DNA of 64,000 bases from Nitrospinaceae bacterium (GTDB taxonomy: Bacteria > Nitrospinota_A > UBA7883 > JAJDBK01): assembly GCA_029261405.1 (NCBI GenBank), contig JAJDBK010000056.1:1-64000 (forward strand). Reading direction: 5' to 3'. The notes below the pieces were generated by a model, which worked only from the letters and a program-made list of their open reading frames with translations, was not told the origin of the DNA and did not search any database. The position numbers and the translations under genes were made by a program. Positions 1 through 64,000 of this stretch are shown one piece after another; the first letter of the stretch is position 1; every line of letters begins with the position of its first letter.

Positions 1-108
1 CAGATTCAGGTTTGGATTTCAATGAATAATCTCCAGGTTTTGAGAGGTATTGGTGATTACATGGCAATATTATACACTGCTCAAGTTGAGAATAACCAAC
101 GTTTATAG
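1..108 (+). CDS. Possible 3' end of an unidentified gene cut by the window edge
   Basis: Frame 1 is open from the first base to a TAG at 106-108 and would encode the last 35 residues of a protein, while the other two forward frames close within the first 30 bases. The residues (with NNLQVLRGIGDYMAIL in the middle) are not recognisable to me. The stretch is short and AT-rich, so the open frame could be chance. Confidence 0.25.
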   Translation, partial: QIQVWISMNNLQVLRGIGDYMAILYTAQVENNQRL

Positions 109-444
109 GGCTATTTCTGCTTTTTCAGGGGCGACTAATTATGCGCTAACCCGGATAATGGGTAAAACAGGAGGTATATACGCCGGTTTTGACTGAAACC
201 GAAAAAAAACCGGGGCGAACGGTTTCCGTCTTCAAAAAATACCGGAAACCACTCGCCCCGGGTGGGGGGGCAAAATCAATCTGAAAGCCGGATATCGGTT
301 TTACGAATCCGAGCGCCACCAATGCGCTATTCAAAATTTATTCAAATATACTTTGTCTGACGGGAACTAGAGTCACTCCAGCCAATAACAGCTGTCTCGA
401 AAACGATCATTTGACCATTCAAGAGAGGACACTATTCCTCCCGA
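109..444. other. Intergenic stretch without a recognisable gene
   Basis: Apart from a strong minus-strand terminator at 201-263, nothing convincing is seen here. The only longer open frame (146-334, minus) runs through the terminator stem and has no ribosome binding site or familiar motif, so it is not called. Confidence 0.6.
201..263 (-). terminator. Rho-independent terminator reading leftward
   Basis: Read on the minus strand, a GC-rich stem of about 20 bp pairs 243-263 with 209-228 (arms built on CCGGGGCGA and GGTTTCCG, two mismatches, loop of about 14 nt). It is followed directly by a run of eight T (201-209 on the plus strand is all A). This is the classical intrinsic terminator layout and would end transcripts from the zinc-ribbon gene at 445-633. 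Confidence 0.85.
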
Positions 445-633
445 TCAGGCTGTTCGTTGCAGGTCTTGTTCCCTGTGTACCGTACATTTCGGGCAGATAT
501 GGCTCTCCATACGTCCACACATGACGCATGTAACCATGCCCCGATAATCGCTCATTATCCCGCCACAATGGTTACAAGCGTTGTTAGGTTTCAGGAAGTC
601 ATTTTTACTATTTTGTTGTTTTGACTTTTCCAT
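445..633 (-). CDS. Small zinc-ribbon protein (62 aa)
   Basis: Small soluble protein with two CxxC knuckles (CNHC near residue 20, CVMC near residue 37) and a third cysteine pair in HICPKC near residue 46, so at least one structural zinc site is expected. The ATG has GGAG ten bases upstream (plus positions 643-646). A dyad lies just beyond it and a strong terminator lies 180 bp downstream, so this looks like an independent one-gene transcription unit. No enzyme motif is visible. A DNA- or RNA-binding or protein-adaptor role would fit a zinc ribbon, but that is inference. Confidence 0.7.
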   Translation of the reverse strand: MEKSKQQNSKNDFLKPNNACNHCGGIMSDYRGMVTCVMCGRMESHICPKCTVHREQDLQRTA

Positions 634-650
634 CAGACTATTCTCCAGCT

Positions 651-676
651 TATGTATTGATTTGCCCTAATACATA
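651..676. promoter_or_regulatory. Inverted repeat upstream of the zinc-ribbon gene
   Basis: Perfect dyad TATGTATT-N10-AATACATA immediately upstream of the ribosome binding site (643-646) of the zinc-ribbon gene. Size and spacing suit a dimeric repressor operator. The low GC makes a stable RNA hairpin less likely. Function is inferred only. Confidence 0.45.
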
Positions 677-822
677 GCAAACAGCAGGCCAAAATGTTAC
701 GATAATTCCCAAACCATAAAAGTTCTTATTTTTCAAGTGGTTATTATTTTACTATTAGACCATATCCAATTTTATGTTGCATTTTTTTATAACTACATCA
801 TCTAAATTCAAAAAATTGTCAG

Positions 823-852
823 TTTCACTACAAATTTTGCGTATGATATAAT
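823..852 (+). promoter_or_regulatory. Promoter of def, probably leaderless
   Basis: A perfect TATAAT at 847-852 ends six bases before the ATG of def at 859, with a weak -35-like TTTCAC at 823-828 (spacer 18). Transcription would begin at or beside the start codon, and no Shine-Dalgarno sequence precedes the ATG, which fits a leaderless mRNA. Confidence 0.5.
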
Positions 853-858
853 CACATC

Positions 859-1419
859 ATGAGCCAGCCAGAGCAGAAGACAGATAAACAACAACCCTTG
901 GTGGTCCTGACATACCCGAATCCTGTGCTGAGCAAAAAATCTTCACCGGTAGAAAAAATCGATCAGGCAATCATTGATCTGGGCGAAAAAATGATCCAGA
1001 CCATGCTCCTGACCGACGATGGCGTTGGTCTTGCCGCTCCCCAGGTCGGATACTCCTTGAGGATGACGGTTATTAACCCTGAGTGCGATCCGCTGGGGTT
1101 TACCGGCCTTGATGACATAAAAAGCCCCTTTGTCCTGATAAATCCCGAAATCATCGAGAGGGAGGGGAGTTATGTGGAAGAGGAGGGCTGTCTTTCGTTG
1201 CCCGGCCTCTACTACGATGTGGAACGCCCTGAGAGGGTGAAGGTACGCTTTACCGGAACAGATGGTCAGGTACGGGAGTTTACCGCTACTGACTATATGG
1301 CAAAGCTCGTCTGCCATGAAATCGACCATCTCGATGGAGCGCTTTTCTGGGATCGGGTAAGCCGGTTCAAGCGGGACTGGCTCAAACTCAAATTCAGAAG
1401 ACTCGTCAAAAACCGGTGA
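859..1419 (+). CDS. def: Peptide deformylase
   Basis: Removes the N-formyl group from the initiator methionine of nascent proteins; a cytosolic metalloenzyme acting at the ribosome. All three family motifs are present: GVGLAAPQVG (about residues 55-64), EGCLSLPG (about 109-116, metal-binding Cys) and the metal-binding HEIDH (about 153-157). Length 186 aa is usual for bacterial PDF. The start ATG sits only six bases after a TATAAT box, suggesting a leaderless transcript. The stop overlaps the GTG start of fmt (GTGA), so the deformylase and the formyltransferase that makes its substrate are translationally coupled, the classical def-fmt pair. Confidence 0.97.
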   Translation: MSQPEQKTDKQQPLVVLTYPNPVLSKKSSPVEKIDQAIIDLGEKMIQTMLLTDDGVGLAAPQVGYSLRMTVINPECDPLGFTGLDDIKSPFVLINPEIIEREGSYVEEEGCLSLPGLYYDVERPERVKVRFTGTDGQVREFTATDYMAKLVCHEIDHLDGALFWDRVSRFKRDWLKLKFRRLVKNR

Positions 1420-2363
1420 CCGACAACCCGATCCGGCTGGTCTTTATGGGGACACCCGAATTCGCCCTTCCGACTCTGGAAACCCTCGCGAAAGGGGCCG
1501 GTTTTTCTGTGGAGGCCGTGTTCACCCAGCCGGACCGACCAAAAGGGCGCGGCAGACGTTTAACGCCGCCACCCGTCAAGATCATGGCCGAAAGTTTTAA
1601 AATTCCTCTCTTTCAACCGGTAAGGGCAAGCAACAAAGACTCCGGCGCCATACTAAAAGAGATCGCCCCGGAATATCTTGTTGTGGTCGCTTACGGACAA
1701 CTGCTCTCTAAAGAGGTGTTGGAAATACCGTCGAGAGCCCCGGTCAACCTCCATGCGTCCCTCCTGCCAAGATGGCGGGGAGCGGCTCCAATACATAGAG
1801 CCATTCTGGCCGGGGACAAGGTGACAGGTGTCTGTTCCATGCTGATGGAGGAGACACTCGATACTGGAGATGTCCTCATGTCCACCAGAACCGATATCAC
1901 TGAGGAAGACACTTTTCTGACTCTACATGATCGTCTGGCGAGGATCGGCGGCGCCATAATGGAGCAGACTCTCAAAGCGTATCACCATCTCGGAATCGAA
2001 CCTCTACAGCAGAATGAACATGAGACCACCTACGCTCCGAAAGTGGCGCCCGGTGATCTTCTCATCAACTGGACGCTTCCAGCAAAGATCGTCAGCAGAC
2101 GGATTCGTGGCATGTCACCATTTCCGGGAGCTTTTACACTCCATTCCGGCAAAAAAATAAAACTTCTCATGGCAAAGGTCATAGAAGAATTTACAGGCGA
2201 TCCGGGGGTTATTCTTGATATTGGCAAAAAGGGGATCACCGTCTCGTGTGGCGATGGCGCCGTTCTTATAACTGAATTAAAACCACCCGGCAAAGGCGCC
2301 ATGTCGGCCCATGCCTATTCCCTTGGTCACCAGGTCAAACCGGGAGACAGATTCTGTGAATAA
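1416..2363 (+). CDS. fmt: Methionyl-tRNA formyltransferase
   Basis: Formylates Met-tRNA(fMet) with 10-formyl-tetrahydrofolate to make the initiator tRNA. The N-terminal formyltransferase domain begins VFMGTPEFA and holds the catalytic stretch NLHASLLPRWRGAAP with the Asn and His of the family (about residues 108-123), then EETLDTGDV. A C-terminal OB-like tRNA-binding domain with RIRGMSPFPGAF follows. Length 315 aa is typical. The GTG start overlaps the def stop by four bases. The next gene begins within or just past its 3' end, so def, fmt and the aminotransferase gene probably share one message. Confidence 0.96.
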   Translation: MTDNPIRLVFMGTPEFALPTLETLAKGAGFSVEAVFTQPDRPKGRGRRLTPPPVKIMAESFKIPLFQPVRASNKDSGAILKEIAPEYLVVVAYGQLLSKEVLEIPSRAPVNLHASLLPRWRGAAPIHRAILAGDKVTGVCSMLMEETLDTGDVLMSTRTDITEEDTFLTLHDRLARIGGAIMEQTLKAYHHLGIEPLQQNEHETTYAPKVAPGDLLINWTLPAKIVSRRIRGMSPFPGAFTLHSGKKIKLLMAKVIEEFTGDPGVILDIGKKGITVSCGDGAVLITELKPPGKGAMSAHAYSLGHQVKPGDRFCE

Positions 2364-3507
2364 TAAAATGTTCGACCCCGAAGAGCTTCTTCTTATAAGA
2401 GGGAATTTTCCGATCCTGAAAAGTCGGATTTTCCTCAACTGCGCGGCTATGGCGCCTCTCCCGGCCTCTACGCGAGACACCATGACCGCCCTTTCACAGG
2501 AACAATCGGAACAGGGGTATCTAAACTTTGAGACGTGGCGCAAAACCATCGAAGAGACCCGATCCCTCGCCGCCCGCATTGTCGGCGCGCACGAGAATGA
2601 GATCGCGTTCATACGAAACACTTCCGATGGTGTATCGCTTGTGGCCGAAGGGCTCGGATTAACAGCGGGGGACGAGGTTCTTATCAACGACCTTGAATTC
2701 CCCTCCAACGTCTACCCGTGGCTTAACCTTATCCGGCTCGGAGTGAATGTCGTCACCATAAAAACGGAAGGTGGCAGGATAACGCCAGAGATGATCGAGA
2801 GGGCTATAACCTCCCGCACTAAGGTGATAGCCCTCTCCAGCGTTCAATACGCCACCGGTTACCGGGCCGACCTTGAGGCGGTGGGACGGATAGCGAAAAA
2901 ACATGACGTTTATTTTTTCGTCGATGCGATCCAGTCGCTCGGTCTTATACCGATGGATACAAAAAGGTTCGGCATAGATTTTCTGGCTTGCGGAGGACAT
3001 AAATGGCTCTGCGCACCGGAAGGGATCGGCATTTTTTATTGTAACCGCAAAAGGCTTGATGACCTCCAACCGGTAAGGGTTGGATGGCATTCGGTCATCA
3101 ACGAATACGATTTCGGCGATATAGATTTCACCATAAAAAAGAACGCACAGAAATTCGAAGAAGGCTCGGCGAACCTGATCGGCATATACGGCCTGAAAGA
3201 ATCGCTTTCGATGCTGTTATCCGCAAACCCCCACAACAGCCTCGATCACGTTCTTGCCCTCAATGGTCGGCTATGCGACGGCCTGTTAAAGAAGGGTTAC
3301 AAAATCGTGTCACCCATAGAAAACGACGCGGAAAGATCAGGAATCATCATCTTCACATCGGGGGAGAGGAAAAAAGATGCTAAGATTGTCAAACGGTTAG
3401 ATGAACGCAAGATAATGGTGATGCAAAGAGGCGCAGGAATCCGCGTAGCCCCCCACTTTTTCAACAGCCCGGAAGATATCGACGCACTGCTTACCGCCCT
3501 GCCATGA
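2356..3507 (+). CDS. Class V PLP aminotransferase (cysteine desulfurase / isopenicillin-N epimerase-like)
   Basis: PLP-dependent fold-type I enzyme of aminotransferase class V. The cofactor lysine is in ACGGHKWLCAPEGIG, preceded by the PLP-binding Asp of FVDAIQSLG, and the N-terminal half carries FIRNTSDGVSLVA. The sequence is closer to isopenicillin-N-epimerase-like and selenocysteine-lyase-like members than to IscS/NifS, so the substrate is uncertain. Start chosen at GTG 2356, which has GGGAGA eight bases upstream and overlaps the fmt stop; ATG 2368 is the alternative. An ATG at 2311 would lie deep inside fmt. Its place behind def-fmt suggests cotranscription but does not reveal the substrate. 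Confidence 0.85.
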   Translation: MNNKMFDPEELLLIRGNFPILKSRIFLNCAAMAPLPASTRDTMTALSQEQSEQGYLNFETWRKTIEETRSLAARIVGAHENEIAFIRNTSDGVSLVAEGLGLTAGDEVLINDLEFPSNVYPWLNLIRLGVNVVTIKTEGGRITPEMIERAITSRTKVIALSSVQYATGYRADLEAVGRIAKKHDVYFFVDAIQSLGLIPMDTKRFGIDFLACGGHKWLCAPEGIGIFYCNRKRLDDLQPVRVGWHSVINEYDFGDIDFTIKKNAQKFEEGSANLIGIYGLKESLSMLLSANPHNSLDHVLALNGRLCDGLLKKGYKIVSPIENDAERSGIIIFTSGERKKDAKIVKRLDERKIMVMQRGAGIRVAPHFFNSPEDIDALLTALP

Positions 3508-3562
3508 CCGATTTTTTTGAACCAAATTCATGGAATTATCTGAAAGTAGCTTTCATCGATAC

Positions 3563-5248
3563 TCACTTAAACGCATTGTTAATTGCTTTAACGATTGGGT
3601 AAAAATTGCCGTAGTACACTTCGGTATAATCTGCGACCTCTTTAAATTTTTCAAGGTATTTCTTTTTCAGGGTATTGCGGGCAGATTTTCGTTTCTCCCC
3701 ACTTCCATTCAAGGCTGCATCAACTAGCTTTGCATTCTCTACATGAACTTTACTTTTTATTGAATCCGGGAGCAGACCCTCAATATTTCCTTTCCCAGTA
3801 TCGCCCTTGCCTATGGGTAGATAATTTTTATTCTTCTTAAAATTCAAGTTTTTCAGTTTCGGTTCAACAGTTGCCACCACATCCAGATCAAAAGTAATAA
3901 ATATCTTTTTATACCGATCCTTAAGGAAATTTAACAAGCTATTGTTTGAAAGGTTTCCTGCCCCACCATAAGAATACACTTCTCCATCAAAATCTAAACA
4001 ATTGTCGCCATGGGCCTTATCCCTTAGTAGTTCAAAGTAATCCTTATCCTGATCGCCTTCCACAAGTAGGATACATTCACTCGAACTAAAGAATAAGTTC
4101 CGCCAAGGAGAAAGCTCTTCACTGGATATACCTAAAGCAAGGACAAAGGGTTCCATCCAGTTGTCCCCCGTTGTATCAATAGATTTTGTTTGCCGCTGTT
4201 GGTTTGAGACTATTTCACGATCTAAAAGTATGTTCCCCTCTTGGTTTTCGTGACTCAAAAGATATGGGCTATGAGTAGTTACAATCACCTGTACTTTAAA
4301 CTCTTCACATAAATCCTGTAACACTTGGCCGAATTGAGCTTGGGCAGAAGGATGAAGAAAGCTTTCAGGCTCCTCAATTAGTATTATTGGAGTGATTTTA
4401 TTTGTATTTTTTTCTGCACGGCTAACTTGTCGAGCTTTAAATAATGTCAACAATATCAACGTTCTGTTTATAGTCCCGCTACCCCATCCACCAAGAGGAA
4501 CATCAATCTTTTTATCACCCAATGTAATGTTTAAAGGTAGGTATTCAAGGTCAAGTTTTGGTACAGAAAGGCCAACTTTATATTTTTCATTAAGCCTACC
4601 CAACAATTCGCTGATTTTTTTTTGTGGTTCCTTGGCAAGCTGTTTAAACTGTTTTTCAATGGTTTTGGATAAGTTATCTTTAATTACATGATATTCAGGG
4701 CTTAATTCACGTAACAAACCACCGTAATCATTGGGATAGCGAAATAAGAACGTTGGCGCTGTTGAATCATGACAAAAAATACTATTTGAATTATGGATTC
4801 TTCTTAATATCTCCTCCGCTTGATCTCCGGTATAAATCTTTTCGCGAATGCCAACTTCCACCACGGGTTGACTGATTTCCTCCTTATAGGTTACTGAGAT
4901 TTTGACATCCAAGACTTCTTGCCCTGATTCAATTTTAAGGTATTGCTCAATAAATTGGTACAAAGCTACGTCACGATCTTGATGGATTCCCAATTCTAGA
5001 ATGAAAGTTATTTTACTGTTAGAATTTGGTTCCACCCATTTCGTAAAATCATTCTTGAATTCAACTTCTACCTCATGTCTGCCACTAAAAAATGGATCTT
5101 CATCTCGCATTAAGCATCTGACTACTCTGGCAACATTCGTTTTCCCTGAGTCATTCTTTCCGCATATTGCAGAATAATAGAAGGGAAACTTGATGTTGAT
5201 ATCTTCGAGGGTTCGATAGTTTTTTATGCCAATTCTACAAATTTTCAT
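3563..5248 (-). CDS. OLD-family ATPase with TOPRIM nuclease domain
   Basis: 561 aa. The N-terminal ABC/SMC-like ATPase has Walker A GKNDSGKT (30-37), signature-like GGWGSGTI (about 253-260), Walker B IILIEEPE (288-295) and H-loop TTHSP (324-328). The C-terminal TOPRIM domain has LVEGD (Glu397) and FDLD (Asp454/Asp456). This is the architecture of overcoming-lysogenisation-defect (OLD) nucleases. No UvrD-like helicase follows, so it is not a Gabija pair; a solitary class 1-type OLD protein is likeliest. The gene and its flanks (about 3510-5500) are visibly more AT-rich than the surrounding housekeeping genes and it is transcribed against both neighbours, suggesting acquisition. A defence or DNA-repair role is known for relatives but inferred here. 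Confidence 0.88.
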   Translation of the reverse strand: MKICRIGIKNYRTLEDINIKFPFYYSAICGKNDSGKTNVARVVRCLMRDEDPFFSGRHEVEVEFKNDFTKWVEPNSNSKITFILELGIHQDRDVALYQFIEQYLKIESGQEVLDVKISVTYKEEISQPVVEVGIREKIYTGDQAEEILRRIHNSNSIFCHDSTAPTFLFRYPNDYGGLLRELSPEYHVIKDNLSKTIEKQFKQLAKEPQKKISELLGRLNEKYKVGLSVPKLDLEYLPLNITLGDKKIDVPLGGWGSGTINRTLILLTLFKARQVSRAEKNTNKITPIILIEEPESFLHPSAQAQFGQVLQDLCEEFKVQVIVTTHSPYLLSHENQEGNILLDREIVSNQQRQTKSIDTTGDNWMEPFVLALGISSEELSPWRNLFFSSSECILLVEGDQDKDYFELLRDKAHGDNCLDFDGEVYSYGGAGNLSNNSLLNFLKDRYKKIFITFDLDVVATVEPKLKNLNFKKNKNYLPIGKGDTGKGNIEGLLPDSIKSKVHVENAKLVDAALNGSGEKRKSARNTLKKKYLEKFKEVADYTEVYYGNFYPIVKAINNAFK

Positions 5249-5496
5249 AACGATACGCCCCAGAGTAAATTTGTTCGATTAAATTATCGCTATCTTGTCA
5301 TTTAGGTTATAATCTTACTGCATTTTGTCATAAACACACAAGACGCTATTTGTAAGGTCCCGCATAAATTAAAGTTGAAAAGGGGTTGGTCTTGTCTGTT
5401 GTTAATAATGTCCTTGGCAATTTTATTTTTTTTGCCATCGCTAAGGTATGGAACCCATACCCACATCAATCCTGAATCAACCCGCAACGGATTTGT

Positions 5497-5502
5497 TATA
5501 AT
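5497..5502 (+). promoter_or_regulatory. -10 box of the TonB-like gene, probably leaderless
   Basis: Perfect TATAAT ending six bases before the ATG at 5509, the same geometry as at def. The bases between are CGGGAG. No clear -35 is visible at the expected distance. Confidence 0.4.
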
Positions 5503-5508
5503 CGGGAG

Positions 5509-6531
5509 ATGTTCAAATCGATCCGCGTTTTTCTTCTATTCTCCATACTCCTGCATCTTATGGGGTTTCGGCTTTCCTACTTCTTTGCGCCGGAGCGGGA
5601 GAGTCTGCCAACGCCTGTGAAGGTGAATCTTACGATGCAACCGGAGAAACCGACCACCGATCCTGACATGGGTAAGGGGCGGGTTGAAGATCTGCCTGTC
5701 CCTGTCAAGCGGGAGAAGCCTGTCACCGCCGATATTTTAAGCCGCGCCGACAGCAAGGCTCACAGTCCCGATAAAGGTAAAAAACATCAGGCGAACAAGA
5801 CCGCCATCCCCAGACGGAAGGTCGATCCGACCCCTCCCGCCATTGAAAAGGCGAAAAAAGAGACCGCAGAGCAAAAACCGGTCAAGAACGAAACGAAAGT
5901 CGCTTCCCTCAGTAAACCGAAGCTTGATATGAGACGAAAACCGTCCGCCAAGGATGTGGATATATTTTCTGTGGAAGCGATCAAGAAAGCTATCGAATCG
6001 GAAGCCGGCAGGAAAACCGAGAAGAGCAGAAAAGATGAGGAGGCCAAAGCCAGGCGGCCCTCCACCAAAGTTACCGACAGACCCGACCCCTTGGCGGTCC
6101 AGATCGAACGCCCGTCAGGGTCCCCCGATCTTGACGGGCAGGAGCTTGACAGCTACGTCATGAGCGACACTGGTGATGTTATCGATATGGGGGATGAGGC
6201 GATAGTCTCCCTCAACACGAAATCTTTCAAGTATGTAGATTATTTCAACTCCCTGAAAAAAGCGGTGGAACTTGTCTGGACCTACCCGGAGGAGGCTGTG
6301 GTAAACCGGATGTCGGGCAAGGCGCTGATGCGTTTTACGCTGACAAACAAAGGTGAGCTTGTGGATATCAGGCTGATCCGCTCCTCCGGTCACAAGGTTC
6401 TCGACGACGAAGCCTTACTTGCCGTAAAAGCGGCGGCCCCCTACAAACCTTTCCCGGCTAACCTGAACAAAAAACGGCTCCACATAGTGGCGATGTTCGT
6501 ATACCAGCCCTCATTTAACTCCGTTTGGTAG
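5509..6531 (+). CDS. TonB-like energy transducer
   Basis: Inner-membrane-anchored periplasmic protein of the TonB/TolA type, expected to couple the proton gradient to an outer-membrane partner. An uncleaved signal anchor spans about residues 5-22, followed by some 200 residues of Lys/Pro/Glu-rich linker with KPV-, KREKP- and KKETAEQKP-like segments. A C-terminal TonB domain begins near residue 245 (SGKALMRFTLTNKGELVDI, then SSGHKVLDDEALLAVKAAAPYKPFP). Length 340 aa is within the family. No exbB/exbD or TonB-dependent receptor lies beside it in the window, so its partner is unknown. The next gene starts 65 bp downstream. Confidence 0.85.
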   Translation: MFKSIRVFLLFSILLHLMGFRLSYFFAPERESLPTPVKVNLTMQPEKPTTDPDMGKGRVEDLPVPVKREKPVTADILSRADSKAHSPDKGKKHQANKTAIPRRKVDPTPPAIEKAKKETAEQKPVKNETKVASLSKPKLDMRRKPSAKDVDIFSVEAIKKAIESEAGRKTEKSRKDEEAKARRPSTKVTDRPDPLAVQIERPSGSPDLDGQELDSYVMSDTGDVIDMGDEAIVSLNTKSFKYVDYFNSLKKAVELVWTYPEEAVVNRMSGKALMRFTLTNKGELVDIRLIRSSGHKVLDDEALLAVKAAAPYKPFPANLNKKRLHIVAMFVYQPSFNSVW

Positions 6532-6596
6532 AAGCCTATTCGCGTTTCCCGCATCTAATCGAGAAACCCCCTACTGTTTTTGATGGAGTGAATATC

Positions 6597-7862
6597 GTGA
6601 AAAATCTGGTAATCCTCGGCGCAGGAACCGGCGGAACCGTTCTCGCATCCCTGATGACCCGCAAGCTCGACATGAAGCAGTGGTGTGTGACGGTGATCGA
6701 CAAGGGATTCATACACTGTTACCAGCCGGGTCTCCTGTTTCTCCCGTTTAACCTGTACGGATACAATGATAAAAGGGACGTGGCAAAACCGATCAATCAT
6801 TCCATACCCTCGGAGGCTCAGTTCGTAAGCGCCGAAATAAAACTGATCGACCACGAAAACAAACGGGTCGAGACGAGTGAAGGTAATTTCGATTACGATT
6901 TTCTGGTCCTTGCTCTTGGGTGTACCGTCGATCCGTCGGAGGTCGAAGGCATGGCCGAAGGAATGGGGCGCAACATATTTACCTTCTATACACTGGAAGG
7001 GGCGCTCTCCATGCAAGAGCCTCTGGAGATGTTCGAGGGGGGCAGGATCGTTTTAAACATCGCCGAAATGCCGATAAAATGCCCCGTTGCGCCTATCGAG
7101 TTCGTATTTCTGGCCGACTATTTTTTCCAGAATAAAAATATCAGGGATAAAGTTACGATCGATTTTGTCACCCCCCTTACCGGCGCTTTCACCAAACCTG
7201 TGGCGACTTCGGTATTGTCGGAGATAGCCGAACAGAAAAATATCGGCATCATCCCCAATTTCCAGATATCGGAAGTCGATCACGAAAAAAAGGTAATCAA
7301 GTCGTATGGTGGCGAATCGGTGGAGTACGATCTGTTAGTCGCCATACCTCCCAATACCGGCCCGGATGTTATCGAAGAATCGGGGCTTGGTAACGGGCTC
7401 GGTTACGCGGTTACCGACGATCATACGCTGAAAGTGAAAAAGGCTGAGCGGATATACGCCGTGGGAGACAACACTAATGTGCCGACCTCAAAAGCCGGAT
7501 CGGTGGCTCATTTCGAAGCGGAAGTTATCGCAGAAAATATCATGAGGGAGATGGAGGGGAAAGAACCTCTGCCAGAGTTTGATGGTCATTCCAACTGTTT
7601 CATCGAATCGGGGTTCCACAAGGCCCTCCTCTTCGATTTCAACTACGAAGTGGAGCCGCTCAAGGGAAGTTACCCCCTGGGAGGTATCGGCCCGTTTAGC
7701 CTGTTAAAAGAGAGTTATATAAATCACCTGGGGAAACTTGCTTTTAAACATATCTACTGGAACCTGCTTTTACCGGCTCTGCTTCCGGGCGATCCTCTAC
7801 TTCCGGGCAAGATGAGCATGGCTGGCAAAGAACTCGAAAAGATCGTTGAGAATCTACACTAG
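6597..7862 (+). CDS. Sulfide:quinone oxidoreductase-like flavoprotein
   Basis: FAD-dependent two-dinucleotide-binding-domain oxidoreductase expected to oxidise sulfide and reduce membrane quinone. N-terminal FAD motif ILGAGTGGT, then YQPGLLF typical of SQRs. Cysteines at about residues 109 (ALGCT), 162 (IKCPVAP) and 334 (SNCFIESG) sit where the SQR redox cysteines are found, and the second FAD-binding stretch is IYAVGDNTNVPTSKAG. The C-terminal tail can associate with the membrane. Start chosen at GTG 6597, with GGAG at 6585-6588; an upstream in-frame start overlaps the TonB-like gene. The TAG stop is formed by the end of a miniature inverted-repeat element. A related SQR-like quinone reductase with another substrate is possible. 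Confidence 0.85.
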   Translation: MKNLVILGAGTGGTVLASLMTRKLDMKQWCVTVIDKGFIHCYQPGLLFLPFNLYGYNDKRDVAKPINHSIPSEAQFVSAEIKLIDHENKRVETSEGNFDYDFLVLALGCTVDPSEVEGMAEGMGRNIFTFYTLEGALSMQEPLEMFEGGRIVLNIAEMPIKCPVAPIEFVFLADYFFQNKNIRDKVTIDFVTPLTGAFTKPVATSVLSEIAEQKNIGIIPNFQISEVDHEKKVIKSYGGESVEYDLLVAIPPNTGPDVIEESGLGNGLGYAVTDDHTLKVKKAERIYAVGDNTNVPTSKAGSVAHFEAEVIAENIMREMEGKEPLPEFDGHSNCFIESGFHKALLFDFNYEVEPLKGSYPLGGIGPFSLLKESYINHLGKLAFKHIYWNLLLPALLPGDPLLPGKMSMAGKELEKIVENLH

Positions 7863-8025
7863 GAGTCTGTCGGACTTGTGGGTTCGTTAGCGAAAAAGCT
7901 CGGTTTTGAGTCAGATTGTTCGCTGTTTTAAGGTGAATAGTGGACCTATTCGCCGAAAAAGAGCGGATAATCTGGCCAAAACTGTGCTTTTGTAGCAGAA
8001 TCATCCCAAGTCCGACAGGCTCCTA
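7860..8025. mobile_element. 166-bp MITE-like element with terminal inverted repeats and TA flanks
   Basis: The ends are inverted copies of AGGAGYCTGTCGGACTTG(T)GGG: 7861-7882 on the left and 8005-8024 on the right, with one mismatch and a one-base indel. Both ends are bounded by TA, as expected for insertion at a TA dinucleotide. The interior has no coding capacity, so this is a non-autonomous miniature element. Its left end creates the TAG stop of the preceding oxidoreductase gene. A remnant of the same end is found at 10119-10153. Confidence 0.75.
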
Positions 8026-8139
8026 AGTCTAAGTTATTAAAAACATATGGCATTTGCCAAAACTGTGATATGTTGTTGGGCCTAAAAGAAACCTGACCCC
8101 CTATTTATAAAAAACCGATTTTGCTGGAGGAATATCCGT

Positions 8140-8616
8140 ATGGAGAAAATGACCATAGAGCCTCAAACATGGATTATCACCGAGGGTGGTGTCCCAAGTT
8201 ATTCTATCTACAGGCTTTTAAAAGGAAAGGTATCCATTCACTCAGGCGGCGTAAAAATAAATGAAATTGATGTGGCCGAAGGTGGAGAACCCGCTTACTT
8301 AGGTGTCATCGCCGCCCTCAGGAGCGACCGCCAGAACACAGCTTCTGTACGATCCGAGACCCAAATCGAAGTTGAAAAACAGTCGATAGACCAGCTTTGG
8401 GGTATTTTGCATAACGAACTTTCGGGTGACACCCAAACGAGCGTATCGACCATGATCGAGGCTATCGCCATAAAGAACGAAATCGACTCTCTGGCAAGCA
8501 AACTCGCCAAACTCGGCGGTGTCGAACTTACAGTTCAGGATGACCTGAGAAGTGAAGCGAAAGATACTCTCAAAGAGGTCGAACGCATCTACAAAAGCCT
8601 GGTCCTGAATAAATAA
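8140..8616 (+). CDS. Small cNMP-binding-domain-like (Crp N-domain) protein
   Basis: 158 aa with a cyclic-nucleotide-binding-like beta barrel at residues 1-90 (TWIITEGGVPSYSIYRLLKGKVSIHS, read as the usual 'I..eG....y.I..G.v.v' pattern, then AYLGVIAALRSDRQNTASV), followed by a helical tail. There is no helix-turn-helix, so it is not a Crp-type transcription factor. The canonical RxA phosphate-binding motif is not evident, so nucleotide binding is doubtful. The start is supported by GGAGG (about 8124-8128). It stands alone between a MITE and a perfect hairpin; role unknown, perhaps a sensory or scaffolding module. Confidence 0.7.
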   Translation: MEKMTIEPQTWIITEGGVPSYSIYRLLKGKVSIHSGGVKINEIDVAEGGEPAYLGVIAALRSDRQNTASVRSETQIEVEKQSIDQLWGILHNELSGDTQTSVSTMIEAIAIKNEIDSLASKLAKLGGVELTVQDDLRSEAKDTLKEVERIYKSLVLNK

Positions 8617-8626
8617 TTCCTGGTCT

Positions 8627-8660
8627 GTAACATGGTCAGGCCCCCGTCTGACCATGTTAC
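8627..8660. terminator. Perfect 13-bp hairpin after the cNMP-domain gene
   Basis: GTAACATGGTCAG (8627-8639) pairs perfectly with CTGACCATGTTAC (8648-8660) across an eight-base loop, 11 bp after a stop codon. No T run follows, so it is either a factor-assisted terminator, an mRNA-stabilising 3' hairpin or an operator. It overlaps the first possible ATG (8632) of the next gene. Confidence 0.55.
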
Positions 8661-10137
8661 GGCTTATAACGATTATAAAGTGAGTAGGGGTCGGCATAAA
8701 CCAGTCGTTTTCCTCCTGCTGATTGCAATTCTGGCGGTGGGTTCGTATCTGAGGTATGAGGCCGCGACCAAAACCGTTGTCCAGGCTCCACTCCGCTCCG
8801 ACGCCCTCCAATATTTCATGGGCGCCTACAACCTTTCAAATTACGGCGTATTCTCCACTGATATTGAAGGTTACATAAGTAACGGACGGGAGAAACCTGT
8901 TCCCAACTCGTACCGTCTTCCCGGCTACCCGATCTTCCTCCTCCCTTTTATCGAAGGGCATTACAAACTGGATTTCTACAGCAACAAGGAGATGTCCGAC
9001 TATCCGATTTTTGCGGAGATGAGCGTCGCCGGAAAGAAGAGCGCTCTTGTTGTTGATCGTATAACCGGGGCGCAAGCTGTTTTAGGATCAGTAGCTGTTC
9101 TGGTGATTTATCTTCTCTGCTCAACGTTCTTAAGCCCACCAGCCGCCCTTTTTGTCACAGCCCTTGCCGCCATAAGCCCGCACCTTGTTAACATGAACAT
9201 CTACGTTCTGACAGAATCGCTCTTCTCTTTTCTGGTATTGGCATCCGTGTGTATGTTCGCAAAAGGATCGAAACAGTGGGGGCCGAAATGGTTTTTTTAT
9301 GGTGGTCTGTTTCTTGGCGGGGCTTGTCTTGTCAGGCCTACACTCCTTTATTTCCCGATAATCCTTGCGCTCGTATCTTTTCTCTCCATACCGAAAAAGA
9401 GCGTTGTCCGACTGGTGACGATGGCGGTTCTGGGGTTCGCGCTCATTTACAGCCCGTGGGTTATGAGAAACGTCTACACTCTCGGTTCAGCCAGCAGTCA
9501 GTTCCCCGCGCAGATGTTCGTTCATCACGGAATGTACCCGTCATTCAAGGTCGAAGGGAGTTCGGACTGGTCGGGAGCGGCTTACAGGAACGATCCGGCG
9601 GCGGAAAAGGTTGGTGAAAGCGTGGTGTCGGTTTTAACGGAACTAAAACGCCGTTTCACCGAAGAGCCGTACATCCATTTCAAGTGGTTTCTGGTGGGTA
9701 AACCGCTCACCCTCTGGTCCTGGTCATATCTTCAGGGGGTGGCTGATACGCTTATATACCCTGTAGAATCGACCCCATACGAAAGACACCCTCTTTTTAT
9801 ATCTACGCGCGAAGTCATGCGGGTTTTGCATATACCGCTTATGATCGCCGGTTTTCTGGGCGCTTTTCTGGCTTTTACGCCGGAACGTTATACGCCGATG
9901 AGTGTGGGAAACCGGTTTACGGTTCGTCTCATAGGTTCGATGTTACTTTTTGTCACCCTGCTACACATGGTAGGGGCGCCCTATCCGAGATACGCAACTC
10001 CATTCAAACCGCTGGCCTACATAATGGCGGCTTTTTTCATCACCATGGCGTGGCGCAGGCTGGAAGCATGTCAGACTCAGGGTGATTACGGCGCCACTAC
10101 AGCGAGTGGCGCAACTACTTCGCTAACGAACCCCTAA
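8632..10137 (+). CDS. GT39/ArnT-type integral membrane glycosyltransferase-like protein
   Basis: Polytopic protein (up to 501 aa) of the dolichyl-phosphate-mannose mannosyltransferase / ArnT superfamily, which moves sugars from polyprenyl phosphate to protein or lipid on the periplasmic side. The first TM is at about 25-42 (PVVFLLLIAILAVGSYL), followed by a periplasmic loop with an acidic patch (RSDALQYFMGAYNL) typical of the family and roughly nine more hydrophobic spans. The start is uncertain: ATG 8632 lies inside a perfect hairpin, and GTG 8680 (485 aa) would lie just past it. The last residues (TTSLTNP) and the TAA stop fall in a remnant of the MITE found at 7860-8025, so the original C-terminus may have been replaced. 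Substrate unknown. Confidence 0.75.
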   Translation: MVRPPSDHVTAYNDYKVSRGRHKPVVFLLLIAILAVGSYLRYEAATKTVVQAPLRSDALQYFMGAYNLSNYGVFSTDIEGYISNGREKPVPNSYRLPGYPIFLLPFIEGHYKLDFYSNKEMSDYPIFAEMSVAGKKSALVVDRITGAQAVLGSVAVLVIYLLCSTFLSPPAALFVTALAAISPHLVNMNIYVLTESLFSFLVLASVCMFAKGSKQWGPKWFFYGGLFLGGACLVRPTLLYFPIILALVSFLSIPKKSVVRLVTMAVLGFALIYSPWVMRNVYTLGSASSQFPAQMFVHHGMYPSFKVEGSSDWSGAAYRNDPAAEKVGESVVSVLTELKRRFTEEPYIHFKWFLVGKPLTLWSWSYLQGVADTLIYPVESTPYERHPLFISTREVMRVLHIPLMIAGFLGAFLAFTPERYTPMSVGNRFTVRLIGSMLLFVTLLHMVGAPYPRYATPFKPLAYIMAAFFITMAWRRLEACQTQGDYGATTASGATTSLTNP

Positions 10138-10153
10138 GTTAAGGCAGACTCCC
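10119..10153. repeat. Degraded MITE end at the 3' end of the GT39-type gene
   Basis: TTCGCTAACGAACCC (10119-10133) is identical to the inverted inner-end sequence of the 7860-8025 element, and GCAGACTCC (10144-10152) matches its outer end (ACAGACTCC) with one difference, with a few changed bases between. The gene's stop codon (10135-10137) lies inside this remnant. Confidence 0.55.
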
Positions 10154-10163
10154 ATTCTCCTGT

Positions 10164-10853
10164 TTACCGACTCTGGCCCAGAATAAACGAAGTCAGCTTA
10201 CTGACAGAAGAGTCGGAAAGCCCCTGCCTCGGCATCCAGAGGGCGGCGTCGAAGGCTTTGGGATTTTTTATATATGAGGCTATGTAGTCAGCGGTCATTC
10301 TTTCCCCACCCGTATACAGTTCCGGGCCGGACCTCCCACCTTTTCCGGGCGCCCACATGTGGCACGACTTGCAACCGCGCGTAAGAGTGTACATGATCTT
10401 TCCACTATCGGGGGGATAGGCTCCGACCTGGTAGAGTCCCGGTTCCACTACGCTTGGCGGAGCTTTCAGGGTCATCATATATTCGGTGACGTTTATCGCT
10501 TCTTCATCGCCAATCGCAATATGGGCGCTGGCGCTCTCCATTCCGTCCCCGCCGCTGTTCCGTTTTAGCGAAACGTGTCCGAACTTGCCCGACGGCCTGA
10601 TTCGTGTCGGTTCTTTCAACCACTTGATGAGCCACGACTCATTATATTTGCTCCCTGAGTAGTAGAGATCCTGCCCTTTGCGCTCCGACAATCTGGCTCG
10701 CGAAGACTCCTTCGGTTTTTGAAACAGGTGGCATTCGGCGCACTTTTCTGTGATGATTCTTTCTCCATCAGTCGAAGCGGCTCTGGCGTAATCAGAAGTT
10801 GTTACGGTAACAAAAAAGGCAATTGCGATGGCAAGGATCGATCGTGTATTCAA
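10164..10853 (-). CDS. Periplasmic diheme c-type cytochrome
   Basis: Electron-transfer protein exported by a Sec signal peptide (hydrophobic core SILAIAIAFFVTV, cleavage near DYARAAS) with two CxxCH heme-attachment sites: CAECH in the N-terminal quarter and CKSCH in the C-terminal half. Each site heads a small class-I-like cytochrome domain, and methionines such as YMMTL and ERMTADY could be distal ligands. TTG 10853 is taken as start because GGAG lies six bases upstream; an in-frame TTG at 10865 is the alternative. It follows the HEAT-repeat gene by about 90 bp on the same strand and may be cotranscribed. The redox partner is not evident. Confidence 0.85.
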   Translation of the reverse strand: MNTRSILAIAIAFFVTVTTSDYARAASTDGERIITEKCAECHLFQKPKESSRARLSERKGQDLYYSGSKYNESWLIKWLKEPTRIRPSGKFGHVSLKRNSGGDGMESASAHIAIGDEEAINVTEYMMTLKAPPSVVEPGLYQVGAYPPDSGKIMYTLTRGCKSCHMWAPGKGGRSGPELYTGGERMTADYIASYIKNPKAFDAALWMPRQGLSDSSVSKLTSFILGQSR

Positions 10854-10945
10854 GCTAAACTCCAAGTTGAATCGTCTTACAAGGCGTAGATTTTATCTGA
10901 AACAATAGTGGCGAGGAAAGTTTATTTTGTTAAGTCGATGTGTTT

Positions 10946-12352
10946 TCATTTACCAGAGTCCAGAGCGGTAATAGCCCGTTCAACCACCTCCCGGACTTCC
11001 GTCTCCTGGTCGTTTAACATTCTTTCCAGCAGCTCTCTGGCCCTGGGTCCGCCGACTTTACAGAACGCCCGCGCAACCTTTATTCTGACTCCCCGGTTTT
11101 CGTCGGTCATCATCTCTTCGAGCAGGTCAAGCGACTCTTCTCCACCTATATCGGAAAGCGCGTCGGGGATGGCAAGGCGCACCTGTTTATCTTTCGTCAG
11201 GCCCCGGAAAAGTTTGATGGCCCTCGGATCGCCAAGATTGCCCAGAGCTACAATAGCCCTCTCCCTTGTCCACCAGTCTTTGTCTTTAAGTAGCTCAACA
11301 AGCCCTTCATACGAGTTGGAGTCGCTTATATAACAGAAATACTCGGCGGCGATTCTTCGTATATACGGGTCCTTGTCTTCCAACAGTTTGCGAAGAATAC
11401 CGTTTAACTTTTCGTTGGCTATCTTGCTCAACGCCTCCACAGCAAGCTCCCGAACCCACCAGTCCTCGTCGCGCAGAGCCTTGATAAGAGCGGTCCCGAC
11501 GTTGGGGTCTTTCAGGTTCTTGAGTATATCGGCGCCCAAACGCCTCACCGTTGTATCCTTGCTTCTCATCAGCGCAACGATATTGGTTACCACGGAAGCG
11601 TCTGCAATAGCCACTATGACATCGGCGGCAAGTTGCCTTGTCACCATATCGTCCGAGCTTAATATCTTCGTCAGCAACACCGCGTCTGATGGCACACCTA
11701 TATATTTCAGGGAGTGGATGGCTGTTTTTATAACTCCCGGATCTTTCTCGGTCGCCAGCATTTCCCGGAGAAGCTCGGCGGCGCCCCGGTACTCCATGGT
11801 AACGATTCCTTCGATAGCTTTTTTCCGAATCCACGATTTGGGGTCTTCCAAAAGCTCTGCGATGGCGGCCCCCGCCTGATTCGTCCCTATGGCGGTGAGG
11901 ATCTGTATGGCTTTTCTTTTTTTGTCCTTGTCGTCATCTTGCAGTAGCGGGACGATCTGCGATACCGGGATGGTTTTGGGAAACTCCATCATCAGGTCGG
12001 TGGCGGCTGACCGGGCGTAATGGTTTGCTTCGTTAAGACAGGGTATCAGTTTCTGAACCTCTCTCGGCATCCACCGCTTCCTCACGACATCGGTAAAGAG
12101 CGTCCTGATATTTTCGTTGGTTGAGCCGATGTGTGGCAAAAGCGCATCGAAAGCTATATCCTCCTCAAAAGAGAGGAGTACTTCCCTGGCGTCAGCGCCA
12201 TTTAATCTGTTGGTCAGGATGTATTCGACTGTTGTCTCGATGGTTTTTTCGGGGGATCTACCCAGTTTGGCAAGGATAGCCCTTCGCTTTTCACCTTCAG
12301 AAGCATTCAGTTTTTTTAACAAAGCCGACACGTTTGGTCCCCAGAAAAGCAC
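10946..12352 (-). CDS. HEAT-repeat (PBS-lyase-type) scaffold protein
   Basis: 468 aa composed almost wholly of HEAT/E-Z-type helical repeats of about 31 residues, for example RDEDWWVRELAVEALSKIA and LKDKDWWTRERAIVALGNLG, with regular PxxRxxAAxxL-like periodicity from about residue 30 to the end. There is no signal peptide or TM segment. Such proteins are protein-protein interaction scaffolds; the phycobilisome-lyase name of the repeat does not imply that function here. The start is a GTG with AAAGGTG upstream, and a sigma70-like promoter lies about 35-65 bp before it. Specific partner unknown. Confidence 0.85.
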   Translation of the reverse strand: MLFWGPNVSALLKKLNASEGEKRRAILAKLGRSPEKTIETTVEYILTNRLNGADAREVLLSFEEDIAFDALLPHIGSTNENIRTLFTDVVRKRWMPREVQKLIPCLNEANHYARSAATDLMMEFPKTIPVSQIVPLLQDDDKDKKRKAIQILTAIGTNQAGAAIAELLEDPKSWIRKKAIEGIVTMEYRGAAELLREMLATEKDPGVIKTAIHSLKYIGVPSDAVLLTKILSSDDMVTRQLAADVIVAIADASVVTNIVALMRSKDTTVRRLGADILKNLKDPNVGTALIKALRDEDWWVRELAVEALSKIANEKLNGILRKLLEDKDPYIRRIAAEYFCYISDSNSYEGLVELLKDKDWWTRERAIVALGNLGDPRAIKLFRGLTKDKQVRLAIPDALSDIGGEESLDLLEEMMTDENRGVRIKVARAFCKVGGPRARELLERMLNDQETEVREVVERAITALDSGK

Positions 12353-12386
12353 TATTCACACACCTTTATTTCATATTTGTCCAAAC

Positions 12387-12416
12387 ATTATCTTTCAATA
12401 AAGCATATATAGTCAA
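12387..12416 (-). promoter_or_regulatory. Sigma70-like promoter of the HEAT-repeat gene
   Basis: On the minus strand TTGACT (12411-12416) and GATAAT (12387-12392) are separated by 18 bases, upstream of the GTG at 12352 in the AT-rich gap behind murA. Confidence 0.5.
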
Positions 12417-12426
12417 TTATTTACGT

Positions 12427-13680
12427 TTATTCCCGTCGGATAATCGCTCCCAGGGAACCCAATTTCCTCTCGATCCGCTCGTAACCTCTTTGTAAATGAT
12501 ATATTCGGTCGATTCGGGTGACTCCTTTAGCGGCGAGTCCTGCGAGCAATAACGACGCCGATGCGCGAAGATCGGTAGCCATGACATCCGCCCCGGAAAG
12601 CGATCTCACACCGCAGACCGTTGAGGTTGAACCGTTGACAGTAATATCGGCACCCATTCGCCACAACTCCGCCACATGCATGAACCGGTTCTCAAAAATG
12701 GTCTCGGTGATAATGGACGCTCCGTCAGCCAAGGCCATCACCGCCATGATCTGCGCTTGCATATCTGTGGGGAATCCGGGAAACGGAGCTGTGGTGACAT
12801 GAATCGGCCTGATCTTATCCGGGCCTTGCACTCTTACGCTCTTTACGGCCTCGGTAATCTCACATCCGGCTTCTTTAAGTTTTTCTGTCAGGGCGTGAAG
12901 ATCGTTATGCACCACTCCTGTAACCGTAATATCCCCGCCTGTTATGGCCGCCGCCGCCATGAATGTTCCCGCTTCGATTCTGTCGGGGATATTGTCAAAA
13001 TCGACATGGTGTAACGACTCCACTCCGTCAATCGTGATTATAGAGGAGCCTGCGCCGTTTATTTTCGCCCCCATGGCGGTCAGGAACTTTGCAAGGGCCA
13101 CAATTTCAGGCTCTCTTGCGGCGTTTTCGATAACTGTTTTTCCTTCCGCAAGAGTGGCGGCCATCATGATGTTCATAACACCTGTCACTGTGACGAGGTC
13201 CATTATGATCCTGGCACCCTTCAAGCGTCCATCGACAGACGCTTTGACATAACCGTGCGAGATGTCGATTTTGGCGCCTAACGCTTCCAGACCTTTCAGG
13301 TGTTGATCGATAGGTCGCTCGCCGATGGCGCATCCACCCGGCAGGCTTACTTTCGCCTTGCCGGTCCGCGCCAGAAGTGGTCCTAAAGTCAGACAGGAGG
13401 CCCGCATGGTTTTTACCAGATCGTAAGGCGTTTCGTGTCCGCACAGACCCGTTCCATCCACCTCGTACTCACCCTCCCCCAGCTTTTCGATTTTCACACC
13501 GAGCGATTCGAGAATCTTTATTATGGTTACGGTATCTCGCAGGTTGGGTATGTTTCCGAGACGGAACGGGCCGGGTGCTAAAAGTGTGGCTGTAAAAATC
13601 GGCAGAGCCGCGTTTTTGGCCCCGGAAACTTCCACTTCCCCCTCAAGTCGGATTCCACCCTCGATAACTATTTTTTCCAT
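12427..13680 (-). CDS. murA: UDP-N-acetylglucosamine 1-carboxyvinyltransferase
   Basis: First committed step of peptidoglycan synthesis: adds enolpyruvate from PEP to UDP-GlcNAc in the cytosol; the fosfomycin target. Key residues are visible: the Lys of SGAKNAALP (about residue 22), the catalytic Cys of PGGCAIGERP (about 115, so the fosfomycin-sensitive Cys form rather than Asp), and the Asp of FPTDMQAQ (about 305). Length 417 aa is standard. Its ATG overlaps the prmC stop by one base (TAATG), so murA is translated as part of the rpmE-prfA-prmC-murA block on the minus strand. Confidence 0.97.
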   Translation of the reverse strand: MEKIVIEGGIRLEGEVEVSGAKNAALPIFTATLLAPGPFRLGNIPNLRDTVTIIKILESLGVKIEKLGEGEYEVDGTGLCGHETPYDLVKTMRASCLTLGPLLARTGKAKVSLPGGCAIGERPIDQHLKGLEALGAKIDISHGYVKASVDGRLKGARIIMDLVTVTGVMNIMMAATLAEGKTVIENAAREPEIVALAKFLTAMGAKINGAGSSIITIDGVESLHHVDFDNIPDRIEAGTFMAAAAITGGDITVTGVVHNDLHALTEKLKEAGCEITEAVKSVRVQGPDKIRPIHVTTAPFPGFPTDMQAQIMAVMALADGASIITETIFENRFMHVAELWRMGADITVNGSTSTVCGVRSLSGADVMATDLRASASLLLAGLAAKGVTRIDRIYHLQRGYERIERKLGSLGAIIRRE

Positions 13681-14582
13681 TAGATCCTTCTTGCCACCGC
13701 TACCCGGTCCAACCCGGCCAGGTCTGGCGTTATCCTTATAAATTCAAGGCCATCACTCGTTTCGATCAGGCCCCGAACACCGGCACCCTGCCGATCCCCG
13801 ATCTCAAAAATCAGAAAACCCCCTCTTTTCAGTTTTGAAGGAGCCCCGGTCACCATCTTTTTTATAGCGTCCATGCCGTCATCCCCGGAGTAAAGGGCCA
13901 GATGCGGTTCATAGAGCCTCACCTCGTCGATGACTCTTTCGTCGTTCAACGGCACATACGGTGGGTTGCATATTATCAGATCGAAAGAATCTTCCGTTAC
14001 GCCGGTCATCATGTCCGACTCCAGAAACCTTATCCGCTCCCAAACCAGATGCCGTTTTGCGTTCTCTTCGGCCACGGCCAGCGCAGTGGAGCTTAGATCG
14101 ACCGCCGTAATTCGCCAGCTCTTTCTGATGTCGGCAAGGGTGATGGCTATGGCACCCGATCCGACCCCGATTTCAAGAGCGGATACCGGAGTATCACCCG
14201 GAAAAAGGTCGAAAGCGGTTTCGACAAGGGTCTCCGTCTCCGGTCTCGGAATCAACACACCGGGTGTCACCCTGAACGCAAGCTGGTAAAATTCCTTCTC
14301 GCCGATGATATAGGCCACAGGCTCTTTTTTCGCCCGACGATCCACCAGTTTGTTAAACCTGTCGGCGGTTTCATCGTCAACATTGTCATTCAACCGAACC
14401 AGCAGTCCCGCTTTGGACAGCCCCATGGTGTAAGCGAGAATGACCTCCGCATCAAGATAAGGGGTAGTCGAATCCGATTTCTCAAACCGTGAACAGGCGG
14501 AAACCAGCAAAGCCTTGGCAGACACCCTTACGGGTGTTTTGCGCGGCCTCCCCGCACTACCCATCTTTGCTACCAGAGTCAT
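13680..14582 (-). CDS. prmC: Release-factor glutamine methyltransferase
   Basis: SAM-dependent enzyme that N5-methylates the Gln of the GGQ motif in release factors RF1/RF2. The N-terminal helical domain is followed by a Rossmann methyltransferase with ALEIGVGSGAIAI as SAM motif I (about residues 139-151) and the catalytic NPPY (ICNPPYVP). Length 300 aa is usual. It lies directly downstream of prfA, its substrate gene, separated by a roughly 100-bp repeat element and a short gap, and overlaps murA by one base. The prfA-prmC order is widely conserved and supports the assignment. Confidence 0.95.
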   Translation of the reverse strand: MTLVAKMGSAGRPRKTPVRVSAKALLVSACSRFEKSDSTTPYLDAEVILAYTMGLSKAGLLVRLNDNVDDETADRFNKLVDRRAKKEPVAYIIGEKEFYQLAFRVTPGVLIPRPETETLVETAFDLFPGDTPVSALEIGVGSGAIAITLADIRKSWRITAVDLSSTALAVAEENAKRHLVWERIRFLESDMMTGVTEDSFDLIICNPPYVPLNDERVIDEVRLYEPHLALYSGDDGMDAIKKMVTGAPSKLKRGGFLIFEIGDRQGAGVRGLIETSDGLEFIRITPDLAGLDRVAVARRI

Positions 14583-14614
14583 AGGGATCGGGACAAGATT
14601 TTTTAATCATCAGC

Positions 14615-14714
14615 AATGGAGCCGGAGGCAGGGAGCGAAAGCGACCGCTACCGGAGCAAACGTAACCAGGCTCACGAATCCCAGCGTCAGCGTAACAGGG
14701 TGTGGCCCAGCCAC
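14615..14714 (-). repeat. Copy A of a ~100-bp dispersed 3'-end repeat
   Basis: In the sense of prfA it begins GTGGCTGGGCCAC (14714-14702), a small hairpin, and ends at a GGCTCCATT-type boundary near 14615. Internal blocks CGCTGACGCTGGGATT, GCTCCGGTAGC and CTCCCTGCCTCCGG are shared with copies at 23599-23735 and 35400-35498. It touches the last base of the prfA stop codon. Confidence 0.8.
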
Positions 14715-15793
14715 TAGGAGTTTGTTAGTTCGAGGTTTTTTAGGGAGGCTTCCTGGTCGGCGAAATTGAGGGCGTCGATCATTTCGTCGAGCATTCCGAG
14801 CATGAACGCATCGAGTTTGTAGAGAGTCAGGTTTATCCGGTGATCGGAGACTCTTCCCTGGGGGAAGTTATATGTGCGAATCCTCTCTGATCGATCGCCA
14901 CTACCGACCTGGCTTTTTCTATCGGCGGATCTTTTGCTGGCTTCTTCCCGCTCCTTTAGGTCCTGCAGTCGGGAGAGAAGCACCTTCATCGCTTTGGTTC
15001 TGTTTTTGTGCTGGCTCTTTTCGTCCTGCATAGACACCACCACACCTGTTGGCAGGTGTGTGATTCTTACCGCCGAATCTGTGGTGTTAACAGACTGCCC
15101 GCCACAACCGGATGACCGGTAGACATCAATGCGGAGATCGTTAGGATCGATCTGGACATCGACCTCTTCAGCTTCCGGCAGAATAGCCACTGTGCAGGCG
15201 GATGTATGGACACGCCCGGAGGCTTCCGTGTCAGGAACCCGCTGAACCCGGTGAACTCCACTTTCAAACTTGAGGCGGGAATATGCGCCGTTTCCTTCAA
15301 TTGAGGCTACGACCTCTTTATAGCCGCCGATTCCTGTCCCGCTTGAAGAGAGGATTTCGACCTTCCAACCCTTTATTTCGGCGTAACGTGAATACATCCT
15401 TAAAAGATCGGCGGAAAAAAGTCCGGCCTCGTCGCCACCTGTTCCGGCTCTGACCTCCAGAATTACGTTTTTTGAGTCGTTGGGGTTTTTTGGCAGAAGT
15501 AGGAGTCGCAACGCTCGTTCACGCTGTTCGATCTCCGGGGTCAGTTCCGAGATCTCTTCTTTGGCAAGTTCCATCAGCTCGGCGTCATCCCCGTCATTGA
15601 TGACACTTTTAGCCTCTTCCAGACTTGTGAGGATCTTGTTATATTCCCGGAACGCCTCTACGGGTTCCTTGATTCGCGAAAGTTCCCGCGCGAGTTTCTC
15701 GAACGCTTTCCGGTCTGAGGCAACCTCTGGATCGCCCATCTTCTCCTGGAGGGCGCAGTAGCGACCTTCCAGAGCTATCAGGGCAGTTCGCAT
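14714..15793 (-). CDS. prfA: Peptide chain release factor 1
   Basis: Recognises UAA/UAG in the ribosomal A site and triggers peptide release. The peptidyl-tRNA hydrolysis motif GGQ is in [10 protein letters not shown] (about residue 232), preceded by the domain 2/4 region ending [18 protein letters not shown]. Overall length (359 aa) and the RF1-type stretch fit RF1 rather than RF2, and no RF2-type frameshift is present. It follows rpmE by 37 bp. The final residues (LELTNS) and the TAG stop abut a dispersed repeat and also resemble a MITE end, so the extreme C-terminus may be altered; this should not affect function. Confidence 0.96.
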
Positions 15794-15830
15794 TGGCGGA
15801 CCTGTCGTGTATGAGGGCTACTGATTAAGA

Positions 15831-16064
15831 TCAGGAACCGGCTTTGGCGGTCTGCTTTTTCGCCTCTGTCTTCGCGAACCGGAGGTTAAACTTCTCGATC
15901 CGTCCAGCGGTATCTACAAGTTTCTGTTTGCCTGTATAGAACGGGTGACACGCCGAGCAGATATCGACATGCACATGCGACTGAACCCCGCGGGTAACGA
16001 CTTTGGAGCCGCACGCGCAGGCGATTTCGCACTCTACATAATCGGGATGGACGCCTTTTTTCAT
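15831..16064 (-). CDS. rpmE: 50S ribosomal protein L31 (zinc-binding form)
   Basis: Small protein of the large subunit bridging to the small-subunit head. The sequence starts MKKGVHPDY, the conserved N-terminus, and has zinc-coordinating cysteines in CACGS and CSACH, followed by the L31 signature [20 protein letters not shown]. The start is placed at ATG 16064 because upstream in-frame codons extend beyond the conserved N-terminus. Length 77 aa with a short Lys/Ala-rich tail. The four-Cys form depends on zinc. It heads the rpmE-prfA-prmC-murA block. Confidence 0.96.
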
Positions 16065-16185
16065 CCTCGTATGATCCTTAATAATCGGGTTTGATAACGT
16101 TTTCCTTGATAACCACAATCGGGCATCATACCAGAGAGCCTGATGGATCGCCACCTGTATCTTTTATGGTTTCAAAATCGCAACG

Positions 16186-16569
16186 TCAGCTGGCGCTCTT
16201 CCAGTCCATCATCGCCTTGGTAAGTTTCGACGTCAGGTTTGTGTATTCGCTACCGAAGGCGGACGCTTTCTCGGCTTCCGCTTTTTTGCCTTTCAACGCC
16301 ATGTCAAGGACTCTGGCCGCCTCTTCATGGAATGCGGCGTGTAGTTTATAGACATCCTTGTAATGATCGTCTTTACTCGAGGGGGGAAAGCTGTTGAGCC
16401 ATTTACCGAAATCGCAGTTGCCACAAGGTTTGACAAACGCCGGGTCCCAATCACTCTTTCCGGTGGAAATCGCTTCCCTTATCCTGTTTTTCCAGAGACC
16501 GTGTATACCTATTGCTGATGTGATCTGATCTTTAAGTTCGGTTTTGTTGATAATCGGATTGTCGTTCAT
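16186..16569 (-). CDS. Stand-alone CZB (chemoreceptor zinc-binding) domain protein
   Basis: 127 aa that is essentially one CZB domain: a four-helix bundle binding zinc through three His and one Cys. Visible ligands are the His of IGIHGLWKNR, the Cys of CDFGKWLNSF, and HAAFH. In other bacteria CZB domains regulate chemoreceptors and diguanylate cyclases such as DgcZ through zinc or hypochlorite. Here no output domain is attached, so it must act on another protein or as a zinc buffer. It is divergent from dapL with a shared 135-bp upstream region. A c-di-GMP enzyme at 28272-31658 is a possible, unproven partner. Confidence 0.85.
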   Translation of the reverse strand: MNDNPIINKTELKDQITSAIGIHGLWKNRIREAISTGKSDWDPAFVKPCGNCDFGKWLNSFPPSSKDDHYKDVYKLHAAFHEEAARVLDMALKGKKAEAEKASAFGSEYTNLTSKLTKAMMDWKSAS

Positions 16570-16704
16570 CGTGGGCGCTCCTCTTTAATGTCATTACAAC
16601 GGACACAGGAAATAGTTTGGTCACCAATCTATCATAATTTGACCCTTCATGTAGAGGCGCCCTACAATTCCCTCATTGACGAAACAAGGAGCAAAGCGAC
16701 AAGG

Positions 16705-17949
16705 ATGAATGTAAAAGCGAGCGAAAGTTATATACAAGGTCTCTTCTCAGAGCGGATCGGAGGGGAGAGCTTCGGCAAGGATACAGCCATATACAAGTTT
16801 GAGAAGATCAAAAGAGCCAAAAAAGCGGCTATTAACGCCAATCCGGGGGTGGAACTGATCGACATGGGAGTCGGGGAGCCGGACGAAATGGCTTTCCCGG
16901 AGGTGGTTTCAACACTTCAGGCGGAATCGGCGAAACCTGAGAACCGGGGCTACGCCGATAACGGTGTTCAGGATTTCAAGGACGCGGCGGTCCGTTACAT
17001 GAAGAATGTCTTTGGTGTGGAGGGGCTTGACCCGGCGACGGAGATAAATCACGCCATCGGCTCGAAACCTGCGCTTGCCATGTTTCCGCTGGCGTTCATA
17101 AACAGTGGCGACATCATGGCCCAGACGGTACCAGGCTACCCTGTCACCGCCACTCACACGAAATACCTTGGGGGCAAGGTCGTCAACCTGCCGCTTACCG
17201 CAAATAACGGTTTTCTACCTGACCTTGACACAATCGAAGATCCGGGGAGCCTGAAACTTCTTTACATTAACTACCCGAACAACCCCACAGGAGCTCAGGC
17301 TACGCCGCAGTTTTATGAGAAGGTCGTAAGGTTCGCCTCCGAAAACAATATTGTGGTGATCCAGGACGCGGCCTACTCGGCGCTGACTTATAGCTCGAAA
17401 CCATACTCTTTTTTATCCGTGGACGGCGCCAAGGATGTGGGGGTGGAGATACACTCTCTCTCCAAAGCGTACAACATGACCGGATGGCGTCTCGCTTTTG
17501 TCACTGGGAACAGGCTGGTGGTCAACGCTTTCGCCAATGTGAAAGACAACTGTGACTCCGGCCAGTTTATCGCCATCCAGAAAGCGGGAGTCACCGCCCT
17601 TGACAACCCTCGGATCACTGAAGAGATCAAGGGAAAATACGAACGAAGATTAAAACTGCTGGTCAACGCATTAAACGGCGCCGGATTTCGCGCCTCAATG
17701 CCGGGAGGTACCTTCTACCTCTATATGCAGGCGCCAAAAGCTATCGAAGGCGGCCCCGAATTCGCCACTGCTGAAGATTTTTCACAATGGCTGATAGCTG
17801 AAAAATTGATTTCCACGGTACCGTGGGATGACGCAGGGCGGTTTGTTCGTTTCTCAGTTACTTTCGCCGCCAAAGGGGTGGAAGAAGAAGAGCGGGTAAT
17901 GAAAGAGATCGGAAACAGGCTCACCGGCCTGAACCTTATCTTCGATTAA
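16705..17949 (+). CDS. dapL: LL-diaminopimelate aminotransferase
   Basis: PLP-dependent class I/II aminotransferase that converts tetrahydrodipicolinate plus glutamate to LL-diaminopimelate, a one-step shortcut to the lysine and peptidoglycan precursor. Evidence: the DMGVGEPDEMAFP N-terminal block typical of DapL, NYPNNPTGA, the cofactor Lys in SLSKAYNMTGWR, and the C-terminal Arg region RFVRFSV. Start taken at ATG 16705 with AAGGAG at 16686-16691, giving 414 aa, the usual length; an upstream in-frame start would add an unconserved 39 residues. folK follows after two bases. Aspartate or alanine transaminase activity is the alternative. Confidence 0.85.
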   Translation: MNVKASESYIQGLFSERIGGESFGKDTAIYKFEKIKRAKKAAINANPGVELIDMGVGEPDEMAFPEVVSTLQAESAKPENRGYADNGVQDFKDAAVRYMKNVFGVEGLDPATEINHAIGSKPALAMFPLAFINSGDIMAQTVPGYPVTATHTKYLGGKVVNLPLTANNGFLPDLDTIEDPGSLKLLYINYPNNPTGAQATPQFYEKVVRFASENNIVVIQDAAYSALTYSSKPYSFLSVDGAKDVGVEIHSLSKAYNMTGWRLAFVTGNRLVVNAFANVKDNCDSGQFIAIQKAGVTALDNPRITEEIKGKYERRLKLLVNALNGAGFRASMPGGTFYLYMQAPKAIEGGPEFATAEDFSQWLIAEKLISTVPWDDAGRFVRFSVTFAAKGVEEEERVMKEIGNRLTGLNLIFD

Positions 17950-17951
17950 TA

Positions 17952-18440
17952 GTGGCAAAAGTATTTCTCGGCCTCGGCGCAAACGAAGGGGACACCGTGG
18001 GTAATGTCATTATGGCCATCGGCGCCATACTCGAAACTGACGGTGTTTCGCCTTTGGGAGCGGGATCGTATTACGAAACCGAACCTGTGGGAAATGAAGA
18101 TCAGGAGTGGTTTCTGAACACCGCCATCGCAATATCGACCACTCTGCCCCCGGAAAAACTTCTCGACCGGATAAAGGAGATCGAAACCGCGATGGGAAGA
18201 AAAGAGACCGGTAGATGGGGGCCGAGGGAGATCGATATAGATATCCTTTTCTACGACGATCTGGTTATGGATACCGACCGGCTTACCATTCCTCACAAGG
18301 AGTCGGCGAAACGGCGGTTTGTTCTACAGCCGGTATCCGATATCGACCCCACGCTCCTCCACCCTGTGGAGGGGAAGACCGTTTCCGAGTTGTTAAAAGA
18401 GCTACCTGAAAATGGGCAGTCAATGAGGCTTGCAGGTTGA
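17952..18440 (+). CDS. folK: 2-amino-4-hydroxy-6-hydroxymethyldihydropteridine pyrophosphokinase
   Basis: Transfers pyrophosphate from ATP to hydroxymethyl-dihydropterin in folate synthesis. Family features: N-terminal VFLGLGANEGD, SYYETEPVG, WFLNTAI, and the ATP/Mg signature RWGPREIDIDILFYDD. Length 162 aa is standard. It begins with GTG two bases after dapL and overlaps the TTG of the next gene (TTGA), so it is likely translated by coupling. folP and folB are not in the window. Confidence 0.94.
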   Translation: MAKVFLGLGANEGDTVGNVIMAIGAILETDGVSPLGAGSYYETEPVGNEDQEWFLNTAIAISTTLPPEKLLDRIKEIETAMGRKETGRWGPREIDIDILFYDDLVMDTDRLTIPHKESAKRRFVLQPVSDIDPTLLHPVEGKTVSELLKELPENGQSMRLAG

Positions 18441-19072
18441 AGAAAAACTACATGGCTATCGATGGCCCCATCGGCGTTGGGAAAAGTTCTCTGGCCAAAC
18501 TGCTGTGCGAAAGGCTTGCCGGCACTCCGGTCTTCGAGAAGGTGGAAGAAAACCCGTTTCTGGCCGATTTTTATAAGGACGCAAAAGGAAGCGCATTCCA
18601 GACCCAGATCTTTTTTCTCATCTCCCGGTACAAACAGTTGACCGGGCATGCGTTGGGCAATCCTGCCAGCGTGATGGTGTGCGACTACCTCTTCGAGCGT
18701 GATCTCGTTTTCGCCAAACTAAACCTCAATGAGCATGAGTACCAGATGTACATGGAGATCTACTCCCTGCTCAAGGAGAAAATTCCGGCGCCCGACCTGA
18801 TCGTCTACCTCCAGGCCGATACCGACTCCCTGATGAAAAGGATAAAAAAGCGGCAAAGAGTGATCGAAAAAGGGGTCACAAGAAAATATATCGAAAAGGT
18901 CAATACAGCCTTCAACGATTTTTTCTTCAACTACAAACCGGGTCCACTCCTTATCATCAATACCAGCCAGATAGATTTTGTAAATAACGAAGGTGACCTT
19001 GACAATCTTCTGCAAAAAATCGGCGGAGACATCAGGGGGGTCGAGTATTTCAACCCGATAAGTTCGACCTGA
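18437..19072 (+). CDS. Deoxynucleoside kinase family protein
   Basis: Phosphorylates deoxynucleosides in the salvage pathway (dAdo/dGuo kinase type). P-loop IDGPIGVGKSSLAK is near the N-terminus, followed by EKVEENPFL, the substrate-pocket stretch VCDYLFERDLVFA (family D/ERS-like), DLIVYLQAD and the LID RIKKRQR. Length 211 aa matches bacterial dNK/dAK enzymes. Adjacent folK-dNK genes are common in deltaproteobacterial and Leptospira-type genomes as I recall. Start TTG 18437 overlaps folK; ATG 18452 is the alternative and keeps the P-loop. Confidence 0.88.
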   Translation: MKKNYMAIDGPIGVGKSSLAKLLCERLAGTPVFEKVEENPFLADFYKDAKGSAFQTQIFFLISRYKQLTGHALGNPASVMVCDYLFERDLVFAKLNLNEHEYQMYMEIYSLLKEKIPAPDLIVYLQADTDSLMKRIKKRQRVIEKGVTRKYIEKVNTAFNDFFFNYKPGPLLIINTSQIDFVNNEGDLDNLLQKIGGDIRGVEYFNPISST

Positions 19073-19142
19073 TCTAATTTTCGTTTGCCTGATGGGTAGG
19101 GCGGTAGTATCATTGATGTTTCGCCGGGATCGTCTGTGAGAT

Positions 19143-19219
19143 GACCGGGACGAAGTTACTGTTGATTTGAAATTTGGTAAAAACGCTTGGATCTGTGGCG
19201 TATGCAGACCGGGACGAAG
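19143..19219. repeat. 13-bp direct repeat upstream of panB
   Basis: GACCGGGACGAAG occurs at 19143-19155 and 19207-19219 in the 229-bp gap between the kinase gene and panB. No gene is seen in that gap. It could be a paired binding site or leftover of a decayed sequence. Confidence 0.35.
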
Positions 19220-19301
19220 ACTTGCCGCCAGGTTTGCCCCTGCCGTATATCTCCATATCCCTGTCGAATAATCCGCCCCATTTGACCGACTGGAGATTGA
19301 T

Positions 19302-20156
19302 ATGGCCAAAACCGTAACCGTCGATACCCTCCGCAGGATGAAAACCGACGGTGAGAAAATCACCGCCCTCACCGCTTATGACCATTCGTTCGCTCACCTT
19401 GTCGATAAGGCGGGTGTGGACGTGGTCCTTGTAGGCGATTCTCTCGGCATGGTTTTTCGGGGGGAAGAGAACACACTTAACGTTACGGTGGAGGATGTCG
19501 CCTACCACACAAGAGCCGTGAAAAACGGGATATCCCGCGCCTTCCTGGTGGCGGATATGCCTTTTCTTTCGTTCCAGATAAGCGAGGAGGAGACCCTTCA
19601 GAACGCCGGAACCCTGATCCGGGAGGGGGCGCAAGCGGTCAAACTGGAAGGGGCCTCAAAGCAGGTTCTGCTCTTCACCGAAAGGCTGATTGAAACCGGT
19701 GTTCCTGTGATGGGACACGTTGGACTTACCCCTCAGTCGATCCACCAGTTGGGCGGGTTCAAAATCCAGGGCAAACAGCTTGAAACAGCGAAGAAAATCA
19801 CCCGACAGGCTATCGACCTGCAAAACGCCGGAGCTTTCGCCGTGGTGCTGGAGTGTATTCCAGCGGACCTTGCCGGGGAGATAACATCGATACTGAGGAT
19901 TCCAACCATCGGCATAGGCGCCGGACCTGACTGCGATGGCCAGATACTGGTTATTAACGACCTGCTCGGTCTGACCAGCGGTTTCCGCCCGAAATTCGTC
20001 AAACAATACGTCGATCTGGGTGATATAGTCGAAAAAGCGATAAAAGAGTATGTGTCGGAAACGCAAAACGGCGTTTTCCCGAACGACTCCCAAACATATA
20101 AACGCTCCGAAACCGGGCAAAAAATTCTGGTCAACAGAAAAGAGAGGGGTGAATGA
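19302..20156 (+). CDS. panB: 3-methyl-2-oxobutanoate hydroxymethyltransferase
   Basis: First step of pantothenate synthesis: adds a hydroxymethyl group from methylene-THF to alpha-ketoisovalerate, in a Mg-dependent TIM barrel. Visible motifs: ALTAYDHSFAHLVDKAG, VLVGDSLGMVF (Mg ligand Asp), MPFLSFQ, VKLEGA, PVMGHVGLTPQS (catalytic and substrate-binding region) and IGIGAGPDCDGQILV. Length 284 aa is slightly long but normal. panC and panD are absent here, but coaX and coaBC lie within 5 kb, forming a scattered CoA set. Its stop overlaps the next start (ATGA). Confidence 0.96.
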   Translation: MAKTVTVDTLRRMKTDGEKITALTAYDHSFAHLVDKAGVDVVLVGDSLGMVFRGEENTLNVTVEDVAYHTRAVKNGISRAFLVADMPFLSFQISEEETLQNAGTLIREGAQAVKLEGASKQVLLFTERLIETGVPVMGHVGLTPQSIHQLGGFKIQGKQLETAKKITRQAIDLQNAGAFAVVLECIPADLAGEITSILRIPTIGIGAGPDCDGQILVINDLLGLTSGFRPKFVKQYVDLGDIVEKAIKEYVSETQNGVFPNDSQTYKRSETGQKILVNRKERGE

Positions 20157-20740
20157 AAGTGAATACTGTTTCAGAAGTTTACAGGTGGATCGCCGTGGCT
20201 GTTCTGGCGTTTATCCCGCTCCCCTCTGGCGCTTATGCGGAGAAACCTGAATATATCGGCAATGAATCGTGCAAAAAATGTCACGAGAAACTCTTCGCAA
20301 GCTGGGAGAAGAGCGTTCACGCACAGGCGTTTGTCCTTCTGAAACCGAAAGTTCGGGGCAAACATAAAGAAGAGGCTAAACTCAAAATCGACACCGATTA
20401 TCAAGGGGACAAGTCGTGTATGCCGTGTCATGTGACCGGCCTTGATAATGGCGGTTTCTCTTTTGATGATCCGAAGGACGAATGGAAAGGGATCGGGTGT
20501 GAGGAGTGCCACGGTGGCGCCGAGAAATGGCTTGCGATCCACGACAGGAAAAGCCTGAAACGGCGTGAACGCAAACTGAAACAAGCGGGGCTCATACAGC
20601 CTTTCGACGGACAAACAGTCTGTCTGCGCTGTCACGGAAACCAGAACAGCCCGTATAAATACAGGGATCTCGAAAGGGACCGCGACTGGACCAGTATGGA
20701 GTTCGCCGAAAGTTACCATATATTGCCGGAGCCGAAATAA
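20153..20740 (+). CDS. Tetraheme cytochrome c (c554-like)
   Basis: Periplasmic electron carrier with a Sec signal peptide (hydrophobic core AVAVLAFIPLPSGAYA) and four CxxCH sites: CKKCH (about residue 40), CMPCH (89), CEECH (115) and CLRCH (157). The pattern CKKCH...W..S.HA resembles the cytochrome c554 family, whose members occur in nitrogen- and sulfur-oxidising and metal-reducing bacteria. ATG overlaps the panB stop by four bases, so it is cotranslated with a CoA-biosynthesis gene although it has no evident metabolic link to it. Length 195 aa. Physiological partner unknown. Confidence 0.9.
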   Translation: MKVNTVSEVYRWIAVAVLAFIPLPSGAYAEKPEYIGNESCKKCHEKLFASWEKSVHAQAFVLLKPKVRGKHKEEAKLKIDTDYQGDKSCMPCHVTGLDNGGFSFDDPKDEWKGIGCEECHGGAEKWLAIHDRKSLKRRERKLKQAGLIQPFDGQTVCLRCHGNQNSPYKYRDLERDRDWTSMEFAESYHILPEPK

Positions 20741-20742
20741 GG

Positions 20743-21528
20743 TTGTCGTTTTTCAATGAGGACCTTTATCGGGGTCCGCTTTCGACTGAGAAACTCGGAC
20801 GAAGGCTCACTACCCTTGCCGAGACAGGCTCGACCAACACATATCTTGGCGACACCCTGAAGAGGGAGGAGGGGACCGGCCTCCTTGTTGTGGCGGAACA
20901 TCAGTCGGCGGGGCGGGGCCGTTTCGGTCGCAAATGGATCAGTCCGCCCGGCGAAAATCTGACTTTTTCGTTCGCCTGGGAGATTCCACAGAACCTTGAA
21001 CAACCGGGTGTTGTGACACTGGCGGTCGGGCTGGCGCTGGCGGTCACGGCGAAAAGTTTTGGAGTCAATGCGTCGCTGAAATATCCGAATGATCTGCTTG
21101 CGCATGGCAAAAAGCTGGCGGGCATATTAACGGAGTTGAAAAATGAGAGCGAAAAACGGTGGGCCGTAATAGGTGTCGGTTTGAATGTCAACACCCGCCC
21201 TGATCGGTTTCCGGATGAACTGAATAATCTGGCAACATCTTTTTACATCGAAAAAGGAGAGGAAGTTAAAAGGGAGATGGCGCTTGCCCTCTTCATGAAC
21301 AACGCGGAGAAAAGACTCGACACCTTGCGCCGGTCCGGTATTTCGGCTCTTGCGGATGAATATCGCCGACACTGCTCCATATCTGGTCGTACGGTTACGG
21401 TAATGGTGGATGGCTCCCAGGTCGCCGGTGTGGCCGACGGGATAGATGATACCGGGGCGCTTATGGTGACAAAAGAGGACGGTGATATGGTTGCGGTGAT
21501 TGCTGGAGAGGTAACATTTAACCGATGA
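20743..21528 (+). CDS. birA: Biotin--[acetyl-CoA-carboxylase] ligase
   Basis: Activates biotin with ATP and attaches it to the carrier lysine of biotin-dependent carboxylases. The catalytic domain is complete: STNTYL, the biotinyl-AMP loop GRGRFGRKW, LKYPNDLLAHGKKLAGILTE and GVGLNVN, followed by the small C-terminal SH3-like domain. There is no N-terminal helix-turn-helix, so it cannot act as a biotin repressor like E. coli BirA. The start is a TTG with AAGG directly before it, two bases after the cytochrome stop. It overlaps coaX by four bases; the birA-coaX pair is widespread. Confidence 0.94.
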   Translation: MSFFNEDLYRGPLSTEKLGRRLTTLAETGSTNTYLGDTLKREEGTGLLVVAEHQSAGRGRFGRKWISPPGENLTFSFAWEIPQNLEQPGVVTLAVGLALAVTAKSFGVNASLKYPNDLLAHGKKLAGILTELKNESEKRWAVIGVGLNVNTRPDRFPDELNNLATSFYIEKGEEVKREMALALFMNNAEKRLDTLRRSGISALADEYRRHCSISGRTVTVMVDGSQVAGVADGIDDTGALMVTKEDGDMVAVIAGEVTFNR

Positions 21529-22298
21529 AAGGGACGCTTCTTGTCGTTGATGTAGGGAACACCCATATCGTGTTGGGTGTCTACGATGGCGAAAAACTGC
21601 TGGCTCACTGGCGACTCGATACCCGTCAGAAACGGACAGAAGATGAGATGGCGGTGATTTTAAACCAGCTTTTTGCCATGCGGGGGCTTTCGCTTGCGTC
21701 GATCAAGGATGTCGCCGTATCGTGCGTGGCGCCGAGGATAATGCCGATGATAACCGCCTTTTGCCAAAGCGCATTCGGTTGCAAGCCGCTTGTGGTGGGG
21801 CCGGGTGTGAAAACCGGTGTTGTCATCAACGTCGATAACCCGAAAGAAGTGGGCGCAGACCGGATCGCCAACGTCGCGGGCGCCTTGACCAGCGATAAAC
21901 CCCCGATGATCCTGGTCGATTTTGGCACCGCCATAACCATTGACGCCGTATCGAAAAAGGGGGAGTACCTGGGTGGGGCGATAATTCCGGGAGTCCACCT
22001 TTCGCTCAATGCGTTAAGACAAAAAGCGGCGAGATTACCGGAGATAACCTTCTCGGAGCCGTCCGGTGTCATAGGCCGTAACACGGTCCACTCGATGCAA
22101 TCGGGAGCTTTTTACGGATACGCCTGTATGGTGGACGGAATGGTTGCAAGGATGATTAAAGAACTGGGAGGCGCCTCAACCGTCATAGCCACCGGCGGAG
22201 AGGCGAAACTTGTGGCCCCGGCCTCTTCGACGATAACCCGGGTCAGGGAGCATCTGACCCTGGAAGGCCTGAAGGCGATATACGAAAAGAATCGTTAA
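21525..22298 (+). CDS. coaX: Type III pantothenate kinase
   Basis: Phosphorylates pantothenate, the first committed step of CoA synthesis; ASKHA-fold kinase that is not feedback-inhibited by CoA and needs a monovalent cation. Motifs: phosphate-1 LLVVDVGNTHIVLGVYD, RTEDEM, GADRIANVAGAL, the phosphate-2 and catalytic Asp region ILVDFGTAITID, and GGAIIPGVHLS. Length 257 aa is standard. ATG overlaps the birA stop (ATGA). Together with panB upstream and coaBC downstream it covers several steps from ketoisovalerate to phosphopantetheine. Confidence 0.96.
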   Translation: MKGTLLVVDVGNTHIVLGVYDGEKLLAHWRLDTRQKRTEDEMAVILNQLFAMRGLSLASIKDVAVSCVAPRIMPMITAFCQSAFGCKPLVVGPGVKTGVVINVDNPKEVGADRIANVAGALTSDKPPMILVDFGTAITIDAVSKKGEYLGGAIIPGVHLSLNALRQKAARLPEITFSEPSGVIGRNTVHSMQSGAFYGYACMVDGMVARMIKELGGASTVIATGGEAKLVAPASSTITRVREHLTLEGLKAIYEKNR

Positions 22299-22310
22299 TC
22301 CGGGTTAATC

Positions 22311-22338
22311 TTGCCATTTTCCGCAGGCGTGTAATAAT
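22311..22338 (+). promoter_or_regulatory. Promoter of the FlgO-like lipoprotein gene
   Basis: TTGCCA (22311-22316) and AATAAT (22333-22338) are spaced by 16 bases, and the -10 ends nine bases before the ATG at 22348. As at def and the TonB-like gene, the transcript would have almost no leader. Confidence 0.45.
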
Positions 22339-22347
22339 GTCACGATT

Positions 22348-22908
22348 ATGATGAAAAGAAACCTTCTGTTGATTCTGGCGCCGGTATTGATGACACTTGT
22401 CTCCTGCGCCAACCTTCTTGTGGAGGCTGGTCTCAAGGAAGAGCCGATACCGGTTACCAACTCAACCTACTACAACCAACAGATGAGCAAACTGCTCTCT
22501 GAAGTGAAGAAAAACCGTTCACGATCCTTCAGGAAAGCGGCGGTTCTCGATTTTGTCAATTCCGATGGACAGACCTCGGAGCTTGGCAAATACCTCGGAA
22601 TCAAATTCAGACAGATCGCTGTGTCGGAGAACCAGTTCGGAGTCATTCCCCAGGGACAGGTGGAGGCCGCCATGGCTAATCTGAAAATCCGCTTTACAGG
22701 AAGCCTCACAGAAGAAGAGACCCGAATGCTCGGAGCGGAGGTGGGCGCCGACGCCATTATCACAGGCGTCCTTGCCGACCTGCAGAAAGGAAGCGATGTC
22801 GATCTTACGGTTAAGGCTCTGCAGACTTCATCAGCGGAGATGATTTCGGCGGCCAGCGTCGAGATATACCGGTCAAAACAGGTCCAGACGCTTTTGTCGC
22901 AGTTCTGA
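22348..22908 (+). CDS. FlgO-like outer-membrane lipoprotein
   Basis: 186 aa with a lipoprotein signal peptide ending in the lipobox LVSC (Cys about 20). The mature part carries a FlgO/CsgG-like domain: RKAAVLDFVNSDGQTSELGKYLG, where this family has 'iAvldF...g..s.lg.ylae', then VIPQGQVEAAMANL and ADAIITGVLADL. FlgO proteins assist flagellar outer-membrane structures in vibrios, but many homologues occur away from flagellar genes, as here, so the role is open. No flagellar gene is in the window. It probably has its own promoter. Confidence 0.72.
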   Translation: MMKRNLLLILAPVLMTLVSCANLLVEAGLKEEPIPVTNSTYYNQQMSKLLSEVKKNRSRSFRKAAVLDFVNSDGQTSELGKYLGIKFRQIAVSENQFGVIPQGQVEAAMANLKIRFTGSLTEEETRMLGAEVGADAIITGVLADLQKGSDVDLTVKALQTSSAEMISAASVEIYRSKQVQTLLSQF

Positions 22909-22920
22909 CCCTTTTTCTTC

Positions 22921-23598
22921 ATGAAAGTAAAAATCTGCGGACAGACTTCTCTGCATGATTGCGAGATCTCTATCGCCCACGGCGCCGATTATCTCGGAGT
23001 GGTGGTAGGTGTAGAATGGTCCGCCCGATCCCAGTCTGTAGAGACCGCCCTCCCCATGTTCGATAAATTCAGGAAAAATACGTTTCTACTGACGTTCAAT
23101 CATAATGTGGACGGTAAGTATATCGATATGCTGGAGCAATTAAACCCATACGCTATACAGCTTACTGGCGCTGAGACACCCTCTATTATTGAGAGGACAA
23201 GGCGAAAAACCTCACGGCCAATATTCAAGTCGATCCACCTGAAGGCTGAAGGGTCGAAGGAAGGTCTGGGGTACGGCAACCCGGTAAGGGCGATAAAAGC
23301 CATGAGCGATTACCTGTCAGCAGGTGTTGACGGATTCGTTCTCGATACAGCCATCAAAGGCATGTACGGCGGCACAGGTGTAAAGAACGACTGGGGAATC
23401 GCAGAGACAATCATAGCCGCCTTCGACGAGCCGATTTTCATTGCCGGTGGAATCGATCCATCGAACGCAAGGGAAGCCTCCGTAATTCCGGGAATCTACG
23501 GCATCGACCTGGCTTCCGGAGTTGAAAAAAAGGAGAAAGGCGTAAAATCAGAAAAGAAAATAACCTCTCTATTCAACGCCATAAAAAACACCCTGTAA
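22921..23598 (+). CDS. trpF: Phosphoribosylanthranilate isomerase-like protein (TrpF family)
   Basis: TIM-barrel isomerase that converts phosphoribosylanthranilate to CdRP in tryptophan synthesis. The catalytic Cys is in KVKICGQT (residue 6) and the catalytic Asp in GFVLDTAIKGMYGGTG. Phosphate-binding segments FIAGGIDPSNA and IDLASGVEKKEKG are intact. It departs from consensus where most TrpF have SPR (WSARS here) and QLHG (QLTG here), and no other trp gene is near. It is therefore either the cell's true TrpF in a dispersed pathway or a paralogue with an altered substrate. Length 225 aa is usual. Confidence 0.75.
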   Translation: MKVKICGQTSLHDCEISIAHGADYLGVVVGVEWSARSQSVETALPMFDKFRKNTFLLTFNHNVDGKYIDMLEQLNPYAIQLTGAETPSIIERTRRKTSRPIFKSIHLKAEGSKEGLGYGNPVRAIKAMSDYLSAGVDGFVLDTAIKGMYGGTGVKNDWGIAETIIAAFDEPIFIAGGIDPSNAREASVIPGIYGIDLASGVEKKEKGVKSEKKITSLFNAIKNTL

Positions 23599-23735
23599 GT
23601 GGCTGGGGTGGCTGGGCCACTGCCTGCTTCGCTGACGCTGGGATTCGGATGACTGATTACGTTCGCTTCGGTAGCGTTCGCTTCGCTCTCTGCCTACGGC
23701 GCCATTTTGATTAAGAAGTGGCTGGGGCCACTGCC
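23599..23735 (+). repeat. Copy B of the ~100-bp 3'-end repeat, with an extra partial head
   Basis: Begins on the base after the trpF stop codon. The GTGGCTGGG head occurs first at 23599, again as GTGGCTGGGCCAC at 23608-23620, and a third time at 23718-23731 after the GGCGCCATT end near 23707. The body (CGCTGACGCTGGGATT, GCTTCGGTAGCG, CTCTCTGCCTACGGCGCCATT) aligns with copies A and C. Confidence 0.8.
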
Positions 23736-23787
23736 ATAATGATCGCCACCTCCGGGAAATTTCGGAAGATTTACGAAGCCCCTCCCC

Positions 23788-25029
23788 ATGACTACGGATA
23801 TAATGTCTGATATGAAAGAGACAACAACCCGACACAGGGTAACACTCTGCGTTACGGGAGGTGTGGCGGCCTATAAGGCGGCTGATATCGCCCGGCGTCT
23901 GCTCGATATGCGTCTCGATGTAAAGGTGATGATGACCGCCAACGCCGAGCGGTTCGTAACACCCCTGACCTTTGAAGCCCTGACAGGGACGCCTGTCATT
24001 CGAGCCAGCCAGTGGCCTGAACCGGGGGAAGGGCCGATGCCCCATATCGACATAGCGCGAGAATCGAAACTGATCCTTGTAGCCCCCGCTACCGCCAATA
24101 TTATCAGTAAGTTCGCCAACGGCGTGGCGGATGATATGATGACAACTACCCTGCTTGCCTCAACCGGCAATGTGCTTATGGCGCCTGCCATGAACACCAA
24201 CATGTACCTCCAACCGCAAATCCAGTCGAATATAGCGAGGCTGAAAAAAGATGGGGTCTCTTTTATCGGTCCGATCTCGGGAGAACTTGCGTGCGGGGTT
24301 GAGGGGGTTGGCAAACTTGCCAGCGTGGAGGAGATTCTTCATGCCGTAAAAGAACGGTTGAACCTCTCTTACGATCTCGCAGGGAAAAAAATAATCGTAA
24401 CAGCTGGCGGTGGCAGGGAACCGATCGACGCCGTCCGTTTCATCGGCAACCGCTCAAGTGGAAAGATGGGGATCGCCATTGCGCGACAGGCGTTCCTGAG
24501 GGGGGCCGATGTTACTCTCATCGCCGCTCATTGCGATGTTCCTCTACCCGAAGATTTTACTGTGGTTCGGGCCATGACAGCCGAAGAGACCCTGAAGGAG
24601 GTCAGGGAACGGTTCGGTGATTGCGACATCCTGATAATGGCTCAGGCTGTGGGCGATTACCGCGTCATGCGCGCGCCAGATTGTAAAGTCAGGACGGAAG
24701 AGAGGATGACCCTCGAACTTGAGTCTAACCCCGATATTCTGGCTCAGATGGGGAAAATCAAAGAAGCGAGGATTCTTGTAGGTTTCGCGGCCCAGACGCA
24801 CAACCTGATTCCTTACGGCAGAGAAAAGCTCAAACGCAAGAACCTCGATATGATTGTGATAAACGATGTGTCACGTTCCGATATAGGGTTCGGGTCGGAG
24901 AGCAACGAAGTCACCGTTCTCAAAGCTGACGGGGAAGAGATAACCTTCGCCAAAGAGAGAAAAGATGTCGTAGCTGTTAAACTTCTTGACCTGATAAAAT
25001 CTGAAATCGACAGGCGAATTGATGCTTAA
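23788..25029 (+). CDS. coaBC: Bifunctional phosphopantothenoylcysteine decarboxylase / phosphopantothenate--cysteine ligase
   Basis: Makes phosphopantetheine from phosphopantothenate and cysteine (CTP- and FMN-dependent). The N-terminal CoaC flavoprotein domain has LCVTGGVAAYKAADI, the catalytic His in MPHIDIARE and the substrate loop APAMNTNMY. The C-terminal CoaB half starts near residue 195 with VTAGGGREPIDAVRFIGN and RSSGKMG, and later KKKNLDMIV-type dimer residues (here KRKNLDMIVINDV). Length 413 aa is standard. In-frame ATGs at 23803 and 23812 are alternative starts. It overlaps the UDG gene by eight bases. Confidence 0.96.
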   Translation: MTTDIMSDMKETTTRHRVTLCVTGGVAAYKAADIARRLLDMRLDVKVMMTANAERFVTPLTFEALTGTPVIRASQWPEPGEGPMPHIDIARESKLILVAPATANIISKFANGVADDMMTTTLLASTGNVLMAPAMNTNMYLQPQIQSNIARLKKDGVSFIGPISGELACGVEGVGKLASVEEILHAVKERLNLSYDLAGKKIIVTAGGGREPIDAVRFIGNRSSGKMGIAIARQAFLRGADVTLIAAHCDVPLPEDFTVVRAMTAEETLKEVRERFGDCDILIMAQAVGDYRVMRAPDCKVRTEERMTLELESNPDILAQMGKIKEARILVGFAAQTHNLIPYGREKLKRKNLDMIVINDVSRSDIGFGSESNEVTVLKADGEEITFAKERKDVVAVKLLDLIKSEIDRRIDA

Positions 25030-25768
25030 CTCCAGCAGGGCCGGGTTGGCCCGCCTTTCGTTATTGTCCGAAGAGCTTGAAACCCTCCAGCGTTACGGTA
25101 CACGATTCGTAACGGGCGCCTTGCCGGATAACTGGCTTGAGCGGATTATGACTGGTACCAGTGAGATTATGGAACAGACTGATAACAAAGAGACCATGCC
25201 GGAAAACGATACTCTCGACGCAATCCTGGCCGAAGTGACCGGATGCGAAAAATGTTCATTGGCCACGACCAGAACGAAGACGGTTTTCGGCGTAGGCTCG
25301 CCATCCGCAAAACTGATGTTCATAGGGGAAGCGCCCGGCGCCGATGAAGATAAGACAGGGGAACCGTTCGTGGGTCGCGCTGGAAAACTGCTGACCGATA
25401 TGATATTGGCCATGGGTCTTTCCCGTGATCGGGTCTATATCGCCAACATCCTCAAGTGCAGACCACCTGACAACCGGAACCCCCTTCCAGGCGAGGTTGA
25501 GCTGTGCGAACCATACCTTAAACGGCAGATCAGGATTATCAGGCCTGCGGTTATTTGCACTCTCGGAGCGGTTTCCGCCCAGACACTCCTTAAAACTAAC
25601 GTGGCTATTTCAAAGTTAAGAGGGAAGTTTCACTCCTACGAGGGTACACCTCTTCTGCCGACCTATCATCCAGCTTACCTGCTCCGAAACCCGTCCGCGA
25701 AAAAGGCGACCTGGGAGGATCTCAAAATGGTCATGGATAAACTCGGGATTTCTATTCCAGGGAAATGA
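25022..25768 (+). CDS. Type 4 (Fe-S) uracil-DNA glycosylase
   Basis: Excises uracil from DNA in base-excision repair. Motif [10 protein letters not shown] and motif [10 protein letters not shown] are present, and the four cluster-binding cysteines follow the family spacing: CEKC, then KCRPPDNRN with the fourth Cys 16 residues later in VELCEPYL. That fits a 4Fe-4S family 4 UDG (TTUDGA type). The protein has an N-terminal extension of about 75 residues compared with the shorter thermophile enzymes, common in proteobacterial homologues. ATG 25022 overlaps coaBC, so it is likely translationally coupled. PBP1A follows after 15 bp. Confidence 0.93.
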
Positions 25769-25783
25769 GCGGATACATAATCG

Positions 25784-28159
25784 ATGGCTGACCGGAGTGG
25801 TGGAATCGTGCGTGGATTTTTATTCCTGCTCTCGTCGCTCGTGTTGCTCACAGCTCTGGTCGGTGTCGGTGGCGCCGTGTATGTCTACGCTAAATACGGA
25901 CACGACCTCCCCGACGTAACGGCGCTCAGGGATTACAAACCGAGCCTTGTAACGCGAGTTTACGACGACAGCGACTCGCTTGTCTCAGAGTATTATGTGG
26001 AGAAGCGAATACTCACGCCGCTGGAGCGGATTCCCCAGACACTGATTCTGGCCACCATCGCCGTGGAGGACTCGTCGTTTTTTGAACATCACGGTCTCAA
26101 CCTTGAGGGGATCGTGCGGGCCATGTACGCAAATTTCAAGGCCGGGAGGGTTGTCGAAGGGGGAAGCTCAATCACCCAGCAGGTGGCCAAACAGCTACTG
26201 TTAACGACCGAAAGAACCTTCGAGAGGAAGATCAAGGAGGCTATCTTGTCGGTGATGATCGACAGCAACTACTCCAAAAACGAAATACTCGACATCTACC
26301 TTAACCATATCTACTACGGTCACGGCGCATACGGTGTGGCGGCGGCGGCCTTGACCTATTTCGGCAAGCGTCTCGACGAGCTTTCCCTGGCGGAAATAGC
26401 GATGATCGCATCCTTGCCGAAAGCGCCGACCAACTATTCCCCCTACAACCATCCGAAACGGGCGAAGATTAGACGGTCCCACTCGCTGACCAGAATGGCC
26501 GCTATCGGGGCCATCACTCACGCCCAGCGGGAGGAGGCGGAAAAAGAGGAGTTCGACTTGGCCGGGGCGAAGAAACCGGTAAACAACGCGCCCTGGTTCT
26601 CCGAACATGTCAGACGATATATAGAGAAGAAGTATGGCGCCCAGGCTCTCTACCGGCGTGGTCTTATTGTCAGGACCACCCTTGACCTTGACCTGCAGGG
26701 TTACGCCGACAAGGCCGTAACCGAAGGGCTGGAGGAGACTTCCCGAAGGCTTGGATACCTGGGGCCGGTGGGGCGTGTCGATCTCGAATCGGGCGAGCAG
26801 ATCGACTACACTGCGTTGGGACAACCGGAGCCATCAGAGAATTCGCCCAGCCTGTTTATAAAAGGGGCCAGGCTGAAAGGTGTGGCCCTTAATGTTGTCA
26901 AGAAACGTGTAACGGTAGGTTTTCGGGACGGAAAAGGTGTCATCGACCTGAAACAGATGGAGTGGGCGCACCCGGTCAACACAAAAAAGAACGCTCTCTG
27001 GGTCGCCAAAATTAAAGACGCCAGAAAAGCAATCAAGCCTGGCGATATCGTCATGGTTCGTGTTCTATCGGACAAACCGGACAAGACCGGAGCGTACCCC
27101 CTCGCCTTGGACCAGATACCCGACGTACAGAGCGCCCTGCTTGCCATCGACCCTCGCAACGGTTATATAAAAGCCATGGTCGGCGGATACGATCCTGAAA
27201 CTTCCAAGTTCAACCGGGCGATACAGGCGCAGAGGCAGGCCGGGTCTTCGTTCAAACCGATTGTCTACACCGCCGCCCTGGAAAAAGGTCTGACCCCGTC
27301 ATCCATAATCATCGATTCACCGATCATCTACGACAAGGCCCTCACGAAATTCAAGGGTTGGCGGCCAACTAACTTTGAAGAAAAATTCTTCGGACCTACC
27401 ACGATCAGGGAAGCGGTGACCCACTCCAGAAACGTCGTGACTATAAAGGTATTGGATAAGATCGGGGTGAAATACACCGCCGATTTTGCGCGGGAGCGGT
27501 TCGGAATAACAAGTAAGTTGGACGAAAACCTCTCCATGGGTCTTGGCGCTTCTCCTGTAACTCTGCTTGAGATGGTTACCTCTTACGCAACTCTCGCCAA
27601 CATGGGCGTCAGACCCGATCCCATGTTCATAAAGTCTGTGGAAGATAGCGACGGGAATACCCTGGAGGAGAAGAAACCGGCGCCCACCACCGTCCTGTCG
27701 TCGTCAATCTCTTACCTGATGACAAACATCATGACAGGCGTCGTACAGGAAGGGACCGCGCGGAGAGTGGCCCGCGCCATAAAGAGACCTATAGCCGGAA
27801 AAACAGGAACCACAAACAACAATATCGACGCCTGGTTCATCGGTTTCACCCCCGATCTCGTATGTGGCGTATGGGTCGGGCGGGACGACAACAAACCGAT
27901 AGGGAGGAAAGAGACAGGATCACGGGCCGCCATTCCGACCTGGATATCTTTTATGCAAAGGGCGCTTGATGGAAAACCGGTCACCGACTTCACTCCCCCG
28001 GAGGATATAGTCTTCGTGAGGATTGATAAGAAAACCGGATTACTCACAAGGAACCGGGATGAGAGTTCCATCTTTGAATCGTTCATAGACGGAGCCGAGC
28101 CGGTAGAGTTTCTGGATAATAGTGAAGGAGGCCCTTACCATCCCCGCCGGGCAAGGTAA
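25784..28159 (+). CDS. mrcA: Bifunctional penicillin-binding protein 1A
   Basis: Inner-membrane peptidoglycan synthase with glycosyltransferase and transpeptidase activities. The cytoplasmic stub and TM anchor (about residues 10-32) precede a GT51 domain with VEDSSFFEHHG, GGSSITQQVAKQLLL and KIKEAILSVMID. A linker/OB-like region follows, then the transpeptidase domain with the acyl-serine SxxK in GSSFKPIVY, the SxN motif in THSRNVV and KTGTT. Length 791 aa matches Gram-negative PBP1A. It is the last gene of the same-strand run from panB, 15 bp behind the UDG gene. Confidence 0.95.
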   Translation: MADRSGGIVRGFLFLLSSLVLLTALVGVGGAVYVYAKYGHDLPDVTALRDYKPSLVTRVYDDSDSLVSEYYVEKRILTPLERIPQTLILATIAVEDSSFFEHHGLNLEGIVRAMYANFKAGRVVEGGSSITQQVAKQLLLTTERTFERKIKEAILSVMIDSNYSKNEILDIYLNHIYYGHGAYGVAAAALTYFGKRLDELSLAEIAMIASLPKAPTNYSPYNHPKRAKIRRSHSLTRMAAIGAITHAQREEAEKEEFDLAGAKKPVNNAPWFSEHVRRYIEKKYGAQALYRRGLIVRTTLDLDLQGYADKAVTEGLEETSRRLGYLGPVGRVDLESGEQIDYTALGQPEPSENSPSLFIKGARLKGVALNVVKKRVTVGFRDGKGVIDLKQMEWAHPVNTKKNALWVAKIKDARKAIKPGDIVMVRVLSDKPDKTGAYPLALDQIPDVQSALLAIDPRNGYIKAMVGGYDPETSKFNRAIQAQRQAGSSFKPIVYTAALEKGLTPSSIIIDSPIIYDKALTKFKGWRPTNFEEKFFGPTTIREAVTHSRNVVTIKVLDKIGVKYTADFARERFGITSKLDENLSMGLGASPVTLLEMVTSYATLANMGVRPDPMFIKSVEDSDGNTLEEKKPAPTTVLSSSISYLMTNIMTGVVQEGTARRVARAIKRPIAGKTGTTNNNIDAWFIGFTPDLVCGVWVGRDDNKPIGRKETGSRAAIPTWISFMQRALDGKPVTDFTPPEDIVFVRIDKKTGLLTRNRDESSIFESFIDGAEPVEFLDNSEGGPYHPRRAR

Positions 28160-28271
28160 TGGCGATGGTATCAACAGAAAATTGCCGTCTCGCAATCGAT
28201 AGCATATACTGTATACGGTGTGAAAAAATCATCCTGTTCCGGGCGAGCAACCGATAGTTATGTGACATACT

Positions 28272-31200
28272 ATGACTGAACAGAAAACATCCGGTAAGTT
28301 AAGCTACGATGAACGGCTAAAAGAGGCGGAAAAAGCGCTTCGCGAAAGCGAAGATAAATACAACGCCTTGCTGGAGTCCGCTTATGACGCCATATTTGTC
28401 GCTGACGCAACTACCGGCCTGATTCTCGAATGCAACTCTTCAGCCGAACGACTGCTGGGCAGGCCGAAAGCGGAAATAATCGGCCTTCACCAGTCAAGAC
28501 TTCACCCCCCGGAAGAAGTAAAAAGATACTCCGCTCTATTTCGCCAACATATTGAAAGCGGTGTGGAACCGAACGAAATCTTTTTTGTGTTGCGCTCAAG
28601 TGGCGAAAAAATACCGGTTGATATCCGTGCGAAAGTTATCGAGCTTGGCGGGAAAAAGATCATCCAGGGCAACTTTCGGAACATAACCGAACAGCTACGA
28701 ATCAAAAACGATCTGCAAACAGCCCTTGCGCTCCACGAAAAGATAATGGCGAGTGTAAATGACGGTATCTTCACCATGGACCTCGACGGTGTTTTTACCT
28801 TCGCCAACAAACAAGCGCTTCAGGTTACAGGTTATTCTCCAGACGAACTTAAGGGTAAACACTACGCAACCCTCTTCCCGGCTAAATATATTGATGATGG
28901 GGAAAAACTGTTTAAAAGTGTGATCGAAACCAGTGAGAAGGTAGAAAACTTCCCCACGAAGATCGTAAAAAAAGATGGTGTCATACGCACAGTAAATCTA
29001 AACCTGTCACCTCTCATGGAGGGGGGGGTCGTCACAAACGTAGTTGGAACGGCAGAGGATATCACCGGACGGCGGCGGGCGGAAGATGAACTCACGAGAA
29101 GCAAGGCGCTTTTGCAATCTGTTCTGGACAACTCCACCAACGTTATCTACGTCAAGGATATTGAAGGCAGGTACCTGCTGATCAATTCGTGGTATGAAAC
29201 GCTTTTTCATGTCACCAAGGAGAGGGTCGTTGGAAAGACCGACTACGACATTTTCCCAAGGGATATGGCCGACGCATTCAGAGAGAATGATCGTAAGGTC
29301 ATCGATAAGAACGGCCCAATGGAATTTGAGGAGATCGCACCGCACGATGACGGTTCCCACACCTACGTTTCGATGAAATTCCCGATCTATGATCGATACA
29401 ACGAAATCTACGCCGTTTGCGGCATATCGACCGATATAACCTGGCGAAAAGCTTCGGAAGAAAAAATATCGAGTAACGCGCGGATCCTGCAAACCATCGC
29501 AAGCGCCCAGGCCCACCTGATAGCCGATGCGGACCCGTCAGATGTTTTTAGTGAAATCATCGAAACAATACGTCAACTGACAGGGAGCGTAAACGGTTTT
29601 ATCGGAGAGATCCTGTATGACGATAACGGCAGGGCGTGTATGGAGAGGAAGCTCTGCTCATGTTGCGTAAACGGCAATGACTCGTGCCAGCTTTTTGATG
29701 GATTCGTTAAAGGTGAAGGTAAGTTCGCCGGTATGAACAGGTTGCATGACCCGGTTTTGAATAGCGGAGAGTTGGCGCTGTCAGATCCAGTGCCAGACGA
29801 AGGGAGCGTTGGTTCCGTTTTTGCGGCTCTGCCTTTCAGAAAGGGAAACAAGCTGGTGGGTATGGTCGGGCTTGTCAGGCGAAACGTGGCGTATGCCCCG
29901 GAGATTATCAATACCCTTCAGCCGTTACTCGAAACCTGCTCCACTATCGTGGTGGAGTTCCGCCATGAAGAGGAGAAGAAACAGAACGAGAGAAGCCTTG
30001 AGATCGCCGCACAGGTATTCAAGTCCGCTGAGGAGGGAGTCCTGGTGTCGGACAAGGACGGCGTCATCCTTTTCGTAAACCCCGCTTTTACCACCATCAC
30101 CGGTTATACGCTGGAAGAGGCCGTCGGAAATACCCCCGCCATCCTCCGCTCCCACCGGCACGAAAAGTCTTATTACAAAAATCTGTGGGGAGATCTGATA
30201 ACAACCGGAAGGTGGAAAGGGGAGATCTGGAACAGAAGAAAAAACGGTGAGCTGTACCTTCAGAAAATGACCATCACCGCGTCGCGGGACGAAAAAGGGG
30301 CCATTACCCAATACGCCTCGGTATTTCACGACATAACTGACCAGAGGAAGGCGGAGGAGGAGATAGAGTTCCGCGCCTACCACGACGCCTTGACCGGTCT
30401 GGCCAACCGCACCCTTTTCAAGGATCGTCTGACAAAAGCCATCTCAAGCGCCCACCGGGACGAGACCATTATGGCGGTAATGTTTCTCGACATCGACAAC
30501 TTCAAGAACGTAAACGACACCCACGGACACGCTGTGGGAGATATGCTGTTAAAAGGTGTGGCCCTTCGGCTCCACGAAGTTTTACGGGAAGAGGATACGG
30601 TGTCGCGGCACAGCGGAGACGAGTTCACGGTTCTTGTGGAAAGTATCGGTAACGAAAACGACGCTGTCCTGATCGCCCAGAAAATAAACAAAACGCTTGC
30701 AGAGCCTTTCACCCAGAAGGGGAGCGATCTTGTCGTAACGGCAAGCCTGGGTGTAAGTTTATATCCATCTGACGGGGAGGATCCGGAGACGCTGATCAAA
30801 CACGCTGACACCGCCATGTACCACGCCAAAGAGAAGGGAAAAAATAACTACCAGCTCTTCGACAGAGAAATGAACAAGAGGGTGGCCCACCGTCTGACCA
30901 TGGAGAACGATCTTCGGGGGGCGATTGATAAAGGTGAGCTGGAGGTATTTTACCAGCCCAAAGTGTCGGTCAGTGACCAGATAATCTGTGGCTGGGAGTC
31001 TCTGGTGAGGTGGCGAAAACAGGACGGTTCAATGGTGTCGCCGGCGGAGTTTATCCCTCTTGCCGAAGAGACCGGCCTTATTTTCCAGATAGATGAGTTT
31101 GTGGTCGCTGACGCATGCAAAACAGCCAAGTCCTGGATCAACAAAGGATTAACGAAAGGTGAGGTCTCCATAAACTTCTCCGCTCGCAGGCTTGATCGTC

Positions 31201-31658
31201 ACGATTTCCCACAGTTTATCGAGGACAACCTCAAGAAAGTCGGGCTGGCCCCGGAATATTTTTGTGTGGAGATAACGGAAAGCGGTGTCATGGCGGACCT
31301 CGAGCAGGCCATGGACAACCTGAGCGCAATCCGGGCGATGGGTGTAAAGATTTCCGTGGATGATTTCGGGACCGGCTACTCCTCTTTGAGTTACTTGAGG
31401 ATGTTGCCGATTGACGAGTTGAAAATTGATAGATCTTTTATAAAAAACCTGGATTTGAGTGAAGAGGAGTCGGCCATCACAAGCGCTATCGTGAAAATGG
31501 CGCATACCCTTAAACTCAAGGTGGTAGCCGAAGGGGTCGAAACGAAAGAACAGCTCGACATCATCAGATCTGTAGATTGCGATATTGTGCAAGGTTATTA
31601 CTACAGCCGACCTGTTCCAGCCGAAGAGATGGAAACTCTCCTCAAAAATGGTTTTTAA
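28272..31658 (+). CDS. Multi-PAS/GAF sensor with GGDEF and EAL domains
   Basis: 1128-aa cytosolic c-di-GMP enzyme: PAS (about 20-140), PAS (145-270), PAS (275-395), GAF (400-570), PAS (575-695), GGDEF (700-860) and EAL (875-1125). No TM segment is seen. The GGDEF loop reads HSGDEF, an accepted variant, so cyclase activity is possible. The EAL half keeps ESLVRW, EITES, DDFGTGYSS and VAEGVET, so phosphodiesterase activity is likely. The GAF domain has an unusual cysteine cluster (CMERKLCSCCVNGNDSC, five Cys in 17 residues) that could bind metal or sense redox. PAS domains may hold heme or flavin. No receiver or kinase domain is present. Confidence 0.92.
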   Translation: MTEQKTSGKLSYDERLKEAEKALRESEDKYNALLESAYDAIFVADATTGLILECNSSAERLLGRPKAEIIGLHQSRLHPPEEVKRYSALFRQHIESGVEPNEIFFVLRSSGEKIPVDIRAKVIELGGKKIIQGNFRNITEQLRIKNDLQTALALHEKIMASVNDGIFTMDLDGVFTFANKQALQVTGYSPDELKGKHYATLFPAKYIDDGEKLFKSVIETSEKVENFPTKIVKKDGVIRTVNLNLSPLMEGGVVTNVVGTAEDITGRRRAEDELTRSKALLQSVLDNSTNVIYVKDIEGRYLLINSWYETLFHVTKERVVGKTDYDIFPRDMADAFRENDRKVIDKNGPMEFEEIAPHDDGSHTYVSMKFPIYDRYNEIYAVCGISTDITWRKASEEKISSNARILQTIASAQAHLIADADPSDVFSEIIETIRQLTGSVNGFIGEILYDDNGRACMERKLCSCCVNGNDSCQLFDGFVKGEGKFAGMNRLHDPVLNSGELALSDPVPDEGSVGSVFAALPFRKGNKLVGMVGLVRRNVAYAPEIINTLQPLLETCSTIVVEFRHEEEKKQNERSLEIAAQVFKSAEEGVLVSDKDGVILFVNPAFTTITGYTLEEAVGNTPAILRSHRHEKSYYKNLWGDLITTGRWKGEIWNRRKNGELYLQKMTITASRDEKGAITQYASVFHDITDQRKAEEEIEFRAYHDALTGLANRTLFKDRLTKAISSAHRDETIMAVMFLDIDNFKNVNDTHGHAVGDMLLKGVALRLHEVLREEDTVSRHSGDEFTVLVESIGNENDAVLIAQKINKTLAEPFTQKGSDLVVTASLGVSLYPSDGEDPETLIKHADTAMYHAKEKGKNNYQLFDREMNKRVAHRLTMENDLRGAIDKGELEVFYQPKVSVSDQIICGWESLVRWRKQDGSMVSPAEFIPLAEETGLIFQIDEFVVADACKTAKSWINKGLTKGEVSINFSARRLDRHDFPQFIEDNLKKVGLAPEYFCVEITESGVMADLEQAMDNLSAIRAMGVKISVDDFGTGYSSLSYLRMLPIDELKIDRSFIKNLDLSEEESAITSAIVKMAHTLKLKVVAEGVETKEQLDIIRSVDCDIVQGYYYSRPVPAEEMETLLKNGF

Positions 31659-31692
31659 TCACCCTTCACTTCTTTTTCCACAAAAATAGTCC

Positions 31693-32496
31693 ATGAGGGA
31701 ACTTTTAGGTCCGAATCGGTGTTCTATATGTATGGAAGATTTTTCAGAAGAGTGTGATTCGGTCCGTGACCAGCTGTGGGATTTTGCCATTTACGGGGAA
31801 GTTTCGCACGACGGTCATACTGAACGCCACCTGAGCATCTGCCCCTCCTGCTCTTTGGAACTTCAAACGATCCGAAAAATCAGGGGAGGACTAAACAACC
31901 CTCCGGGGTTTCAGGTAGATATCGTTGAAAAGAGGGTTATCGAAAAAGCCGTGTCGAGGGTTAGCCCTCGTCCCCGCTCCATGATTCGACTTGTCGTGGC
32001 AATGGCCGCTCTGGCGGTTTTTGCGTTGGTGGCTTTATGGCCGAAGCCGACCGACGCTGTCCGGCTCGACGCCTATTTCGGACGACATATCCAATGTGAA
32101 AAAGGTGGAGAGCATAAAGGCTACTCCTGCGTCACCCATATGCAACTTGCCGCCAAGACCGCGCAAAGCCTCGGACTTGAAGCAGAGCCGATAACCGATA
32201 ACGATAAACTTTTTGTGAAAGGCGATGTCTGCTCTGTCAACGGAGATATGACAGCGCACGCTATCTACAAATCAAAAAACGGATTAATCTCATCGTTTAC
32301 ACTAAAAGGTAATATAGACTTGGCGTCTTTAAAGGATGTCGAAAAAGTCGCCGATGGTTTCTGGGGCCGCTCTGTGGCGGGCTATCAGATGTTAATCAAA
32401 AAACTGCCAGGTTCAAGGTACCTGATCGTCGTATCGTCGATCTCGCTTGATGACCTGGTCGAGTTTCTACGTTCAGAAAAAAGGAGTTCTACATGA
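31693..32496 (+). CDS. Membrane-bound zinc anti-sigma factor-like protein
   Basis: 267 aa. The N-terminal cytosolic domain has RCSICMEDF and a HxxxCxxC-like motif (HLSICPSC, about 59-66), the mark of zinc-binding anti-sigma domains. One TM follows at about 97-117 (LVVAMAALAVFALVALW), then a periplasmic domain of about 150 residues with three cysteines (IQCEKGG, YSCVTH, DVCSVNG). The ECF sigma gene 0.9 kb downstream is the natural partner. The stop overlaps the CYCYC-protein start (ATGA), tying the two together. The periplasmic Cys residues suggest redox or metal sensing; this is inference. Confidence 0.75.
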   Translation: MRELLGPNRCSICMEDFSEECDSVRDQLWDFAIYGEVSHDGHTERHLSICPSCSLELQTIRKIRGGLNNPPGFQVDIVEKRVIEKAVSRVSPRPRSMIRLVVAMAALAVFALVALWPKPTDAVRLDAYFGRHIQCEKGGEHKGYSCVTHMQLAAKTAQSLGLEAEPITDNDKLFVKGDVCSVNGDMTAHAIYKSKNGLISSFTLKGNIDLASLKDVEKVADGFWGRSVAGYQMLIKKLPGSRYLIVVSSISLDDLVEFLRSEKRSST

Positions 32497-32912
32497 AAAA
32501 AGCGGTTATAACCCTACTTTTGTTCGCAATGGCTTTTTCCGCCGGTTTCTCTTACGCCCAGTCGAGAAAGTTAGGCGCCCAGATAATGCAACAGAACATG
32601 CTCGAATCCACATCAATGAATGAAACGCGGGCCACTCAGGAGCCCGCCATGTATGCGTCAAACGAGTTCGTTTATAAAGCGTATCAAATTGCGAAAGAGA
32701 TCCCGGAACTTATCGACAAGGTTTTCTGCTACTGCTACTGCGCCATGAATCCGAAGTTCAAGCACAAATCGCTCTTGACCTGCTACGTCGATTCGCACGC
32801 TTCGCAATGCGGTATCTGTATGCGTCAGACTTTCGGGACAAAGCGGATGGCCGAAGAAGGGAAGTCGTCCGAAGAAATCGCCAAGGTTTTCAGAGACATG
32901 TACTTGAAGTGA
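32493..32912 (+). CDS. Exported CYCYC-motif protein (PCYCGC family)
   Basis: 139 aa with a Sec signal peptide (KKAVITLLLFAMAFSAGFSYAQ region). The C-terminal half carries FCYCYCAMNPKFKHKSLLTC, H-A-S-QCGICM and EEGKSSEEI, matching the PCYCGC-motif family, in which the central motif is normally CYCGC; here Tyr replaces Gly. The four to seven cysteines and conserved His suggest metal (copper-like) or heme-related binding outside the cytoplasm. Members often lie near copper, heme or cytochrome assembly genes. Translationally coupled to the anti-sigma gene upstream. Exact role unknown. Confidence 0.75.
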   Translation: MKKAVITLLLFAMAFSAGFSYAQSRKLGAQIMQQNMLESTSMNETRATQEPAMYASNEFVYKAYQIAKEIPELIDKVFCYCYCAMNPKFKHKSLLTCYVDSHASQCGICMRQTFGTKRMAEEGKSSEEIAKVFRDMYLK

Positions 32913-32939
32913 TTTTGACTGCAAAAAACTTTCTCACCT

Positions 32940-33316
32940 GTGAGTCGAACGGGGGGCCTGCTGATTCTGGTCTGTCTCCCCGCGTTCGGCCCGGCGACCT
33001 CCACAGCGCAGACCCGGGAGCTACCGCAACAGACCGACCGCATACTAAAAACGTTCCCGGAAGAGAGTTGCGAGACTCTGTTGAGAAGATCGGAAGGGTT
33101 CTAATCGCAACCCCGACCGGTTCGCAGATACCGTTGAGCCAGGTGGCGAGCATAAAGGTAAGCAACGGTCCGCCGGTCCTGAAGACAGAGAATTCGAGAC
33201 TCAACGCCTGGATTTTTGTGGATATCGAAGATATCGACGTGTGGGCTTATGTGATGGCCGCCCAACAGGCTGTGGCGGAGAATGTAAAAATTCCTCCAGG
33301 TGTTGCGGTCAAGTAG
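32940..33316 (+). pseudogene. Remnant of a CusA-type heavy-metal efflux RND pump
   Basis: Two out-of-register pieces of an RND metal pump are fused. Frame one (32940-33104) includes PQQTDRILKTFPE, matching the central porter region of CusA/CzcA. A second frame from about 33058 to the TAG at 33316 reads RDSVEKIGRVLIATPTGSQ, IPLSQVASIKVSNGPP and KIPPGVAVK, matching a segment about 200 residues later in those pumps. The intervening region, the other roughly 900 residues and all TM helices are missing, so it cannot work as a pump. It lies between the CYCYC gene and the sigma gene, presumably left by recombination. Confidence 0.75.
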
Positions 33317-33367
33317 AATCTGTTATGTTTACTGAGGAGTTCCGATACCAAACAGCAATAACAGAGA

Positions 33368-33829
33368 ATGACAGACCGGGAAAAGTTCGAGCTATATATC
33401 CTGCCCCATTCAAAGGGTTTGACTGTATCGGCCTATCGACTGACCGGCAACAGTCTTGACGCGGAGGATCTGGCGCAGGAGACCCTTTTTCTCGCATACA
33501 AAAACATCGGCAAGCTCAAAGATACCAGGAATCCACGACCATGGATTTTCACCATAATGAAAAACCGCTTCCTGAACGATCTGCGAGCTAATAAGATAAA
33601 GGAAGTTCCGCTGAACGATTCGCCTGTACAGGAGGAGAATCGGATAAAAGATGATGTACAGGAGGTTTTAAGCGCTCTGCCCGGAGAGATGCGACTTATC
33701 CTTACCGCCAGAGAGCTGATGGGGCTTAGCTACAAGGAAATATCCAAAACCATGCGAATACCTGAAGGTACGGTCAAAAGCCGGATCAAACGCGCAAGGG
33801 AAAAACTCAAGGAGATGTGGGACAGATGA
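33368..33829 (+). CDS. ECF (group IV) RNA polymerase sigma factor
   Basis: 153 aa with only sigma regions 2 and 4. Region 2 has YRLTGNSLDAEDLAQETLF and RPWIFTIMKNRFLNDLRAN. Region 4 has LPGEMRLILTARELMGLSYKEISK and IPEGTVKSRIKRAREKL as its helix-turn-helix. Like other ECF factors it should direct polymerase to a small regulon under control of an anti-sigma factor, most likely the zinc membrane protein at 31693-32496. The stop overlaps the start of the cytochrome gene (ATGA), so the cytochrome is cotranslated and probably part of the response. Confidence 0.92.
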   Translation: MTDREKFELYILPHSKGLTVSAYRLTGNSLDAEDLAQETLFLAYKNIGKLKDTRNPRPWIFTIMKNRFLNDLRANKIKEVPLNDSPVQEENRIKDDVQEVLSALPGEMRLILTARELMGLSYKEISKTMRIPEGTVKSRIKRAREKLKEMWDR

Positions 33830-34302
33830 AAAAAAACTCTTTGCTGGCGCTAGGTGTTGCGCTCATATTGATCTCTTGCGATCAGGTTAAAGAGGCCAAA
33901 CAGGCTATCGGCGCCATCGAAGCAAAGAAAGCGGTAAAGTCGGCCATAAAACGTGTCATCAACGAAAAACGAATAACAAACGGTGAAAAGATTTTCGCTG
34001 AATATTGCGCATACTGTCACGGAAAAGCCGCCGAAGGCGATCCTGACTGGAAAACTCAGGGTCCGACCGGGATACTCTCCCCTCCCCCGCTAAACGGCTC
34101 CGGCCACGCCTGGCATCACTCCATGTCCGTCCTTTTCAACTACATAAAGGACGGCTCCCTTGCCAAAGGGGGTTCCATGGCGCCTTATGCAACAACATTA
34201 AGCGACCGGGAAATAAAAGATGTTATCGCCTGGTTCCAGTCGAAATGGCCGGATGAAATATATAACGCCTGGGCCGAGACCAACCAGCGGGATAAAAAAT
34301 AG
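33826..34302 (+). CDS. Lipoprotein monoheme cytochrome c
   Basis: Class I c-type cytochrome of 158 aa anchored by an N-terminal lipid: signal peptide with lipobox LISC (Cys about 17), a helical spacer (residues 20-50), then a single CAYCH heme site (about 63-67). A candidate Met ligand lies in GGSMAPYATTLSD, with the C-terminal helix ELKDVIAW-like (here EIKDVIAWFQ). It resembles small c6/cbb3-type electron shuttles. ATG 33826 has AAGGAG at 33809-33814 and overlaps the sigma stop. Its linkage to an ECF sigma suggests induction under the same signal. Confidence 0.9.
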   Translation: MKKNSLLALGVALILISCDQVKEAKQAIGAIEAKKAVKSAIKRVINEKRITNGEKIFAEYCAYCHGKAAEGDPDWKTQGPTGILSPPPLNGSGHAWHHSMSVLFNYIKDGSLAKGGSMAPYATTLSDREIKDVIAWFQSKWPDEIYNAWAETNQRDKK

Positions 34303-34344
34303 AATTTTTTCGGGACAGCCCATTTTTCCCTAAAGGGATTTTCG

Positions 34345-34371
34345 CCATTTGCCGATTTAATAAGCAAATGG
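34345..34371. promoter_or_regulatory. Inverted repeat upstream of the 34390 gene
   Basis: CCATTTGC (34345-34352) and GCAAATGG (34364-34371) form a perfect 8-bp dyad with an 11-base loop, ending 18 bases before the ATG at 34390. It could be an operator or a leader hairpin. Confidence 0.35.
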
Positions 34372-34389
34372 TTAGTGAGGGTCCTGAAT

Positions 34390-35388
34390 ATGTTAGTCGA
34401 TGGTCTGAACGGTTATACCGGTTTCCCGATGCCTGGGAGCTTGAACTCCACGGCGGGTGAGAAAAAACAGGCCAACGATCCTACCCCCCCCAAATCCGAG
34501 ACTGTGGAGCAGGGCAAACCAGTATCCAACACCGGCGGTAGCCTTCTGGGATCGGTACGACTAGACCTTTATTACGCCAACGAAGAGAGCCTGACACGCG
34601 ATTTCACTTCGCAAAATGATACCGGGTACCAGTCGATACATCAGGAGTACCAGAGAAGATACGAGGCCGGGTTATCTCTCGATTTTTCGTTTCTGGCTAA
34701 AATCGACGGGGCGGCTGAAAAACTCGCCAATCTCGACCAGTCGGTCTTTAACGAGTGGTCAGCCGAAGCCGCCGACCTCTTCTCCATGAGCGAAAAGGAT
34801 TTCACCGAATTCGTAAACGCTACCGACGGGCTTTTTAATGAACTCGAATCGGCCCTTGGCATGGGACCGGAGGGTCTTGATCAAGTGGCCGGTTTTTTTA
34901 CGAGTCAGGTGAAAAGTTTCCTCAGCGATGTTAAGGCCAATCAGGAATATAACGAAAAAAATCGACTCGGCGAGGGTAAAGACGCTGGGCTTGGCATTCC
35001 GGCCATCGCAGAGAGAATCAAGGAAAATATCCCGAAAGACCTGGAAGCTTTCCTGCGCGACCTTCTGGAAAAGATGGGCGGGGACGCTCCCGAACTTCCA
35101 TCAGGTGGTATCTCTTTTACGTCGATGAAAGACCTGCTTAAAGAAATCCTCAATATGTTGCGGGAGGATAATTTTTTGAACGACGAACCCGATCAGATCC
35201 CGGAGAAGGCCAAAGATAGAGGGGAACAAGGTTATTCCAAGCCGATGGCGAACACAACAAATGAGATGCAATACTCTTTCGCCGCCCAGCGAACCACAAC
35301 CATATCCGCTCTATTTGAATACAACATGACAGCCCAAAACCCATCAAACGACTACGGCATGGGCGACAAGGTAAGCATAGCAGTTTAG
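34390..35388 (+). CDS. Uncharacterised 332-aa soluble protein
   Basis: I do not recognise a family with confidence. There is no signal peptide or TM span. Residues 1-60 are Pro/Gly/Ser/Thr-rich and probably disordered. A central region begins GSVRLDLYYANEESLTRDF and continues with Tyr/Glu-rich QSIHQEYQRRYEAGLSLDFSF. Then come helices rich in Glu/Asp/Leu (about 100-260) and a mostly polar C-terminal tail. Start ATG 34390 is supported by GAGGG at 34378-34382; a GTG at 34375 is weaker. It ends 12 bp before copy C of the 3' repeat. Composition resembles some poorly described secretion- or flagellum-associated cytosolic proteins, but this is not enough for a call. Confidence 0.75.
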   Translation: MLVDGLNGYTGFPMPGSLNSTAGEKKQANDPTPPKSETVEQGKPVSNTGGSLLGSVRLDLYYANEESLTRDFTSQNDTGYQSIHQEYQRRYEAGLSLDFSFLAKIDGAAEKLANLDQSVFNEWSAEAADLFSMSEKDFTEFVNATDGLFNELESALGMGPEGLDQVAGFFTSQVKSFLSDVKANQEYNEKNRLGEGKDAGLGIPAIAERIKENIPKDLEAFLRDLLEKMGGDAPELPSGGISFTSMKDLLKEILNMLREDNFLNDEPDQIPEKAKDRGEQGYSKPMANTTNEMQYSFAAQRTTTISALFEYNMTAQNPSNDYGMGDKVSIAV

Positions 35389-35399
35389 CGCGCAACGCA

Positions 35400-35498
35400 G
35401 TGGCTGGGCCACAACCATCATCGCTGACGCCAGGATTTAAGTGTCTTTTTGCGTTTGCTCCGGTAGCTGTCGCTACGCTCCCTGCCTCCGGCGCCATT
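35400..35498 (+). repeat. Copy C of the ~100-bp 3'-end repeat
   Basis: Starts with GTGGCTGGGCCAC (35400-35412), 11 bases after the stop of the preceding gene, and ends at GGCGCCATT (about 35498). Shared blocks with copies A and B: CGCTGACGCCAGGATT, GCTCCGGTAGC, and CTCCCTGCCTCCGGCGCCATT. Same orientation relative to the upstream gene as the other copies. Confidence 0.8.
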
Positions 35499-35589
35499 AC
35501 GGGCAATTAAGGGTGGATGGCGCACAGCAAGTGATGGGGGCTACAGCAGTGCGTGGCGCACGGTCATAACCGCTCTCCGTCAAGACTAT

Positions 35590-35616
35590 GGTATATTGAA
35601 CAATTGTCAATATACC
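35590..35616. promoter_or_regulatory. 27-bp near-palindrome just upstream of thiG
   Basis: GGTATATTGA (35590-35599) pairs perfectly with TCAATATACC (35607-35616) around a seven-base loop, and ends 11 bases before the thiG ATG. It could be an operator or an RNA hairpin controlling initiation. The region lacks the CTGAGA and other conserved blocks of a TPP riboswitch. Confidence 0.5.
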
Positions 35617-35627
35617 TGTAACGACTG

Positions 35628-36404
35628 ATGAATGATAACGACACACTAACCATCGCGGGTAGAAGTTTTAGCTCCCGCCTTCTAATGGGAACCGGCAAGT
35701 TCCGCTCCCCCGAAGAGATGAGCAAATCCCTCGACGCATCAGGCACACAGATCGTAACGGTGGCCTTGCGCAGGGTTGATCTGGATGATCCGCAGGATCA
35801 TATCTTAAGCTACGTCGATAGATCAAAATACCTGATTCTCCCCAATACATCCGGGGCCAGAAACGCTGGGGAGGCTGTCCGGCTCGCACGCCTTGCAAGA
35901 GCGGCTGGTGTCTCTGACTGGGTAAAACTTGAAGTCACACCCGAACCGCGCTATCTTCTCCCCGACCCTGTAGAGACACTAAAGGCCGCTGAAATACTCG
36001 TGAAAGACGGGTTCAAAGTGCTTCCATATATAAACGCCGATCCTGTGCTGGCAAAACGTCTTGAGGATGTCGGCGTGGTTACCGTCATGCCGTTAGGTTC
36101 ACCCATTGGATCAAACCGGGGAATCAAGACCGCAGTCTCCATTCAGATTATTATTGAACAAGCCACTGTTCCGGTAGTGGTGGACGCTGGATTGGGCGCT
36201 CCATCCCACGCCGCCGAAGCTCTGGAAATGGGGGCCGACGCTGTTCTTGTCAACACCGCCATTGCGGTGGCGAATGACCCGGAGCTTATGGCGACCGCTT
36301 TTTCTAACGGCGTTACCGCTGGACGGCAAGGTTATCTGGCGGGGCTTGGCAAAAAACTTCTGGTCGCTGAAGCTTCAAGCCCTGTGACCGGGCTTCCCTG
36401 GTAA
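35628..36404 (+). CDS. thiG: Thiazole synthase
   Basis: Forms the thiazole phosphate moiety of thiamine from 1-deoxyxylulose 5-phosphate, dehydroglycine (from ThiH) and the ThiS thiocarboxylate; a TIM barrel. Features: [17 protein letters not shown], the Schiff-base Lys in [29 protein letters not shown] and [30 protein letters not shown] (read in parts). Length 258 aa is standard. No Shine-Dalgarno is obvious, but a 27-bp palindrome lies just upstream. First gene of thiG-thiH-thiS-thiE. Confidence 0.97.
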
Positions 36405-36420
36405 TCCAGGTAATGGTCAG

Positions 36421-37560
36421 ATGAGTTTTCTTCATACGGTAGAATATCTGAACAGCGGAATCATCGACTCCGCCGTTGCCAAAATCGAAACCCTCTCGGA
36501 ACAAGATGTTCTAAAAGCCCTTGAAAGGATACCGGTTACCCCTGAAGGTTTCATGGCCCTTCTCTCCCGGCAAGCGGACGCTCTTACAAGCGACATTGAG
36601 ATCCTCGCCAGAGAGCTGACGGCTCAAAGATTCGGCAGGGTGGTCAACCTCTACATACCTCTTTACCTGACCAATTCATGTATAAACAACTGTCTCTACT
36701 GCGGGTTCGGATCAAAGCGGGAAGTTCAACGCAAAACGCTGACCCTCAATGAAATAGCCCTCGAATGCCAGCGTTTGTTACAGGAAGGTTACAAAAGTCT
36801 TCTGCTTGTCGCCGGAGAGGATAAACGCTGGGCTCCTGTGAAATATATCGAATCGGCCATTAAACTTGCAAAAAAGCTGGGATTCGTCTTCGTAGCTATC
36901 GAGGCTGGCCCCATGACCGAAGAGGAGTACCGCGTACTGTGCAACGCTGGCCTTGATGGGGTGACAGTTTATCAAGAGACATACGAGATCGAGACATACA
37001 GGAAAGTTCACCCTTCAGGACCGAAAAAAGATTATAAATACAGGCTCGACACACCAGAGAGGGCGGCGCGAGCTGGGGTTCGATCAGTTGGAATCGGTTT
37101 TCTTCTCGGTCTGGCCGACTTCAGGAAAGAGTCTCTTTTCCTTGGCGCCCACATAAAATATCTGCGAAAAAAATATTGGCAAACCTCAATCGCCGTAAGT
37201 TTTCCGAGAATCCATGAAACTCCATCCGGGTTTTCACCAGCCCACCCTGTATCGGACAGTGAACTTGTCCAGATTATTCTTGCAGTGAGGCTGGCGAATC
37301 CCGATGCTGTCCTGACCCTTTCAACAAGAGAGGCGTCAGCCTTGCGCGATCGTCTCTTCGGGGCCGGGATAAATCAGGTTAGCGCAGGCTCGAAAACAAG
37401 CCCCGGGGCTTATATTGTCGATCCAGCAGGAAACCAGGCCGCAAAGCAGTTTCCTGTTGTCGATGACCGCACTCCCGCCGAAGTGATCGACGCTATCAGA
37501 AAGAGAGGGCTGGAGTGGGTTTTTAAAGACTGGGACCTTAACCTGCGACCTGTTTCCTGA
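36421..37560 (+). CDS. thiH: 2-iminoacetate synthase (radical SAM)
   Basis: Cleaves tyrosine with SAM to give dehydroglycine (2-iminoacetate) and p-cresol for the thiazole of thiamine. The radical-SAM cluster motif CINNCLYCGF (about residues 86-95) follows VNLYIPLYLTN, typical of ThiH. The later stretch VTVYQETYE, HPSGPKKDY and the C-terminal TREAS and AGSKTSPG blocks agree. Length 379 aa is normal. It follows thiG by 16 bp. Use of ThiH rather than the glycine oxidase ThiO implies an oxygen-sensitive route and fits micro-oxic or anaerobic growth. Confidence 0.96.
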   Translation: MSFLHTVEYLNSGIIDSAVAKIETLSEQDVLKALERIPVTPEGFMALLSRQADALTSDIEILARELTAQRFGRVVNLYIPLYLTNSCINNCLYCGFGSKREVQRKTLTLNEIALECQRLLQEGYKSLLLVAGEDKRWAPVKYIESAIKLAKKLGFVFVAIEAGPMTEEEYRVLCNAGLDGVTVYQETYEIETYRKVHPSGPKKDYKYRLDTPERAARAGVRSVGIGFLLGLADFRKESLFLGAHIKYLRKKYWQTSIAVSFPRIHETPSGFSPAHPVSDSELVQIILAVRLANPDAVLTLSTREASALRDRLFGAGINQVSAGSKTSPGAYIVDPAGNQAAKQFPVVDDRTPAEVIDAIRKRGLEWVFKDWDLNLRPVS

Positions 37561-37567
37561 CCATATA

Positions 37568-37765
37568 ATGAAAATAATCCTTAACGGCAAAATAACCGAT
37601 ATTTCCGCATCGGACTCTGCAAAGGGGCTGATTGAAAAACTCGGTCTTAAAGGACCCGTAGCGGTTCAGATCAATGAAGAGATTTTTCCTTTCCATAAAC
37701 TTGACGAAGTCTCTCTCAAGGAAAACGATACCGTCGAGATATTCACCATGTTAGGTGGCGGTTGA
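37568..37765 (+). CDS. thiS: Thiamine sulfur-carrier protein
   Basis: Ubiquitin-like 65-aa carrier whose C-terminal Gly-Gly (MLGGG) is adenylated and converted to a thiocarboxylate that donates sulfur to ThiG. The beta-grasp pattern with NDTVEIFTMLGGG at the end is characteristic. The gene lies between thiH and thiE and overlaps thiE (TTGA). No thiF adenylyltransferase is in the window, so activation must use a MoeB/ThiF-like protein encoded elsewhere. Confidence 0.95.
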   Translation: MKIILNGKITDISASDSAKGLIEKLGLKGPVAVQINEEIFPFHKLDEVSLKENDTVEIFTMLGGG

Positions 37766-38403
37766 AAAAATTATACTCCTTTGCCGATGTGGACCTTTAT
37801 CCTGTCACTGGTCGTGAACACTTCGCTGGCAGACAGGATGAAGAGGTTATCGCCGCCCTTGCTCAAGGTGGCGCGAAGATCGTCCAGTTGAGGGATAAAA
37901 ACCTCACTGACCGCGAATATTACCGGTTATCGCTCCTCTATCGCCGCGAAACCGACAAACATGGGCTTTTGTTCATTGTTAATGATCGGCCTGACATCGC
38001 GCTGGCTGTTAGGGCCGACGGAATTCATCTTGGGCGGTCAGACCTGCCGGTATCTGTCGCCCGAACGATTTTGGGGCCTGACGCCATTATCGGCGCTTCA
38101 TCCAATACTCCCGCCACAGCGAAAGAACTCGAAAAATCGGGCGCCACCTATATAAATATCGGCCCACTATTCCCGACCCCAACCAAACCTGACGCAAAAA
38201 ATATCGGGCTGAAACCGTTACGTATAGCTATTGAAAACGCCGGGATTCCCATATCAACCATGGGGGGAATAACCGCCGACAATATTGATGAGGTTTTATC
38301 AACCGGCGTAAAACACGTTGGTGTTGTCACTGCTGTTTTCGCTGGAGCCGACATCACAAAGGCAGTCTCCTTTTTTGTTAAGAGAATAGTTTCGGCCCGT
38401 TAA
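37762..38403 (+). CDS. thiE: Thiamine-phosphate synthase
   Basis: Joins HMP pyrophosphate and thiazole phosphate to thiamine phosphate; TIM barrel. Motifs: KIVQLRDKNLTDREY, FIVNDRPDIALAVRADGIHLG, IIGASSNTP and YINIGPLFPTPTK, then STMGGITADN. Length 213 aa is typical. TTG start overlaps the thiS stop by four bases. Last gene of the thi operon; no thiC or thiD is seen. Confidence 0.96.
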   Translation: MKKLYSFADVDLYPVTGREHFAGRQDEEVIAALAQGGAKIVQLRDKNLTDREYYRLSLLYRRETDKHGLLFIVNDRPDIALAVRADGIHLGRSDLPVSVARTILGPDAIIGASSNTPATAKELEKSGATYINIGPLFPTPTKPDAKNIGLKPLRIAIENAGIPISTMGGITADNIDEVLSTGVKHVGVVTAVFAGADITKAVSFFVKRIVSAR

Positions 38404-38484
38404 ACTCTCTAAATCATCCTGCCATCTGGTAAAACGTTACGCTCATGTTACAATGGAGGGCAATAATGTTAGGCCGAATGAAAA

Positions 38485-38841
38485 ATGCTTGGATATAATC
38501 TAAAGGACATTCTATTTTTTCTTTTCCTGGCGACTTCCGTTGCTGTGTTCATTAATAATGCCGCCGGACTGGAAATTGATTTTCTGACCCGAATCGAAGT
38601 CGCCGCCGTTGGCCCAGCCTATCTGGAAGAGGATGACGATGATTATTACGATGATTCCACCGCAAGCGGCGCCGTAACCCCAGAATGCGCCAGCAGAAAA
38701 AAAGTGTTTAGTGAGCAAAAACTGGTGATTGTCCAGGCTTTGCGTAACGCAAGATCCGCCAAAAACCAGGCGAAGATTGATGAGTTGAACGCCAGGATGG
38801 AACAAGTTAATAGAAACCAGGAAAGGGCCTGCTCCAATTAA
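38485..38841 (+). CDS. Small exported or membrane-anchored protein of unknown function
   Basis: 118 aa: a hydrophobic N-terminus (DILFFLFLATSVAVFI, about residues 8-23) serves as signal anchor. An acidic Asp/Tyr patch (EEDDDDYYDD, about 48-57) follows, then a helical, Gln/Asn/Arg-rich C-terminal half with two Cys (PECASR, ERACSN). No family is recognised. The ATG lacks a strong ribosome binding site. It lies between thiE and fxsA with about 80-100 bp on each side. Confidence 0.6.
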   Translation: MLGYNLKDILFFLFLATSVAVFINNAAGLEIDFLTRIEVAAVGPAYLEEDDDDYYDDSTASGAVTPECASRKKVFSEQKLVIVQALRNARSAKNQAKIDELNARMEQVNRNQERACSN

Positions 38842-38948
38842 TCGGCTGAAAAAATAAGGATGAAACCTGTTTTGTTGTTATCATCAACCCGGCTTTCAGT
38901 TTTTACGTCCATTTTTCTTTAATATAATTGCCTGAGTAATTCCCGCTA

Positions 38949-39404
38949 ATGCTTTTTCAACTGTTTCTTCTCTTTACCCTCGGACCTGTTTTTGAATTGT
39001 GGCTCTTAATCCAGGTAGGTGGCCTGATCGGACCTCTGCAAACACTTTTGCTCGTTATCATAACCGGCGCGGTCGGCGCTTATTTCACCCGGCAACAAGG
39101 TCTGAAAGTGCTAACCACTTTTCAATCGGCCGTTCAAAGGGGGGAGATGCCTACCGACATTATTATTGAAGGACTGATGGTTCTTGTTGGTGGCGCGCTT
39201 CTTGTCACACCTGGGATCGCCACTGATTTTTTCGGATTCGCCCTAGTTTTCCCCGCTACCAGAAAACCGATTCGGCTCTTTTTGCAGGCCTACCTTATCC
39301 GAAATTTCAACGTGGTCACCTATAGCCAGACCGCCGGAGGACAAAGTTTCGGTCAAAAACCACCAGCGTCCTTCAGCAACGACGACGACGTTATTGATGT
39401 CTAA
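38949..39404 (+). CDS. fxsA: FxsA-family inner-membrane protein
   Basis: Polytopic membrane protein (151 aa) of the FxsA family, named for suppressing F exclusion of phage T7 when overproduced; cellular role otherwise unclear. Features: LFTLGPVFELWLLIQVGG, TGAVGAYFTRQQG and GLMVLVGGALLVTPGIATDFFGF, the three conserved FxsA hydrophobic stretches, then a polar cytosolic tail ending in Asp-rich DDDVIDV. The 3' end overlaps the chelatase gene. A TATAAT-like box precedes it by about 20 bp. Confidence 0.9.
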   Translation: MLFQLFLLFTLGPVFELWLLIQVGGLIGPLQTLLLVIITGAVGAYFTRQQGLKVLTTFQSAVQRGEMPTDIIIEGLMVLVGGALLVTPGIATDFFGFALVFPATRKPIRLFLQAYLIRNFNVVTYSQTAGGQSFGQKPPASFSNDDDVIDV

Positions 39405-39768
39405 AGGTATCGCTCTTCTCGCGCACGGTAGCCGGGATGACCGCTGGAAAAAGCCTTTTATTCTCCTTGAGAATAAGCTCAGGAAAAGTATGCGACAGGT
39501 CATTACCAAAGTCGCTTATCTTCAGGATAGCGAACCTGATATTTGGGCCGTTGTTGATGATATGGCCCAGGCGGGAGTTGACCAGATCGTCATCGCTCCC
39601 ATGTTTCTCGCTGTAGGGGCGCATTCCAGAAAGGATTTTCCGATCATAGCAAAAGAACTTAAGGAAAAATATAGCGACATCAGTTTTGAATGGACCGAAG
39701 TGATCGGAGAGTGGGAGGAAACCCTGGACGCTTTGGGAAAAGTGATTTCCGATAAGCTGGCTAACTGA
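39397..39768 (+). CDS. Small CbiX/SirB-type sirohydrochlorin chelatase-like protein
   Basis: 123 aa, single-domain class II chelatase: ALLAHGSRDDRWKKPF with the metal-binding His near the N-terminus, the second conserved block VIAPMFLAVGAHSRKDFP with His near residue 80, and an acidic tail. Members insert Co, Ni or Fe into sirohydrochlorin for cobalamin, F430 or siroheme. The short form (CbiXS) works as a homodimer. Start ATG 39397 overlaps the fxsA stop; a TTG one codon earlier is possible. No other cobalamin or siroheme gene is close, so the metal is unknown. Confidence 0.88.
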   Translation: MSKGIALLAHGSRDDRWKKPFILLENKLRKSMRQVITKVAYLQDSEPDIWAVVDDMAQAGVDQIVIAPMFLAVGAHSRKDFPIIAKELKEKYSDISFEWTEVIGEWEETLDALGKVISDKLAN

Positions 39769-39797
39769 TAATTTGCGAGAATAGTGATTTGTTGAAT

Positions 39798-41210
39798 TTA
39801 CAGTTCAAATCGTAGTGTAAGTTGGTTCCCTTTTTCGTTGTACTCCATCTTTGAAGTAAGGGTTTTTAAGATAATTAGCCCTCTTCCACTGTATCGATCT
39901 TTACCACTCTCTTCCCCGTCAACAACTTCCTTACTATTAAACCCTGGCCCTTCGTCTGTTATCACGAACTTTGCGCCAACTTTGTTGTATGAATAGGCGA
40001 CGCTTACCTTCCTCCCGCTATAAGGTTCCAGCGAACGCCTCTCTTTTATCAGATCGCCCATGTTATCGATCTCTTCTTCGGTTTTTGGCGATTCTATTTC
40101 AAGGTTGCCATGGATGACAGCGTTGGCGAGGGCTTCTTCGAGGGCGAGCTCTATGGAACTTTTCTTTACCCGCTCGGAACAGCACCCTATAAAACTGGAC
40201 AGATAAACGGCAACCGCCTGTATCAGGTCCGGGTCTGATGGAATGACCATTTCACTGTCGGTCCTTTGATGAAAGCAGAGGGCTTCCTGTAAAAGCGCTC
40301 CCCTTTCCGCCTCATCCATTGCAACGGAAAGCCCCTTGACGAACCCATCCGTACTTATTTTCTCATCGATTCCCATTGCGGAAGCTTTTTCCAGAATCAG
40401 TTCCTCGACCTCTGCGTTCCTTGCCTTGGCCTCCCCAAGTTCTTTTTCACCCTTGGCTTTCCTGTCATTCAAATCGTCAGCGATTTCCCTGATGGTTTGA
40501 GCCATTATCTCAATTTCGTTGACAGAAAAAGCGGGAAGTTTCACATCGAATTTTTCTTCCCCGAATCCTTGTAACGCATTGACGATCTTTTCTACCGGCC
40601 CGACAATATCTTTTCGGGTCATGAAAAGGATCAGGCCTGCGACAAGGATCATGACCACAACGAAGGATGCGAGTATATAGGCTATTACCTCGTTAGACTT
40701 TCGTTCCCGTTCCTTAAGGTTGAACGTTATGACAGCCGCCCCGTTTATCGTCCCGATTTTTATCGGTTTGTCGTTCATATCGAGATGACAGACGGGACAC
40801 CGCTCGTCTGCGATAAAGGGGAGGATGAGTCGGTATGAGGACTCATTATCCATGACATTGACGATCTCTCCGGTTTCGATCGCCCTGGTTTCATGTTCAT
40901 CCCTGGAGACTTCGTTTCGTTTCATACCGTGTTGCCGGACGACATGCTTTGCGCGTATCATTCGAAACTCGATATCTCCGCTCAGGTTAAGTTCGGAGAT
41001 GGTTCTGGCGACCTGTTGGTAACCGCCATCTGTTCCAATCATCACATTGATAAGGCTGGATTTAATCAGAATAGCCCGCTCCAGGGCGTCATGTTTTGCC
41101 TCTTCGAGATCTTTTGCTTTGAGGCTGGTAGACAGAACCAGCCCCACCAAGACAGCGGCTATGGCCGTCGAAATAGTGACGATAAAAAACACTTTCCACT
41201 GAAGGCGCAT
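39798..41210 (-). CDS. Heme-c sensor with HAMP and RsbW-like ATPase domains
   Basis: 470-aa membrane signalling protein. TM1 (about 6-27), a periplasmic domain (28-176) containing a c-type heme site CPVCH (138-142), TM2 (177-197), a HAMP-like segment (198-255), a coiled-coil linker, and a C-terminal GHKL ATPase with ELALEEALANAVIHGN (N box), DEGPGFN and GRGLIILKTL. The ATPase resembles the anti-sigma/serine kinase RsbW/SpoIIAB rather than a histidine kinase; no phospho-accepting His or DHp domain is seen. The periplasmic part resembles DUF3365/Tll0287 heme domains. It may link periplasmic redox state to a partner-switching pathway. No sigma, anti-anti-sigma or PP2C gene adjoins it. Confidence 0.85.
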   Translation of the reverse strand: MRLQWKVFFIVTISTAIAAVLVGLVLSTSLKAKDLEEAKHDALERAILIKSSLINVMIGTDGGYQQVARTISELNLSGDIEFRMIRAKHVVRQHGMKRNEVSRDEHETRAIETGEIVNVMDNESSYRLILPFIADERCPVCHLDMNDKPIKIGTINGAAVITFNLKERERKSNEVIAYILASFVVVMILVAGLILFMTRKDIVGPVEKIVNALQGFGEEKFDVKLPAFSVNEIEIMAQTIREIADDLNDRKAKGEKELGEAKARNAEVEELILEKASAMGIDEKISTDGFVKGLSVAMDEAERGALLQEALCFHQRTDSEMVIPSDPDLIQAVAVYLSSFIGCCSERVKKSSIELALEEALANAVIHGNLEIESPKTEEEIDNMGDLIKERRSLEPYSGRKVSVAYSYNKVGAKFVITDEGPGFNSKEVVDGEESGKDRYSGRGLIILKTLTSKMEYNEKGNQLTLRFEL

Positions 41211-41397
41211 ATTTTACAGCTACATTCCAAAGTGAGCCTTCTATTATATCTTATTAATTTCGAATTGGCAGTCATAAAGCTGGCAACAGCCCTTTCAAAT
41301 ACTTGCATCGATGATTTCAGGTTGAACAAATTACCGCTTATGAGTTTCTGGTCAGGTTAGCTTTAGGGTAGTCTCCTTGCTTGAGATCGTGAGAATA

Positions 41398-41429
41398 GCG
41401 GAAAATCAGCCTGAAAACTTATTTTCCGC
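41398..41429. terminator. Hairpin downstream of nuoN
   Basis: GCGGAAAAT (41398-41406) and ATTTTCCGC (41421-41429) form a 9-bp stem with a 14-base loop, about 35 bp beyond the nuoN stop in the direction of transcription. No T run follows on the minus strand, so it may be a processing or stabilising hairpin. Confidence 0.4.
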
Positions 41430-41461
41430 GCTCAGCGGTTAGTTGCGGAATTCAACCCCGA

Positions 41462-42916
41462 TCAAAAGGAGAGGAACGCCGACTTGGCAAAAGACATGTA
41501 AGCGCTGGGGGCAAGACCTATAATCAGCACACCATATAACGAAAGGAGCAATGCGATTATCATAGAAGGCTGAAGGACTATTTTGGTGGTCTCCACCCGC
41601 TCATCCCGCATGTACATGTAAACAGTCAGCTTGAGATAATAGAAGACTGATATAACGGCGTTGAGAACACCGATAATGGCCAGAACTATATAACCCTTCT
41701 CCACTACCGCCATGAAGATGTAGAACTTGCCTACGAAACCCGCCGTTGGAGGAATGCCCGCAAGCGAAAAGATCATGACTGTCAGGGTAGCGCCCAGAAG
41801 GGGATATTTGTATCCAAGACCGGTGTAATCCTTGAAAGAGACCCGTTCCTCACCTTTGCTGGCTACGATTCCGACAATGGCGAAGGCCGCTATATTCATG
41901 AAAGTATAGGCCAGCAGGTAGAATAACGCGCCGGACGAACCGGTTTCGTTGGCGGCGGCCACGCCCATCAGTATATAACCGGCATGGGCTATCGAGGAGT
42001 AGGCCAGCATCCGTTTAACGTTGTTTTGGGCCAGGGCGAAAAGGTTGCCTGCTGTCATGGTGACGGCGGCCAGAATCCAGAGCAGTAACCACCAGTCGTT
42101 CTGTAGCGGGGCGAAAGCTTCTGCGAAGAGACGAAACATAGCGGCGAATGCGGCGGCCTTTGGTCCGGCGGACATGAATCCAGTTATCGGCACCGGGGCG
42201 CCCTGATAAACGTCTGGAGTCCACATGTGGAATGGAACAGCGGAAACCTTGAAAGCGAAACCGACCAGAGTAAGCACAACGCCCACCGCTATAAGTGTCG
42301 TATTGACGGAACCACCCATAAGCGCTTCACTGACACCTGCAAGTTTGGTTGTTCCTGAGGCGCCGTAGATCAAGGCCATACCGTAGAGCAGAATTGCTGA
42401 TGAAAACCCGCCCAGTATAAAGTATTTCAGCGACGCTTCATTCGATTCGCGTCTTGTTTTTGTATACCCGGCCAGAGCGTAGAGGGAGAGGGACATAACC
42501 TCAAGCCCCATGTAGATAGTCATCAGGTCTTCGCCCGACGCCATAAAAAGCATTCCCACCGTTGTAAAGAGCAAGAGAGCGTAATATTCACCCTCGTGGA
42601 TATTCTCCTCTTCGCAATACCGTATCGAAACCAGGATCGTAAGGCCGGTAGCCAGCAGGCAGATCAGCTTGAAAAAGGTGGAGAAGTTATCAACTATGTA
42701 TGTGCCGGAGAAAGTAGTGAACGATTCTCCCTGAAACGACATGGTTATAAGCCCGGCGACAACCACACCGCCAAACGCGACAAGCCCCATCAGGTCCCTG
42801 TTCTTCCTGGACGGCGAAAAAACTTCAGCCATAAGAATGCCCATGGCAATAACGCAGAGTGTTATTTCAGGCCCGATGGCGCCGATATTTATGTCCGGGA
42901 TGGGGATGCTTGCCAT
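41462..42916 (-). CDS. nuoN: NADH-quinone oxidoreductase subunit N
   Basis: Antiporter-like membrane subunit of complex I, one of three proton-channel homologues in the membrane arm. About 14 TM helices over 484 aa; family signatures include LMTIYMGLEVMSLSLYALAGY with the key Glu, FKVSAVPFHMWTPDVYQGAP and MLAYSSIAHAGYILMG with the conserved Lys region. Last gene of the nuo operon; nuoM ends 12 bp upstream. A hairpin follows its stop. Confidence 0.96.
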   Translation of the reverse strand: MASIPIPDINIGAIGPEITLCVIAMGILMAEVFSPSRKNRDLMGLVAFGGVVVAGLITMSFQGESFTTFSGTYIVDNFSTFFKLICLLATGLTILVSIRYCEEENIHEGEYYALLLFTTVGMLFMASGEDLMTIYMGLEVMSLSLYALAGYTKTRRESNEASLKYFILGGFSSAILLYGMALIYGASGTTKLAGVSEALMGGSVNTTLIAVGVVLTLVGFAFKVSAVPFHMWTPDVYQGAPVPITGFMSAGPKAAAFAAMFRLFAEAFAPLQNDWWLLLWILAAVTMTAGNLFALAQNNVKRMLAYSSIAHAGYILMGVAAANETGSSGALFYLLAYTFMNIAAFAIVGIVASKGEERVSFKDYTGLGYKYPLLGATLTVMIFSLAGIPPTAGFVGKFYIFMAVVEKGYIVLAIIGVLNAVISVFYYLKLTVYMYMRDERVETTKIVLQPSMIIALLLSLYGVLIIGLAPSAYMSFAKSAFLSF

Positions 42917-42928
42917 GTTAAACCCTTG

Positions 42929-44515
42929 TTACGATCTGGGAGCGTCAATGCCGACGCCAGAGGTTATGGTTACTGCGCCGGTTCTGATAGCCTCGGGGGC
43001 CTTTGGCGCCTGGAGTTTCTCCGCCTTGATGATCGCAGGTTTCACCTGGTTGACAAGCCGCGCCACCGATGGTTCCATCTTGTTCAGGAACGGTGTGGGG
43101 AAAACACCCATGATAAAAATCAGAGCTATAAGTGGAGCGAAATACGCTATTTCCCGAAGATTCAGATCCTTGAGGTTTTCATTTTTCGGATTCGTTATCT
43201 TTACGAACATTACCCGCTGGAACATCCAGAGCATATATACAGCCGCCCAGATCACACCGGAAGTCGCTATTACAGCAAAGAACGGGTCGGACTTCCAAAC
43301 TCCCAAGAGAATCAGAAACTCACCTACAAATCCGTTCATGCCGGGTAGCCCGATTGAGGATAAGGTTACGATCATGAATATTGCCGCGAATATCGGCATT
43401 TTTGCCGTGATTCCACCATATTCGGAAATCAGCCGGGTATGCCTTCGTTCATACAAAACCCCTACCGCAAGGAAGAGAGCGCCAGTGGAGACACCGTGGT
43501 TTATCATCTGCAGGATACCACCTTCGATCGCCTGTACGTTCAGGGCGAAGATCCCGAGCATCACAAAACCTAAATGGCTGACGGAGGAATAAGCGACAAG
43601 TTTCTTTATGTCTGGTTGCACCATAGCCACCAGCGCGCCGTATACGATACCTATAACCGCAAGCCAGCTTACCCAATCGACAGCGGCAACCGTTGCATCG
43701 GGAAAAATCGGCAATGAAAAGCGGAGGAATCCGTAGGTTCCCATTTTGAGAAGCACACCCGCAAGAATGACTGAACCGGCGGTCGGCGCTTCAACGTGAG
43801 CGTCTGGCAACCATGTATGAAATGGCCACATCGGCACCTTGATAGCAAACGCCAGGAAGAACGCTATGAACAACCACATCTGTGCGCCCGGATCAATGGC
43901 AAGCCCGTGGTACGCCAGAATATCGGTTGTATAGAAACCTTGCACATCGTTATGGTGGTTGTAGAGCCAGAGAATGGCAACGAGCATCAACACAGAGCCG
44001 AACATTGTATAGAGGAAGAACTTTACGGCGGCGTAAACCCTTCTCTCACCGCCCCATACACCGATGATAAGGTACATCGGTATAAGCATCACTTCCCAGA
44101 ATACATAGAACAGGAAGAAGTCCAGAGCGCAGAATACTCCCACCATTCCGGTCTCAAGGAGCAGGAACGCGATCATGAACTCTTTTACATATTTTTCTAT
44201 TGCTGTCCATGTAGAGGCTATACAGATTACACAAGTCAATGTTGTCAGTAACACAAGTAACATCGAAATGCCGTCTATGCCGAGGTAATAGCTGATCCCG
44301 AAATCGGGGATCCATTCGCGCCGTTCTATAAACTGCATATCGGCGGTATTTTCAAAACTAAAGAAAAGCGGTAACGATATGATGAAATCCGCAAGAGCGG
44401 TAATGAAAGCGATGGTCCGTATCTGCGCAACGTTATCCTTGTCTGTGAGCATGATAAGGATAACTCCCGCCATCGGCAGGAAAATGATCAGCGATAGAAG
44501 AGGTAGTGAACTCAT
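42929..44515 (-). CDS. nuoM: NADH-quinone oxidoreductase subunit M
   Basis: Central antiporter-like proton-channel subunit of the complex I membrane arm, 528 aa with about 14 TM helices. Signatures: LFYVFWEVMLIPMYLIIGVWGG with the conserved Glu, FAIKVPMWPFHTWLPDAHVEAP with the Lys, and KKLVAYSSVSHLGFVMLG. Between nuoL and nuoN as in the standard order. A 55-bp gap separates it from nuoL. Confidence 0.97.
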   Translation of the reverse strand: MSSLPLLSLIIFLPMAGVILIMLTDKDNVAQIRTIAFITALADFIISLPLFFSFENTADMQFIERREWIPDFGISYYLGIDGISMLLVLLTTLTCVICIASTWTAIEKYVKEFMIAFLLLETGMVGVFCALDFFLFYVFWEVMLIPMYLIIGVWGGERRVYAAVKFFLYTMFGSVLMLVAILWLYNHHNDVQGFYTTDILAYHGLAIDPGAQMWLFIAFFLAFAIKVPMWPFHTWLPDAHVEAPTAGSVILAGVLLKMGTYGFLRFSLPIFPDATVAAVDWVSWLAVIGIVYGALVAMVQPDIKKLVAYSSVSHLGFVMLGIFALNVQAIEGGILQMINHGVSTGALFLAVGVLYERRHTRLISEYGGITAKMPIFAAIFMIVTLSSIGLPGMNGFVGEFLILLGVWKSDPFFAVIATSGVIWAAVYMLWMFQRVMFVKITNPKNENLKDLNLREIAYFAPLIALIFIMGVFPTPFLNKMEPSVARLVNQVKPAIIKAEKLQAPKAPEAIRTGAVTITSGVGIDAPRS

Positions 44516-44570
44516 GTATCTATATCCTCTTGCCTGACGAAGAATTCGGTATTATCACTTTTTCCATTTC

Positions 44571-46517
44571 CTATATTAACCATAGTCCAGCCAGGACAAT
44601 CACGCCCGCCACCATCGCTACGGCGTAGCGCCTTGTAAGTCCGCTCTGAACATCGCTTATCACCGAACCGAGATCAACAGTAAACTTTCCAACTGCGTTG
44701 ACGAATCCGTCGATTATCTGGACATCGAATATGCGCCACAGAAAGCTGTCGGAAAACTGTATGATCGGTTTGACGATATATCTGTCGTAAATCTCATCCA
44801 CGTAATATTTGTTCTGCATAAGAACGTAAAGCGTTCTGGTAACGCCTGTCCGGTTTGCAAACTCGGTAGCCGCCGCAGGTTTCAGGAAATAAAAGTACCT
44901 GGCCAGAGCTATGCCGATCACGGCCACAGCAACCGAGAGAGCCATCAGGGAAATCTCCAGACCGAACGAGGCGTGGGGATGGACAGCGGAGTTGGCGTCT
45001 GAAAATACCGGCGCAAGAAATTCTTTCAAAGCGTGGCCTTGCCGAATGAACGGCAGACCGAGGATGCCACCGCCAAACGCCAACGCCGCCAATATGACCA
45101 AAGGCGCCGTCATGCTTGGGGGCGATTCGTGCACATGGTCCCGGACATGTTTATCTTCCGATCTCAGTTCGCCGGCGAAGGTCATGTAATAGAGCCGGAA
45201 CATATAAAAAGCTGTCACACCAGCGGCGATGGTCGCCATAAACCAGAAGACCAGATGGCCTGTTGTATGACCCAGGAACGTTGACAGGAGTATCTCATCT
45301 TTAGAGAAGAAACCCGCAAGAGGCGGAATTCCCGCAATAGCCAGAGTTGATATAAGGAAGGTCGCATGAGTCATCGGCATCTTTTTATCAAGCCCGCCCA
45401 TCTGACGCATATCCTGTTCGCCCGACATTCCGTGAATCACCGAGCCGGAGCCAAGGAAGAGACACGCTTTGAAAAATGCGTGGGTCATAACATGGAATAC
45501 CGCCGCAGTGTAAGCGCCAACTCCGCACGCCAGGAACATGTATCCTAACTGTGAGACTGTGGAGTAGGCCAGCACCCGCTTGATATCGTTCTGGTAAAGA
45601 CCCATGGTGGCGGCGAAAATGGCGGTAGTGGCGCCGATGAGAGCGACTATTACCATCGTGGTTGGCGCCATGTTGAAAAACGCGGAACACCGGGCGAGCA
45701 TATATATTCCGGCTGTCACCATGGTGGCGGCGTGGATCAGGGCTGAAACAGGTGTCGGGCCTTCCATAGCGTCGGGAAGCCAGGTATAGAGCGGTATCTG
45801 GGCCGACTTGCCGGTTGCGCCTATGAAGAGCAGAAGCGTTATCATCGTGACGGCGAATCCGCCATACTGGAATGTGGAGTCAGCCGCCGGGAATACCGTG
45901 GTGTAATCGATGGATCCAAAGATCCAGAATGTCCACATGATAGCCAGCAGGAAGGCGAAATCGCCCACCCGGTTCATTACGAAAGCCTTTTTTCCAGCGT
46001 CAGCGGCTGATTGTTTGTCGTAATAGTAGCCGATCAGAAGATATGAGCAGAGACCAACCCCTTCCCACCCGATAAACATGAGCAGGAAGTTGTTCCCCAG
46101 AACCAGCAGTAGCATGGAGAACATAAAGAGGTTCAGATACGAAAAATATCTGGCATAACCATCTTCATGCGACATGTAACCGATGGAATAGACGTGGATC
46201 AGAAATCCTACCCCGGTTACAATCATCAGCCACACCATGGAGAGCGGATCGAGTTGTATCCCGGCTTCAGCGACGAAATTACCCGATTCTATCCAGGTGA
46301 AGAGGATTTTTTCAAATACATGGTCACCATTCGGCGCGACCGGCAATACAAAAAATCCGGCAAGAGCCATAAGCGAAAGGCCGAACGACGCGCCAGTAGA
46401 GCCGACCGCAAAGAACCCTATCCAGCATTTGGAAAGGCGGGACCCGAAGACACCGTTGACAATAGCGCCCAACAGGGGAAGGATCGGAACCCACCAGATA
46501 AATTCAAGCGCCCACAT
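44571..46517 (-). CDS. nuoL: NADH-quinone oxidoreductase subunit L
   Basis: Distal proton-channel subunit of complex I with the long lateral helix spanning the membrane arm; 648 aa. Evidence: LLMFIGWEGVGLCSYLLIGYY, GKSAQIPLYTWLPDAMEGPTPVSALIHAATMV (read in parts), KRVLAYSTVSQLGYMFLACG, and the C-terminal extension with NKYYVDEIYDRYIVKPI leading to the lateral-helix region. The length is that of E. coli NuoL, so the enzyme should be a full-size pump. Confidence 0.97.
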   Translation of the reverse strand: MWALEFIWWVPILPLLGAIVNGVFGSRLSKCWIGFFAVGSTGASFGLSLMALAGFFVLPVAPNGDHVFEKILFTWIESGNFVAEAGIQLDPLSMVWLMIVTGVGFLIHVYSIGYMSHEDGYARYFSYLNLFMFSMLLLVLGNNFLLMFIGWEGVGLCSYLLIGYYYDKQSAADAGKKAFVMNRVGDFAFLLAIMWTFWIFGSIDYTTVFPAADSTFQYGGFAVTMITLLLFIGATGKSAQIPLYTWLPDAMEGPTPVSALIHAATMVTAGIYMLARCSAFFNMAPTTMVIVALIGATTAIFAATMGLYQNDIKRVLAYSTVSQLGYMFLACGVGAYTAAVFHVMTHAFFKACLFLGSGSVIHGMSGEQDMRQMGGLDKKMPMTHATFLISTLAIAGIPPLAGFFSKDEILLSTFLGHTTGHLVFWFMATIAAGVTAFYMFRLYYMTFAGELRSEDKHVRDHVHESPPSMTAPLVILAALAFGGGILGLPFIRQGHALKEFLAPVFSDANSAVHPHASFGLEISLMALSVAVAVIGIALARYFYFLKPAAATEFANRTGVTRTLYVLMQNKYYVDEIYDRYIVKPIIQFSDSFLWRIFDVQIIDGFVNAVGKFTVDLGSVISDVQSGLTRRYAVAMVAGVIVLAGLWLI

Positions 46518-46526
46518 CTTATTTCA

Positions 46527-46829
46527 TTAGCCTTTCAATACGCTTATACGGTCTATATCGACGGTCTCTTCGTTCCTGAACATGGTCAGGACAATTGCAA
46601 GTCCGAGAGCCGCTTCACCTGCGGCCACCGCCATGACCATGAAGACAAAGACATGCCCGGTCATATCGCCTAGCTGATTCGAGAACGTTACGAAGAGAAG
46701 ATTGGCCGAGTTGAGCATAAGCTCTATCGACATCATTATAACGATGACGTTTCTGCGTGTAAGCACACCGACAACGCCGATGCTGAATAATATTGCAGAG
46801 AGTCCCAGGTAGTGCGCCGCCGTAACCAT
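46527..46829 (-). CDS. nuoK: NADH-quinone oxidoreductase subunit K
   Basis: Small three-helix membrane subunit (100 aa) of complex I carrying the two membrane-buried glutamates of the E-channel, visible in [18 protein letters not shown] and [14 protein letters not shown]. Homologous to MrpC. Lies between nuoJ and nuoL with gaps of 5 and 9 bp. Confidence 0.97.
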
Positions 46830-46834
46830 TCTTC

Positions 46835-47347
46835 CTAACCCTCGCTATTCTTTTTATTCTTTGTCAAAACCACAGCCCCGACAAGGGCGGCGAGAAGAAG
46901 TATCGAAGCTATCTCGAACGGAAGCAGATATTCGGTGAAGAGCATTGTCCCGACACCCTTTACTGTGCCGAATGTGGCAGGGTCGGTAAGCGCGATGCCT
47001 GTTGTCGGCGCCATAACATAATCGGAGACAAGCGGCGCAAGCAGACCGTTGAGGAGAACAACAGCCCCCACCTGTATGAAAGGCTGACGACCTGTAAGCA
47101 GACCACCCTTCTCGCGTAAGTTAAGCAACATGATAACAAACAGCACCAGCACCATGATCGCGCCCGCATATACCAGAACCTGCAGGGCCGCTATAAGGTG
47201 AGCGTTCTGCATGGCGAACAACCCGGCGAGACAGAGCATAACCCCAACCAGCGCCACCGCCGAGTTGACCGCTTTTTTCGACAGGATCATCAGCAGGGCG
47301 CAAGACACCGAACCGATAGCGAGTATATAAAAGAGCAACGCTGACAT
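46835..47347 (-). CDS. nuoJ: NADH-quinone oxidoreductase subunit J
   Basis: Five-helix membrane subunit (170 aa) with the TM3 pi-bulge region seen as [22 protein letters not shown], which couples quinone chemistry to the proton channels. Starts [19 protein letters not shown]. Five bases separate it from nuoK. Confidence 0.96.
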
Positions 47348-47378
47348 CGTTATTTACGCCTCTCCCGAGAATCGCATA

Positions 47379-47957
47379 TTAATACCTGTCCCTGGAAAAC
47401 GAGTTGGACCTGATGAAGTCGAGCCGTTTTTGAACCTGCGCCTCAGACCTTAACAGGGTCTCTTTCTCATAAATCATCTTTGTTCTGTCGTATTGGCAAA
47501 GGTTCCGCCATTCGTCACTCATGACGATAGCCTCTTTGGGGCAAGCCTCTTCGCATAGCCCGCAGAATATACAGCGCGACCCGTCGAGCACATAAGATCG
47601 CGGAAACCGGTCTCCGTTATCCCTTTCGCCACCCAGAATATGGATACACGCCGGTGGGCAGGCGGCCTCGCACAGGCCACAGGCCACACATTTCTCCACA
47701 CCGTTCTTATCGCTCACAAGCACCGGCCTACCCCGATAAGCCGGAGGAATTACCGGTTGCTCCTCCGGGTAGTAGAGGGTCATTATGGTTCGGCTGTCCC
47801 TCCCTTTGCCGAGGGCGAACTCGTCTACTAGCGATTTCATGTTGGTAGCAAAATGGGAGAGGGTTATGCCCAATCCCCGGATTATCTCCGGCAGATAAGA
47901 TTTCTCCCACAGGGTGAGGCCATCGCCCTTTTCAATTTTTTTTATCTTTATAGCCAT
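47379..47957 (-). CDS. nuoI: NADH-quinone oxidoreductase subunit I
   Basis: Peripheral-arm ferredoxin-like subunit holding clusters N6a and N6b. Two 4Fe-4S motifs are plain: CVACGLCEAACPPACI (about 90-105) and CIFCGLCEEACPKEAI (about 131-146). Length 192 aa; the N-terminal amphipathic helix region contacts NuoH. Next to nuoH as usual. Confidence 0.97.
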   Translation of the reverse strand: MAIKIKKIEKGDGLTLWEKSYLPEIIRGLGITLSHFATNMKSLVDEFALGKGRDSRTIMTLYYPEEQPVIPPAYRGRPVLVSDKNGVEKCVACGLCEAACPPACIHILGGERDNGDRFPRSYVLDGSRCIFCGLCEEACPKEAIVMSDEWRNLCQYDRTKMIYEKETLLRSEAQVQKRLDFIRSNSFSRDRY

Positions 47958-47988
47958 AACTATTCAGTCAATATATGTTAACCGCCGG

Positions 47989-49080
47989 TCAGACCGTCGG
48001 CATCAGTCCCAGCAAAATCGCCAAACCTGTCAGGAATATCCAGATAAGTGATGCGGGCAAGATTATTTTCCAGCCGAGCGCCATCACCTGATCATACCTG
48101 AACCGTGGCAGTGTCCAGCGGATCGCCATCTGCAAAAAGATCAGAGCGCAGATCTTCGCTACGAAAACCCCGATTCCTATCAGCATGGCGACAATAGCGC
48201 CAAAATCTCCGCCGCCGAAAATTGACACCAGCATATCTGGCGAAATAAACGGCAGGTGGTATGCGCCGAAGAACATCGTCACGCAAAGCGCGGAGATGGT
48301 TACAACCTCTATAAATTCCGCTGTCCAGAACATGATGAACTTCATGCCCGAATATTCGGTAAAATATCCGGCCACAAGCTCACTCTCCGCTTCAGGGACA
48401 TCGAACGGAATCCTTTTGTTCTCAGCTATGGCGCATGTCAGGAAGAGTATGAAAGCGGGCCACTGATATATGATCCCCCAATGCCAGAAATCGACCTGTT
48501 TTTCAGCGATAACCACCAGAGATAACGACTGGTAATACATCACCAGGCCGATGATGGTAAGTCCCATGGTCACTTCGTATGAAAACATCTGGGCCGCAGA
48601 CCTTAATCCACCTAACATCGACCAGTTATTGTTGGAAGCCCATCCGGCGATAACCGCTCCGTATGTGGCGATAGACGCAATAGCGAAAACAAAGAGGAGA
48701 CCGACATCAAGATCTGCAATCACAAGATTAACGTTGTGTCCGGCAAGTTCAAACTTGCCGCCGAAAGGTATGACGGCAAAGGCGGCCAGGGCCGGAACCA
48801 CCGCTATGACCGGGGCCAGCGTGTGCATCATCCTGTCGGCGCCACGAGGGATGAAATCTTCTTTAAAAATCAGTTTGATAGCGTCCGCCGCCGAGTGTAG
48901 CAGTCCAATGAAGGTAAACCCGAACACACCAGCCCTGTTGGCGCCGATTCTGTCCTGCATTACAGCGGACTGTTTTCGCTCGACCCAGCCTAACATCGGG
49001 GCGAAAAAACCGAGGTTAAGCCCGATCACAAAAGCGATTTTGACAACGGTTTCAAGCAGGTCGCCGGTCATACTGTTCAT
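47989..49080 (-). CDS. nuoH: NADH-quinone oxidoreductase subunit H
   Basis: Membrane subunit forming the quinone tunnel with NuoB and NuoD. About eight TM helices; conserved loops GFFAPMLGWVERKQSAVMQDRIGANRAG (read in parts), KEDFIPRGAD and RIPFDVPEAESELVAGYFTEYSGM (read in parts). Start taken at ATG 49080, which overlaps the nuoD stop by one base (TAATG), giving 363 aa; an earlier ATG at 49092 is less likely. Confidence 0.96.
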   Translation of the reverse strand: MNSMTGDLLETVVKIAFVIGLNLGFFAPMLGWVERKQSAVMQDRIGANRAGVFGFTFIGLLHSAADAIKLIFKEDFIPRGADRMMHTLAPVIAVVPALAAFAVIPFGGKFELAGHNVNLVIADLDVGLLFVFAIASIATYGAVIAGWASNNNWSMLGGLRSAAQMFSYEVTMGLTIIGLVMYYQSLSLVVIAEKQVDFWHWGIIYQWPAFILFLTCAIAENKRIPFDVPEAESELVAGYFTEYSGMKFIMFWTAEFIEVVTISALCVTMFFGAYHLPFISPDMLVSIFGGGDFGAIVAMLIGIGVFVAKICALIFLQMAIRWTLPRFRYDQVMALGWKIILPASLIWIFLTGLAILLGLMPTV

Positions 49081-50288
49081 TACCTGTCGCACTCCCCGCC
49101 GATAAGGTTAATCATATCGAAGGTCGGTATCAGGTCGGCGAGCATGGCGCCCTCAACCAGGAACGAAACCGCTGATGTAAGCTGGAAACATGGAGGTCGC
49201 ACCCTGCATTTCACCGGTTTACCGCCGCCGTTGGAGACGAGGTAGAAGCCGAGTTCGCCGTTGGCCCCTTCGATGGGGAAGTAGACCTCCCCTTTCGGGA
49301 CCTGAACACCGTTGATGGCGTTTTTGAAATGGAAAATCATCGACTCCATATCGGTGTAGATATTATCTTTGGCCGGTTGTCTCCACTGGGGATCGTTCAC
49401 ATTGACCGGACCCGGCTCCATCTGCTCTATGCACTGCTCGACAATACGCATCGACTGGTTCAACTCTTCCATGCGCATCATGAACCGGTCGTAGTTATCG
49501 CCAGTCTCTCCAATGGGGATTTCAAAATCTAGTTTATCGTATTTGAGATAAGGCTGGGCTCTCCTCACATCGTAAGGAACGCCGGCGGCCCGCAGACATG
49601 GTCCGGTAAAACCCCACGCTTTGGCGTCTTCAGGGGAGATCGGCGCAATGTCGCGCATTCGGTCAACGAAGATTCTGTTTCTCAGCAGAAGTTTTGCGAA
49701 TTCATCCCAAAGCTCCCGGTTGCGTGCAAAAACTCTTTTGATATCGCCTTCAAAGGTCGGTGGCAGATCAGAAAAGACACCGCCGATCTTTACATAGTTA
49801 TGGGTCAGACGAGCGCCGCATACCGATTCGATGACATCCCAGAGAAGCTCCCTCGCTTCAACAAAGTAGATAAACGCTGTCAACGCGCCAAGTTCCAGCG
49901 CTCCGGCGGCGAGGTTTGTATAGTGGCCCGACATCCGGCCAAGTTCACTTACTATGGTTCTGATATAAGCGCAACGGTCAGGAGTTTCAATGCCTATCAA
50001 TTTTTCGACAGCCAGCGCATATCCAACGTTGTTGAGCGCGGAGGCGGTGTAGTCGAGCCGGTCGGTGTACGGAAACACACCGTTCCAATTCTGGTTTTCG
50101 CACTCTTTCTCAAAGCCCCTGTGCAGGTAACCCACCTCCACGTCGAGATGTTCAATCGTCTCGCCATCGAGGGTTATGAGAAACTTGACCGTGCCATGGG
50201 TCGCCGGATGGGACGGCCCCATGTTCAGGGTGAGAAGCTCCGTATGGTGTAGCTTGTGGAAGTCGGAGTTGTGTTTATTGTCGGACAT
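49080..50288 (-). CDS. nuoD: NADH-quinone oxidoreductase subunit D
   Basis: 49-kDa subunit (402 aa) lining the quinone site and related to the large subunit of NiFe hydrogenases without its metal cysteines. Markers: TLNMGPSHPATHGTVKF (quinone-site His), EVGYLHRGFEKECE, GGVFSDLPPTFEGD-like stretch, and the C-terminal FDMINLIGGECDR. Separate from nuoC, unlike the fused nuoCD of E. coli. Translationally coupled to nuoH. Confidence 0.97.
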   Translation of the reverse strand: MSDNKHNSDFHKLHHTELLTLNMGPSHPATHGTVKFLITLDGETIEHLDVEVGYLHRGFEKECENQNWNGVFPYTDRLDYTASALNNVGYALAVEKLIGIETPDRCAYIRTIVSELGRMSGHYTNLAAGALELGALTAFIYFVEARELLWDVIESVCGARLTHNYVKIGGVFSDLPPTFEGDIKRVFARNRELWDEFAKLLLRNRIFVDRMRDIAPISPEDAKAWGFTGPCLRAAGVPYDVRRAQPYLKYDKLDFEIPIGETGDNYDRFMMRMEELNQSMRIVEQCIEQMEPGPVNVNDPQWRQPAKDNIYTDMESMIFHFKNAINGVQVPKGEVYFPIEGANGELGFYLVSNGGGKPVKCRVRPPCFQLTSAVSFLVEGAMLADLIPTFDMINLIGGECDR

Positions 50289-50297
50289 AATTCGTTG

Positions 50298-50840
50298 TCA
50301 GTTCCTCGGCCCTATAAGGGGGCGCCGGTCGGTTTTCGAATAATCTTTCCGCAACGGATGCCCTACGAACTCTTCGTAGAGCAGTATCCTTTTAAGGTTC
50401 TGATGGCCGCGAAACGTTACGCCATAAAGGTCAAACGCCTCCCGCTCCGGCCAGTCGGCGCCTATCCATATCCCTGTGACGCTGTTTATAACCGGGTCGT
50501 CTGATCGAAGGGGGGCTTTCACCCTGATTCTGTGGTTATGAGCGACGGAGTAGAGATGGTAAACAACTTCGAACCGCGCGTTCTCAGCCTCAAGGTATGA
50601 GACAAGCCCTGCGTCGTTCAGATAATCGACAACTGTAAGGTCGATCATCATGTCGAAATCGAGTTCCGGCTCGTTGCGCAGATACTCCATTACGTCGTGA
50701 ATTTCATCCGCCTTCACCACAACAGTGTCGTCACCCTTGTGGCTGTGTGAGAAAACAAGGGTAGCGCCGTCGAAACGGGATTTCACCTTTGCCATGACAG
50801 CGGAGTCGGTCGGGGGTGTTGTCTCTTTTTCGTCGCTCAT
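50298..50840 (-). CDS. nuoC: NADH-quinone oxidoreductase subunit C
   Basis: 30-kDa subunit (180 aa) of the peripheral arm. The family signature WPEREAFDLYGVTFRGHQNLKRIL (read in parts) near residues 128-152 and the RPL tail are present. It ends nine bases before nuoD. Confidence 0.95.
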   Translation of the reverse strand: MSDEKETTPPTDSAVMAKVKSRFDGATLVFSHSHKGDDTVVVKADEIHDVMEYLRNEPELDFDMMIDLTVVDYLNDAGLVSYLEAENARFEVVYHLYSVAHNHRIRVKAPLRSDDPVINSVTGIWIGADWPEREAFDLYGVTFRGHQNLKRILLYEEFVGHPLRKDYSKTDRRPLIGPRN

Positions 50841-50845
50841 ATTCT

Positions 50846-51397
50846 TTAGCCGATGATTTTCCGGTCGTCAGCTTCTCCCAGGGGAGAGACGCCTCTTCTG
50901 TAATTCATCTGGTCGCGGGTTCCCGCCACTTTTTCCTGTAGTTTGATAAGGCCGTCGAGCACCATCTCCGGTCTCGGAGGACAGCCTGGGACGTATATAT
51001 CGACCGGTATCAGTGTGTCGATCCCCTGAACCGTAGCGTAGTTGTCATACATTCCGCCAGAGACGGTACATGCGCCAAAGGCAAAAACCCATTTCGGTTC
51101 GGTCATCTGGTTGTAGACCTTGACTAAAATCGGCGCCTGTTTGTGGCTGATGGTTCCGACCACTAACAGCAGGTCCGCCTGACGCGGAGAAAACCTTGGA
51201 AGCGCGGCTCCAAACCTGTCGATATCGTATCTCGGTCCGGCTACGCTCATGAACTCCATGCCGCAACACGCCGTGATGAAAGGATAGAGAAAAAAGCTGT
51301 ATTGCCTTCCCCAGGAGATTATATCGTCAAGTTTCGTAACGATAACGCTCTCAGACAGGGCAAGCAGATCGCTTTTTCCCTCGTCCGTCACTCCCAT
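50846..51397 (-). CDS. nuoB: NADH-quinone oxidoreductase subunit B
   Basis: PSST subunit carrying cluster N2, the last Fe-S centre before quinone. The tandem cysteines ACCGMEF and the other two ligands in FGACTVSGGMYDN and VPGCPPRPEMVLDG are present. Start taken at ATG 51397, which has an ideal AAGGAG seven bases upstream (plus positions 51405-51410) and overlaps nuoA by ten bases; an ATG at 51418 would overlap more and lack this. 183 aa. Confidence 0.97.
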   Translation of the reverse strand: MGVTDEGKSDLLALSESVIVTKLDDIISWGRQYSFFLYPFITACCGMEFMSVAGPRYDIDRFGAALPRFSPRQADLLLVVGTISHKQAPILVKVYNQMTEPKWVFAFGACTVSGGMYDNYATVQGIDTLIPVDIYVPGCPPRPEMVLDGLIKLQEKVAGTRDQMNYRRGVSPLGEADDRKIIG

Positions 51398-51750
51398 TCC
51401 AAAGCTCCTTTTTTCCATACATATGCCAGGCCGACGCCCAGAACGATAATGAATACCATCATCTCCACAAAACCGAAAAGTCCCAGTTCCTGAAATATCA
51501 CTGACCAGGGGAAGAGAAATACCGCCTCAATGTCAAATATGATGAACATCAGGGCGATCAGATAGAAACGGATGGAGAATCTTTGTTGTGGAGACGCTAT
51601 CTGGTTTTCACCACACTCGAACGGCTCCATTTTTTCGCGGAACTTGTCTCTCGGATCTTTCGGTCCCAGAAATTCGGCGATGCCGAGCATGGCAATCGCC
51701 ACACCCCCCGAAACCAGGAACAATAACAATACTGGGATGTACTGGTTCAC
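51388..51750 (-). CDS. nuoA: NADH-quinone oxidoreductase subunit A
   Basis: Three-helix membrane subunit (120 aa) near the quinone site. Conserved loop FECGENQIASPQQRFSIRFY (Cys of the TM1-2 loop) and IIFDIEAVFLFPW are present. Overlaps nuoB. About 100 bp after nuoG, so the A-N block follows the F-G pair in the same direction. Confidence 0.96.
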   Translation of the reverse strand: MNQYIPVLLLFLVSGGVAIAMLGIAEFLGPKDPRDKFREKMEPFECGENQIASPQQRFSIRFYLIALMFIIFDIEAVFLFPWSVIFQELGLFGFVEMMVFIIVLGVGLAYVWKKGALEWE

Positions 51751-51851
51751 TTATTCAAGTTCCATTCTGAATTTAAGCCAGGAAAGGGATGGTACCACCT
51801 GAACGCTAAATTTTCCAGTCCCGTCACAATCCAATTTCCCTAAAAAAACCT

Positions 51852-54335
51852 CTATTCGGAGGCTACCTTCGTTATCTTGACCATAGTCGCCGCATCCGCT
51901 CTCCCCGCAAGAGTCAGGGCGGGGTTGTCGCTAAAACTTTTTGGTATAAAAACAATCCCCGGCACAGCGCTGTCTGAAATCCTTACGACCGCGTTTATGG
52001 AGCTTTTTTCCGATTCGATGCGGATATTGTCCCCTTCGCTGAGACCATTTTTTTCCGCTTCGTCAAAATCAAGCTCCGCCATAACGTCATTCTCTATCTC
52101 GGTCAGCGCTTTGCTACGATGTGAGAGCGAACCGATATGGTAGAGGGAGTTACCGAATAGAACGCGGTGAGTATAACCGTCGCTCGCAGGTATCTCCATA
52201 GGCTCGGTTCCGTATTGGTATGACACCGATTCCGCGCTGTATGAGACCTGCTGTCCACCCCACATCAGAGATTTCGGTGTAATTTCAGCGTACCCGTCGA
52301 TCTTTTGCGCAATTTCAGAGGTGATCTCGTCAATTTTGGAACATCCGCAATCTACTCCCAGAAGGCTTCCGAGTTTTGAGAAAATCCGCCAGTCCGGCTT
52401 TGAATCGCCGAGAGGCTCTACAGCTTTTCTCCACTGCTGAACCCTGCCTTCGTTATTGGTCAAGGTTCCTTCCCGCTCCACGGCTACGCAGGAGGGGAGA
52501 ACGACATCGGCAAGTTCGGCGCTTGCGTTCATATAAGAGCTGGTGGCGACAACATACTCGGCTTTGCCAATGGCGTCGAGAACCGATTTGCCGTCCCTTG
52601 CGAATACCGACGGGTCAGCTCCCGCAAGAACCAGCGCCTTGACGCGGCCTCCGGCAATGTCAGTAAAAAGATCGCCATCAGGAGAGTCAGCTCCTATTCC
52701 CATGTCATTAACACCCTGACTGTTGCAATACTCCCGATAGAGCAGGGCCTTTCCGCCTGTAACATCCGCCAGGTCGGCAACCGCCCTGGCTATATCGGCT
52801 CCCGCCTGATGATCGAATATCTCCGATCCCATAAATATCATCGGGGCGCCGTTGGCGGTAAGACCTTCGGCCAGCGTCTTGATATCCTTCGTTGCGACAC
52901 CCGAATATTCTTCGGCGTGTTTTAGGCTGATCTTTTTGGCCGATTTGCCGAGTTCCTTCGCCCTGTCTGTGGTAGCGGCGTTCAGGACGGCGGTAACAAT
53001 TCCGGCTACCAGAGCGGTTTCACCGCCATAGTTATATCTGACCCGCAGTTTTTCGTGCGGTTCAAACAGTGTGTCGCGGGCGTTGGCCACATATAGTGGA
53101 GTTTTGTTGTCCCGCATAGCGACCCGGATCATATTGGCTATGACCGGATTTTCCTTCTCCGCGTCACAACCGACAAAGAGAAACGCCCCGGCTTTTTTGA
53201 TCTCGTCATAACTTACAATCGGCGCTGAAGAACCGAGGGCGGTCATCAGCCCGGAGTTAAGGTCGCGGTTGCGCATGTTTGAAAGGGAATCGATCCGTTT
53301 CACACCAAGACCTTCACCGAAGGCTTTTTTTACCATGAATGCGTCTTCGTTGGAGAGACTCTCCCCTACCACTACCGCAATGGAGTCTGGACCGTTCTTC
53401 TCAGCGATATCTTTTAATTTCTCAGCGACCTCGTCTAAAACCGGCGCCCAGCAGGCGAGGTCCCAACCCGAACCACCCTTTACCATCGGTGTTTTTATTC
53501 TGTCGTCCGCCTGATACGCTTCGTGACCAAAACGCCCCTTGGCGCACAGGTTACCGTTATTGACGCCGACATAATCGTCAGAAGATACCTTTACGATCTT
53601 GCCACCCTTGGTGTTTATCACGATCGAACAGCCGACCGCGCAGTAGGGGCATGTGGTTACGGTCTTCGTATATTCCCAGTCGTGCCCTTTGTAATCTTCT
53701 GTATGATCCTGAAAAGAGCCGGTGGGGCAAACCGCAAGACATTGCCCGCAATAATCGCAGTCGAGCGGTACTCTTAACTCGGTCCCAACCTCCGCTTCAA
53801 AACCGCGTTGCTGAAAATCTATCGCCCGCTTACCCTGTATCTCGTCGCAGATGATTACGCATTTGCCGCACAGGATGCACTTGTTGAAATCGCGTTCGAG
53901 AACCGGGTTGTCTATCAGGAGAGGTTCGTTCCGCCTTTTCTGTGGAGCCCGGCCTTTTTTCTGTTTTATGTAGAACGCCGCATCCTGAAGTCCGCACGCC
54001 CCCGATTCGTTGCAGGTAGGGCAGTCGAGCGGATGGTACATCAGCAGAAACTCCATCATGATCTGGCGTTTCTTCCTGATCCCGTCGGAGTCTGTGGTCA
54101 CTTCCACCCCGTTGGATGCTGGTTCACAACAGGCCCATTTGCCTCTGGTGCGTCCGCGTGAGGTGATATCCACCACGCACATTCTGCATCCGCCGAAACG
54201 GGTGAGCTTCGGATCGTAACAAAGTCCCGGCAGGTAGACACCGGCCTTCTGGGCCGCGTCGTAAACTTTACTCCCCTTATCGACGGTAACTTCAATACCA
54301 TCGATCTTCAGGGTTACGGTTTCCTTATCGCTCAT
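51852..54335 (-). CDS. nuoG: NADH-quinone oxidoreductase subunit G
   Basis: Large peripheral-arm subunit, 827 aa. N-terminal 2Fe-2S domain (CYDPKLTRFGGCRMC), HPLDCPTCNESGAC for cluster N5, CILCGKCVIICDE and CDYCGQCLAVCPTG for two ferredoxin-type clusters, then CPYCAVGCSI with a later Cys (NGNLCAKG) for an N7-like cluster. A molybdopterin-oxidoreductase-like domain without obvious cofactor ligand fills the rest. Follows nuoF by about 85 bp. Confidence 0.95.
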   Translation of the reverse strand: MSDKETVTLKIDGIEVTVDKGSKVYDAAQKAGVYLPGLCYDPKLTRFGGCRMCVVDITSRGRTRGKWACCEPASNGVEVTTDSDGIRKKRQIMMEFLLMYHPLDCPTCNESGACGLQDAAFYIKQKKGRAPQKRRNEPLLIDNPVLERDFNKCILCGKCVIICDEIQGKRAIDFQQRGFEAEVGTELRVPLDCDYCGQCLAVCPTGSFQDHTEDYKGHDWEYTKTVTTCPYCAVGCSIVINTKGGKIVKVSSDDYVGVNNGNLCAKGRFGHEAYQADDRIKTPMVKGGSGWDLACWAPVLDEVAEKLKDIAEKNGPDSIAVVVGESLSNEDAFMVKKAFGEGLGVKRIDSLSNMRNRDLNSGLMTALGSSAPIVSYDEIKKAGAFLFVGCDAEKENPVIANMIRVAMRDNKTPLYVANARDTLFEPHEKLRVRYNYGGETALVAGIVTAVLNAATTDRAKELGKSAKKISLKHAEEYSGVATKDIKTLAEGLTANGAPMIFMGSEIFDHQAGADIARAVADLADVTGGKALLYREYCNSQGVNDMGIGADSPDGDLFTDIAGGRVKALVLAGADPSVFARDGKSVLDAIGKAEYVVATSSYMNASAELADVVLPSCVAVEREGTLTNNEGRVQQWRKAVEPLGDSKPDWRIFSKLGSLLGVDCGCSKIDEITSEIAQKIDGYAEITPKSLMWGGQQVSYSAESVSYQYGTEPMEIPASDGYTHRVLFGNSLYHIGSLSHRSKALTEIENDVMAELDFDEAEKNGLSEGDNIRIESEKSSINAVVRISDSAVPGIVFIPKSFSDNPALTLAGRADAATMVKITKVASE

Positions 54336-54420
54336 TTGTGTTATCCATGTTCTGAAACTCGTATCTCTCCAGCCAATTTAATCGTGCAACCGGAAGATAA
54401 CCCGGCCTCACGCTTACCCG

Positions 54421-56232
54421 CTACAGTATAGCCAGGAAGTTGCATTTATCGTAGCAAACGCCACACTCAATGCAAAGTTCCTGGTTAAGATAGACAATCT
54501 CTTTTCTCTGCCCCATGATAGCTCCGGTGGGACACGGTTTTATACAAGCTCCGCAACCGGTGCAGTCTTCCGGTATGATTATGTATTTTCTCAGAGCCTC
54601 ACACTTTACCGTGGGACACTCCTTATCGACAATATGCTTTATGAACTCTTCCCGATAAAACTTTACAGCCGATAACGCAGGCGCGGGTGAGGATTTACCC
54701 AGACCGCACAGCGACATCGACATGATGTATTTGCCATACTCATCGATAAGGTCGAGATCCTCCATCCTCCCTTCACCCTTGGTGATCCGGGTAAGGATGT
54801 CGAGAAGCACGGTGTTTCCAATTCTGCACGGTGTGCATTTGCCGCACGACTCGTCAGCGCAAAACTCCATGAAAAACCGGGAAAGCTCCACCATGCAGGT
54901 ATCTTCGTCGCAGACTACCATCGAACCGGACCCCATCATGGCGCCAGCTTCGATCAGAGTCTCGAAATCGACCGGATAGTCGAGGGTCGATTCGGGCAGA
55001 CAACCACCTGAAGGACCACCGATAGCTACAGACTTGAATTTTTTCTTCTTCGGAATACCACCGCCAACATCGAAGATTACCTGTCGTAAGGTAGTGCCGA
55101 TAGGAACTTCGATAAGGCCAGCGTTTTTGATGGCGCCGGAGAGGGCGAAAATTTTCGTGCCGCCACTCTTCTCCGAACCCAGAGACAGGTATTTTTCGAT
55201 ACCTATGTTGACAACCCTGGGAACGTTGGCGAAAGTTTCGACATTGTTCAATACGGTCGGTTTGTCCCATAGGCCAGCCTCTACCGATTGAGGAGGTCTG
55301 GGGCGAGGCATTCCGCGTCCGCCTTCGATCGAATATTGCAATGCGGTCGATTCACCGCAGACAAATGCGCCAGCCCCTTCCTTGACAATTATGTCGAGGG
55401 AGTAGTCGCTACCCATGATGTTCTTGCCGAGGTAGCCTTTCTTCCGGCACGCTTCGAGGCAGTGGTTAAGCCTTTGTACCGCCTGGGGATATTCTGCGCG
55501 GCAGTAGATATAACCGAAAGTGGCGCCTATTCCGTAGCCACCAAGAATCATACCTTCGATAACGGCGTGGGGATCACCTTCAAGCAGAGCCCGGTCCATA
55601 AAAGCGCCAGGATCCCCTTCATCAGCGTTGCAGAGGATGAATTTCTCATCTGCGTCATATTTTGCGCATTCCGACCATTTCCAGCCGGTGTCAAATCCTC
55701 CGCCACCACGGCCCCGAAGTTTTGAATCCTCGATAAATTGGACAAAAACTTTCGGTTCCCACTTCTCATCGACAAGAACTTTCCTGAGCGCGGTATAACC
55801 ACCCGACGCTTCATACTCTTCGATACTGTCCGGGTCAATGATTCCGCAGTTATGCAGGATAAACCGGTTCTGAAGTTGGTTCAGTTCCAGATCCTTGAAT
55901 CCGGGAATGCCTTCGTAGTCCGGCTCACCGTTACTCCACTGGGCCAACGCTTTTTTCTTGAGCGGAGCCCCTTCACGGTGACCGTCGAGGATCTTGCCGA
56001 CATCGGCGGGTTTAACTTTCTGGTAGATTACCCGGCTGTTTCCGGGAATATGGACATCCATGAGCGGTTCGACATAACAAGTCCCCGCGCAGGCGGTCTT
56101 TACGATATCGGCGTCGAACTTCTTCTCATCAAGATACGCGGCTACCGCTTCGTGCACACCTTTGGCGCCGGCGGCCAACCCGCATGTTCCCATGCCGATA
56201 AATATTTTAGGTTTCTCAAGCTGTTGAGACAT
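54421..56232 (-). CDS. nuoF: NADH-quinone oxidoreductase subunit F with thioredoxin-like and 2[4Fe-4S] extensions
   Basis: NADH- and FMN-binding subunit, 603 aa, longer than E. coli NuoF (about 445). Domain order: thioredoxin-like 2Fe-2S-type domain (about 1-100, Cys in GTCGLAAG and TACAGTCYVE), FMN/NADH domain with RGRGGGGFDTGWKW and NADEGDPGAFMDR, cluster N3 motif ESCGKCTPCR, and a C-terminal ferredoxin-like part with CTGCGACIKPCP and CIECGVCYDKC. This is the bifurcating-hydrogenase (HydB/HndC)-like form. No nuoE gene is present; the N-terminal domain may partly replace it, though only three candidate Cys are seen. First gene of the operon. Confidence 0.95.
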   Translation of the reverse strand: MSQQLEKPKIFIGMGTCGLAAGAKGVHEAVAAYLDEKKFDADIVKTACAGTCYVEPLMDVHIPGNSRVIYQKVKPADVGKILDGHREGAPLKKKALAQWSNGEPDYEGIPGFKDLELNQLQNRFILHNCGIIDPDSIEEYEASGGYTALRKVLVDEKWEPKVFVQFIEDSKLRGRGGGGFDTGWKWSECAKYDADEKFILCNADEGDPGAFMDRALLEGDPHAVIEGMILGGYGIGATFGYIYCRAEYPQAVQRLNHCLEACRKKGYLGKNIMGSDYSLDIIVKEGAGAFVCGESTALQYSIEGGRGMPRPRPPQSVEAGLWDKPTVLNNVETFANVPRVVNIGIEKYLSLGSEKSGGTKIFALSGAIKNAGLIEVPIGTTLRQVIFDVGGGIPKKKKFKSVAIGGPSGGCLPESTLDYPVDFETLIEAGAMMGSGSMVVCDEDTCMVELSRFFMEFCADESCGKCTPCRIGNTVLLDILTRITKGEGRMEDLDLIDEYGKYIMSMSLCGLGKSSPAPALSAVKFYREEFIKHIVDKECPTVKCEALRKYIIIPEDCTGCGACIKPCPTGAIMGQRKEIVYLNQELCIECGVCYDKCNFLAIL

Positions 56233-56284
56233 ATTTCAGGACTCCAAAAACTTTCCACCAATGTGGATAGAGCGTTGGGTGCAG

Positions 56285-57344
<1,060 letters not shown>

Positions 57345-57405
57345 TTATCCGTATAGATATAAAGGAAAGACGCCGATAGCCCGCAAGGGGCTACCAGCAG
57401 ACTGA

Positions 57406-57669
57406 TTAAACGGTTACGGGATCGATCGATATAAATCGTCTGTTACCCTTGCCACCTTCCCTGAAGGAGACTACTCCATCGAGTTTGGCGAAAAGGGTAT
57501 GGTCGTTCCCCATTCCGACGTTGTCTCCCGGGAAAAATCTGGTTCCCCGCTGACGGACAAGAATGTTACCCGCCTTGACCGTCTGGCCACCGAATCTCTT
57601 TACTCCAAGTCGGCGACCGGCTGAGTCCCGACCATTGGAAGTGGATCCCTGTCCTTTTTTATGCGCCAT
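57406..57669 (-). CDS. rpmA: 50S ribosomal protein L27
   Basis: Ribosomal protein whose N-terminus reaches the peptidyl transferase centre. Starts [20 protein letters not shown], the standard mature-type N-terminus, with [21 protein letters not shown] after it. Start ATG 57669 is chosen on this conserved beginning; 87 aa. Overlaps the 3' end of rplU by 11 bases. Confidence 0.98.
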
Positions 57670-58003
57670 CGGGTGTCTCCTCTTTTGCTGCATTGGCGCC
57701 GAGGGAGACTATCCGAAGTTCGGTCAATTTCTGCCTGTGACCGGTTTTCTTGCGGGAATCCTTCCGCCGAAGGTGTTTTAATATGGTTATCTTGGGGCCT
57801 TTGCCTTGGGACAGGATTCTGGCTGTAACATTTCTTCCTTCGAGAACAGGGGTACCTACCTCGATGTTGTCTCCGTCACCAGCCATGAGAGCGGGTCCGA
57901 GATCGATTTCCGATCCTGGTTCGCCTTCAATTTTCTCTACGGCGATCACGTCGCCTTCCTGTACCTTGTACTGTTTGCCACCGGTTTTTACTACCGCAAA
58001 CAT
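57659..58003 (-). CDS. rplU: 50S ribosomal protein L21
   Basis: Large-subunit protein binding 23S rRNA. Starts [19 protein letters not shown] and contains [23 protein letters not shown], the family signature. 114 aa, about ten residues longer than usual at the C-terminus, where it overlaps rpmA. First gene of the rplU-rpmA-obgE group. Confidence 0.97.
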
Positions 58004-58099
58004 GCGTAACTCCACTGAGGAATTTTAATAATCGGAACTTGAAAAACGGGTATTATGCAGGGAAAGGACCATCAAAGCAAATTATTTTGTAATAACGGA

Positions 58100-59632
58100 T
58101 CAAAAAGTATCACGGTCCAGCGATCTGTACTGTACAGCCTCCGCCAGATGTCCCGCGCCAATGTTTCGTTCACCGTCGAGGTCGGCTATGGTTCTGGCCA
58201 CCTTTAAAACCTTCTGGTGCGCCCGCGCCGACAAGCCCAACTTCACTACAGCGGCCTTCAGGATCGCCTTGCAGGTTTCGTCGATTTCGCAATGTTTCCG
58301 CAGATGCCTGCCTTCCATACGGGCGTTGCAATAGGTCTTTGACCCGGCAAAACGCTCCGACTGGATATTCCTCGCCTTTATAACCCTCTCCCGGATAGCC
58401 GATGATGGCTCACCCGGTTGTTCGCCGATCATATCCTGATATTTGATCGCCGGAGCTTCAATATGAATATCTATACGGTCGAGCAAGGGGCCTGAGATCC
58501 GGTTGCGATAATTTCTTATGGCGTTTATGGCGCATGCGCATTCCCTGCCCGGATCGGTGTAATAACCGCATGGGCAAGGATTCATGGCTCCGGCTAACGT
58601 GAATCTCGCAGGAAGGGTCACGCTCATGGTGGCGCGACTGATAGTAACCTCACCATCCTCTAACGGTTGACGTAACGCCTCCAAAACATTTCGTTTGAAT
58701 TCCGGAAGTTCATCGAGAAAAAGCAGGCCGTTATTCGCAAGGGAGACCTCACCGGGAATCGGGATCTGGTTCCCACCCCCTATCAGCCCCACATCCGACG
58801 CAGTGTGATGGGGTGATCGGAACGGGCGTTTTACCAGAAGGGAGGAGCCGCTATTGAGCTTCCCGGAGATAGAATGGACCCGTGTTGTCTCTATCGCCTC
58901 TTCGAGGGTGAGATCGGGAAGAATTGTCGGCACCCTTTTTGCCATCATCGACTTACCGGAACCGGGTGGCCCTATCATCAGGAAGTTATGCCCCCCGGCC
59001 GCCGCCACTTCCAGCGCCCGTTTGACATGCCCTTGCCCTTTTACCTCGGAAAAATCGGGGCCATCCTCCTCACAGGAGTTAAAAACCTCCCCTACATTAA
59101 CCGTTACCGGCATAATGGAAAGTTTTCCGGTGAGGTACTCGACCGTCTGCGGCAGACTCGATACACCGATCACCTCCACACCTTCGATAATCGCCGCTTC
59201 CTTCGCATTATCCTCAGGCACAATGATGCGACCGACCCCCTTCTCCTTTGCCAGGATTGCCGCCGACAACGCGCCCCGGATCGGTTTTACCCTGCCGTCC
59301 AATGCAAGCTCCCCGAAGATCATGGTGTTGTCAAGGTTGCTGTCGATCAGTTCTTCAGCCACCAGAATCCCGATGGCGATAGGCAGATCGAATGTGGAGC
59401 CTACTTTTTTCACATCCGCAGGAGCCAGGTTGACAGTAATTTTTCTGATCGGAGGCTCGAACCCGGAATTATCGAGAGCCGCAATGATCCTCTCCTGAGA
59501 CTCCCGGATGGCTGCGTCAGGAAGGCCGACGGTCGTGTAATAAAACGCTCCGGGAGCGAGGTTCACCTCGACCTCCACCAGATATGCGTTGATTCCATAA
59601 ACTGCGGCGCTATGAACTTTCGATACCGGCAC
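58100..59632 (-). CDS. comM: YifB/ComM-family Mg-chelatase-like AAA+ ATPase
   Basis: 510-aa hexameric helicase-like protein; ComM homologues promote branch migration in natural transformation. The N-terminal Lon-protease-like domain (about 1-180) is followed by AAA+ with IGPPGSGKSMMAKR (Walker A), LLFLDELPEF (Walker B) and the zinc-ribbon-like insertion AGAMNPCPCGYYTDPGRECAC (read in parts), then SGPLLDRIDIHIE. Its presence does not prove competence, as the family is very widespread. Transcribed away from the C26 amidotransferase gene and about 100 bp from rplU. Confidence 0.94.
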   Translation of the reverse strand: MPVSKVHSAAVYGINAYLVEVEVNLAPGAFYYTTVGLPDAAIRESQERIIAALDNSGFEPPIRKITVNLAPADVKKVGSTFDLPIAIGILVAEELIDSNLDNTMIFGELALDGRVKPIRGALSAAILAKEKGVGRIIVPEDNAKEAAIIEGVEVIGVSSLPQTVEYLTGKLSIMPVTVNVGEVFNSCEEDGPDFSEVKGQGHVKRALEVAAAGGHNFLMIGPPGSGKSMMAKRVPTILPDLTLEEAIETTRVHSISGKLNSGSSLLVKRPFRSPHHTASDVGLIGGGNQIPIPGEVSLANNGLLFLDELPEFKRNVLEALRQPLEDGEVTISRATMSVTLPARFTLAGAMNPCPCGYYTDPGRECACAINAIRNYRNRISGPLLDRIDIHIEAPAIKYQDMIGEQPGEPSSAIRERVIKARNIQSERFAGSKTYCNARMEGRHLRKHCEIDETCKAILKAAVVKLGLSARAHQKVLKVARTIADLDGERNIGAGHLAEAVQYRSLDRDTF

Positions 59633-59763
59633 TCGATTTTCCCCTGTTTATTTCCATCCTGGCAAGGTTACTTTATATCATGGGCGTTCACTCCACGGTT
59701 ATGAGTATAATTCCCGCTTTTTCTATTTAAACTATTTATCGACAAAAAGAGGGAGTAAGCCAG

Positions 59764-60543
59764 ATGACAAACCAGAAACCTCCGTTGATCGGTGTCACCC
59801 TTGATAGCAACGAAGGACAGGAGGGGGGGGAGTTTTCACTTGGGAAAATTGATAGGACCATCTTTTTTATCAAGAAAAACTATATCGACGCCATAACCTT
59901 TGCGGGGGGTATCGCTCTCCCCATACCCTCAGCTCTTCCACCCGGCGGCGTCAAAACCTTGCTTGATCTTGTCGATGGTCTGCTGATTACCGGCGGAGAG
60001 TTTGATATCGACCCCTCCTTGTACGGCGAAACTGCAATAGAGCAGTGTTCGGCGCTGAAACCTGACAGGACCAGAATGGAGTTTGATCTGCTTGAGGGGG
60101 CGTTATCTGATGGAACGCCTGTTCTTGGAATCTGTGGGGGCCATCAGGTTATCAACGTGGCGTTCGGTGGAACACTCTATCAGGATATTTATACCCAGAC
60201 CGAACAGCCGATTCGACACGAACAAAAGCCTGTACCACCCGACCAGTCCAGCCACACCGTTACCGTCACCAAAGACTCGTTGCTCGCTAAAATCGTGGAT
60301 AGAGGGACCATAAAAGTAAACTCAACCCACCATCAGGCGGTAAAAGAGACCGGAAAAGGGTTGATCGCGTCGGGCGTCGCCCCGGATGGCATAATTGAGG
60401 CTATCGAACCGGAGGATCGAAGCGGAGCCTTCCTGCTGGGTGTTCAATGGCATCCTGAACAGCTCTTTACCCATGACGACGCAAGCCGTAATATATTAAA
60501 AACATTCGTTGCGGAAGCCCTGCGGCACAAGAACAAGAGATGA
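59764..60543 (+). CDS. Class I glutamine amidotransferase-like (C26) gamma-glutamyl hydrolase
   Basis: 259-aa enzyme of the PuuD/gamma-glutamyl-gamma-aminobutyrate hydrolase type. Catalytic Cys in VLGICGGHQVIN (about 123), His in VQWHPEQLF (about 228) with Glu two residues on. N-terminal LIGVTLDSN and LLITGGEFDIDPSLYGE follow the family. Substrate cannot be told from sequence; gamma-glutamylated amines or peptides are likely. GGGAG at about 59750-59754 precedes the ATG, and a TATAAT-like box lies at 59706-59711. Confidence 0.9.
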   Translation: MTNQKPPLIGVTLDSNEGQEGGEFSLGKIDRTIFFIKKNYIDAITFAGGIALPIPSALPPGGVKTLLDLVDGLLITGGEFDIDPSLYGETAIEQCSALKPDRTRMEFDLLEGALSDGTPVLGICGGHQVINVAFGGTLYQDIYTQTEQPIRHEQKPVPPDQSSHTVTVTKDSLLAKIVDRGTIKVNSTHHQAVKETGKGLIASGVAPDGIIEAIEPEDRSGAFLLGVQWHPEQLFTHDDASRNILKTFVAEALRHKNKR

Positions 60544-60550
60544 ACGAAGT

Positions 60551-60829
60551 ATGGATTACAAGATAGCGCTGACAAGTTTTACACTGATATTTTTAGCGGA
60601 GCTTGGAGATAAAACGCAACTTGCCACCCTCACATTCGCATCATCGAGCCACTCAAAACTGTCTGTTTTTATGGGCGCGGGATGCGCTCTACTCCTCTCC
60701 ACGCTATTGGCGGTTTTGCTGGGGGATTTTCTCTCACAAAGGGTACCGGTCAAAGCGCTTCATATAGGGGCTGGATTGTTATTCGTCGCCATTGGTGTGT
60801 GGATGGTGACCAATGAACTCGCAGGATAG
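60551..60829 (+). CDS. Half-size UPF0016/GDT1 cation transporter
   Basis: 92-aa membrane protein with one E-x-G-D-K motif (FLAELGDKTQLATL) and three TM segments, i.e. one repeat of the GDT1/TMEM165/MneA family that exports Mn2+ or exchanges Ca2+ and H+. Bacterial half-size members are often encoded in tandem pairs; only one is seen here, so it would have to homodimerise or pair with a protein encoded elsewhere. ATG 60551 begins the conserved N-terminus, seven bases after the amidotransferase stop, so the two are probably cotranscribed. Confidence 0.85.
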   Translation: MDYKIALTSFTLIFLAELGDKTQLATLTFASSSHSKLSVFMGAGCALLLSTLLAVLLGDFLSQRVPVKALHIGAGLLFVAIGVWMVTNELAG

Positions 60830-60901
60830 CAACCTCTCATGACAAGCCCTCCAACCCTTAGATATTGCGTTTAGACCAGAATAGCGCCCATATATATTGT
60901 G

Positions 60902-62782
60902 CTATTCCTGTTCCTTGATCAGGTCTATAATTTTTTTCTGCCCCTCTTTCAAGGTAAACCGTTCGTTGTACGGTTTGCGATCTTTCATCTGCACATAGAT
61001 CATATGTGACCCGACCGAGAGTGTATCTACAGTCAGCTTCGCTTCCTTATAATGCCTTCCGTCAAGCACGATTATGCTATCCGGCGGAGTAAGAACCTCA
61101 AGTTGAATTCCGGTTGTAGTCTCAGCGACCACCGCAGGCTCCTCCTCGCCCTCTTTATCTTTTGACGCCGATTTTTCAAGCGCCACTTCAAATGTTCCGC
61201 TCTCCTCAAGCACGATAGTTTCTGTTTTTGTATCGTACCCGCTCCTGGAAAGTTTCAGGTCGTGGGTTCCCTGCATGATTTTCATGTTGTTTATCGGTGT
61301 AGCGCCTATAAACAGACCGTCGACAAAAGCGTCGGCGCCTTCAGGGTCGGATGTCAGGGTAATAAACCCCGGTTTATTGGAGACTATTTTTTTCTCCGGC
61401 TTGGGTGGTTCAGGTTTTGCCTTTACAATTTCCGGGGCCGGTTTCGGCTTATCGGCTTTCTTCTTTTTCGCCTTCGGTTTGCTCTTTTTATCCGGTTTTT
61501 TCTCTATAACAGGCTCTTTTTCCGCTGGCTCGACAGATGCGACCTTTTTCTCATCCGCCGGTTTAGCTTCAGGTTTCTCCGCGGAGCCTTTGCTCTCATC
61601 AGGAGTGGGTTCCACCGTATCGTCATTTATTTGATCGGGTTTATCTTCCGCTGGTTCCGCAACGACAGTTTTATCTTCCGCTACCTGTCCAGCTTTTGTG
61701 TCGTCAAGTTTGGCAACCTGGGTCGTAGTCTCCGCAGTCTGCCCCTCCGGCCCCCCTGAGAACATCAATTTGCCGCCCCACCCGATGACCAGAATAGCGC
61801 TGAGGGCAAGAATGGCAATGGTAGCCTTGTTACCACTCCTCTTCCCTGCGCTGGCGGCGGCATGGTGGATGGACCTTCCTTCGGCGGTCGATCCGTCATC
61901 TGGATGATTCACGGTAACGTCTCCGACGATATGGACACCGGGGGATCCTCCGGAGACAGCGGAGCTTAACGCCTTGATAAACTCCTCGCCAGTTTGAAAG
62001 CGGCGTTCCGGATTTTTGGCCAACCCTCTCATTATTATCGAGTCGAACTGCTTGGGGAGCGCAGGATTCAATCCAGTAGGGAGGGCCGGGTCTTCGTTAA
62101 CGACCTTGTAGATAACCGATGTTATCGAGTCGGATGCAAAGGGTTTTGATCCTGTCAGCATCTCGTACAACAAGACGGTCAGCGAGAAGAAATCGCTCCT
62201 GGCGTCTACCGGCCGACCTTGCACCTGCTCCGGGGCCATGTAGTTGGGGGTTCCCAGAATCGTTCCAGAGACCGTAAGGGAAGAATCGGAGAGTCGGGCC
62301 AACCCGAAATCGGTAATTTTCGGAACGTTCTGTTTCGTAATCAGTATGTTGGCCGGTTTAATATCCCTGTGGATGACGTTATGGCTATGGGCGTAACTTA
62401 TTCCGGCGGCTATCTGGCGAATAACATTGATTATCTCTGGAACTGTTTTGTATGTCTTGTTCTGGATATGCCAGTCAAGCCCTTTACCATCAATAAACTC
62501 CATGGCAATGTAGACAAGAGCGCCATCAACGGTCCTCTCCTCACCCACATCGTAGATCGTAACGATATTTGGATGGGAAAGCTGACCGGCGGCCTGGGCT
62601 TCCACATAAAACCGCTGGCTTGCGATCTTGTCAGCCGAACTTTTGGAGCCTAACGCCGGGCGTACCACCTTCAGCGCCAGCAGGCGGTTGATCCTGGGGT
62701 CTCGCCCCTTGTAGACAAGCCCCATACCGCCGGAGCCGATCTCACGAATTATCTCGAAACGTCCTAGTTTTTTTATTTCCAT
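60902..62782 (-). CDS. Membrane Ser/Thr protein kinase with C-terminal PEGA domain
   Basis: 626-aa Hanks-type kinase. Cytosolic kinase domain (about 8-275): GSGGMGLVYKG, LALKVV (ATP Lys), HRDIKPANIL, DFGLARL and MAPEQV. A TM helix lies at about 320-340 (IAILALSAILVIGWGG), then a periplasmic Lys/Glu/Pro-rich stretch and a PEGA domain (about 490-545, GFITLTSDPEGADAFVDG) that typically binds cell-surface polysaccharide or protein. The tail has a second domain of the same kind (GIQLEVLTPPDSIIVLDG). Signal and substrates unknown. Only eight bases from ald downstream on the same strand... it lies downstream of ald in transcription order. Confidence 0.93.
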   Translation of the reverse strand: MEIKKLGRFEIIREIGSGGMGLVYKGRDPRINRLLALKVVRPALGSKSSADKIASQRFYVEAQAAGQLSHPNIVTIYDVGEERTVDGALVYIAMEFIDGKGLDWHIQNKTYKTVPEIINVIRQIAAGISYAHSHNVIHRDIKPANILITKQNVPKITDFGLARLSDSSLTVSGTILGTPNYMAPEQVQGRPVDARSDFFSLTVLLYEMLTGSKPFASDSITSVIYKVVNEDPALPTGLNPALPKQFDSIIMRGLAKNPERRFQTGEEFIKALSSAVSGGSPGVHIVGDVTVNHPDDGSTAEGRSIHHAAASAGKRSGNKATIAILALSAILVIGWGGKLMFSGGPEGQTAETTTQVAKLDDTKAGQVAEDKTVVAEPAEDKPDQINDDTVEPTPDESKGSAEKPEAKPADEKKVASVEPAEKEPVIEKKPDKKSKPKAKKKKADKPKPAPEIVKAKPEPPKPEKKIVSNKPGFITLTSDPEGADAFVDGLFIGATPINNMKIMQGTHDLKLSRSGYDTKTETIVLEESGTFEVALEKSASKDKEGEEEPAVVAETTTGIQLEVLTPPDSIIVLDGRHYKEAKLTVDTLSVGSHMIYVQMKDRKPYNERFTLKEGQKKIIDLIKEQE

Positions 62783-62789
62783 CTTTTTT

Positions 62790-63902
62790 CTACATTACGG
62801 CGCAGGGTAGATTCAACGATTCGGCCACCTTGGAGTGGGTGATTTTTCCCGCCGCCACGTTCACACCCATCCTTAGAGCATAGTTTTCCTTGAGAGCTTT
62901 GGCAACGCCTTTCTGCGCCATGATCAAAAGACCCGGGAACGTGGCGTTGGCAAGAGCGAAAGTGGAGGTTCTCGGTACGGCGCCCGGCATGTTGGCGACA
63001 CAATAGTGGATCACCTTCTCCACGGTAAAGACCGGGTTGGAATGAGTCGTAGGTCGGCTGGTCTCAACACAACCCCCCTGGTCCACCGATACGTCCACTA
63101 TGACAGAACCCTCCTTCATGGATTTGAGCATATTGCGATCCACAAGCCAAGGCGACTTCGCCCCCGGCAAAAGAACCGCTCCTATCACGAGGTCGGCGTC
63201 TTTTACCGCCTCCGATATATTGTGGCTGTCTGAGAAAGCGGTCTCCACCCTGCCGTTGAACAGATCGTCGATATAACGAAGTTTCGACAGAGACACATCG
63301 AGCGAAAGAACCCGCGCCCCCATGCCGACAGCGATTTTTGCGGCGTTAAGACCCACCACCCCGGCGCCTAAAATCGCCACTTTACCCGGCGCAACTCCGG
63401 GGGCGCCACTCAGCAGAACGCCTCTACCACCATGTTCACGTTCCAGATATTTCGCTCCGGCCTGTACCGCAAGCCTTCCGGCTATCTCGCTCATCGGAAT
63501 CAGCAGAGACAGTTCACCAGTATTTTCATCCTGACAAGTCTCATAACCGATGGCCAAAGTTCCCGTATCCATCAATACTTTCGCAAGTCCCGGCGCTGCG
63601 GCCAGATGCAAAAAAGTGTAAAGGACAAGGTCTTCGCGAAGAAAACCGTACTCCTCTTCAATCGGCTCTTTCACTTTTGCGACGATATCAGCGGACCACG
63701 CTTCACGGGCGGTATCGACGATGCGCGCGCCTTCCGATTCGTACTCACCATCGGAGATACCGGAACCTGTCCCGGCGTCTCGCTCCACGATCACCTCATG
63801 ACCATCCAGGGTAAGGCGCCTCACTCCCGCAGGGGTTACTGCGACGCGATACTCGTCCGCCTTGATCTCCTTCGGAACGCCGATTATCGTATGCTCAGAC
63901 AT
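62790..63902 (-). CDS. ald: Alanine dehydrogenase
   Basis: NAD-dependent deamination of alanine to pyruvate and ammonium, or the reverse. N-terminal IGVPKEIKADEYRVAVTP, substrate Lys in KVKEP and His in FLHLAA, then the NAD motif ILGAGVVGLNAAKIAVGMGA and the later region HYCVANMPGAVPRTSTFALA (read in parts). Start ATG 63902 (MSEHTIIG) gives 370 aa, the family length. It lies between mutS and the kinase gene on the same strand. Confidence 0.96.
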   Translation of the reverse strand: MSEHTIIGVPKEIKADEYRVAVTPAGVRRLTLDGHEVIVERDAGTGSGISDGEYESEGARIVDTAREAWSADIVAKVKEPIEEEYGFLREDLVLYTFLHLAAAPGLAKVLMDTGTLAIGYETCQDENTGELSLLIPMSEIAGRLAVQAGAKYLEREHGGRGVLLSGAPGVAPGKVAILGAGVVGLNAAKIAVGMGARVLSLDVSLSKLRYIDDLFNGRVETAFSDSHNISEAVKDADLVIGAVLLPGAKSPWLVDRNMLKSMKEGSVIVDVSVDQGGCVETSRPTTHSNPVFTVEKVIHYCVANMPGAVPRTSTFALANATFPGLLIMAQKGVAKALKENYALRMGVNVAAGKITHSKVAESLNLPCAVM

Positions 63903-63943
63903 TGCCGGATATTGTATCATATTAATGTTAAGACACTGTTAAT

Positions 63944-64000
63944 TTACACTTTCCCCTTCAGTTTCATCAACAGGTTCAGCGCCGCAAGCGGAGTGGTGTC
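63944..64000 (-). CDS. mutS: C-terminal end of DNA mismatch repair protein MutS (cut by window edge)
   Basis: The minus strand reads in from the right edge and encodes DTTPLAALNLLMKLKGKV followed by TAA at 63944-63946. The pattern TPLxALNxLxxLK is the conserved extreme C-terminus of MutS. The rest lies outside the window. With only 18 residues the call rests on this tail alone. Confidence 0.7.
   Translation of the reverse strand, partial: DTTPLAALNLLMKLKGKV

Follow-up and report, generated by a model that had tools for sequence, protein, structure and literature searches.

Introduction

Most of what is known of heavy-metal pumps under ECF control concerns nickel and cobalt, as in the cnrYXH-cnrCBAT cluster of Cupriavidus metallidurans (Ni/Co), in which sigma-dependent promoters precede both the anti-sigma gene (cnrYp) and the pump (cnrCp) (PMC9045368). 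For copper, the ECF case in the reviewed literature is CorE of Myxococcus xanthus, a sigma factor for copper homeostasis that senses copper via a Cys-rich C-terminal extension and has no anti-sigma factor (PMC3107203; PMC10141476). SigF-NrsF of Caulobacter crescentus is an ECF sigma system involved in the heavy-metal response (PMC3511200), and its likeness to the present locus, that of an ECF sigma factor tied to heavy metals, is one of description only.

The locus presented here is probably a rearranged and partly deleted copy of an ECF-sigma-controlled efflux operon, for which we infer Cu(I)/Ag(I) as the metal from sequence comparison. An ancestral order of sigma, anti-sigma, CYCXC, cusC, cusB and cusA explains it best. 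The earlier note could match these exact genes to no named system, and within the literature searched this holds; the known kind of which the set is a deleted, rearranged form is heavy-metal RND efflux under ECF control, with cnrYXH-cnrCBA as an example.

Organization of the locus

The window, meaning the whole stretch of 64,000 nucleotides that was analysed, comprises positions 1-64000 of contig C56 in a Nitrospinota genome (G000). All genes of the locus lie on the + strand, in the order anti-sigma, CYCXC, cusA fragments, ECF sigma and lipoprotein cytochrome c, flanked upstream by a GGDEF/EAL protein ending at 31658 and downstream by an unknown protein at 34375.

31698..31723, + strand: ECF-type promoter, GGAACTTTT-N13-TGTT, ahead of the anti-sigma and CYCXC genes
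31732..32496, + strand: membrane anti-sigma factor with a zinc anti-sigma domain, one TM span and a periplasmic Cys/His domain
32493..32912, + strand: CYCXC-family periplasmic protein (PF13798/NF041379)
32919..33062, + strand: decayed cusA fragment, approximately CusA residues 556-593 (tblastn)
33059..33313, + strand: cusA fragment, approximately residues 764-848, in a different frame from the first (tblastn, Pfam ACR_tran)
33368..33829, + strand: ECF sigma factor (Sigma70_r2 and r4_2)
33826..34302, + strand: lipoprotein mono-haem cytochrome c of the type found in copper clusters (Cytochrome_CBB3, lipobox)

All four open reading frames listed in the earlier note were found, as were the ATGA overlaps it described between anti-sigma and CYCXC (32493-32496) and between sigma and cytochrome (33826-33829). 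The overlaps had been read as two coupled pairs lying side by side; what that reading missed is, most likely, the common origin of the genes in one operon that has since lost its pump genes. Further downstream in the window (35628-38403), thiG-, thiH-, thiS- and thiE-like ORFs, recognised by eye only, form an apparent thiamine synthesis run unrelated to the sigma locus.

Intact operons in related genomes

In G001, a complete genome from the same order and a different family, the gene order is M3 peptidase, response regulator, BFD ferredoxin, sigma, anti-sigma, CYCXC, cusC, cusB and cusA. A second contig of the window's own genome, C54, carries an intact sigma, anti-sigma, cusC, cusB and cusA operon without CYCXC, more distant from the window set and also with the promoter element described below. 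The G011 operon runs from sigma through anti-sigma, cusC and cusB to the start of cusA, where the contig ends. In G002, the sigma factor closest to that of the window stands at a contig end, after genes for a peptidase and two response regulators, and cusC, cusB and cusA lie behind the same promoter element on a separate contig. No further gene lies between sigma and anti-sigma in G001, C54 and G011, and CYCXC at most lies between anti-sigma and pump. A search of the phylum around G054 was uninformative, as only one genome was in scope.

One end of the region around the C54 copy (L039, G000 C54:11000-22068) is marked by a transposase-like ORF. Downstream of the pump genes come a gene for a Met/His-rich protein, preceded by an ECF-type promoter of its own, and one for an HD-GYP protein whose CxxC-rich N-terminus resembles a metal-binding domain.

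The pumps of the relatives belong to the CusA/CzcA family (TIGR00914, 1202-1300 bits against a cut-off of 701). The C54 pump scores 1333 bits to E. coli CusA versus 575 to ZneA, and its alignment retains methionine at E. coli CusA positions M573, M623 and M672, the CusA methionine triad. Family membership and these methionines together identify a Cus-type Cu/Ag HME-RND pump; the adaptor in these operons matches CusB best and carries an HMBD. The operons thus resemble E. coli CusCFBA/CusRS in their CusA-type pump, CusB-like adaptor with HMBD and CusC-like outer-membrane factor, whereas an ECF sigma/anti-sigma pair takes the place of the two-component CusRS. No CusF was seen in them, and CYCXC stands in its place in G001.

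Like cnr, these operons bring together an ECF sigma factor, a membrane-bound anti-sigma component and a heavy-metal RND pump. A conserved element also stands before both the anti-sigma and pump genes, and its use by this sigma factor is predicted. The cnr cluster differs in its two-protein CnrY/CnrX complex, its order YXH, its Ni/Co pump and its lack of CYCXC. Here, in contrast, a single anti-sigma factor has its own Cys/His domain, the intact operons open with the sigma gene and their pump is of the Cus type; a separate CnrX-type sensor gene was absent from the G001, C54 and G011 operons. The association of a Cus-type pump, intact or cut by a contig end, with sigma and anti-sigma in G001, G011 and C54, together with the shared promoter, supports the earlier proposal of a periplasmic metal-responsive ECF system.

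A conserved promoter element

The search for a shared ECF promoter motif that the earlier note had recommended yielded the element GGAAC[AT][AT]TT-N12-14-TGTT upstream of homologous genes. It precedes the anti-sigma gene in the window (31698), G001, G011 and C54, and cusC in all five cases (G001, G011, G008, G002 and C54); the tenth site lies before the gene for the Met/His-rich protein downstream of C54 cusA. In a blind scan of 12 genomes, 10 of the 22 matches were these operon sites, including that of cusC in G002. The pattern has a background of about 1.6 per genome by dinucleotide simulation, a rough figure from six 1-Mb runs, and a reversed control pattern gave 0 to 4 matches per genome. 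The window copy is an exact match to the consensus and the sole match in the window at up to one mismatch (0.45 expected); the scan of the window found no promoter of the GGAAC-N-TGTT type before the local sigma gene. Other genome-wide hits that were inspected (C6, C78 and G010 C341) were not counted as sites, as they fall within coding sequence or on its opposite strand, or have no suitable start nearby. The element is of the kind expected for an ECF sigma factor, and its constant presence in the operons of this sigma factor suggests that it is the one that uses it.

Loss of the pump genes

The CusA remnant recognised in the earlier note is real and consists of two pieces, of which the downstream one has 61% identity over 84 residues to G001 CusA. 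It begins 7 bases after the CYCXC stop codon. The first piece, which includes QQTDRILKTFPE, matched the C54 and G001 CusA proteins by tblastn (E 1.6e-4 to 3.6e-4), and the second (33059..33313) scored 33.8 bits with Pfam ACR_tran. The remnant is closest to G001 CusA, with 51 of 86 residues identical versus 45-46 for C54 and G002, and its position right after CYCXC follows the G001 gene order. The first piece had also been considered as a cusC signal peptide, which its placement on CusA 556-593 rules out.

Intact cusC, cusB and cusA are absent from the window locus, where only the two cusA fragments occur. Because tblastn maps the sequence following CYCXC to CusA residues 556-593 and then 764-848, cusC, cusB and the first half of cusA were deleted directly after CYCXC; cusA has further undergone an internal deletion and lost its 3' end. 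The simplest history suggested by these comparisons is that an operon of the G001 type lost its pump and its sigma gene ended up downstream. The peptidase that precedes the G001 operon is found here on contig C45, with no response regulator, BFD or sigma gene adjoining.

The anti-sigma factor

The anti-sigma factor carries the zinc anti-sigma motif H-x3-C-x2-C (HLSICPSC) and one hydrophobic/TM span, both recognised by eye. These features, and the adjoining of its gene to sigma in G001, C54 and G011, are those of a zinc anti-sigma factor (class I); in the window the sigma gene is not adjacent, lying 0.9 kb downstream. The Pfam zf-HC2 score fell below cut-off, nonetheless homology to full-length anti-sigma factors is clear, so that motif, TM span and homologues agree with the earlier assignment as a zinc anti-sigma factor. 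Identity to the G001 anti-sigma is 27-29% (E 7.9e-27), and the two join in the tree with support of 99/98. Within the periplasmic domain H132, C135, C146, C180 and H189 (numbered from a start at 31693) are invariant in five of five sequences, which have only 23-27% identity to the window protein.

The start at 31693 proposed earlier is probably wrong, since the promoter conserved in the relatives occupies 31698-31723 and would fall inside the proposed N-terminus. The start is most likely the ATG at 31732, eight bases past the element, which the N-termini of homologues also fit. A gap of 8 bases cannot accommodate a ribosome-binding site, so the anti-sigma transcript in the window may be leaderless or its expression weak.

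A search of genome_contigs for the sensor domain outside Nitrospinota, seeded with exact peptide patterns and so liable to miss distant relatives, returned just two records, both Nitrospinota, and none was found in plasmids. Among 385 sampled genomes, strong hits (E below 1e-100) were confined to four genomes of the same order, the window's own included, and the remaining hits were weak and mainly over the common zinc domain. A structure prediction of the anti-sigma factor was set aside given its mean pLDDT of 53 and uninformative Foldseek matches (best E 1.2e-3).

With pump, anti-sigma ribosome-binding site and original sigma position lost, the locus could be a decaying relic without function whose work is done by the C54 copy. 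Such a reading would account for the loss of cusC, cusB and most of cusA, for the different frames of the cusA fragments, for an anti-sigma 5' leader approximately 14-16 bases shorter than in G001, G011 and C54, and for the intact operon elsewhere in the same genome. We consider it rather unlikely, as four full-length ORFs retain the zinc motif, the sensor Cys/His residues, all CYCXC cysteines and the haem site, and the promoter still matches the consensus exactly.

The sigma factor

The window sigma factor is a plain ECF protein consisting of Sigma70 regions 2 and 4 only. Unlike CorE it is short and two-domain, without a Cys-rich extension. It is 54% identical to the G002 sigma factor on contig C190, 51% to that of C54 and 48% to that of G001; the sigma tree is poorly resolved, and by path G002 and G001 are nearest. 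A gene order unlike that of any relative, this weak tree placement and the paralogous sigma/anti-sigma pair on C54 would all fit a chance juxtaposition, in which anti-sigma/CYCXC and sigma/cytochrome are unrelated neighbours and the sigma factor answers to another anti-sigma. That is very improbable in our estimation, given that the nearest relatives of the sigma factor (G002, G001, C54 and G011) all lie in this operon family or its upstream context, and a single rearranged operon remains the preferred reading.

The window's own genome (G000) encodes another ECF sigma/anti-sigma pair on contig C79 (L106:7033-8296), its sigma 41% identical to the window sigma and its anti-sigma with a different periplasmic domain; the pair is conserved in G002 (L108).

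The CYCXC protein

The 32493 protein scores 90 bits with NF041379, 'CYCXC family (seleno)protein', exactly at the cut-off of 90, and 39.5 bits with PF13798 PCYCGC (cut-off 25). It belongs to the CYCXC / OS_HP4 selenoprotein family (PMC13188914), whose UxxC site aligns with C106-x2-C109; compared with the selenoprotein form it carries Cys rather than Sec. C79, C81, C83, C97, C106, C109, H91 and H102 are invariant. The predicted structure is a confident helical model (pLDDT 89.8) for which no solved structure similar in fold or in sequence was found. As in the window, the CYCXC start overlaps the anti-sigma end in G001, the one other genome with this coupling, and there too CYCXC follows the conserved promoter element. 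Most of the order carries CYCXC without a sigma system, often adjoining BFD and M3 peptidase genes, so that the protein was probably recruited to the operon. The literature searched contained no link between CYCXC and a sigma/anti-sigma copper operon. A putative part for CYCXC in the circuit would be to carry metal on its thiols in the periplasm or to serve as a redox partner.

Other CYCXC neighbourhoods vary. Conserved arrangements of M3 peptidase, BFD ferredoxin or response regulator and CYCXC occur in G004, G010 and G003 (L042, L046 and L043), genomes in which the anti-sigma was not found. A TlpA/ResA-like thiol-disulfide oxidoreductase gene directly adjoins CYCXC in G018 (L115:6030-7182). 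CYCXC genes with an in-frame TGA occur at L114 (G055 C402) and L017/L113 (G054 C173); in L114 the TGA is at the C106 position, the selenoprotein form, with Rieske/cytochrome bc-type genes adjoining, and in L113 a multihaem cytochrome gene lies beside the TGA-containing gene.

The cytochrome

The last gene encodes a mono-haem Cytochrome_CBB3-type c protein with the lipobox LISC. No good homologue was found in relatives from the same order, and the intact operons also lack it. Among ten plasmid loci with homologues, chosen from the best 17 matches and not at random, nine are copper-resistance clusters and one is not; neighbours in the nine include genes for multicopper oxidase, DUF411, CopB/C/D, PCu(A)C, CueR or heavy-metal P-type ATPase. 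Because same-order homologues are missing and the plasmid relatives sit with copper genes, the cytochrome is most likely of a copper type, acquired locally and coupled to sigma by ATGA. The earlier idea that the sigma system controls its own electron carrier is not supported for the cytochrome as a conserved target, the core of the system being the Cus pump, and a stand-alone four-gene system was ruled out, as the cytochrome is not conserved and the conserved context is the pump operon.

An alternative is a redox or thiol-stress system, with disulfide sensing by the zinc anti-sigma, CYCXC and cytochrome as redox partners, and metal efflux incidental. CYCXC is indeed a Cys/Sec family, found next to the TlpA-like protein in G018 and, in its TGA-containing form, to bc-complex genes in G055. 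This is nevertheless quite unlikely: a Cus pump is linked in every sigma/anti-sigma operon of the family whose flanks are long enough to show it, all five cusC genes have the promoter before them, and relatives of the cytochrome accompany copper genes.

Proposed mechanism and implications

If the locus derives from a copper/silver efflux operon, the membrane anti-sigma would hold the sigma factor via its N-terminal zinc domain until excess periplasmic Cu(I)/Ag(I) bound the conserved Cys/His residues of its C-terminal domain and released it. This is the most likely signal, inferred because a Cu/Ag-type pump is the constant partner. Freed sigma would transcribe anti-sigma, as negative feedback, together with CYCXC and cusCBA from GGAAC-N-TGTT promoters. 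In the window genome, with the local pump gone and an intact paralogous sigma/anti-sigma/cusCBA set on C54, the local sigma lies downstream of the promoter, and read-through may bring it and the cytochrome onto one transcript, an arrangement that would create positive feedback.

More tentatively, the family may represent a new copper/silver sensor, in which a single-chain anti-sigma would bind Cu(I)/Ag(I) through its periplasmic H-x2-C...C...C...H domain and free an ECF sigma driving the Cus pump and CYCXC as metal carrier. A Cus pump governed by a sigma/anti-sigma switch, whose promoter can be read in the sequence, lends itself to direct testing. The window would also hold a regulatory module that outlived its pump, its sigma now downstream of its own promoter. 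For CYCXC, to which the sources found assign no function, the operon offers a first functional context, and if the proposal is true this uncharacterised CYCXC/PCYCGC selenoprotein family would gain a role in copper handling.
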